The notes below the pieces were generated by a model, which was given only the letters and a program-made list of their open reading frames with translations, made no database searches and had not been told where the DNA came from. This document shows positions 1 through 34,642 of a stretch of 34,642 nucleotides of DNA, piece by piece. The DNA comes from Cytophagales bacterium (lineage in GTDB: Bacteria; Bacteroidota; Bacteroidia; Cytophagales; Cyclobacteriaceae). The stretch covers positions 6,558-41,199 of the forward strand of contig JAHEMV010000001.1 of the NCBI GenBank assembly GCA_024643455.1. Direction: 5' to 3'. Each line of letters starts with the position of its first letter. Position 1 is the first letter of the stretch. Both the position numbers and the translations under genes were made by a program.

Positions 1-421
1 GCTCTTCGAAACGAAATATTTTTCCATCGCGAATGGCTTCAAACTGAAGATAGGACTCAGAAGATAAAAAGGATTTGGCGGTTTTCCCCTCTCGTATATG
101 CATCATCCCCTCACTACCGAAATACCTGGTAACTCCAGCACCTATAAGTATAACCACAATCGCTGCATGAAACGTGAGGATGGCCCATTTTTTTTGCTGC
201 ACCATCCGGAATCTAAATATGTTAATGATCAGTGAAATGGCAAAAAGGGCCAAAATAATTTCAAACCATCTGGATTTGAAAATCACATTTTGCGCTGAAC
301 TCGTGCCAAAATCATTTTCGACAAAAGTGGCTACTCCAATGGCAACTGCAAATATCAATATATATAGGCCGGATGAAGTTGTTGAAAATAATTTATTTGA
401 AATCTTCTTCAAGAGGTTCAT
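1..421 (-). CDS. Cytochrome c biogenesis protein, fused ResB/CcsA type (N-terminal part, cut by window edge)
   Basis: This reading frame is absent from the ORF track because it runs off the left edge. It opens at an ATG preceded by an in-frame TAA and translates as MNLLKKISNKLFSTTSSGLY. Three hydrophobic segments are visible, at about residues 18-36, 56-73 and 83-99. The stretch FHAAIVVILIGAGVTRYFG followed by MMHIREGKT is what I recall from the ResB-like N-terminus of Bacteroidota CcsBA fusions, which handle haem delivery and ligation to periplasmic c-type cytochromes. About 140 codons are seen; the family is roughly 1000 residues, so the haem-handling WWD domain lies outside the window. The thiol-disulfide lipoprotein downstream of alaS points the same way and could keep apocytochrome thiols reduced, although about 280 bp separate them. 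The family call rests on membrane topology and recalled similarity only. Confidence 0.72.
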   Translation of the reverse strand, partial: MNLLKKISNKLFSTTSSGLYILIFAVAIGVATFVENDFGTSSAQNVIFKSRWFEIILALFAISLIINIFRFRMVQQKKWAILTFHAAIVVILIGAGVTRYFGSEGMMHIREGKTAKSFLSSESYLQFEAIRDGKIFRFEE

Positions 422-700
422 GTATAATTTATATTAATTGGTTAATAATAGCGATACCCGTAGGAATCGAGAAAATGGATGACAAATATAGACTGTTGAA
501 ATGTTAATTGTATTGGTTTCTACGAATAAAAAAGCACATGAGTATGTTGAAATTTTGATTTATTACGTTTCAAAGTATCACCATCATTCATTTGCTCCAT
601 GAATACAATTTTACATTATATAACAGACAACCAGGGAAAATTCCTACAATAATAATGGACAAATTTTATTTCCCCCCAGGACTCACACTAAATATTAATT

Positions 701-1810
701 TTAATCCTGACTCAAACCTTTAGCATATAAAATTGTTTCCAATTCGTCAGCATGAATATTTTTGGCTATTATTTCACCTCTTGGATTTAAAAGAAAAGTC
801 ATCGGAATACCTTCGATGTTGTATAATTCGATCATTTCTGAATCGAAATACTTAAGGTCCGAAACCTGCTGCCATTTCAGTCCATCATCTGCAATGGCTT
901 TAAGCCAATTTTCCTTTTTCTTGTCTAATGAAACACCAAGTATTTCAAAATCTAAGCCATGGAATTTTTCATAAACTTTTACCAGGTCTGGATTTTCCAT
1001 TCGACAAGGTTGACACCAGGAAGCCCAGAAATCAACATAAAGATATTTCCCTTTAAAGTCAGATAAACGAATCAATTTACCAGCTGGATCATTCAAGGAA
1101 AATTCAGGTGCTTGGGATCCAACAGCCAATTTTATTATTTTTTGGTATCGGTCCAACAGATCAGCGAAAATCCATGAATTGTTCAGTCTACTTTCAATAT
1201 TTGGCATCAGTTCTTTATAAAATTCCAAATTTGGCTCAATTGGTAAATATTCATTCAGCAGAAGTACTGCTGTAATATTGCCGTTTAATCCAACGATTAT
1301 CTTTTTTAACGAACTGCTATAGTCAATTTCTGCTATCTCAATTCTTTGGTGCAAGCTCTTCAATAAAACAGAATCCTTTTGAACTTGTGTGGATTTCATC
1401 TCCTGTCTCAAGAGGCTTGAATGGATTGCAAAGGATGATTGAAGTGTATATGCTTTACTAACAGCTTCTATATCATCTGATCCTCTTCCTGAAATATCCC
1501 CACCGAGCCTATTCGATTCTAACCAAATATCCTGATCATTTAAGGTTATAGAAAATTTTTGTTTGTTAAAAAGGTTGATTCTGTAGAAATCATCCTGGAT
1601 TTTTTTTGATTTTAGTATAAAAGTACCATCTGTGGATATTTCCGTGGAATCCAGTTTTTCAAATCCATCAGGAGTAAGAATCTCCAGGTAAACAAACCCC
1701 TTGGCGAGATAATCAAGCTTGCCATAGATCTTTGGTGCATTTTGATACTGATCATTTTCATTGCACGAAACAATCAAAATAGCTACTAAAAACACGTGCA
1801 ATTTAATCAT
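701..1810 (-). CDS. TlpA/ResA-type thiol-disulfide oxidoreductase lipoprotein
   Basis: The product has 369 residues. The N-terminus is a short lipoprotein signal, with ILIVSC placing the lipid-modified cysteine near residue 16. Residues about 25-110 resemble the DUF4369 domain common at the N-terminus of Bacteroidota TlpA-like proteins, and a helical linker follows to about 225. The C-terminal part is an AhpC/TlpA thioredoxin fold beginning GSQAPEFSL, with active site WCQPC at 265-269 and the cis-proline region IEGIPMTFLL. It probably acts as a membrane-anchored periplasmic thiol reductase, for example in cytochrome c maturation or oxidative stress. It starts 17 bp after alaS and is likely co-transcribed with it. 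The substrate is unknown. Confidence 0.88.
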   Translation of the reverse strand: MIKLHVFLVAILIVSCNENDQYQNAPKIYGKLDYLAKGFVYLEILTPDGFEKLDSTEISTDGTFILKSKKIQDDFYRINLFNKQKFSITLNDQDIWLESNRLGGDISGRGSDDIEAVSKAYTLQSSFAIHSSLLRQEMKSTQVQKDSVLLKSLHQRIEIAEIDYSSSLKKIIVGLNGNITAVLLLNEYLPIEPNLEFYKELMPNIESRLNNSWIFADLLDRYQKIIKLAVGSQAPEFSLNDPAGKLIRLSDFKGKYLYVDFWASWCQPCRMENPDLVKVYEKFHGLDFEILGVSLDKKKENWLKAIADDGLKWQQVSDLKYFDSEMIELYNIEGIPMTFLLNPRGEIIAKNIHADELETILYAKGLSQD

Positions 1811-1827
1811 GGTAAATTGATGCCTTA

Positions 1828-4473
1828 TTATGCCTCCAAAGAGTCCACTATTAATTCTTTAGCTTTCGTAACCACATTTTTCAATCCTGATAAATCCTTA
1901 CCACCAGCAGTAGCATAAAAAGGTTGCCCACCTCCACCTCCTTGAATTTCTTTAGCCAATTCGCGCACCATATTGCCTGCGTGCAATTTGTGCGAGCTAA
2001 TAAGTTCATCTGAAATCATAATTCCAATTTGTGGTTTTCCATCCACATCTGCCGCTAAGACCATGAATAGATTATTCACTTCATTTTTCAATTCAAAAGC
2101 AATCTTTTTTAGGGCATCTGCATTGGGTAGTTTCACTTCCTCTACCAGCACATTTACTCCATGGATTATTTGTGCTTTTTGAATTAAATCTTTTTTGATA
2201 TCACCTGCCTGAGCATATTGTATTTTTTCAATCTGCTTGGCCAGTAGATTTTTCTCTTCAAGGGCACTTTCAATAATATGAATAAGGTCTTTAGGGTTGT
2301 TAAAAAGTTCTTTGATTTTCCCTAGCGTTTTCAGGTTTTGACTTACATACTCTTCCGCCGCATCTGCAGTAATTGCTTCAATTCGTCTTACTCCTGCAGC
2401 AATCGAACTTTCCGAAGTGATCTTAAAAAGCCCAATTTGTCCAGTCATGGGTACATGTGTCCCTCCACAAAGTTCCACCGAATAGCCAGGATCAAATGTG
2501 ATCATGCGCACAAATTCACCATATTTCTCACCAAAAAGAGCCATTGCACCCATAGCTTTTGCCTCATTTATGGGAACATTTCTTCTTTCATCAAGTACGA
2601 TATTCTCCCTGATTTTTGAATTTACGATATGCTCAATTTTTTCCAGTTCTTCATCAGTAACTTTTGAAAAATGAGAAAAATCAAAACGTAAAAATTTATC
2701 ATTTACAAGTGAGCCACGTTGCTGAACATGATCCCCTAATACTCTTCTTAATGCAGCCTGCATTAAATGTGTCGCACTATGATTATTTTCTGTTCGAGTT
2801 CTTTTCTTCTCATCGACAACACAACGAAAAGTAGCTGTCAAATCTGTTGGTAATTTTTCAGCATATTGAATGATCAAATCATTTTCTTTTTGTGTGTCAA
2901 TAATATTAATCTTTTCGCCATTGGCCTCAAGATACCCCGTATCGCCTACCTGACCACCACTTTCCGCATAAAACGGTGTTTTATCCAATACGATCTGATA
3001 GCTCGTGCTTTTCTTTTCTTTTATCGCTCTGTATCGAAGGATTTGCGAACTAGTGTTTAGTGATTCATAACCAGCAAATGTCCCTTCGACATCATCTTTT
3101 ATTACAATCCAATCTCCTTTTTCCTGTGTTGCATCTGAACGGGATCTGTTTTTCTGGGCCTGCATATGAATATTAAATTCGTCCATATTGACTTCAGCCT
3201 TTCGTTCCCGAGCTAGTAGTTGCGTTAAATCTATCGGAAATCCATAAGTATCCAATAATTTGAAGGCCTCCTCTCCTGAAATGACGGGGTTAATTGCATT
3301 TTGTTTTTTGGCTGATTCAAATGCCTCATTGAATATCTTTAAGCCATTTTCCAGTGTCCTTAAAAAAGAAGCTTCCTCCTCTTTGATCACTTTGCTCACA
3401 AACGCTTGTTGCTCTTTGAGCTCCGGAAAAACATCCTTAAATTGATCTGCCAGTACAGGTAATAATTGATAAATGAAAGGTTCTTTAAATTCAAGGTAAT
3501 TAAACCCATACCTTACCGCTCTTCTCAAAATTCTACGAATTACATAACCAGCACCAGTATTGGACGGCAACTGTCCATCAGTAATGGTAAAAGCAACAGC
3601 ACGAATATGATCAACAACCACTCGAATAGCAATGTCAACTGCATCATTTTTACCATATTGCACACCGGCTTTATTTGCTACAAAATCAATAAGCGGAGTA
3701 AAAACATCTGAATCATAATTTGACTTTTTCCCTTGAATTGCCATGACCAATCGCTCAAACCCCATTCCGGTATCTACATGCTTATCGGGTAGATTTTCCA
3801 GATCTCCATTGGCTTTACGATTGAACTGTATAAATACAAGATTCCAAATTTCAATTACTTGTGGATGATCAGCATTAACCAATTCCCTCCCCGGAATTTT
3901 TGCAATTTCATCATCAGATCGCAGATCAATGTGTAACTCAGAACATGGGCCACATGGGCCTGTGTCGCCCATTTCCCAAAAATTATCCTTCTTCGATCCG
4001 TATAATATTTTATCTTCCGGAAGGAGTCCCTTCCATAAATCAAATGCTTCATCATCTGTTTCAAGATTGTCAGACTTATCGCCACCAAATACTGTGGCAT
4101 AAATTCGGTCTTTGGGTAACTTGTATACATCCGTTAGTAGTTCCCATGCCCAAGAAATGGCTTCCTTTTTAAAGTAATCACCAAACGACCAGTTACCTAG
4201 CATTTCGAACATGGTATGGTGGTAGGTATCAATACCTACTTCTTCCAGGTCATTATGCTTTCCTGAAACTCTAAGACACTTTTGTGTGTCAGCAATTCTT
4301 TTAATTTTAGCTTTTTTATTACCCAAAAAATAATCCTTAAATTGATTCATCCCAGCATTAGTAAACATCAATGTTGGATCATCTTTGACTACTAATGGTG
4401 CTGAGGCCACAATTTCATGCTCCTTCTCTTTAAAAAATGATAAAAATTTAGCTCTAATCTCTCTTGCTTCCAT
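1828..4473 (-). CDS. alaS: Alanine--tRNA ligase
   Basis: Full-length alanyl-tRNA synthetase of 881 residues, the usual size. It charges tRNA-Ala with alanine in the cytoplasm and edits mischarged Ser and Gly. The class II catalytic core is at about 1-250, with FTNAGMNQFKDYFLG and the GKHNDLEEVG / TMFEMLGNWSFGDYF stretch; TGPCGPCSELH lies at 171-181. The editing domain carries both zinc-binding pairs, HSATH (565-569) and CGGTH (669-673). The C-terminal DHHA1/C-Ala domain has the glycine-rich GGGGGQPFYATAGG. The ATG start gives the expected N-terminus MEAREIRAKFLSFF. No interruption is seen. A TlpA-type gene follows 17 bp downstream. Confidence 0.98.
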   Translation of the reverse strand: MEAREIRAKFLSFFKEKEHEIVASAPLVVKDDPTLMFTNAGMNQFKDYFLGNKKAKIKRIADTQKCLRVSGKHNDLEEVGIDTYHHTMFEMLGNWSFGDYFKKEAISWAWELLTDVYKLPKDRIYATVFGGDKSDNLETDDEAFDLWKGLLPEDKILYGSKKDNFWEMGDTGPCGPCSELHIDLRSDDEIAKIPGRELVNADHPQVIEIWNLVFIQFNRKANGDLENLPDKHVDTGMGFERLVMAIQGKKSNYDSDVFTPLIDFVANKAGVQYGKNDAVDIAIRVVVDHIRAVAFTITDGQLPSNTGAGYVIRRILRRAVRYGFNYLEFKEPFIYQLLPVLADQFKDVFPELKEQQAFVSKVIKEEEASFLRTLENGLKIFNEAFESAKKQNAINPVISGEEAFKLLDTYGFPIDLTQLLARERKAEVNMDEFNIHMQAQKNRSRSDATQEKGDWIVIKDDVEGTFAGYESLNTSSQILRYRAIKEKKSTSYQIVLDKTPFYAESGGQVGDTGYLEANGEKINIIDTQKENDLIIQYAEKLPTDLTATFRCVVDEKKRTRTENNHSATHLMQAALRRVLGDHVQQRGSLVNDKFLRFDFSHFSKVTDEELEKIEHIVNSKIRENIVLDERRNVPINEAKAMGAMALFGEKYGEFVRMITFDPGYSVELCGGTHVPMTGQIGLFKITSESSIAAGVRRIEAITADAAEEYVSQNLKTLGKIKELFNNPKDLIHIIESALEEKNLLAKQIEKIQYAQAGDIKKDLIQKAQIIHGVNVLVEEVKLPNADALKKIAFELKNEVNNLFMVLAADVDGKPQIGIMISDELISSHKLHAGNMVRELAKEIQGGGGGQPFYATAGGKDLSGLKNVVTKAKELIVDSLEA

Positions 4474-4592
4474 CTAAGAATAATTTAGTAATAAGGGGCT
4501 GATTTTGTCTTTTATATTAAAATATTTATAACTTGCGCCATTCGTAAACCTAACTTTTTTAGCGAAAATTGTTATAATTTCAAAAAACACCG

Positions 4593-4600
4593 CAAAATTA
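4593..4600 (-). promoter_or_regulatory. Candidate Bacteroidota -7 element for alaS
   Basis: On the minus strand the sequence reads TAATTTTG, an exact match to the Bacteroidota -7 consensus TAnnTTTG, followed by CG as at the candidate elements of gyrB and the M48 gene. It sits about 120 bp before the alaS ATG, so the leader would be about 110 nt. No clear -33 TTTG is visible at the right distance, and AT-rich DNA yields such matches by chance. Confidence 0.35.
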
Positions 4601-4624
4601 TAAGTTTTTACCTTAGTATTTATA

Positions 4625-5599
4625 ATGGCTAGAATAAAATATTATTACGATACTGAAACGTGTAAATATGAGCGAATAAGGGTCTCCAAATGGGATATTT
4701 TCCTTAATTCACTGGGCATTTTTACATTATCTCTAGTGCTGGCGGTTTTAATACTTTTTATTTCTTCTACCTATTTCGAAAGCCCACAAGTTTCCCTACT
4801 CAAAAAGGAAAATCAGGAACTACAGATATATTATGATGACATGCAAAAAGATCTTACGCAAATGGATGGCATGTTAACAGCACTACAGGAACGCGATGAC
4901 AATATCTATCGGGTAATCTTTGAAGCAGATCCTATCCCATCAACAATTAGACAAGCTGGTGTTGGAGGAACAGATCGATATAGGGCACTTCGCGAAGAAA
5001 AAATAGAACGTGAAGATTTGGTAATCAGCACATATGAGAATATTGATAAGCTAAAAAAGCATATGTACATTCAGACAAAATCGTATGATGACATTTTGCA
5101 AATGGCAAAAAATAAATCTGCTATGTTAGCCAGCATCCCTTCTATACAACCCATTGCAAATAAAGATTTGAAAAGTCTTGCTTCCGGATACGGGATGCGA
5201 ATGCATCCAATTTTAAAATACAGAAGAATGCATGCTGGATGTGATTTTTCAGCTCCACAAGGAACACCTATTTTCGCAACAGGTGATGGAAAAGTCAGTC
5301 GGGCACAATTTTTTAAAACCTCAGGTAATATGGTCACTATAGATCATGGATACGGTTATGAAACAAAATATCTTCATATGAGCAAGTTTGCTGTAAAAGA
5401 AGGTCAAGTTGTAAAAAGAGGAGATATCATTGGATATGTTGGGAATACAGGACTTTCAAAAGCACCACATTGCCATTACGAAGTCTGGAAAGACAATATA
5501 CATGTAAATCCTGTCAATTACTTTTATAATGATGTTACTGATGAGGAATATGACAAATTGCTTGAACTTGCATCAAGAGAAAATGAATCATTAGGTTAA
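4625..5599 (+). CDS. Membrane-anchored M23 family metallopeptidase (murein hydrolase or activator)
   Basis: The product has 324 residues. A cytoplasmic N-terminus is followed by one membrane segment at about 29-50, a coiled-coil stretch at about 55-90, and a LytM/M23 domain at about 185-300. Zinc ligands are visible as H203xxxD207 (HAGCDFSA) and H282xH284 (HCHYEVW), together with the glycine-rich strands of the lysostaphin fold. It should act in the periplasm on peptidoglycan cross-links, or act as a cell-wall remodelling regulator. The catalytic set is complete, so enzyme activity is expected. It is divergent from alaS across a 150-bp spacer and leads a plus-strand run that includes a MerR-type gene and dprA. 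Confidence 0.92.
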   Translation: MARIKYYYDTETCKYERIRVSKWDIFLNSLGIFTLSLVLAVLILFISSTYFESPQVSLLKKENQELQIYYDDMQKDLTQMDGMLTALQERDDNIYRVIFEADPIPSTIRQAGVGGTDRYRALREEKIEREDLVISTYENIDKLKKHMYIQTKSYDDILQMAKNKSAMLASIPSIQPIANKDLKSLASGYGMRMHPILKYRRMHAGCDFSAPQGTPIFATGDGKVSRAQFFKTSGNMVTIDHGYGYETKYLHMSKFAVKEGQVVKRGDIIGYVGNTGLSKAPHCHYEVWKDNIHVNPVNYFYNDVTDEEYDKLLELASRENESLG

Positions 5600-5661
5600 A
5601 ATTTTTTAGCAGTAGTGCAGCGTGTTTGCTGAAAATAATTTTTAAAATTTAACACCCGTTT

Positions 5662-6039
5662 ATGAATTGCTTGAGAAAATTTGTATGGCTTACATTGGCG
5701 TTATATACCAAGTTGGCCTACACTTTGAGTAAGCATACAAGCGCTGGTTCTTTACTTCAAAAGTTGCAATCAGTAGACTTACTCCAAATCGCCATACTAA
5801 AACCATTACTAGAAATTACGAACTCGATCGTTTACTTTAACTCCAGTTCATTGATATATAATAAAAAACAAAATTCATTTTCTTTTTTAAATATTTCAAA
5901 GACGTCAGAATCGCATAGAAATGAACATGAAAGGATCAATCTTTTTAAATTCCCGGAATTAACATACGCCAATTTCAATGAATTAAAATTTACTATTGAC
6001 GACTATGGAAATATTAGCTATCTTGACCAGGATTTTTAA
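5662..6039 (+). CDS. Hypothetical protein, 125 aa, unrecognised
   Basis: I do not recognise this ORF. It fills almost the whole space between the M23 gene and the MerR-type gene, ending 3 bp before the latter's ATG, and it is open for 125 codons in AT-rich DNA, which argues for a real gene. The N-terminal half (MNCLRKFVWLTLALYTKLAY...) is mildly hydrophobic and basic. The middle is Ser/Asn-rich, and the C-terminus ends in acidic-aromatic FTIDDYGNISYLDQDF. There is no clear signal peptidase site, cysteine pair or known motif. It could be a lineage-specific gene co-transcribed with its neighbours, or a decayed remnant. Confidence 0.5.
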   Translation: MNCLRKFVWLTLALYTKLAYTLSKHTSAGSLLQKLQSVDLLQIAILKPLLEITNSIVYFNSSSLIYNKKQNSFSFLNISKTSESHRNEHERINLFKFPELTYANFNELKFTIDDYGNISYLDQDF

Positions 6040-6042
6040 ACT

Positions 6043-6381
6043 ATGCCGTACAAAGAGAAAGTAATAGAGAAAAAATATTTTTCGATCGGCGAAGTCGCCG
6101 AGATGCTTGATGTAGCCACCTCTCTAATTCGATTTTGGGAAAGTGAATTTGATATAATTCGCCCAAAGAAGAATAGAAAAGGGAACAGGCAATTTACCAG
6201 AGAGGATATTGACAACGTAAAACTGATATTCCATCTTGTAAAAGAAAAAGGTTACACCCTGCAAGGCGCCAAAGACCTCCTAAAAAATGGCAATGATGCT
6301 CTAAAAGAAAAGATTGAGATTATTGATAGCCTTAAAAGAGTTAAAATTTTCCTCCAGGAGATTAGAGCAAAGTTTGCATAA
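6043..6381 (+). CDS. MerR family transcriptional regulator
   Basis: A small protein of 112 residues with a MerR-type winged helix-turn-helix at about 9-75: YFSIGEVAEMLDVATSLIRFWE is the HTH and NRKGNRQFTREDIDNV the wing. A short helical tail follows (about 80-112). There is no sensor domain and no cysteine-based metal site, so the effector is unknown. Such short MerR proteins often sit beside M23 peptidase and DNA-processing genes in Bacteroidota, as I recall. It lies 3 bp after the 125-aa ORF and 16 bp before dprA, suggesting one operon. Confidence 0.93.
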   Translation: MPYKEKVIEKKYFSIGEVAEMLDVATSLIRFWESEFDIIRPKKNRKGNRQFTREDIDNVKLIFHLVKEKGYTLQGAKDLLKNGNDALKEKIEIIDSLKRVKIFLQEIRAKFA

Positions 6382-6397
6382 TTAACAAATCCATTAC

Positions 6398-7504
6398 ATG
6401 GATGATGAAAAAATATATCAGGTTGCTTTAAGCATGGTTCCTGGTATAGGAGATATTACCGCAAAGACCCTCATTAGTTACTGCAATTCTGCAAAAGAAA
6501 TTTTTAAAAAGAATAGAAGTCAACTTTCAAAAATTCCCGGGATCGGTCAAATTATTGCAGATAAAATTCTGGCATTTAAAAATTTTACACTTGCCGAAAA
6601 GGAAATTGAAAAATGTATCAAACAAAATATTGATATTCTTTTTTTTACAGATGCCACCTACCCAAAAAAATTAAAACATGCCCCGGACTCGCCAACTATT
6701 CTATTTTATCGCGGCAAAGACATCATCAACACACCAAAGATCGTCAGCATTGTGGGTACGCGAAAATCAACTAGTTATGGCAGGGAATTCACTGAAAACA
6801 TTGTAGAAAAGCTTGTAGCACATCAAGTATTGATCGTTAGTGGTTTAGCATATGGGATTGATATTGTCGCACACAAGGCTGCTCTTAAACATGGGTTAAA
6901 TACAGTTGGAGTAATGGCAAGTGGTTTAGATATCATATATCCCAACATGCATCATGGAATTGCTATGCAAATGGTAGAACAAGGTGGGCTTTTATCTGAA
7001 TTTAAAATCGGCACCCAACCAGAGGCCCATTATTTTCCATCCAGAAATCGGATTATTGCAGGAATGAGCGATGTGGTTATTGTCGTAGAAGCTGCAATAA
7101 AAGGAGGGGCATTGATTACCGCTGAAATTGCCAACTCTTATAATAGAGACGTATTTGCACTACCAGGTGATATTGGAAAGCGTTTTTCCGAAGGATGCAA
7201 TAACCTGATCAAAACCAATAAAGCTCACCTGTTGACTTCCTTAGAAGATATTGAATACATTATGAACTGGGAATCACATGCAACAACGACCAATCAAGAA
7301 GATAAATATTATGATTATTCCATGCTTTCTACTGAAGAAAAAATTATTGTAGAAACTTTAAAAATTGAGTCAGAAGGGATGATCCTTGATGAACTAAGTT
7401 GGAAATCGCAAATCCCACTCAACAAATTGGCATCCATTTTATTAAATCTCGAATTTAGTGGGATTGTCAAAACATTACCTGGCAGAAAATACAAAATAAA
7501 ATAA
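6398..7504 (+). CDS. dprA: DNA-processing protein DprA
   Basis: The product has 368 residues and three visible parts. Helix-hairpin-helix-like motifs are at the N-terminus (MVPGIGDITAKTLI and KIPGIGQIIADKIL). The Rossmann-like DprA domain follows at about 110-290, with SIVGTRKSTSYGRE, SGLAYGIDIVAHKAAL, FPSRNRIIAG and the GGALITAEIA stretch. A C-terminal winged-helix domain spans about 310-368. DprA binds incoming single-stranded DNA and loads RecA during natural transformation. The three-domain layout is standard. It is 16 bp after the MerR-type gene and 27 bp before the J-domain gene. No comEC or other competence gene is visible in the window. Confidence 0.97.
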   Translation: MDDEKIYQVALSMVPGIGDITAKTLISYCNSAKEIFKKNRSQLSKIPGIGQIIADKILAFKNFTLAEKEIEKCIKQNIDILFFTDATYPKKLKHAPDSPTILFYRGKDIINTPKIVSIVGTRKSTSYGREFTENIVEKLVAHQVLIVSGLAYGIDIVAHKAALKHGLNTVGVMASGLDIIYPNMHHGIAMQMVEQGGLLSEFKIGTQPEAHYFPSRNRIIAGMSDVVIVVEAAIKGGALITAEIANSYNRDVFALPGDIGKRFSEGCNNLIKTNKAHLLTSLEDIEYIMNWESHATTTNQEDKYYDYSMLSTEEKIIVETLKIESEGMILDELSWKSQIPLNKLASILLNLEFSGIVKTLPGRKYKIK

Positions 7505-7531
7505 TCCGTTTTACTGGAAATTATTCAACTT

Positions 7532-8617
7532 ATGGCAGATTACTATGCGATTCTCGGCATTCATTCATCTGCCACAAGTGGACAAATTAAAATAGCATAC
7601 CGAAGGCTGGCGTTGCAATATCATCCCGATAAAAACCCGGATAATCAACTTGCAGAAAAAAAATTTATTGAACTTACTGAAGCCTACGAAATACTTTCTG
7701 ATCCGTTAAAACGAAGATTATATGACGAAGGATTGCCTGTTGAAATGGGACTTGATACAAACACCGCAACGAGAGACAGAAGGAGACCACCTCCTCAATT
7801 TTACTATAACCATACTCCTGAAAAAGTCATATATCGCAAGCAGGATTATCTTTTAGCTACAGGTGCAGTTATTGCAATCGTTTTCATTGCAATTGTATTT
7901 CCAGTTTATCTTTTAAAGATGAACTCGACAAAAAATTATGAACAGGCGGTATCATATTACTTTGCAGAGAGGTATTATTCGGCATTGCACTATGTGGATC
8001 TTTCAATGCAGGATATCAGTAGTACAAACGCTGAAGCCTGTGCATTAGCCTCTGTCATATTAGTACATAAACTCCACAAGTATGACTACGCTTTAAAATA
8101 CATTGAAAAAGGACTGGATTACGACCCAACGGATTCTCTGGTTTCAGAATTCCATTATTTGCAAGGTATGTGCCTATCAGAAAAAAACGAACCGCAAAAG
8201 GCACTTTTAGCTTTTAATCAAGTAAGAGAGTTTAGCCATGCATATGATAGTTCTCTTTTTAAAAAAGCAGTGATATTCACGTATATTTTACCTAATCTGG
8301 ATAGCGCCGAAACGCTATACAACCATCTCATTAATCGAAATAACCAAAATTTTTCAGCCAAGTATTTTAAAGGAATTATTTATGAAAAAAAGGAAAACTA
8401 CCCAGCTGCTAGTCTGATATTTAAAGAATTAATTGACAAACCTTTCAATGAGGCCGCTTCCTATTACCATTTGGCTCGTGCGGAGATCAAACTTAACATG
8501 GTCGATTCTGCTTGCATCCATTTAAGAATAGCTAGTAACTATAATCTTTCAGAGGCAAAACAACTAATGAGCCTATATTGTGAAAAAGAATCTATTTTTC
8601 TTTCTCCTTACGACTAA
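7532..8617 (+). CDS. J-domain (DnaJ-like) membrane protein with TPR-like repeats
   Basis: The product has 361 residues. An N-terminal J-domain (about 1-68) carries the HPD signature at 31-33 within [13 protein letters not shown], so it should stimulate the ATPase of an Hsp70 such as DnaK. A single membrane helix follows at about 107-128. The C-terminal part (about 135-350) consists of helical repeats of TPR character (for example [14 protein letters not shown] and [13 protein letters not shown]). It lacks the zinc-finger and substrate-binding domains of true DnaJ, so it is a specialised co-chaperone, probably recruiting Hsp70 to the inner membrane. Its TAA overlaps the metH stop on the opposite strand. 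Confidence 0.9.
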
Positions 8618-11600
8618 ATATCATAGGCCAATATCGGAGCAAGCCATCTCTCAATTTCTTCAATTCCCATACCTTTTCTTCTTGCGTAATCTTCAACCTG
8701 GTCTTTTAATATTTTCCCCAAACCAAAATAACGTGACTCTTCATGAGCAAAATACCATCCACTAACTGTAGCTGCCGGATACATAGCATAGCTTTCAGTT
8801 AAGGTGACGCCTATTTCTTTTTCGACATCCAGCAAGTCAAATAGTTTTCTTTTTTCCAGATGATCCGGACATGCGGGATAACCCGGCGCGGGCCGTATTC
8901 CTGTATAATTTTCCTTAATCAATTCTTCGTTTTGCAGCAGTTCGTCTGGAACATAACCCCAATATTCTTTTCTAACTTTTTGGTGTAAATACTCAGCAAA
9001 GGCCTCAGCAAGACGATCTGCCAGCGCTTTTGCCATAATGCTGTTATAGTCATCTAAATCTGCCTCATATTTTTTTGCCAATAAATCTGCTCCAAACCCA
9101 CAAGAAACAACAAAGGCGCCGATATAGTCGTTCTTTCCTGTTTCTTTTGGTGCTATAAAATCACTGAGAGCATAATTTGGTAAATTAGGTGCTTTTTTAT
9201 TTTGCTGCCTCAAAAAATTTAATGTTGTCAAAGCTATCTTTTCACTAGGATCTGAATTAGCATTTGAATCATAAACTATGACATCATCATCTTCAATAGA
9301 GTTTGCCTCAAAAAAACCAAATACTGCCTTGGCTTCCAATAATTTTTCATCAACAATTTTATTCAATAGTCGCAATGCATCTTCATGAAGTTTTCTTGCA
9401 GCTTCCCCTACTATTTCATCTTCCAATATCGCAGGATACTTCCCCGCGAGTTCCCAGGAAATAAAGAATGGGCCCCAGTCAATAAAAGGAATAAGATCAC
9501 CCAAATCCATGTTCAAAATCACCTTTTTCCCTAAAAAACTTGGTTTTTTAACCTTGAATCCACTCCAATCTATTTGCGTTTTTTTGGCCCGGGCATCCTG
9601 TATTGAAATGGACTTTTTCACTCCTTTCCTTTTTTCGTGATCTTCACGCAATTGTTGATACTCTACTTTTATTGCTGTTATCAATTCTTCCCTTTGGCTT
9701 GTTTCTTTAGAAGTTAGTCTACTAACCACAGGTACACTTTTCGATGCATCGATAACATGTATAACCGGACCACTATAATTTTGATCTATTTTTACTGAAG
9801 TATGAATCCTCGAGGTAGTAGCGCCTCCAATTAATAAGGGAATGGTAAATTTACGTCGTTCCATTTCTTTGGCGACATACACCATTTCATCAAGGGATGG
9901 AGTAATCAATCCGCTCAAACCAACAATATCCACTTTTTCCTTTATAGCGGTATCCAGGATTTTTTCCAGAGGTACCATAACCCCAAGATCAATGATTTCA
10001 TAGTTATTGCAAGCCAACACTACTCCGACAATATTTTTTCCAATATCATGTACATCGCCTTTCACGGTGGCAAGCAATATTTTCCCCGCAGTTTGTGCTC
10101 CACTTCCACCTCCAGCTTCTTCTTTGGCTTTTTCGATAAAGGGTATTAAATAGGCCACTGCCTTCTTCATAACCCTTGCACTTTTTACCACTTGTGGCAA
10201 AAACATTTTTCCTTCTCCAAACAAATCACCAACTATGCTCATCCCATCCATCAAAGGTCCCTCGATCACTTCGATAGGCTGGTCAAACAATTGTCTTGCT
10301 TGTTCAGTGTCTTCTTCTATAAACTCAACAATACCCTTTATTAATGCATGACTAAGGCGTTTCCCAACAGGCCATTTTCTCCATACATCATCTTTTTCTA
10401 ATTTTTTCCCTGCACCTTTAACCTTTTCGGCATAATCAACCAATCGCTCTGTCGCATCATCTCTTCTATTCAGTAATACATCTTCCACTCGCTCAAGAAG
10501 GTCTTTAGGTATCTCCTCATATACTTCAATCATTCCAGCATTGACAATTCCCATATCGAGACCTGCCTTTATAGCATGGTATAAAAATGCAGAATGGATG
10601 GCTTCTCTTACCAGGTTATTCCCACGAAATGAAAAAGAAACATTGCTTACTCCGCCACTAACTTTTGCGCCTGGTAGATTTTTCTTAATCCATTTTGTGG
10701 CATTAATAAAATCAACCGCATAATTGTTATGCTCCTCGATTCCAGTTGCAACAGTTAAAATATTTGGATCAAAAATTATATCTTCCGCTGCAAATCCCAC
10801 TTCCCTGACCAGAATATCATAGGAACGCTTACATATTTCAATTCTTCGTTCATAAGAGTCAGCCTGTCCTTGTTCATCAAAAGCCATGACCACAGTTGCT
10901 GCTCCGTATTTTTTTATAAGTTTAGCGCGTTGCTTAAACGCCTCCTCTCCTTCTTTGAGTGAAATTGAATTAACGACACTTTTACCCTGTGTGCATTTTA
11001 ATCCCGCCTCGATTACTGACCATTTTGACGAATCAATCATGATTGGCAATTTGGCAATATCTGGTTCAGAGGCAATAAGATTCAGGAAACGGGTCATGGC
11101 CGCTTCAGAATCAAGCATACCTTCATCCATATTGACATCAATAATTTGAGCCCCTCCCTCGACTTGATTTAATGCCACAGCTAATGCTTCGTCATATTTA
11201 TCTTCTTTAATTAGACGCTCAAATATTTTAGAACCTGTAACATTGGTTCTTTCCCCAATATTCACAAACATGGTATCGGGTTTTATTGTGAGCGGTTCTA
11301 AGCCGCTTAGATGTAAAAAACCATCCGATTTGTTTACTTTTCTTGGCTTGTACTGTGCCACTTCATTGGCGATAGCACGAATATGATCTGGAGTTGTGCC
11401 ACAACATCCTCCAACAATATTTACAAGACCTTCGGCTGCAAATTCACCAAGAATTGTGGCAGTATATTCAGGAGACTCATCATATTGGCCAAATTCATTT
11501 GGCAATCCAGCATTGGGATGTACGCTGATTGGAACATGTGCAATTCTGGATAGCTCCCTGATATAATTTCGCATCATGTCAGCTCCTAAGGCACAATTCA

Positions 11601-12321
11601 AGCCAATACTCAGGATCTCCATATGTGAAATAGAATACCAAAACGCCTCTGTTGTCTGTCCTGATAATGTCCTGCCTGAAGCATCTGTAATTGTCCCAGA
11701 AACCATTACTGGAACTTTCTTATTTCGTTCTTCAAACAATCCGGAAATAGCAAAAAGTGCTGCTTTGGCATTGAGTGTATCGAAAATGGTTTCAACCATT
11801 AGTAAATCAACTCCGCCATCCAGAAGGGCACCTGCCTGTTCTTTATAAATGTCAACCAATTGGTCAAAAGTAATGGCACGGTAACCTGGGTCATTAACGT
11901 CAGGTGAAAGCGATGTTGTTTTATTTGTAGGTCCAAGTGATCCAGCAACAAATCTAGGCTTTAATGGATTTTGATCCGTAATTTCCTTGGCTACCTCTTT
12001 TGCGATTTTGGCAGCCTGAAAATTTAGATCATAAACAACCAATTCAGTTTTATAATCTGCCTGACCGAGGGATGTACCACTAAATGTGTTGGTAAGCAAT
12101 ATATCTGCTCCAGCACGTAGATATTCGCGTTCAATATCTTTTATAATATCCGGTTGGGTGAGAACCAATATATCATTATTCCCCTTTAAAGAACTTGAAT
12201 GATCCTTAAAACGTTCTCCTCTGAAGTCTTCTTCTGAAAGTTTATAATTTTGGATCATAGTACCCATTGCACCATCCAGAATCAGTATTCTTTCTTTTAA
12301 AATTGATTTAATGTCGTTCAA
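8614..12321 (-). CDS. metH: Cobalamin-dependent methionine synthase MetH (start corrected to TTG 12321)
   Basis: MetH transfers a methyl group from 5-methyltetrahydrofolate to homocysteine via cobalamin. All modules are present: homocysteine/zinc domain ([18 protein letters not shown]-type NCALGADMM and [11 protein letters not shown] with zinc cysteines), folate domain ([14 protein letters not shown]), B12 cap and Rossmann domain ([14 protein letters not shown], the cobalamin-ligating His), and the SAM-binding reactivation domain ([12 protein letters not shown]). The ORF track begins at 12435, but that TTG and the next ~18 codons lie inside the SAM-I riboswitch. The next plausible start is TTG at 12321, giving [17 protein letters not shown] and 1235 residues, close to E. 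coli MetH. The next in-frame ATG is inside the catalytic motif. Its stop overlaps that of the J-domain gene. Confidence 0.96.
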
Positions 12322-12381
12322 TTTAATATTGTTTTGATTGTTTTTACTTCCCAGTAGAATCTTAAGAATATAGGCGAGATG

Positions 12382-12474
12382 CTTATCTTTCTTGGTTTTC
12401 CAAGCGGGAATTGGCACCTTTGACCAGGTTGCCAAGACATCTCAGGGCCCGATCCCTCAGTCTTTCTGGATAAG
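12382..12474 (-). ncRNA. SAM-I (S-box) riboswitch aptamer upstream of metH
   Basis: On the minus strand the hallmark elements occur in order: P1 CTTATC, CAGAAAGAC, TGAGGGATCGGGCCC, GGCAACC, GGTGCCAATTCC, and closing GAAAGATAAG. The helices can be drawn by hand. P1 is CTTATC/GATAAG, P2 is AAGAC/GTCTT with kink-turn-like TGA and GA around it, P3 is GGCA and CCT with AGG and TGCC, and P4 is CTTGG/CCAAG with an AAAA loop. In the family, SAM binding turns off methionine and SAM genes, which fits metH. No U-tract terminator follows the aptamer, so control may be translational. Confidence 0.95.
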
Positions 12475-12479
12475 TTTAG

Positions 12480-12487
12480 CAAATATA
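12480..12487 (-). promoter_or_regulatory. Candidate -7 promoter element of the metH riboswitch transcript
   Basis: The minus strand reads TATATTTG, an exact match to the Bacteroidota -7 consensus TAnnTTTG. A start site a few bases downstream would fall at CTAAACTTATC, right at the beginning of riboswitch helix P1, which is where a riboswitch leader should begin. No clear -33 TTTG is seen. This positional fit makes the call better than a bare consensus match. Confidence 0.6.
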
Positions 12488-12544
12488 TTTTATTACTATT
12501 GAAATATTACTATTCCCACTTGAGATCATTTAAATCTCCAATAA

Positions 12545-14659
12545 TTATATCAATTCAACTTGTTCTATTTCCTCCTTAGTCACCGCAAAGAATTTTTTAT
12601 GAACGTTATATTCTGTTTCTGGATCAGATATTTTCACTTCATACGTTCCATCCTCCTTCATCCTATAAGCATTTACATTATCTTTCAAATTGTAATTAAG
12701 AATATTCATTACCTGTTTTTTAAGCAGCGGATCGATGACCATAAATAGTGATTCGATCCTTCTATCAAAGCTGCGAACCATAATATCCGCACTCCCACCA
12801 TAAATTTTAGGATCTCCATCGTTGTGAAAATAATAAATCCTGGAATGTTCTAAATACTCTCCCACAATGGATATCACCTCAATATTTTCACTTAAGCCTT
12901 TCCTGCCTGGACGTAAACTGCATATTCCCCGAACAATAAGTTTAACAGGAACACCGGCTTGAGAAGCTTTGTATAGTTCTTTGATCGTTTCCTTGTCTTG
13001 CAGTGAATTTATTTTTATGATAATACCGCTCTTCAATCCCTTCTTTGCATTTAGCGTCTCTGCTTTGATCAGGTTGACAATTTGAACCCTCATATCTTTA
13101 GGAGCAGTGAGCAAATATTTATATATCCTGGGGATAGAATGCCCTGTAATGGCATTAAAAAACTCAGATACATCGTGAGCATAGATCTCATTGGATGTCA
13201 TAATTCCCCAGTCTGTATATAGTTTTGAAGTAGTTTCATTGTAATTGCCACTGGACATGTGGACATACCTTGTCACTTTTTCACCTTCTTTTCTTACAAT
13301 CAATAAAAGCTTAGTATGTGTTTTTACATCCTGGATTCCATAAATCACAAAGCAACCTGCATCCTGCAACCTTTTTGCTTCTCTCAAATTGTTTTCTTCA
13401 TCAAATCGTGCCTTTACTTCAAAAAGTACGGAAACATGTTTTCCATTTTCAGCGGCTTTTAATAAAGCTGCTGTAACTCGTGAATCATCAGCAAGTCGGT
13501 AAATGGTGATTTTAATAGAAAGTACTTTCGGATCTTCAGCAGAACTTTCAAGTAATTCAAGCAACGGTTCAAAGCTGTTAAAAGGAAGATGCAATAGCAC
13601 ATCCCGCTCTTTTAAAATTTCAAAGATGGTTTCCTCTGACCCAATATCTAGCATAGAAATTGGTTTTACAGGAGGATGGAGCTTGGGTACTTTATTTTTA
13701 AATTCCCGGTGCTTGATTATTTGCCAAAAAGCGGTGTAGTCAAATAAATTGGTCTCTCCTACCTCAAAAATATTTTCATCTTCAAGGTCCCATCGATTTT
13801 TCAGTACCCTGATCATCCAGTTGTTGGGATTCTCATCGACTTCGATACGTACAACTCTACCTGTCTTTCGAGTTTTTAGTTTTCGACGGAGTTCTTCAAG
13901 GAAATTTACGTCAATGTCATCACTTTCATCAAGTGTAAAATCGCCATTTCTGGTAATTCTAAAAAGATTGACGGATTCAATACTAATATTTCTGAATAGC
14001 TTATGAATAAAAGTACGAATAACTTCTTCTATGGTCACAAAAACGAGTTGATCTTCTCTGTTAATCTCGAAAAAACGTGGAAGATTAGTCGGAATCTGAA
14101 TAAACGACAACCTTCTTTTTTCGATCTCATCACGCTGATCTATTGTTACCACTCCAAAAATTAAGAGTTTGTTTACCAACATTGGAAATGTATGGTAGCT
14201 ATCAAAAACCATCGGCGTGAGCATCGGAAAAATGGTCTTTTTAAAGTAATCCTTTACTTTCCCTTTTTCTGTTTCCTTTAACTCATTAAATCTTAATATT
14301 TCAAAGCCATTCTTTTTGAAATTGGGCCGGATTTCATCGATATAGTGAGTAGTCTGCTCCTTAAAAAACTCACGTATTTCCAAAAATAATTTCTTTTTGA
14401 AAGGAATCTCCCGAAGTGTCGAATAGTCAATTCGCTCCTTGCTATAATCGAGGTAGTTATACAAACTACCAACCCTAATCATAAAAAATTCATCGAGGTT
14501 TGAGGAAGTGATGGCCATGAACTTTAGCTTTTCGAAAAAATTTAGTTCAGGTTTTTTTGCCTGATCCAGAACCCGTTGATTAAATTTTAACCAGCTTAAA
14601 TCCCGACTTATAAAATTACTCCTTCCTATTTGAGTTGTTGTGCGATCAGTCACTACCAT
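12545..14659 (-). CDS. ppk1: Polyphosphate kinase 1
   Basis: Ppk1 reversibly makes inorganic polyphosphate from the terminal phosphate of ATP. The 704-residue protein shows the N-terminal PPK signature (ISRDLSWLKFNQRVLDQA and SSNLDEFFMIRVG) and the two phospholipase D-like catalytic halves. The autophosphorylated histidine corresponds to H448 in THTKLLLIVR, followed by HMSSGNYNETTSKLYTDWG. The second conserved histidine is H605 in LEHSRIYYF, and IYGGSADIMVRSFDRR closes the site. Length and motifs are normal. It lies 70 bp after gyrB, beyond a terminator, and is followed by the metH riboswitch. No exopolyphosphatase gene is next to it. Confidence 0.97.
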   Translation of the reverse strand: MVVTDRTTTQIGRSNFISRDLSWLKFNQRVLDQAKKPELNFFEKLKFMAITSSNLDEFFMIRVGSLYNYLDYSKERIDYSTLREIPFKKKLFLEIREFFKEQTTHYIDEIRPNFKKNGFEILRFNELKETEKGKVKDYFKKTIFPMLTPMVFDSYHTFPMLVNKLLIFGVVTIDQRDEIEKRRLSFIQIPTNLPRFFEINREDQLVFVTIEEVIRTFIHKLFRNISIESVNLFRITRNGDFTLDESDDIDVNFLEELRRKLKTRKTGRVVRIEVDENPNNWMIRVLKNRWDLEDENIFEVGETNLFDYTAFWQIIKHREFKNKVPKLHPPVKPISMLDIGSEETIFEILKERDVLLHLPFNSFEPLLELLESSAEDPKVLSIKITIYRLADDSRVTAALLKAAENGKHVSVLFEVKARFDEENNLREAKRLQDAGCFVIYGIQDVKTHTKLLLIVRKEGEKVTRYVHMSSGNYNETTSKLYTDWGIMTSNEIYAHDVSEFFNAITGHSIPRIYKYLLTAPKDMRVQIVNLIKAETLNAKKGLKSGIIIKINSLQDKETIKELYKASQAGVPVKLIVRGICSLRPGRKGLSENIEVISIVGEYLEHSRIYYFHNDGDPKIYGGSADIMVRSFDRRIESLFMVIDPLLKKQVMNILNYNLKDNVNAYRMKEDGTYEVKISDPETEYNVHKKFFAVTKEEIEQVELI

Positions 14660-14676
14660 ATTCTTTTATTTATAAA

Positions 14677-14684
14677 CAAAAATA
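14677..14684 (-). promoter_or_regulatory. Candidate -7 element for ppk1 inside the gyrB terminator tail
   Basis: The minus strand reads TATTTTTG, an exact TAnnTTTG match, 18 bp before the ppk1 ATG. The same bases are the U-tract of the gyrB terminator hairpin. If both are real, the end of gyrB transcription and the start of ppk1 transcription share DNA. There is only a poor -33 box. Confidence 0.35.
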
Positions 14685-14712
14685 GGGTCCATATCCATAA
14701 ACCCTAATTTTT
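14678..14712 (-). terminator. Intrinsic terminator after gyrB
   Basis: On the minus strand TAGGGT and ACCCTA form a 6-bp stem around a 12-nt loop (TTATGGATATGG-like). It is extended by A-T pairs after one mismatch and followed by the T-rich run TTTTTGTTT. It begins about 18 bp after the gyrB stop and sits before ppk1, the expected place for a rho-independent terminator. Confidence 0.65.
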
Positions 14713-14729
14713 GATATGTCCAGAAACTA

Positions 14730-16730
<2,001 letters not shown>

Positions 16731-16824
16731 TTATGCACTAGATTCTAAAATAAATTCAAAAAAGACAGCTCTCTAATAGAAAATATTTTCTTCATAATAG
16801 TTTCATTTTGATCTATGCAATTAT

Positions 16825-17190
16825 TCAGAATTGTCCTGTACTTAGCAAAACAAGATTGCAGGCATATTCTACCTCTATTCCCTGCTTTCCAGCCATCGCT
16901 CCAAGTTCCATATTTTCAGCGCCTGGATTAAAAATCAATCGTTTTGGATGCAGACTCAAAATGTAGTCATACCATTCTTTTTGATGTGTCGGATTGAGAT
17001 AAATTGTTACTGTGTGCACTTCAGCTACTGGTGGTTTTGCTCGCAGATCAAGGATGGATTTACCGAGTATTTCTCCCTTCTTTATTCCAACAGGCACAAA
17101 CTCAAAACCAGCCTGATCCAACATAATACATGCAAGGTTTGAATATCTCGATTTATTTGGGCTAGCTCCCATAACCACTGTTTTTTTCAT
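16825..17190 (-). CDS. CoA-binding domain protein (YccU-like)
   Basis: A single-domain Rossmann protein of 121 residues. The N-terminus KKTVVMGASPNKSRYSNLA is the nucleotide-binding loop of the CoA-binding family related to the succinyl-CoA synthetase alpha N-domain. The end shows FNPGAENMELGAMAGKQGIEVEYACNLVLL, which matches the conserved C-terminal part. Family members bind CoA or a related ligand, but their function is not settled. It is transcribed away from the ECF sigma operon, with a 202-bp divergent spacer, and lies 136 bp upstream of gyrB on the same strand. Confidence 0.9.
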   Translation of the reverse strand: MKKTVVMGASPNKSRYSNLACIMLDQAGFEFVPVGIKKGEILGKSILDLRAKPPVAEVHTVTIYLNPTHQKEWYDYILSLHPKRLIFNPGAENMELGAMAGKQGIEVEYACNLVLLSTGQF

Positions 17191-17392
17191 ATTTCTATTT
17201 ACTGCATTTTAAAAACTTATTTCCGGTCAAACTGCTTAATGGTCGTGTCGCTTTTGTGGATTGACAATAATAATTGACTATTTAACAATTTTAATGTCCT
17301 TTAGGTTTATTTGCATTAACTTTAGGAATTTATTTTAAGGGATTAAACCTTTTTTGGAAAGCATCATCTAATCCATCAAATTCGATTGCATC

Positions 17393-17932
17393 TTGGACGA
17401 CAAAGAGCTACTCGTAAAGTTGAAAGACCCGGAATCCAGAAACTATGGGTTCAATTTGATGGTGCGAAAATACCAACAGAAAATCTATTGGCACGTCCGA
17501 AAAATGGTTATTGATCATGACGACGCAGATGATCTTGTGCAGGAGGTTTTTGTAAAGGTGTGGAAAAATATAGATGACTTCCGAGAAGACGCTCAATTAT
17601 TTACCTGGGTTTATCGAATAGCAACCAATGAATGCTTAAATTTTCTTCGAAAGAAAAAAAATCGTTTTTTTATCCCAATTCATGATGTCCAGCACGAATT
17701 ATCAAGAAAATTAGATAGTTCGTCATATGTTGATGGAGATGAAATTCAAATAAAGCTACAAAAGGCTTTGCTGAAATTACCAGATAAACAAAGGTTGGTA
17801 TTTAATATGAAATATTTTGATGAATTGAAATATGAAGAAATTGCAGAAATCACTGAAACAAGTGTGGGAAGCCTGAAGGCAAGCTACCATCATGCAGTAA
17901 AAAAAATTGAAGAATCCCTTAAATCGGATTAA
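17393..17932 (+). CDS. ECF-type RNA polymerase sigma factor
   Basis: The product has 179 residues. Region 2 is clear, with DADDLVQEVFVKVWKNI (about 44-60) and FTWVYRIATNECLNFLRKKK. Region 4 is at about 120-178, with LPDKQRLVFNMKYFDELKYEEIA and SVGSLKASYHHAVKKIE. There is no region 1.1 or 3, as expected for the ECF group. The start is TTG, since an in-frame TAA lies a short way upstream and no ATG is available. The genes that follow (a small membrane protein, a Spy-like protein and a beta-barrel candidate) suggest it responds to envelope conditions. Confidence 0.95.
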   Translation: MDDKELLVKLKDPESRNYGFNLMVRKYQQKIYWHVRKMVIDHDDADDLVQEVFVKVWKNIDDFREDAQLFTWVYRIATNECLNFLRKKKNRFFIPIHDVQHELSRKLDSSSYVDGDEIQIKLQKALLKLPDKQRLVFNMKYFDELKYEEIAEITETSVGSLKASYHHAVKKIEESLKSD

Positions 17933-17975
17933 ACCATTTAATACAGTTTATGTCTAATGTTTTAAATTGAATAAA

Positions 17976-18413
17976 ATGAAACTGGAAGATATCAAAAAAG
18001 AGAATATATACACTGTCCCTGATAAGTACTTTGATCAGTTACCGACCAGGATACAGACACGCGTATATAAGAAAAAACCAGTTTTTAGTTTATTATTCAA
18101 TTGGAATCTGGCCTATAAAATCGCCAGTCCAATAGCAATAGCTTTGTTGCTGGTGATTTACTTCGGGGTGCCAAGGTTTAGCAATTCGACACTAACTGCA
18201 GAAGAGATTCTTGCCCAGGTGAGTTCAGATGATTTGGTCGCTTATCTTCAAACTACGGATATTACTACTGATGAAATAATTGAAGAAATCGATTTTGCAA
18301 TCATAGATTTAGATTTTGATGATCAGGATCCAATTATGCAGGAAATGCAAATCAATGAAAAGGATATCGATGCATTGATGGATGAATACGGAATTGAAGA
18401 TGATTTATTATAG
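17976..18413 (+). CDS. Small membrane protein, putative anti-sigma factor
   Basis: Starting at the ATG (17976), not the TTG at 17967 in the track, it has 145 residues: MKLEDIKKENIYTVPDKYFDQLP. One membrane helix lies at about 47-64 (KIASPIAIALLLVIYFGV). The N-terminal cytoplasmic part carries the VPDKYFDQL element seen in many Bacteroidota membrane proteins encoded after ECF sigma genes. The periplasmic C-terminal half is very acidic (EEIDFAIIDLDFDDQD, EYGIEDDLL). Position 43 bp after the sigma gene and the topology suggest an anti-sigma role. No zinc-binding ZAS motif is visible, so this is inference. Confidence 0.7.
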   Translation: MKLEDIKKENIYTVPDKYFDQLPTRIQTRVYKKKPVFSLLFNWNLAYKIASPIAIALLLVIYFGVPRFSNSTLTAEEILAQVSSDDLVAYLQTTDITTDEIIEEIDFAIIDLDFDDQDPIMQEMQINEKDIDALMDEYGIEDDLL

Positions 18414-18430
18414 ATATTAAAAAAAGTAAC

Positions 18431-18922
18431 ATGAAACGGGTACATATTTTCTTTATGCTCTTTTTCATATCCTTTGGGATCTTTGCCCAAAACAAGGATG
18501 CAATGAAAAAAATCGAAAGCGCACGAATTGCGTTGATTACAGAGCGACTTGGACTAACGCCAGATCAGGCAGAAAAATTCTGGCCGGTATATCGCGAGTA
18601 CAATTTACAACGACGGGAAATCCGTGAACAATTCCGAACGGAACGAGAACAAGCTGATGTGCAAAATATGAGTGAGGAAGAAAGCAAACAACTTGTTCAG
18701 AAATCCATGGATATGAAACAAAAGGAATTGAACCTTGAAAAGGAATATTCAAAAAGGCTTACTGAAGTGATTTCTACTCAACAACTCTTCAAGCTTAAAA
18801 ATGCAGAAAAAGATTTTCAGCAAATGTTATTAAACCGTATACAAGAGCAGCGTCAGATGCAGGATCAAAATCAAAAAATGATGCAAAGACGAGAAATGAT
18901 GAAGGACAGAAACAATAATTGA
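18431..18922 (+). CDS. Spy/CpxP-like periplasmic protein, 'sensor of ECF-type sigma factor' family
   Basis: The product has 163 residues. A signal peptide ends in SFGIFAQ, a common Bacteroidota cleavage context. The mature part is all-helical and highly charged, with ALITERLGLTPDQAEKFWPVYREYN, the pattern found in Spy/CpxP/CnrX-like helical hairpins. The C-terminus is rich in Gln, Met and Arg (QRQMQDQNQKMMQRREMM). In related systems such proteins sense misfolded protein or metal and regulate the linked sigma factor. The many C-terminal methionines could suit metal binding, but that is speculation. It is 17 bp after the putative anti-sigma gene. Confidence 0.8.
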   Translation: MKRVHIFFMLFFISFGIFAQNKDAMKKIESARIALITERLGLTPDQAEKFWPVYREYNLQRREIREQFRTEREQADVQNMSEEESKQLVQKSMDMKQKELNLEKEYSKRLTEVISTQQLFKLKNAEKDFQQMLLNRIQEQRQMQDQNQKMMQRREMMKDRNNN

Positions 18923-18929
18923 TAAAAAC

Positions 18930-18951
18930 GGTAGTTTTGCATTAAACTACC
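18930..18951 (+). terminator. Perfect 8-bp hairpin between the Spy-like and beta-barrel genes
   Basis: GGTAGTTT and AAACTACC pair perfectly around a 6-nt loop (TGCATT), 7 bp after the Spy-like stop codon. On the plus strand no run of T follows, so termination would be weak. On the minus strand GTTTTT follows. It may be a partial terminator or an mRNA-stabilising hairpin between the third and fourth genes of the unit. Confidence 0.4.
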
Positions 18952-18990
18952 TGAAAGCGTTTTGTCGTACTACCCGAAAAAATAATTGTT

Positions 18991-20091
18991 TTGAACCATT
19001 ATACGAGACATATATTAATCACTCTATTTTTTTGTGTACAATTTGTACCCAAAATCCATGCTCAGGCTAGCGATTATGACTCATTGCTCAATTATTATTT
19101 AAAAAGCGATTCTGTTCTACTGGATCAACTGGAACTGGAGCTTGCAGCTGACACTATGGACATTATGGAATTGTTGGATAATTTGCTCAATGTCGATTAT
19201 CGGTATTCGCAACTTTCCATGCGACTTGGATACACCAGCAATATTACGTATGCTGGAAGAAATTTTGGAATCGATCAGCATGGATTTACAACAGGACTTA
19301 CTTACTACCACAAGACCGGACTTTTTGCTGATGTTTCTGGTTATTGGAACAGTAACCTAAACCCAAATTATAATCCGACCATAACTTCATTAGGATATTT
19401 AGGGAAATTCAGTAAAAAATGGACTTACACCACAAGCTATGATCACTACTTCTATAATATTCCAGACAGTAGTGAAGCCTATTATTCGATTACAAATAGC
19501 CTGAACACATCGACCTATTTTGAAGTTGGAAAACTCACCCTGGCTGCTGATTATTCCTATCTTTTTGGTGAGCAAGATGCCCACCGCTTGAGAGCAAATT
19601 TAATGTACACATTTTCAAAAAAAAACTGGGGATTTATTGATCGCTTTGTATTTATGCCAACCGCATCCATTTTATTTGGAAACGCGGACATCTACAATAT
19701 TACACCAATATATCTCGAGATGAACTATCGTACCCGTTTTGAACTCCGGCAGCTTATGAATGATGAATATGGTATAAACGCAGTCTCCTATCTTTGGCAT
19801 CACAACCGTTTAAGGTATTTACAATTAGAAAAAATAGTCTATGAACAGAACAAGGATTTATTTACAGATTATCAAATCACTTCAAACAATGTCTTTGGCA
19901 TCATGAATTATAGTCTGTCTGTTCCGGTCTATTTTTACGTCAATAATTTCACTTTTGCATTATCCTACCATTACAACATACCTGTATCTCTGCCTGGCGA
20001 AGATTTAAATTTAGAGCCAAACAGCTATATTGGCGCTTCACTGATGTACAACATTCCTTTTCTGAAGAAAAAGAAAAATAGTTTGCTTTAA
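18991..20091 (+). CDS. Exported protein, probable outer-membrane beta-barrel
   Basis: The product has 366 residues with a TTG start, followed by a signal peptide (ILITLFFCVQFVPKIHAQA). The body is rich in aromatic residues and alternating strands (RLGYTSNITYAGRNFG, FTTGLTYYHKTGLFADVSGYW, LTLAADYSYLFG, FTFALSYHYNIP, SYIGASLMYNIPFL), as in outer-membrane barrels. I recognise no specific transporter family, TonB box or OmpA domain. It follows the Spy-like gene by 68 bp with a hairpin between, so it may be a target or part of the sigma unit. Confidence 0.7.
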   Translation: MNHYTRHILITLFFCVQFVPKIHAQASDYDSLLNYYLKSDSVLLDQLELELAADTMDIMELLDNLLNVDYRYSQLSMRLGYTSNITYAGRNFGIDQHGFTTGLTYYHKTGLFADVSGYWNSNLNPNYNPTITSLGYLGKFSKKWTYTTSYDHYFYNIPDSSEAYYSITNSLNTSTYFEVGKLTLAADYSYLFGEQDAHRLRANLMYTFSKKNWGFIDRFVFMPTASILFGNADIYNITPIYLEMNYRTRFELRQLMNDEYGINAVSYLWHHNRLRYLQLEKIVYEQNKDLFTDYQITSNNVFGIMNYSLSVPVYFYVNNFTFALSYHYNIPVSLPGEDLNLEPNSYIGASLMYNIPFLKKKKNSLL

Positions 20092-20093
20092 AT

Positions 20094-20126
20094 TTTGTTT
20101 GTTAATCATTGATTTGAATAAATTTG
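20094..20126 (+). promoter_or_regulatory. Bacteroidota-type promoter of xseAB
   Basis: Two overlapping -33 candidates TTTG (20094-20097 and 20098-20101) precede an exact -7 element TAAATTTG (20119-20126), with 21 or 17 bp between. This matches the published TTTG / TAnnTTTG pattern and spacing. The start site would fall about 15 bp before the xseA ATG, just after the end of the beta-barrel gene. Confidence 0.6.
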
Positions 20127-20145
20127 GATTTATTCCAAATGGATT

Positions 20146-21462
20146 ATGGAACATTTTTCACTTTTCGAACTCAATAGAATCATTGGCGAGGTACTTTCTA
20201 AAAATCTCGAACCATCCTACTGGGTCATTGCTGAAATTGGTGAAATACGTCAAAATCAAAACGGTCACTGCTATCTCGAATTAGTCGAAAAAGAGGGAAA
20301 TCAAATCAAAGCTAAGTCCAGGGCTACCATCTGGTCGTACACCTATCGAAACCTTAGTGGCTGGTTTGAAACCATAACTGGACAAAGCCTGAAACCGGGA
20401 ATGAAAATACTTTGCAATGCCACTGTTCAATTTCATGAAGTCTATGGATTTTCATTGAATATTAAAGATATTGATGCTCAATATACTCTTGGCGAGCGTG
20501 CAAAAAGAAAACAGGAAATCATTGCCCAATTGATCGAAGACGGAATTTTTAATCTGAATAGAGAACTATCGCTCCCAATTATTTCCCAAAATATTGCTGT
20601 GATAAGTAGTGAGTCAGCAGCCGGATTTGGAGATTTTGCCAACCAGCTTTCTGGTAACGGTTTCGGCTATCATTTTAATATTGAATTGTTCAATTCCACC
20701 ATGCAAGGCGATAAAGCGGAAGCATCAATAATTGCCTCGATGCTTCGTGTTTTTGAACGAATAGACGATTTTGATTTATTGGTAATTATCAGGGGTGGAG
20801 GTGCTTCAGTTGACCTTGATTGTTTCGATTCATACGAAATGTCAAGCCATATTGCTCAATTTCCCATACCTGTAATTACAGGAATTGGCCATGAACGTGA
20901 TGAGACGATTGCTGATCTTGTTGCTCATACCAAAATGAAAACACCTACTGCTGTCGCAGAATTCATTATTTCTGGCGCTCAGTATTTTGAATTACTTCTG
21001 AATGAACAGTTTGCTAAAATAACCAACAAGCTTGAAGAATCAATTGAAGAAGAACTTCTCGAGCTTGATCAGTTTTGTAATCGTTTTCAACGAAATGTTC
21101 AACGCCTGCTCTATGAACAAAACTTGAAGTTGAATGGTGTGAAGCATCATTTATTATTTTCGCAACAAAATATGCTCAAATTCCATGAACAACATTTGGA
21201 TGGATTCAGTGCGAAATTGACCAAAAACCCATTTAAAATTATTAACCATGAATATGAATCTCTCTTACATATTCAAAAGGAAATAGAAATTATTGATCCT
21301 AAAAATGTATTGAAACGTGGTTATACGCTTACGTTGATCGATGGTGTGAATATCAATAAAATTAACGAACTCAAGAAAGGCACAAAAATAACTACTATCA
21401 CCAAAAACATGGAATTGGAAAGTGCTTTTGTTACATCAAAAAAAATTAAAAATGACGACTAA
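20146..21462 (+). CDS. xseA: Exodeoxyribonuclease VII large subunit
   Basis: XseA is the catalytic subunit of exonuclease VII, which degrades single-stranded DNA from both ends. The 438-residue protein shows the N-terminal OB-fold (SYWVIAEIGEIRQNQNGHCYLELVEK), the central nuclease domain (VISSESAAGFGDFANQL, IIRGGGASVDLDCFD and GIGHERDETIADLVAHTKMKTPTAVAEFI), and a coiled-coil C-terminus with NVLKRGYTLT near the end. Length is standard. It overlaps xseB by 11 bp, giving translational coupling, and has its own promoter. The ORF at 20099 in another frame is a shadow. Confidence 0.97.
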   Translation: MEHFSLFELNRIIGEVLSKNLEPSYWVIAEIGEIRQNQNGHCYLELVEKEGNQIKAKSRATIWSYTYRNLSGWFETITGQSLKPGMKILCNATVQFHEVYGFSLNIKDIDAQYTLGERAKRKQEIIAQLIEDGIFNLNRELSLPIISQNIAVISSESAAGFGDFANQLSGNGFGYHFNIELFNSTMQGDKAEASIIASMLRVFERIDDFDLLVIIRGGGASVDLDCFDSYEMSSHIAQFPIPVITGIGHERDETIADLVAHTKMKTPTAVAEFIISGAQYFELLLNEQFAKITNKLEESIEEELLELDQFCNRFQRNVQRLLYEQNLKLNGVKHHLLFSQQNMLKFHEQHLDGFSAKLTKNPFKIINHEYESLLHIQKEIEIIDPKNVLKRGYTLTLIDGVNINKINELKKGTKITTITKNMELESAFVTSKKIKNDD

Positions 21463-21655
21463 GAAATTCAATTATAAAAAAGCATTGGAGGAAATCGAGT
21501 TGATTGTTCAAAAAATAGAAAATGAAGAATCGGATATCGATGAACTATCAGAGATGGTGAAAAGAGCTGCTGAACTAATCAAACAATGCAAAGCTAAGCT
21601 AAAAGATACGAATGCCGAACTGGAAGGAATAATCCAAAATCTGCAAGATGAGTAG
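21452..21655 (+). CDS. xseB: Exodeoxyribonuclease VII small subunit
   Basis: The small helical subunit binds the XseA coiled-coil stalk. Starting at ATG 21452, within the last codons of xseA, the product is 67 residues: MTTKKFNYKKALEEIELIVQKIE, then DIDELSEMVKRAAELIKQCKAKL, the standard two-helix pattern. The track start at 21422 would add ten residues unlike the family and lengthen the overlap, so I prefer the internal ATG. Confidence 0.94.
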   Translation: MTTKKFNYKKALEEIELIVQKIENEESDIDELSEMVKRAAELIKQCKAKLKDTNAELEGIIQNLQDE

Positions 21656-21920
21656 TTAGAAATCCATGATCTATTTTGATGACTATCAATAATCTGGAAT
21701 TAGTCAGTTTATTTGTGCCACACCTCTTTTATGGACTCAAAACAAAAAATTATCAAACTTTAGATCCATAAATACCGATCAAATAAAAATCACGTTCTTC
21801 AAATTAATTGCTTAGTTTAGTAATCAGCAAGATCTATGAAGATGTTTGGAAGATAACATCGCGATCTTTTGCATAACAGAAAAACTAAAATACATTTTTA
21901 AAACAATTCAATTTTTTTTC
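21656..21920. other. Intergenic stretch with no gene seen
   Basis: About 265 bp of AT-rich DNA lies between xseB and the exported TIM-barrel gene. The track ORF starts at 21846 by TTG, but its first 25 residues look like untranslated leader. A weak 6-bp inverted repeat (TGACTA/TAGTCA) lies just after xseB. I see nothing else convincing. Confidence 0.4.
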
Positions 21921-22796
21921 ATGAGAAATCAACTATCACTCCTCGTTTTATTTATAATTTTTACTTTAGGATTAAATGTGTGTACGACAAAAAAAGACAC
22001 TTCACTGGATATGAATAATTTGTATGCCTGGTGCATTGTGCCTTTTGACAACCAACATAGAACACCCACAGAACGGATAGATATGCTGAAAACGCTGGGT
22101 TTCACTTCCTATGCCTATGATTGGCGACACGAACACCTCCCCGAGATGGCTGCTGAGTTTCAATTAGCGAAAGAAAATAATATCCATATCGAGGCAGTAT
22201 GGATGTGGATTGACGTTGCCGATACTGTAGGCAAATTATCTCCGGATAATGAGCAGGTATTTCAAATCATGGAAGATTCGGGAATTCAAACGCAACTCTG
22301 GATCGGAATATCCGAAGCTTATTTTGGCAATTTATCTGACGATTCCTGTATGGTAAAAGCCGAAGCAATGATCCGATACCTCAGCAAGCGTGTTGTACCA
22401 TTCGGTGGCAAAATTGGCCTGTACAATCATGGCGGATGGTTTGGCAACCCGATCAATGAAGTCAGACTGATCAAAGCAATTCCTGATCAGAACCTGGGAA
22501 TTATTTTTAATTTCCATCACGCCCATGAACTCCTTGGCGAGTACCCTGAATTAGTGGATATAATGATGCCATACTTATGGGCTGTTAATTTGGATGGAAT
22601 GAGGGTCGAAGGGCCCAAAATACTACCTATTGGCACTGGAGATAAAGAGCGCGAAATGATTCAAATACTGAAAGAAAAAGGATTTAATGGCCCGTATGGT
22701 ATTCTTGGGCATACGGAAGATGCCGATGTAAAAGTGATTTTGCAGGGAAATTTGGATGGATTGAAGAAAATACTTGCCCAACAATCTGAGATTTAA
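21921..22796 (+). CDS. Exported TIM-barrel protein, sugar phosphate isomerase/epimerase-like
   Basis: Starting at ATG 21921 it has 291 residues. The hydrophobic N-terminus ends in LGLNVC, a possible but atypical lipobox with Cys21. The mature part resembles the xylose isomerase-like/AP endonuclease 2 TIM barrel. Visible elements include a strand with an acidic residue (HIEAVWMWID), NHGGWFGNP, FNFHHAHELLGEYPELVD, and GILGHTEDADV near the end; His, Glu and Asp in these could bind a metal. Family relatives act on sugars or inositols, but the substrate is unknown. It has no obvious sugar-pathway neighbours and runs tail-to-tail with the lipid/PKS operon. Confidence 0.78.
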   Translation: MRNQLSLLVLFIIFTLGLNVCTTKKDTSLDMNNLYAWCIVPFDNQHRTPTERIDMLKTLGFTSYAYDWRHEHLPEMAAEFQLAKENNIHIEAVWMWIDVADTVGKLSPDNEQVFQIMEDSGIQTQLWIGISEAYFGNLSDDSCMVKAEAMIRYLSKRVVPFGGKIGLYNHGGWFGNPINEVRLIKAIPDQNLGIIFNFHHAHELLGEYPELVDIMMPYLWAVNLDGMRVEGPKILPIGTGDKEREMIQILKEKGFNGPYGILGHTEDADVKVILQGNLDGLKKILAQQSEI

Positions 22797-22857
22797 TGTC
22801 TTTCTTAAAAGGACTAATTTTCAAAATCTTTACAACAGAGTAGCTAGCCGGTTTGGA

Positions 22858-23439
22858 TTATGACATATCCAGCGCATAACCATAATACTGCCCATGATGC
22901 GTAATAGAAAATGGTATAATTTGCATTTTATTGTTTTTATATAGCATAGGTACACCTGCTTCATTTTTGTGGATCGCCAAATTTTCCTGATCGCAATTCA
23001 ATTTATCTGCAAAAACGTTTAATACAGAATCATAACTCTCGTTGTGCTGTGAAGTATAATCGGACTTCATTGATTTGGCACACCTACTTATCATTGTGCC
23101 AGTAGTGTTAGATCGGGCAACTGTATAAATATATTTATCGGTAATTCGTGAAGACGTGTGACATGGATTATTTTCGATGATTACCTGACCTTCTGTTTTC
23201 GAATGGATTTGACAAAGTATTTTTTTGGGTGCAAAAAAAGATTTACCCTTTTGCCGAACATGAATTTTATAAGCGCTTTCCTTCATACTCCATAGCAACC
23301 ATAACGTGCGAAAAGAATTGTCTGCTTTGGCAATCACTTCTTGTTCTTCAAAGGAAAAAATTTTATCCAAAAAGCGCTGGCTTTTCCAATGCCTTCCGGA
23401 TGAAGCAAAAGTCAAATCAACGATATCATTGCCGATCAT
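22858..23439 (-). CDS. 4'-phosphopantetheinyl transferase superfamily protein
   Basis: The enzyme moves phosphopantetheine from CoA to a carrier-protein serine. The 193-residue protein has the N-terminal MIGNDIVDL (residues 1-9), the magnesium-binding signature, and WSMKESAYKIH (50-60), the second conserved motif. It is longer than bacterial AcpS (about 120 residues) and shorter than classical Sfp. Its start codon overlaps the ACP stop codon by 4 bp (ATGA), so the two are translationally coupled; its natural substrate is probably that ACP. It is the last gene of the operon. Confidence 0.93.
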   Translation of the reverse strand: MIGNDIVDLTFASSGRHWKSQRFLDKIFSFEEQEVIAKADNSFRTLWLLWSMKESAYKIHVRQKGKSFFAPKKILCQIHSKTEGQVIIENNPCHTSSRITDKYIYTVARSNTTGTMISRCAKSMKSDYTSQHNESYDSVLNVFADKLNCDQENLAIHKNEAGVPMLYKNNKMQIIPFSITHHGQYYGYALDMS

Positions 23440-23690
23440 ACAGCATTAAGCTTTGAGATGATGATATCCATAGCTGCCTGCACAGATGTCATTTTTTCCA
23501 TTTCTTCATTCTCTATTTTAATATCGAACTCATCCTCCACATCTAATATTACGTCAACCAGATTTGCTGAATTAATTTTCAAATCCCGGATAAATTGAGT
23601 TTCCTCAGACAGATTTGTATAGGCTTCTTCATCCTGTATGTATGGGAGAACGATCTTCTTCAACTTATCAATTATATCTTCTTTTTCCAT
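23436..23690 (-). CDS. Acyl carrier protein of the type III PKS operon
   Basis: An 84-residue four-helix carrier protein. The predicted phosphopantetheine site is Ser41 in LKINSANLVDVILDVEDEF. The helix II pattern LVDVILDVEDEFDIKIENEE is typical, but the residue before the serine is Asn, where ordinary ACPs have Asp (DSL). This suggests a specialised ACP. It should hold the growing acyl chain in the cytoplasm. It lies 9 bp after the ketosynthase gene and overlaps the transferase gene. Confidence 0.94.
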   Translation of the reverse strand: MEKEDIIDKLKKIVLPYIQDEEAYTNLSEETQFIRDLKINSANLVDVILDVEDEFDIKIENEEMEKMTSVQAAMDIIISKLNAV

Positions 23691-23699
23691 GCTTCTTAC

Positions 23700-24971
23700 T
23701 TATGCTGAAAAGGTACTAAAAATAATACAGGCATTTACATCGCCAAATCCAAAACTTGCTTTTGCAGCAATTTTTAATGGTTTTTTGATGCTTTTTTTGG
23801 GGATGCAATTTTCATCAATCAAGGTCAAAATCTCTGGATGCACGTCTTCACAATTCAGATTGGGAAATACAAACTGATCTTTCAACTGAAGGACAGTGGC
23901 GACACATTCGATAGATCCTGCAGCAGCAAGACAATGCCCTACCATGGATTTTAATGAATTTATATAGGGAAAATCATTTCCTCTCCTGTTCAACGCATTA
24001 GTCCAGTTTTCAATTTCCAAGGCATCTTTTGAAGTAGCAGTTAGATGCCCGTTTATGACGTCAATATCTTGAGCTGTCATTCCAGCACCTTCAATGGCCT
24101 CCACAATGCACCGCTGCACGGAGGCTGCGTTTGGAGCAGTCATGGTACCTCCATTTCGTTGCCCACCTGAATTAATGGCTCCACTGAGGACTTCTGCATA
24201 AATTGATGCCCCTCGATCTCTGGCACTCTCTAGCGATTCCAGAACAAGGGCACCAGCCCCACTTCCTGGAACAAACCCCGAAGCTGTAGCACTCATGGGT
24301 CTTGAGCCTTGTTCAGGCGAATCATTATGCTTATAGGTCATCACACGCATTGCATCAAATCCTCCCCAGATATATGGGCCATCATCGCTACAGCTGCCGA
24401 CTAACATTCGTTTTGCTTTTCCATTTTGAATACGCTCAAAACCCATGATCAGTGCTTCGGCACCGGTAGTACATGCCGATGAATTAGTCGTAACCTGATT
24501 TCCTAAACCTAATATCCCTCCTAAATAAGCACTTATACCACTTGCCATCGTTTGCACAACAACCGTGCTGCCCAATCGTCGTACTTGTTTGTCATCTAAC
24601 AAATACACTGCTTCTCTAAACTTTTCGATCCCAGAAGTACCTGTTCCAAATACGGCTCCACTATCCACGTCGAGTTCGCTATTCGCATCAATGTCAAAAC
24701 CCGCATCTTTCCAGGCGTCCATACCGGCAATGCAACCGTATAAAATGCCGGAACTATTAAATCCTCGTAGTTGCAATGGAGTAAGGTATTGTGCTTGTAT
24801 CTCATCAGAAATTTGAGGGATACCTCCAATGCAACAGGAAAAATTCAACTCCTTGAGTTTTTCATGAAAAGAAATTCCAGAAACTCCATTTTTTATGGAG
24901 TTAGTAAATGCACTCGTCCCTACACCATTTGGAGCGACCACACCAAGGCCAGTAATAACGACTCTATGCAT
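23700..24971 (-). CDS. Beta-ketoacyl-ACP synthase, FabF-like
   Basis: The 423-residue thiolase-fold condensing enzyme should extend the acyl-ACP chain with malonyl-ACP. The catalytic cysteine is C167 in TTNSSACTTGAEA. The two active-site histidines are H309 (NGHLTATSKDALE) and H346 (KSMVGHCLAAAG), with K342. In FabF the first His motif reads NxHGTxT; here Leu replaces the Gly, an unusual change next to the active site. The C-terminal FGFGDVNACIIF is normal. A complete C-H-H triad argues against a chain-length factor. It overlaps the dehydratase gene by 8 bp. Confidence 0.94.
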   Translation of the reverse strand: MHRVVITGLGVVAPNGVGTSAFTNSIKNGVSGISFHEKLKELNFSCCIGGIPQISDEIQAQYLTPLQLRGFNSSGILYGCIAGMDAWKDAGFDIDANSELDVDSGAVFGTGTSGIEKFREAVYLLDDKQVRRLGSTVVVQTMASGISAYLGGILGLGNQVTTNSSACTTGAEALIMGFERIQNGKAKRMLVGSCSDDGPYIWGGFDAMRVMTYKHNDSPEQGSRPMSATASGFVPGSGAGALVLESLESARDRGASIYAEVLSGAINSGGQRNGGTMTAPNAASVQRCIVEAIEGAGMTAQDIDVINGHLTATSKDALEIENWTNALNRRGNDFPYINSLKSMVGHCLAAAGSIECVATVLQLKDQFVFPNLNCEDVHPEILTLIDENCIPKKSIKKPLKIAAKASFGFGDVNACIIFSTFSA

Positions 24972-25413
24972 TTTCTTTTTGTTTAATCATACCGGATATG
25001 GTTCCCCTGCATACCAGTTCATTTTTTGAATTCAACAGTTTCACCTTGCATTTCAATTTATCGAATCGGAAATATTCCTTCTCAGAAATGACAATGACCT
25101 TTTCACCGGGAAATACAGGTAAAAAGAAGTCAATTTGATTTGATGTTAGTGCTATCTGAAATTTATTTATTCCAGTGACCATTTCATTCATCAAATAAAT
25201 CCCCAGGCAGACCACTCCAATTTGAGCCATTGTTTCAGTCAGGATAACTCCAGGGGTTATGGGGTTATTTTTGAAATGACCACGATAAAAAAAAGCACTT
25301 TTATGAAATGTGTATGCTCCGGTAATTCCTTTATCAGAAATGTTTGAGAGCTCATCCACAAACAAGAATGGCTCCTTATAGGGCAATAGTGCTATAATCT
25401 CTTCACTAGTCAT
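24964..25413 (-). CDS. FabZ-like 3-hydroxyacyl-ACP dehydratase
   Basis: A hotdog-fold enzyme that would remove water from 3-hydroxyacyl-ACP. From ATG 25413 it has 149 residues, the usual FabZ size: MTSEEIIALLPYKEPFLFVDEL. The active-site stretch is RGHFKNNPITPGVILTETMAQ, with H46 and E60 at the 14-residue spacing of FabZ His/Glu. The track start (TTG 25464) adds 17 residues not typical of the family and overlaps the reductase gene, so I prefer the ATG. Its 3' end overlaps the ketosynthase gene. Confidence 0.92.
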   Translation of the reverse strand: MTSEEIIALLPYKEPFLFVDELSNISDKGITGAYTFHKSAFFYRGHFKNNPITPGVILTETMAQIGVVCLGIYLMNEMVTGINKFQIALTSNQIDFFLPVFPGEKVIVISEKEYFRFDKLKCKVKLLNSKNELVCRGTISGMIKQKENA

Positions 25414-25457
25414 CAATTGTTTAGTAATAAATCCATAGTAATCTAAGCTGGATAAAA

Positions 25458-26255
25458 TTAGCAAATGTGTTCACCACCATCGGCTTGAATAATACTGCCA
25501 TTTATCCATGATGCTTCATCTCTACTTAATAAATATACGACGTTTGCCACATCCTCAGGGGTAGTGAGCCGCTTGAAAGGATTACGTAAAAGCGCTTGCT
25601 CGATTATTTTGTCACTTCCCGGAATTACGCGCAACGAAGTAGTATCTGTTACTCCGGCCTGTATGCAATTGGCCCGAATCCCAAATGGTGCAAACTCCAG
25701 GGCAATATTTCTGGTGATCGCTTCAAGGGTCACTTTGGCAGCAGAAACTGCAGCGTAACTTTTCCAAGCTTTCGAATTACCCTCACTGGTAAAACTAATG
25801 ATTCGGGTATCTTGTGCAAATAAACTGGCATCAAAAAGCTCCCTGGTCCAATCATACAAGCTGATTGCCATGGCATTGATGGTTAAATTAAAATCATCGT
25901 TTTGCAAGATCGCTATATCCTGAGCAATCATGGGTTTTAAATTACCTTTGGCAATACTGTGCACCAGTACACGAATTCGACCCTTATCTCCCAAGCACAG
26001 CTTTAATTCTTCAATGATTTCACTCCTTTTGGCTGTATTTATCGCGTCAGCATTGAATGATTTGAATAGTATACCTTCCTTTTTTATACGTTCAAAATCG
26101 TTTTGAATTACATCCATCTGCGCTTTGGAATTGCGGTGCACTACACAGATGTTGTACCCATGTGATGCTAATTTTTTTGCGCTGGCAAAACCTAACCCGC
26201 TTGAGCCTCCTAATATAATCGCCCAATAATTTTTACCGTGAAACTCTTTTACCAT
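25458..26255 (-). CDS. SDR-family enoyl-ACP reductase, FabL/FabI-like
   Basis: The 265-residue Rossmann enzyme binds NAD(P)H through GGSSGLG (16-22). The catalytic pair is Y167 and K174 in SYAAVSAAK, a Y-x6-K spacing. That spacing marks enoyl-ACP reductases (FabI, FabL), whereas 3-ketoacyl reductases (FabG) have Y-x3-K. VLVHSIAKGNLKPM also resembles FabI/FabL. The second tyrosine of FabI is Ser here and the cofactor loop is FabG-like, so Bacillus FabL is the closest match I recall. It would saturate the chain double bond. It overlaps the PKS gene by 7 bp. Confidence 0.85.
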   Translation of the reverse strand: MVKEFHGKNYWAIILGGSSGLGFASAKKLASHGYNICVVHRNSKAQMDVIQNDFERIKKEGILFKSFNADAINTAKRSEIIEELKLCLGDKGRIRVLVHSIAKGNLKPMIAQDIAILQNDDFNLTINAMAISLYDWTRELFDASLFAQDTRIISFTSEGNSKAWKSYAAVSAAKVTLEAITRNIALEFAPFGIRANCIQAGVTDTTSLRVIPGSDKIIEQALLRNPFKRLTTPEDVANVVYLLSRDEASWINGSIIQADGGEHIC

Positions 26256-27301
26256 TTTAATAAAATACGTTGTGCTGAAAAACCAGGCCCAAAACTCAAC
26301 ATCAAACCTATATCTCCTTTTGAATTAATTCTGTCCATAAAACGCTCCAACACATACAATACTGTGGCACTGGACATATTCCCGTACAACCTTAATACCT
26401 CTTTTGTGTCATCAACATTTTTACCCAATGCTCCAAATAGGTCTTCGACGGTTTGCACAATTTTTTTTCCTCCGGGATGGAAAATTAAGTGATCCACATC
26501 TTCGATCATCAAATTATTATGTGCTAAAAAAGGAGTTAGGATCTGTGGAAAGTGCTCTGCTATCGTTTCCGGAACAGCTTTATCCAACACCATTTCCAAA
26601 CCAGTATTTCGGAGTTTGAAACCCATTAAATGTTCTGCATTATAAAAATGATACATGGCTTCGTCAATGATTTCTGGCCCTTCTTCATCTTCATACGAAG
26701 AAACAATAACGCTTGCGGCTCCATCTCCAAAAATAGCCGCGCTCACAATATTGACCATAGAATAATCTTCTAGTTGAAAAGTGGCTGTTGGAGATTCGAC
26801 AGCAATTACGGCGGCACGTTTATTTGGATTTGCCTTGAGGAAATTTTTTGCATAAATAATGCCGGATACTCCTGCCACACATCCCATTTCAGTGACAGGC
26901 AAACGCACAATATCCTGTTTCATTTTTAATCGATTGATCAGGTAAGCATCCAATGAAGGAATCAAGATTCCCGTGCAGCTTACAGTAATTATAAAGTCGA
27001 TATCCTTTGGTTGGAGTTTTGCTTTAGTTAGCGATTTTTGAAGTGCACTTTCGGCCAGTTTAATAACTTCCCTTGAATAAATATCATTTTTATCTTCAAA
27101 TGACGTGCTTTGAAATACTTCTTGAGCATCCATGATAGAATAACGCTGATCTACCCCCGCATTTTCAAAAATCTTAAGCACTTTACGTTGAAACCGCATT
27201 TCCTGCCCGGACATCCAGTCCATGACATAGGGTAGGATATCCTTTGTTGATCTCGTATATTTTGGCAGTTGCTTGGCAACGGCAGTTATTTTAACACTCA
27301 T
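26249..27301 (-). CDS. Type III polyketide synthase (chalcone/stilbene synthase family)
   Basis: The 350-residue homodimer-type enzyme extends an acyl starter with malonyl-CoA and cyclises the chain without a carrier protein of its own. The catalytic triad is C141 (EMGCVAGVSG), H275 (IFHPGGKK) and N308 (YGNMSSATVLYVL). The family C-terminal loop is SFGPGF (336-341). Length is slightly below plant chalcone synthases. In an operon with acyl-chain genes, a long-chain starter giving an alkylresorcinol or alkylpyrone is likely; ring type cannot be read from sequence. It starts directly after the methyltransferase stop. Confidence 0.95.
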   Translation of the reverse strand: MSVKITAVAKQLPKYTRSTKDILPYVMDWMSGQEMRFQRKVLKIFENAGVDQRYSIMDAQEVFQSTSFEDKNDIYSREVIKLAESALQKSLTKAKLQPKDIDFIITVSCTGILIPSLDAYLINRLKMKQDIVRLPVTEMGCVAGVSGIIYAKNFLKANPNKRAAVIAVESPTATFQLEDYSMVNIVSAAIFGDGAASVIVSSYEDEEGPEIIDEAMYHFYNAEHLMGFKLRNTGLEMVLDKAVPETIAEHFPQILTPFLAHNNLMIEDVDHLIFHPGGKKIVQTVEDLFGALGKNVDDTKEVLRLYGNMSSATVLYVLERFMDRINSKGDIGLMLSFGPGFSAQRILLKW

Positions 27302-28015
27302 CTACTTTTGTTGAATAATCCATTGAAACCGGAAAGCCCATTTCCACCTGATTTGAGCTTTTGCTCCGATTTCTTTTGTTATATTTTTTAAGTCACTACG
27401 TTTAAATCCCTTCAAAACAGATGTCAATCCATCCTCTTTTACCATTTTATTTTTGATTGTAATACACAATATATTGAATAAAAAGTATGCAATCCCATGC
27501 CTATGCAAATCATTAATTACAATTCCAATAGAAGCTTTATTTAACACCATAGACAAAAATTTTACGAGCTGTGCCTCAGTAAAATGATGCAGAAATAAAG
27601 TAGATAAAACAATGTCATATTCCATTGCTTTAAATTCCTCAGAAAAAATATCGCAATGTACATAGACAATCTCAGGGTATAACTGTGATAATTTAGCAGC
27701 ATAATCTATTGCATCTTTATTCGCATCGATACCAATCAAATTAAAATTATATCCTTCCTTTTTTCCAAATTCAGCAATCTCTCGTAAAATATCTCCTCCT
27801 CCACAACCCAAGTCAATCAGGGTCAACGATTTTTCTTTTGGATGATCTTTTAACAGTTTTTTAAGCCCCTGGATAGTTACCCTATTCCCTCCCAGCCATT
27901 TATTGATGATCGCCAGCTTATCCAATGTGTCATGCAACACTTCCCCACCTATGGAGAAATCATCCATTAATTCACTTTTATCCGCTCGGTATGTAGTATC
28001 TGCAAATAGACTCAT
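27302..28015 (-). CDS. Class I SAM-dependent methyltransferase
   Basis: The 237-residue protein has motif I at about 66-75 (LIDLGCGGGDILREIAEF), an acidic motif II region (LIGIDANKDAIDYA), and the VLSTLFLHHFTEAQLVKFL stretch typical of UbiE-like methyltransferases. It probably methylates oxygen or carbon of the polyketide ring, like the SrsB step in Streptomyces, although SrsB belongs to a different, membrane methyltransferase family. It overlaps the flavoenzyme gene by 4 bp (ATGA) and abuts the PKS gene. Confidence 0.9.
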   Translation of the reverse strand: MSLFADTTYRADKSELMDDFSIGGEVLHDTLDKLAIINKWLGGNRVTIQGLKKLLKDHPKEKSLTLIDLGCGGGDILREIAEFGKKEGYNFNLIGIDANKDAIDYAAKLSQLYPEIVYVHCDIFSEEFKAMEYDIVLSTLFLHHFTEAQLVKFLSMVLNKASIGIVINDLHRHGIAYFLFNILCITIKNKMVKEDGLTSVLKGFKRSDLKNITKEIGAKAQIRWKWAFRFQWIIQQK

Positions 28016-29166
28016 TTTGCCTGCATTGGTTTGCCGTGTGTGAGTTGTATTATCTTTGGCAGAAGGACGGGGAACAATTTTAACAATAATAATACTACTT
28101 CCGCCAAATTAGTATAACCAAATAATCTTGCGATGAATCGCCCCACATGCAAACGAAATTTAAATTCCTTATTCCACTCCCTAAAGTAGGCTTTTTCCAA
28201 TTCATCCCTTGATTTAATTTCATCATTGAAATAGTTAATTATCAGTTTTGAAACCATTTGTGCACTTCGGATGGCCATGCTCATTCCGTTTCCACATAAC
28301 GGATGAATCATCCCTGCCGTATCCCCGCACATCAGTATGTGATGTTCTACAGGAGTTTTTGCAGCAAAGGAAATCTGACTTATCGTCAAAGGAGTCTTAA
28401 AAACCGGTATAGTTTGTTCAAAAATATTTTTTAGGTGCTTGTTTTTAAAGATAACCTGCTCTTGAAAATCATCAATGCTTTTATATTTTTTAAAAGAATC
28501 AAAACTGGTGATGTAGCATAAATTAATGGTATTATCTTCGACTTTTGACGCTCCGCAATACCCGCCAGCAAAATTATGCAGTGCGACTAAGTTATCGGCG
28601 AAATCACCGGAGACATGTGTTTTGACGGCCAAAAAAGGGGATTTCCTCCTGATAAAACTACGATCTAATTTGACATCAATTGCCGATCGTTTTCCATATG
28701 CACCAATCACTATACTGGACATATAGACCGATTTTTGTTTTGTGATAATAGTGAATTTTTCTTTGTGAAAATGGATATCAATGACTTGTTCATGGACTAG
28801 TTTTACACCACTGGCTTTTGCTTTTTCGGCCATAGCATAATCAAATTTATATCGACTAATCCCAAATCCACCTAATGGCAATGGCGAGGATATGATGTTG
28901 TTTTTAGATGTGCTTAGTTCAAACCTATCTATTTTTTTTGCACCAAGAGAAAATGGATCAATGTCCAGGGATCGTAAATAAGGCAATACTTCATTGGATA
29001 CATACTCACCACAGACTTTTTGCTTTGGATATGTATTTTTCTCTAACAGTAATACGGAAATAGAATATTTTGAAAGATGAATCGCGGACGTTAAACCTGC
29101 TAATCCTCCACCTATTATGATGACGTCAAACGGTTTAGAAAGGCCTGATAATGAATCGAATGGCAA
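28012..29166 (-). CDS. FAD-dependent oxidoreductase / monooxygenase (geranylgeranyl reductase-like)
   Basis: The 384-residue flavoprotein has the FAD dinucleotide loop VIIIGGGLAGLTSAIHL (15-31), a KVCGEYVSNEVLPYL stretch that follows it in this family, and the GD motif CGDTAGMIHPLCGNGMSMAIRSA (about 280-302). It fits group A flavin hydroxylases and the geranylgeranyl reductase family. In this operon it may hydroxylate or reduce the phenolic product, as SrsC does for alkylresorcinols. The start appears to be TTG, as no in-frame ATG occurs before the FAD loop. It is the first gene of the operon. Confidence 0.9.
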   Translation of the reverse strand: MPFDSLSGLSKPFDVIIIGGGLAGLTSAIHLSKYSISVLLLEKNTYPKQKVCGEYVSNEVLPYLRSLDIDPFSLGAKKIDRFELSTSKNNIISSPLPLGGFGISRYKFDYAMAEKAKASGVKLVHEQVIDIHFHKEKFTIITKQKSVYMSSIVIGAYGKRSAIDVKLDRSFIRRKSPFLAVKTHVSGDFADNLVALHNFAGGYCGASKVEDNTINLCYITSFDSFKKYKSIDDFQEQVIFKNKHLKNIFEQTIPVFKTPLTISQISFAAKTPVEHHILMCGDTAGMIHPLCGNGMSMAIRSAQMVSKLIINYFNDEIKSRDELEKAYFREWNKEFKFRLHVGRFIARLFGYTNLAEVVLLLLKLFPVLLPKIIQLTHGKPMQAK

Positions 29167-29524
29167 TGCAAGGTTTAGTTAATAGTTAGATATCTTGAAA
29201 TTAACCTTTAAAACATTTATAACACAATTATACCCTTTAATCTTTACTCGATTCAAGCATTTATATTCTGGAAATGCAAAACCAAATACCTTTCATTCGG
29301 ATGAAATCACTTTAATAATTTTATTCTAACCAGTTTCATCATCACATAAAATTTCAGCAACACTATCTATTCGCTGGCCAGTGCTGAGAACAATCTCTCA
29401 TTTAAGCATAAAGAAACCCTGAAGGTCAGAATTCAGATATATTCAAAAAAGAAAACTAAACCTGATATTTAGACTTTAGATAATTAAAATGGCGTAACTT
29501 AGCCGCTCATTTTATACTTGAAAT
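29167..29524. other. 358-bp divergent spacer between the PKS operon and floA
   Basis: This AT-rich stretch separates the flavoenzyme start (minus) from the FloA-like gene (plus). It holds a candidate minus-strand promoter. I see no ORF with family features, no tRNA and no clear operator palindrome. Any regulator binding site for the operon would be expected here. Confidence 0.5.
29227..29256 (-). promoter_or_regulatory. Candidate promoter of the PKS/fatty-acid operon
   Basis: On the minus strand TTGAAT is followed after 18 bp by TATAAT (TATAATTGTG), about 60 bp upstream of the first operon start codon. It resembles a general sigma-70 promoter and only loosely the Bacteroidota TAnnTTTG form. 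Confidence 0.4.
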
Positions 29525-30418
29525 ATGCCGTTAAATTTGCTTATTATCGTAGGTGCCATTTTGATAGGTTCCTGGTTCTTTTTTCAATTCATTCCTATAG
29601 GATTATGGATTACGGCTATTTTTTCCGGAGTTCAGGTAAATTTGGTTGATCTGGTGTTTATGCGATTTAGAAAAGTGCCTCCAGGCCTAATCGTAAAATC
29701 GCTGATCCTGGCGACTAAAGCTGGGATATTAGATGTCACCTCACAAAAATTAGAAACACATTTCCTGGCTCATGGCAACCTTGTGAATGTGATAAAAGCA
29801 TTAATTGTTGCCGACAAAGCTAATCTCGACATGAATTATCAGCAAGCTGCCGCTATCGATCTTGCTGGTCGCGATGTACTGCATGCCGTGCAAGTTTCGG
29901 TCACCCCTTATATTATTATTGTTCCGTCAATTACAGCAGTTTCCATGGATGGAATTCAGGTAATTGCCGATGCTCGCGTCACGGTGCGGACCAATATAAA
30001 GCAATTAGTTGGAGGTGCAGGTGAAGAAACTATCAAAGCAAGAGTTGGTCAGGGAATAATATCCAAAATCGGAACAACGCAATATTATTTGGAAGTCCTG
30101 GAAAAACCGGAAGAAATCTCAAAAGAAGTACTCGCTAATGGTTTGGATTCGGGAACTGCTTTTGAAATCCTTTCCATTGATATCGCTGACATCAACATCG
30201 GCAGAAACATCGGAGCTAAACTACAAATAGACCAGGCCATGGCCGATCTTAACATCGCAAATGCAAAAGCAGAAGAGCGACGCGCAATGGCAGTTGCGCT
30301 GGAGCAGGAAATGCTGGCTAAAGTCCAGGAAGCCCGTGCAAAGGTTATTCAAGCTGAAACAGAGATTCCAGCTGGCTTGGCTGTTGCCTTTAGAAGTGGC
30401 CGATTTTTCAAAGGTTAG
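29525..30418 (+). CDS. floA: Flotillin-like protein FloA (UPF0365), short C-terminus
   Basis: The 297-residue protein has an N-terminal hydrophobic segment (about 3-37), the flotillin core ([70 protein letters not shown]), and the Ala/Glu-rich coiled coil ([28 protein letters not shown]). FloA organises membrane microdomains. Relatives are usually about 330 residues and end with an MDYYKxKNIQADT-like tail; here the frame stops after [11 protein letters not shown] checked the other two frames past the stop and did not find the missing tail. No nfeD partner is adjacent. Confidence 0.9.
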
Positions 30419-30501
30419 ATTGAAATCTTTGAATATCCTTCTGAAAATCAGTTTATAATAAAAGCATAAATTTGTAAGTGAGACTTTTTGAAAGTGATTG
30501 A

Positions 30502-31296
30502 TTACTCCTTATAATATTTCAATGCTTCAGGAATCTGCTCATTCAATTCTTTGATTCTGGTGCTATGCGATGGGTGAGTAGACATAAACTCCGGTGGTGC
30601 ACCTCCTCCGCTTTGAGCTGCCATTCGTTCCCAGAATATTGGCGCTTCGCGAGGATCGTACCCAGCCATAGCCATGAAAATTAAGCCCATTTTATCAGCT
30701 TCTGATTCCTGAAGCCTGCTGAATGGAAGCATCGCTCCATAGTTAGATGCAACTCCATATGCAGTTCCAAAAAGCGCTCTGGTTTCTGCCGGTTTTTGGG
30801 ATAAAGCAACATCGAGGGCCACACCTCCCATTTGTTGCACCAATCCCTGACTCATCCGTTCACTACCGTGATTGGCAATAGCATGCGCTACTTCATGACC
30901 CATGACAACCGCTACACCTTTTTCATCCTGACATATAGGTAAAATACCGGTATAGAAAACCACTTTGCCTCCAGGCATACACCATGCATTGACTACATTC
31001 GATTCAATGAGATTAAACTCCCAGGAGTATCCTTTAAGTTGGCCTGATAAATTATTCTGCGACATAAATTCCTCAACTGCTTTTTGGATTTTTTGACCAA
31101 CAGTTTTTATCATTTCAGTTTGCTGCTTATTTGAAGATAATTTAGCACTATCCAACACTGTCTTATAGTTATCATAACTCATGGGCAATATCTCACTATT
31201 GGGAATTAGTGAAAGTTGCTTTCTTCCTGTCAATGGAACCGTTGCACAATTGTATCCTATAAAGGTTATGAATAAAACGAAAAGTATCTTTTTCAT
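30502..31296 (-). CDS. M48 family metalloprotease lipoprotein
   Basis: Starting at ATG 31296 it has 264 residues, beginning MKKILFVLFITFIGYNCATV, a lipoprotein-like signal with Cys17. Zinc ligands are in HEVAH (134-138), with the third ligand in the ESEAD stretch (197-201), so it should be an active Zn protease of the periplasm or outer membrane. Relatives (LoiP/BepA-like) act in envelope quality control. The track start at 31398 adds 34 residues before a good signal and lies upstream of a candidate promoter, so I prefer the internal ATG. Confidence 0.93.
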   Translation of the reverse strand: MKKILFVLFITFIGYNCATVPLTGRKQLSLIPNSEILPMSYDNYKTVLDSAKLSSNKQQTEMIKTVGQKIQKAVEEFMSQNNLSGQLKGYSWEFNLIESNVVNAWCMPGGKVVFYTGILPICQDEKGVAVVMGHEVAHAIANHGSERMSQGLVQQMGGVALDVALSQKPAETRALFGTAYGVASNYGAMLPFSRLQESEADKMGLIFMAMAGYDPREAPIFWERMAAQSGGGAPPEFMSTHPSHSTRIKELNEQIPEALKYYKE

Positions 31297-31313
31297 GCTA
31301 GCTATTTTAAACG

Positions 31314-31321
31314 CAAAATTA
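31314..31321 (-). promoter_or_regulatory. Candidate -7 promoter element of the M48 gene
   Basis: The minus strand reads TAATTTTG followed by CG, an exact TAnnTTTG match 17 bp upstream of the preferred ATG. The transcript would start between this element and that ATG, which supports the shorter protein. No -33 box is clear. Confidence 0.4.
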
Positions 31322-31450
31322 ATGCAAATAAAAGTGATATCATTTGAATTGGCAATTGAATCTTTAAAATGAAAGTAATTTTTAAAAATTTCATGCAATC
31401 GCTTTATTTGTACAATAAGGCTTTATAATTTCGGCCCTTAAGCTAAAAAC

Positions 31451-32062
31451 ATGAAGATCCTGGCAATTGGCAGAAATTATGCCGCCCATATCGCAGAATT
31501 AAATAATGAGCGTCCTGAGGAACCGGTGATATTCACCAAACCGGAGACGGCTTTGCTGCAAAATAATGCGCCATTTTATTATCCTGACTTTTCGAAAAAC
31601 ATTCATTATGAAGTTGAAATCCTATTGCGGATTTGCAAACATGGTAAATATATAGATCGAAAGTTTGCCCATAACTATTTTGATGCCATTGGAATTGGAA
31701 TTGATTTTACCGCCCGTGACCTACAGGACAAAGCAAAAGAAAAAGGACTACCATGGGACCTGTCAAAAGGATTCAATGGATCTGCTCCCATTTCAAAGTT
31801 TATTGATAAAACCGAATTTCCAGATATCAAAAATCTAAACTTTAGCCTGAAACTGGACGGTGCGCAAAAACAACTAGGCAATACTTCACTGATGCTTTTT
31901 GATTTTGAAACAATCATCGCATACATTTCCAGGTTTATCATGTTAAAAAAAGGAGACATTATTTTTACAGGCACGCCAAAAGGCGTAGGACCAATTGCAA
32001 TAGGAAATAAGTTGGAAGCTTTTATTGAGGATGAAAAATTATTGGATGTTGAAATTAAATAA
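31451..32062 (+). CDS. Fumarylacetoacetate hydrolase-family protein
   Basis: The 203-residue single-domain enzyme has KILAIGRNYAAHIAELN at the N-terminus, metal-ligand acids in HYEVEILLRI, GIGIDFTARDLQDKAKEKGLPWDLSKGFNGSAPIS in the middle and IIFTGTPKGVGPI near the end. Relatives include acylpyruvases, oxaloacetate decarboxylases and 5-carboxymethyl-2-hydroxymuconate isomerases such as YcgM. The substrate cannot be told from sequence. It overlaps the start of the next M23 gene, suggesting co-transcription. Confidence 0.93.
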   Translation: MKILAIGRNYAAHIAELNNERPEEPVIFTKPETALLQNNAPFYYPDFSKNIHYEVEILLRICKHGKYIDRKFAHNYFDAIGIGIDFTARDLQDKAKEKGLPWDLSKGFNGSAPISKFIDKTEFPDIKNLNFSLKLDGAQKQLGNTSLMLFDFETIIAYISRFIMLKKGDIIFTGTPKGVGPIAIGNKLEAFIEDEKLLDVEIK

Positions 32063-33947
32063 AGGTCTTCTACTAATCTTTTTTTGTGTATGCTCACTGA
32101 ATCTGGCTGCTCAGGAAAATCCCTATATGTTTCCAGTTCGCCCCGGGCAACAAAATTATCTAGCTGGCACAATGGGTGAAATGCGGGGTGTACACTTTCA
32201 TGCCGGCATGGACATCAAAACGGGTGGCACATCCGGATTAAAAGTATATGCGGCAGCAGACGGTTATGTTTCGCGTGTAAAAGTAGATGGAGGAGGATAT
32301 GGAAACGCATTGTATATCGCTCATCCTCAGTTGGGAACTACAACAGTATATGGACACCTGCAAAATTTTAATGATGAAATTGCCGATTATGTGCTCAAAG
32401 AACAGTACCAAAGGAAAAGTTTTGCAGTTGACTTTTTTCCTGATAAAGGAATGTTTAAAATTAAAAAAGGTGATATAATAGCCCTCTCTGGCAATTCCGG
32501 TAGTTCTTCAGGACCGCACGTGCATTTTGAGATCCGCAATTCACAACAATACCCCTTAAATCCATTGAATTTTGGTTTTAGTGAAATAAAGGACAACATC
32601 AGCCCTACAGTACAGAAAATTGCCTTAAAAACCATGAACCGGAATTCCCGAATAGATCACCAATTCGGCTTTTTTGAATTTACTCCATCAAGATTGCAAA
32701 ATGAATACACCGTAGCCAAAACCATTGAGGTCTATGGAGAAATCGGTATTTCATTCATGGGTTACGACAGACTAAATGACGTATCCAACAGAAACGGAAT
32801 ACCCAAATTGTCGATGGCTTTAGATGACAGACAAGTCATCGACATCACAGTAGATAAGATGCCATTTAATATCACCAGGCAGGTCTTATGCTATCGCGAT
32901 TATGGCTTGAAATCTCTTGAAAATAAAAATTTCCAAAAGCTATATATTGATGATGGCAACGAACTTAATTTCTATACCACCGATGATAAAAAAGGAATTA
33001 TTTCTATAAGAGACACCCTTGTTCATCAGGTAGTTATCAGCCTGCAGGATATCAACGGCAATGTCACAATAATGAAACTCAAACTTAAAGGTGGACAACC
33101 TAAAGTTACAGCTATAAAAAACGATGCAAGTTTTAAGCCTACCCGTCAACTGGTGCAGGATAATACGTTTATTTTCATGGGCAAGAAAGCAGAAAACAAT
33201 GGGTTTTTCGCACATATTTATGCCAACAGGATGAACTACGAATTGTCATCAAGTTATTATGTAAATGACTACTCCGTTTATCTTTGGGACTTGCGAACCG
33301 GCCTCCCCGATTCGATCGAATTGTGCGGAGAAATGATTTATCCGGGAATCGAGATGGCCGTCCCGTCAGAATCAGATTTCAAATATTATAAAGAAGAATT
33401 TGACCTGCATTTTTATAAAAAAACACTCTTTGATACGCTATATCTGAAAACAGATTATATGGATGAATTAGCAAGCGACAAAGAATTTTTTGAAATCAGC
33501 GAGGATATATACCCGCTGAAAAAAAATATGAAAATCATCTTTAAACCTAAACTCACTTATTCCAATAAAGACAAAGTTTCGGCTTATTATTCAACAAATC
33601 TAAAAGACTTCAGCTACCAGGGGGGTAAATGGGTAGGTGATAAATTTGAACTGATGACCAATACCCTAGGTAAATACACCTTACTTACGGATAGCATTTC
33701 ACCAGATATAAAAATTGTCCAGCAAAACCGGGAATCGTTTTCGTGTTATATCACAGATAAATTATCCGGTATAAAGGATTATGAATTGAAAGTAGATGGT
33801 GTATGGGTTTTGATGAATTATGATCCAAAACGAAACTTTATATGGACCGAGAAGCTTGATAAATCAAGACCTTTTTCAGGAAATCTTGAACTAAAAGTCC
33901 GGGATAATGTTAATAATGAAAAAGTTTATTCCACCACTATAAATTAA
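32046..33947 (+). CDS. Secreted M23 family peptidase with large C-terminal region
   Basis: From ATG 32046 it has 633 residues, beginning MLKLNKGLLLIFFCVCSLNLAAQ, a clear signal peptide. The M23 domain (about 30-170) has H52xxxD56 (HFHAGMDIKTGG), H103 in VYGHLQ and H158xH160 (GPHVHFEIRN), a complete zinc site. The remaining 460 residues look beta-rich without a family I recognise. It should act on peptidoglycan in the periplasm. The track's TTG at 32025 and the ATG at 32031 add a charged extension before the signal and are less likely. It lies 4 bp before the bcp gene. Confidence 0.92.
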   Translation: MLKLNKGLLLIFFCVCSLNLAAQENPYMFPVRPGQQNYLAGTMGEMRGVHFHAGMDIKTGGTSGLKVYAAADGYVSRVKVDGGGYGNALYIAHPQLGTTTVYGHLQNFNDEIADYVLKEQYQRKSFAVDFFPDKGMFKIKKGDIIALSGNSGSSSGPHVHFEIRNSQQYPLNPLNFGFSEIKDNISPTVQKIALKTMNRNSRIDHQFGFFEFTPSRLQNEYTVAKTIEVYGEIGISFMGYDRLNDVSNRNGIPKLSMALDDRQVIDITVDKMPFNITRQVLCYRDYGLKSLENKNFQKLYIDDGNELNFYTTDDKKGIISIRDTLVHQVVISLQDINGNVTIMKLKLKGGQPKVTAIKNDASFKPTRQLVQDNTFIFMGKKAENNGFFAHIYANRMNYELSSSYYVNDYSVYLWDLRTGLPDSIELCGEMIYPGIEMAVPSESDFKYYKEEFDLHFYKKTLFDTLYLKTDYMDELASDKEFFEISEDIYPLKKNMKIIFKPKLTYSNKDKVSAYYSTNLKDFSYQGGKWVGDKFELMTNTLGKYTLLTDSISPDIKIVQQNRESFSCYITDKLSGIKDYELKVDGVWVLMNYDPKRNFIWTEKLDKSRPFSGNLELKVRDNVNNEKVYSTTIN

Positions 33948-33951
33948 AGTT

Positions 33952-34401
33952 ATGAGCTTAAAAGTTGGAGACAAAGCACCGGATTTTACAGTAAATGATC
34001 AAAAGGGAAATCCTGTAAAACTGTCAGATTTTAAAGGCAAAAAAGTTGTATTGTATTTTTATCCCAAAGACAACACTCCTGGCTGTACAGCAGAAGCATG
34101 TAATCTCCGGGACAATTACCAGGCATTGCAAAAAGCCGGTTACAATATATTGGGAGTCAGCACCGATGATGAAAAATCACATCAGAAATTCATTGATAAG
34201 TTCGAATTGCCTTTTCCTCTTTTAGCAGATACGGAAAAAGTAATTCATGAAAAATATGGCACCTGGGTAGAAAAATCCATGTATGGCAGAAAATATATGG
34301 GAACCGCACGACTTACTTTTCTAATCAATGAAAATGGAACAATTGAAGAGATCATTGAAAAAGTAAAAACCAATGATCACACGGCCCAAATATTGAAATA
34401 A
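33952..34401 (+). CDS. bcp: Thioredoxin-dependent thiol peroxidase (Bcp/PrxQ)
   Basis: The 149-residue peroxiredoxin reduces hydrogen and organic peroxides in the cytoplasm using thioredoxin. The peroxidatic cysteine is C45 in YPKDNTPGCTAEACNLRD and the resolving cysteine is C50, five residues later, as in PrxQ. The N-terminus LKVGDKAPDFTV and the C-terminal MGTARLTFLINENG stretch fit the family. No signal peptide is present. It starts 4 bp after the M23 gene and is followed by a terminator. Confidence 0.97.
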   Translation: MSLKVGDKAPDFTVNDQKGNPVKLSDFKGKKVVLYFYPKDNTPGCTAEACNLRDNYQALQKAGYNILGVSTDDEKSHQKFIDKFELPFPLLADTEKVIHEKYGTWVEKSMYGRKYMGTARLTFLINENGTIEEIIEKVKTNDHTAQILK

Positions 34402-34426
34402 TATAAAGAGTAATACGCTTTTTAAA

Positions 34427-34469
34427 AAAGTCATTCTGATAGAATTCGGGATGACTTTCTTATTTTTAT
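34427..34469 (+). terminator. Intrinsic terminator after bcp
   Basis: AAAGTCATTC pairs with GGATGACTTT (10 bp including one G-T) around a 12-nt loop and is followed by the T-rich run CTTATTTTTAT. It lies 25 bp after the bcp stop. A-rich bases before the stem might let it act in both directions. Confidence 0.65.
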
Positions 34470-34503
34470 ACTTTTGGAATATGTACTATCGTTTTGAAGG
34501 ATA

Positions 34504-34642
34504 ATGGCTCATTTTTTTAAAAGTACACTTTTGATAATTGGATTAAGCATCTGTTCAGGTTGGATATATGCCCAGACTCCCCAACAAAAGCTACCTGAAA
34601 AAACAAGGATTCTCTTTTTACTTGATGGATCGGGAAGCATGC
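34504..34642 (+). CDS. Exported von Willebrand factor A-domain protein (N-terminal fragment, cut by window edge)
   Basis: This frame is not in the ORF track because it runs off the right edge. It begins MAHFFKSTLLIIGLSICSGW, with a signal peptide ending at IYAQ. The mature part opens with KTRILFLLDGSGSM, the DxSxS metal-ion-dependent adhesion motif that opens a VWA domain. Only 46 codons are visible, so other domains and function are unknown. Confidence 0.8.
   Translation, partial: MAHFFKSTLLIIGLSICSGWIYAQTPQQKLPEKTRILFLLDGSGSM

Follow-up and report, generated by a model that had tools for sequence, protein, structure and literature searches.

The S-box riboswitches of Firmicutes, such as those of Bacillus subtilis, belong to the SAM (RF00162) family, control sulfur and methionine genes, and switch around helix P1. 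Their antiterminator uses the 3' strand of P1, and their readout is an intrinsic terminator. The nearest studied case to the locus described here is the SAM-I riboswitch of the met operon of Xanthomonas campestris, which acts mainly on translation: a hairpin in the SAM-bound platform holds the start codon, the Shine-Dalgarno sequence is also sequestered, and the platform binds uncharged initiator tRNA (PMC7270179). In the strand-exchange riboswitches, a switching strand is common to two mutually exclusive helices, and the ligand blocks the exchange (PMC10907184). According to the sections of the Barrick and Breaker survey drawn on here, platforms that lack a terminator were assigned to translation attenuation by default (PMC2258182).

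The window, i.e., the whole stretch of 34,642 nucleotides that was analysed, almost certainly contains a genuine SAM-I aptamer of the ordinary type. A cmscan search matches positions 12476-12380 of the minus strand to the SAM family with 78.3 bits (E = 5.5e-17; curated Rfam cut-off, 44.4 bits), covering all 108 model positions (1-108); no other match reaches its curated cut-off when the window is scanned from end to end with covariance models. The first-pass annotation had called a SAM-I riboswitch from hand-drawn core motifs and four helices and had named a covariance-model scan as the check; the high, full-length score confirms the call. In the cmscan alignment, helices P1 to P4 are all paired around the conserved core, with non-standard pairs only at the two outermost P1 positions, and the boundaries first given, 12382 and 12474, are the exact outer edges of P1 (Table 1). 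By eye, the P2 loop contains CGGG and J3/4 contains CCCG, which are possible pseudoknot partners; in many relatives, also by eye, UGGG occurs together with CCCA. Aptamers of this family bind SAM and reject SAH, and the one here is predicted to do so.

The aptamer occupies the gap between metH and ppk1 (12545-14659, same strand). The gene directly downstream, already named as the target, encodes a complete MetH, with the S-methyl_trans and Pterin_bind domains, two B12-binding domains, and the activation domain (Pfam). Its start is likely the UUG at 12321, located 58 nt past the aptamer and 45 nt from the conserved LDGAMGT motif, which is the usual distance; the window has no in-frame ATG between P1 and this motif. 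Five genus members in total (L114, L117, L118, L121, and L125) appear to have UUG as the metH start. The mechanical list of open reading frames places the start at another UUG, 12435, within the riboswitch, so automatic annotation of metH may be wrong here.

Table 1. Features of the metH locus in the window
Feature	Coordinates	Strand	Basis
Promoter element TATATTTG, Bacteroidota -7 type	12480..12487	-	Sequence and recurrence in relatives; 3 nt outside the 5' edge of the Rfam match
SAM-I (S-box) aptamer	12380..12476	-	RF00162, 78.3 bits, full length
Strand A, ACUUAUCCAGAAAGA: P1 5' strand, J1/2, and start of P2; partner of the P1 3' strand and of C	12461..12475	-	Rfam alignment; duplex
P1 3' strand, GAUAAG; partner CUUAUC, 12474-12469	12382..12387	-	Rfam alignment
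Element C (putative anti-P1), UCUACUGGGAAGU	12346..12358	-	Duplex with A, -9.8 kcal/mol, p = 0.04; family conservation and covariation
Probable metH start codon, UUG	12319..12321	-	No other in-frame option at the distance expected; UUG at the equivalent site in four genus-mates
metH, cobalamin-dependent methionine synthase, 1235 aa	8614..12321	-	Pfam PF02574, PF00809, PF02607, PF02310, PF02965

Of 64 metH leaders, 23 have an exact TAnnTTTG no more than 22 nt before the aptamer (mean of 1.4 and maximum of 5 in shuffled sequences), and positions -7 and -6 are T in 86% and 77% of these leaders, respectively. This recurrence, together with the position of TATATTTG, places the probable start of the metH transcript at the P1 5' strand, and it bears out the earlier placing of a -7 element at the edge of that helix.

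SAM-I aptamers are common in this part of the tree. The genome that contains the window has three copies, and 52 of 59 relatives carry at least one. The 116 SAM-I loci inspected in the relatives include 38 in front of metH and 49 of the metY type, with the rest in front of hom, metX, and other genes (gene names besides metH were assigned by reading the translated open reading frames, without a family search). The nearest named MetH proteins come mostly from Bacteroidota (Microscillaceae, Spirosoma, Siphonobacter, Flammeovirga, and Pontibacter); 15 of 23 scanned loci of such proteins have a SAM-I aptamer, which in 14 of the 15 lies within approximately 400 nt of metH. The 2007 reports, in the sections drawn on here, already list SAM-I in Bacteroidetes (PMC2258182, PMC2211319). 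Given these reports and the 52 carriers, SAM-I is not rare in Bacteroidota, which corrects the emphasis of the first-pass annotation on Firmicutes as the best-known hosts; an aptamer of this kind in this phylum is no surprise. The same sections describe neither a metH platform nor an anti-P1 element.

Some of the loci carry further structured RNAs. In four genomes (L268, L271, L278, and L286), the Rfam Flavo-1 RNA (RF01705) is found on the opposite strand between SAM-I and metH; the aptamer there is approximately 300 nt from the metH start, and the anti-P1 element described below is mostly missing. One locus has a SAM-I/IV aptamer downstream of metH (L047:8734-8829). In another, a SAM-II aptamer (L067:3378-3437) shares a 14-kb stretch with a SAM-I aptamer; the 2007 survey reported no species that has both (PMC2258182).

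A side-by-side comparison of 38 metH leaders reveals a recurring motif, e.g., CUUUCUNGAUAAG, approximately 15 to 50 nt past P1. This motif and the aptamer 5' strand CUUAUCNAGAAAG, which comprises P1, J1/2, and P2 positions, are reverse complements of each other. When the first 18 aptamer bases were paired with the leader and the duplex energy was compared with dinucleotide shuffles, 33 of 37 metH leaders gave p <= 0.05, with a mean z of -3.7; the reversed-strand control gave a mean z of only -0.5. In a set enlarged with loci from the order and the phylum, 60 of 80 metH leaders were significant, as were 54 of the 64 with a start within 150 nt (simple base shuffles in both cases). The same duplex test was significant in only 2 of 49 metY leaders and in none of 29 others from the same genomes; an anti-P1 element as a general feature of SAM-I in these genomes is thereby rejected.

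The two strands also covary. Swapping partners among the 54 significant leaders raises the mean energy from -14.9 kcal/mol for own pairs to -12.0 kcal/mol, and none of 5000 permutations reaches the observed sum of -804.6, the best of them giving -718.2. In a masked-position test, one aptamer position was hidden at a time and the base opposite was then read. Over all positions, 257 of 294 were complementary (238.9 expected, sd 2.4). At J1/2 position 9, the count was 23 of 26 (A:U 10, C:G 9, G:C 4) versus 10.6 with shuffled partners; kinship among the sequences somewhat inflates these counts, but the three types of pair recur in different families. Position 9 is unpaired in the aptamer, so that aptamer pairing cannot explain the match, which indicates covariation of the A:C helix itself. 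P1 and the A:C helix need the same 5' strand and are therefore mutually exclusive. At the family level, one strand is thus shared by two such helices; for the window alone, p = 0.04. The metH leaders of this family very likely possess a conserved strand-exchange platform, judging from these sequence comparisons.

This arrangement differs from the use of the P1 3' strand in the Firmicutes antiterminator, as here P1 5' strand, J1/2, and P2 positions are captured by a downstream copy. It shares with the strand-exchange group the logic of one strand and two helices (PMC10907184) but differs in that the shared strand would lie right at the start of the transcript, while the invader imitates the P1 3' strand and reaches on into J1/2 and P2. 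The open-access papers searched do not describe the metH element, and the novelty is therefore provisional. The platform is apparently undescribed so far.

On balance, the favored reading is that the riboswitch represses metH at high SAM by strand exchange on the P1 5' strand, the direction of control being assumed from metH biology. Binding of SAM would lock P1 and leave C free, whereas without SAM, C would invade and the aptamer would unfold. Once released, C, which is rich in pyrimidines, and the sequence beside it might pair with or crowd the start region and reduce initiation, with neither a Shine-Dalgarno sequence nor a terminator involved. Bacteroidota do without Shine-Dalgarno sequences, and structure in the start region tunes initiation (PMC6847099), which makes gating of the start region a reasonable readout. 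Inspection by eye finds no Shine-Dalgarno-like stretch before the UUG in CAAAACAAUAUUAAAUUG, whereas the Xanthomonas campestris riboswitch hides both a Shine-Dalgarno sequence and an AUG.

Thermodynamic folds, which leave out co-transcriptional order and tertiary contacts, predict a start-region access of 0.50 with P1 locked versus 0.63 in the anti-P1 state, with 44 of 53 leaders changing in that direction. The predicted change exceeds that obtained with shuffled tails (0.129 versus 0.065, p = 0.0047; 53 leaders), and C pairs with the start region more than in shuffles (7.2 versus 4.6, p = 0.00014; 53 leaders). The effect is individually significant in only 7 to 11 of the 53 leaders, and that of the window is not among them: its predicted access is alike in the two states (0.65 versus 0.66), and its C-start pairing is not above shuffles. 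The pairing can be drawn clearly in L141, L117, and L214; in L141, CACUCUUUC pairs with GAAGGAGUG, which includes the GUG start. As a fixed motif, C-start pairing was rejected (only 6 of 37 leaders at p <= 0.05 in the first test) and was kept as a group tendency. From these models, the chances that start-region gating is the readout are about even for the family and less than even for the window.

The same strand exchange might instead be read out by Rho-dependent termination or RNase attack, as SAM-locked P1 would leave the leader between P1 and metH single-stranded and accessible, whereas without SAM it would be tied up in the A:C helix. In keeping with this, metH has no intrinsic terminator, and across the family the stretch from P1 to element C has a high C content (32% C, 16% G). 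Taken whole, however, metH leaders are no richer in C than metY leaders (23% C and 16% G versus 21% and 15%), Rut-like C-richness is weak in the leader of the window (17% C, 10% G), and the excess of C-start pairing would be left unexplained. This readout is considered unlikely.

The preferred reading, strand exchange that frees C to act on the start region, depends in this genome on a copy of C that is weaker than most. In the window, AGA (12463-12461) pairs with UCU (12358-12356), UCCAG (12470-12466) with CUGGG (12354-12350), and ACUU (12475-12472) with AAGU (12349-12346). The helix, with blocks of 4, 5, and 3 pairs, is among the weaker ones of the family. C is located 23 nt before the start, versus 18 to 25 nt in genus-mates, and carries CUGGG where they carry CCGAU or CCGGU. 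It is a weaker, diverged copy of the element; twelve pairs at the homologous position, formed by other bases, suggest that the pairing has been kept while the sequence drifted. When the leader is folded without ligand as far as 30 nt beyond the start, its minimum-free-energy structure is the anti-P1 fold (-44.7), 10.6 kcal/mol below the best P1-locked fold. A strand-exchange platform is probably present in this window, as far as can be judged from its sequence. The first-pass annotation had anticipated another regulatory mode for a leader with no visible terminator; this expectation now has a concrete candidate, the anti-P1 helix that covaries across Bacteroidota metH leaders, and the leader is not platform-less.

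Alternatively, the aptamer could be intact and the platform decayed or moved in this genome, leaving weak control or some other structure, such as pairing of AUCCAGAA with metH codons. The weak A:C helix (-9.8 kcal/mol at the p value given above) and the absence of a start-region effect in the window fit such decay, as does the unconstrained minimum-free-energy fold of a longer stretch, in which AUCCAGAA pairs with the codons "UUCUGGAU", approximately 14 codons into metH. The latter pairing is not kept in genus-mates and was rejected as due to chance, whereas the A:C pairs, seemingly maintained with other bases, and the ligand-free minimum described above argue against decay, which is judged improbable.

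Ordinary transcription attenuation of the Firmicutes S-box kind, through an intrinsic terminator, is used elsewhere in the same genome: the SAM-I leaders of hom (homoserine dehydrogenase) in this genome (L115) and in two genus-mates (L119 and L122) have canonical intrinsic terminators, e.g., AAATCTCTTCTGACTAAGAAGAGATTTTTTTTT, that of L115 being a hairpin followed by T8. At metH, the search for terminator-like hairpins gave no sites in 12200-12600, as the first-pass annotation had noted by inspection, and such sites occur in only 6 of 64 metH leaders (2.0 expected), where they are weak. Control of metH by this route is very unlikely. Least likely of all is an incidental A:C complementarity, for example one left over from an aptamer duplication or due to a shared abundance of pyrimidines. 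C does resemble the P1 3' strand and has many pyrimidines, but at the family level the composition shuffles, the reversed-strand control, the partner swap, and the match at an aptamer-unpaired base in the masked-position test contradict this reading.

Since the hom leaders end in terminators, one genome uses at least two, and probably three, SAM-I platforms. A broader version of the strand-exchange reading is offered tentatively, with somewhat less than an even chance of being right in full: a metH-specific platform throughout Bacteroidota, in which the aptamer 5' strand is captured by a downstream sequence that imitates the P1 3' strand and that, once released by SAM, closes the start directly without a Shine-Dalgarno sequence or a terminator, the same genome using a terminator at hom, a leader ORF at metY, and anti-P1 at metH. 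Such a platform bears on how riboswitches control translation where, as in this phylum, Shine-Dalgarno sequences are not used. A leader with neither a terminator nor a Shine-Dalgarno sequence may still hold a platform, and an element that covaries with defined partners and recurs in dozens of species, several of them from the cultured genera Spirosoma, Pontibacter, Hymenobacter, and Pedobacter, can be tested by compensatory mutation.

The metY leaders and most other non-metH leaders have a different layout: an AUG approximately 8 to 10 nt past the aptamer opens an ORF of 20 to 50 codons (examples are L164, L199, L203, L191, L159, L195, and L113, the metY leader of the genome that contains the window). 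At least 3 Cys residues are found in the last 10 codons of this ORF in 37 of 78 non-metH loci from 28 genomes (0.12 in shuffled sequences) and in none of 38 metH leaders. The Cys runs are often CCCCC or longer, as in L199 (...APCCCCCWCC, stop) and L203 (...MRMCCCCCCC, stop). No description of SAM-I combined with a poly-Cys ORF was found in the open-access literature, and its novelty is likewise provisional. From its sequence, the arrangement looks like a cysteine leader-peptide attenuator preceded by SAM-I, which could sense SAM and cysteine one after the other. In the genus of the window, the ORFs of metY-type leaders (L113, L116, L120, L123, L126, and L127) have no long Cys run and end in an R-x-M-x-x-C type of motif (RRMRYC, RHMPYC, RSMQYC, RCMCCC, RCMRCS, and RPMRCC), followed by a conserved GGCAAAGAGTGACCCTGCACT; the ORF of L113 ends in ...EYRRMRYC.
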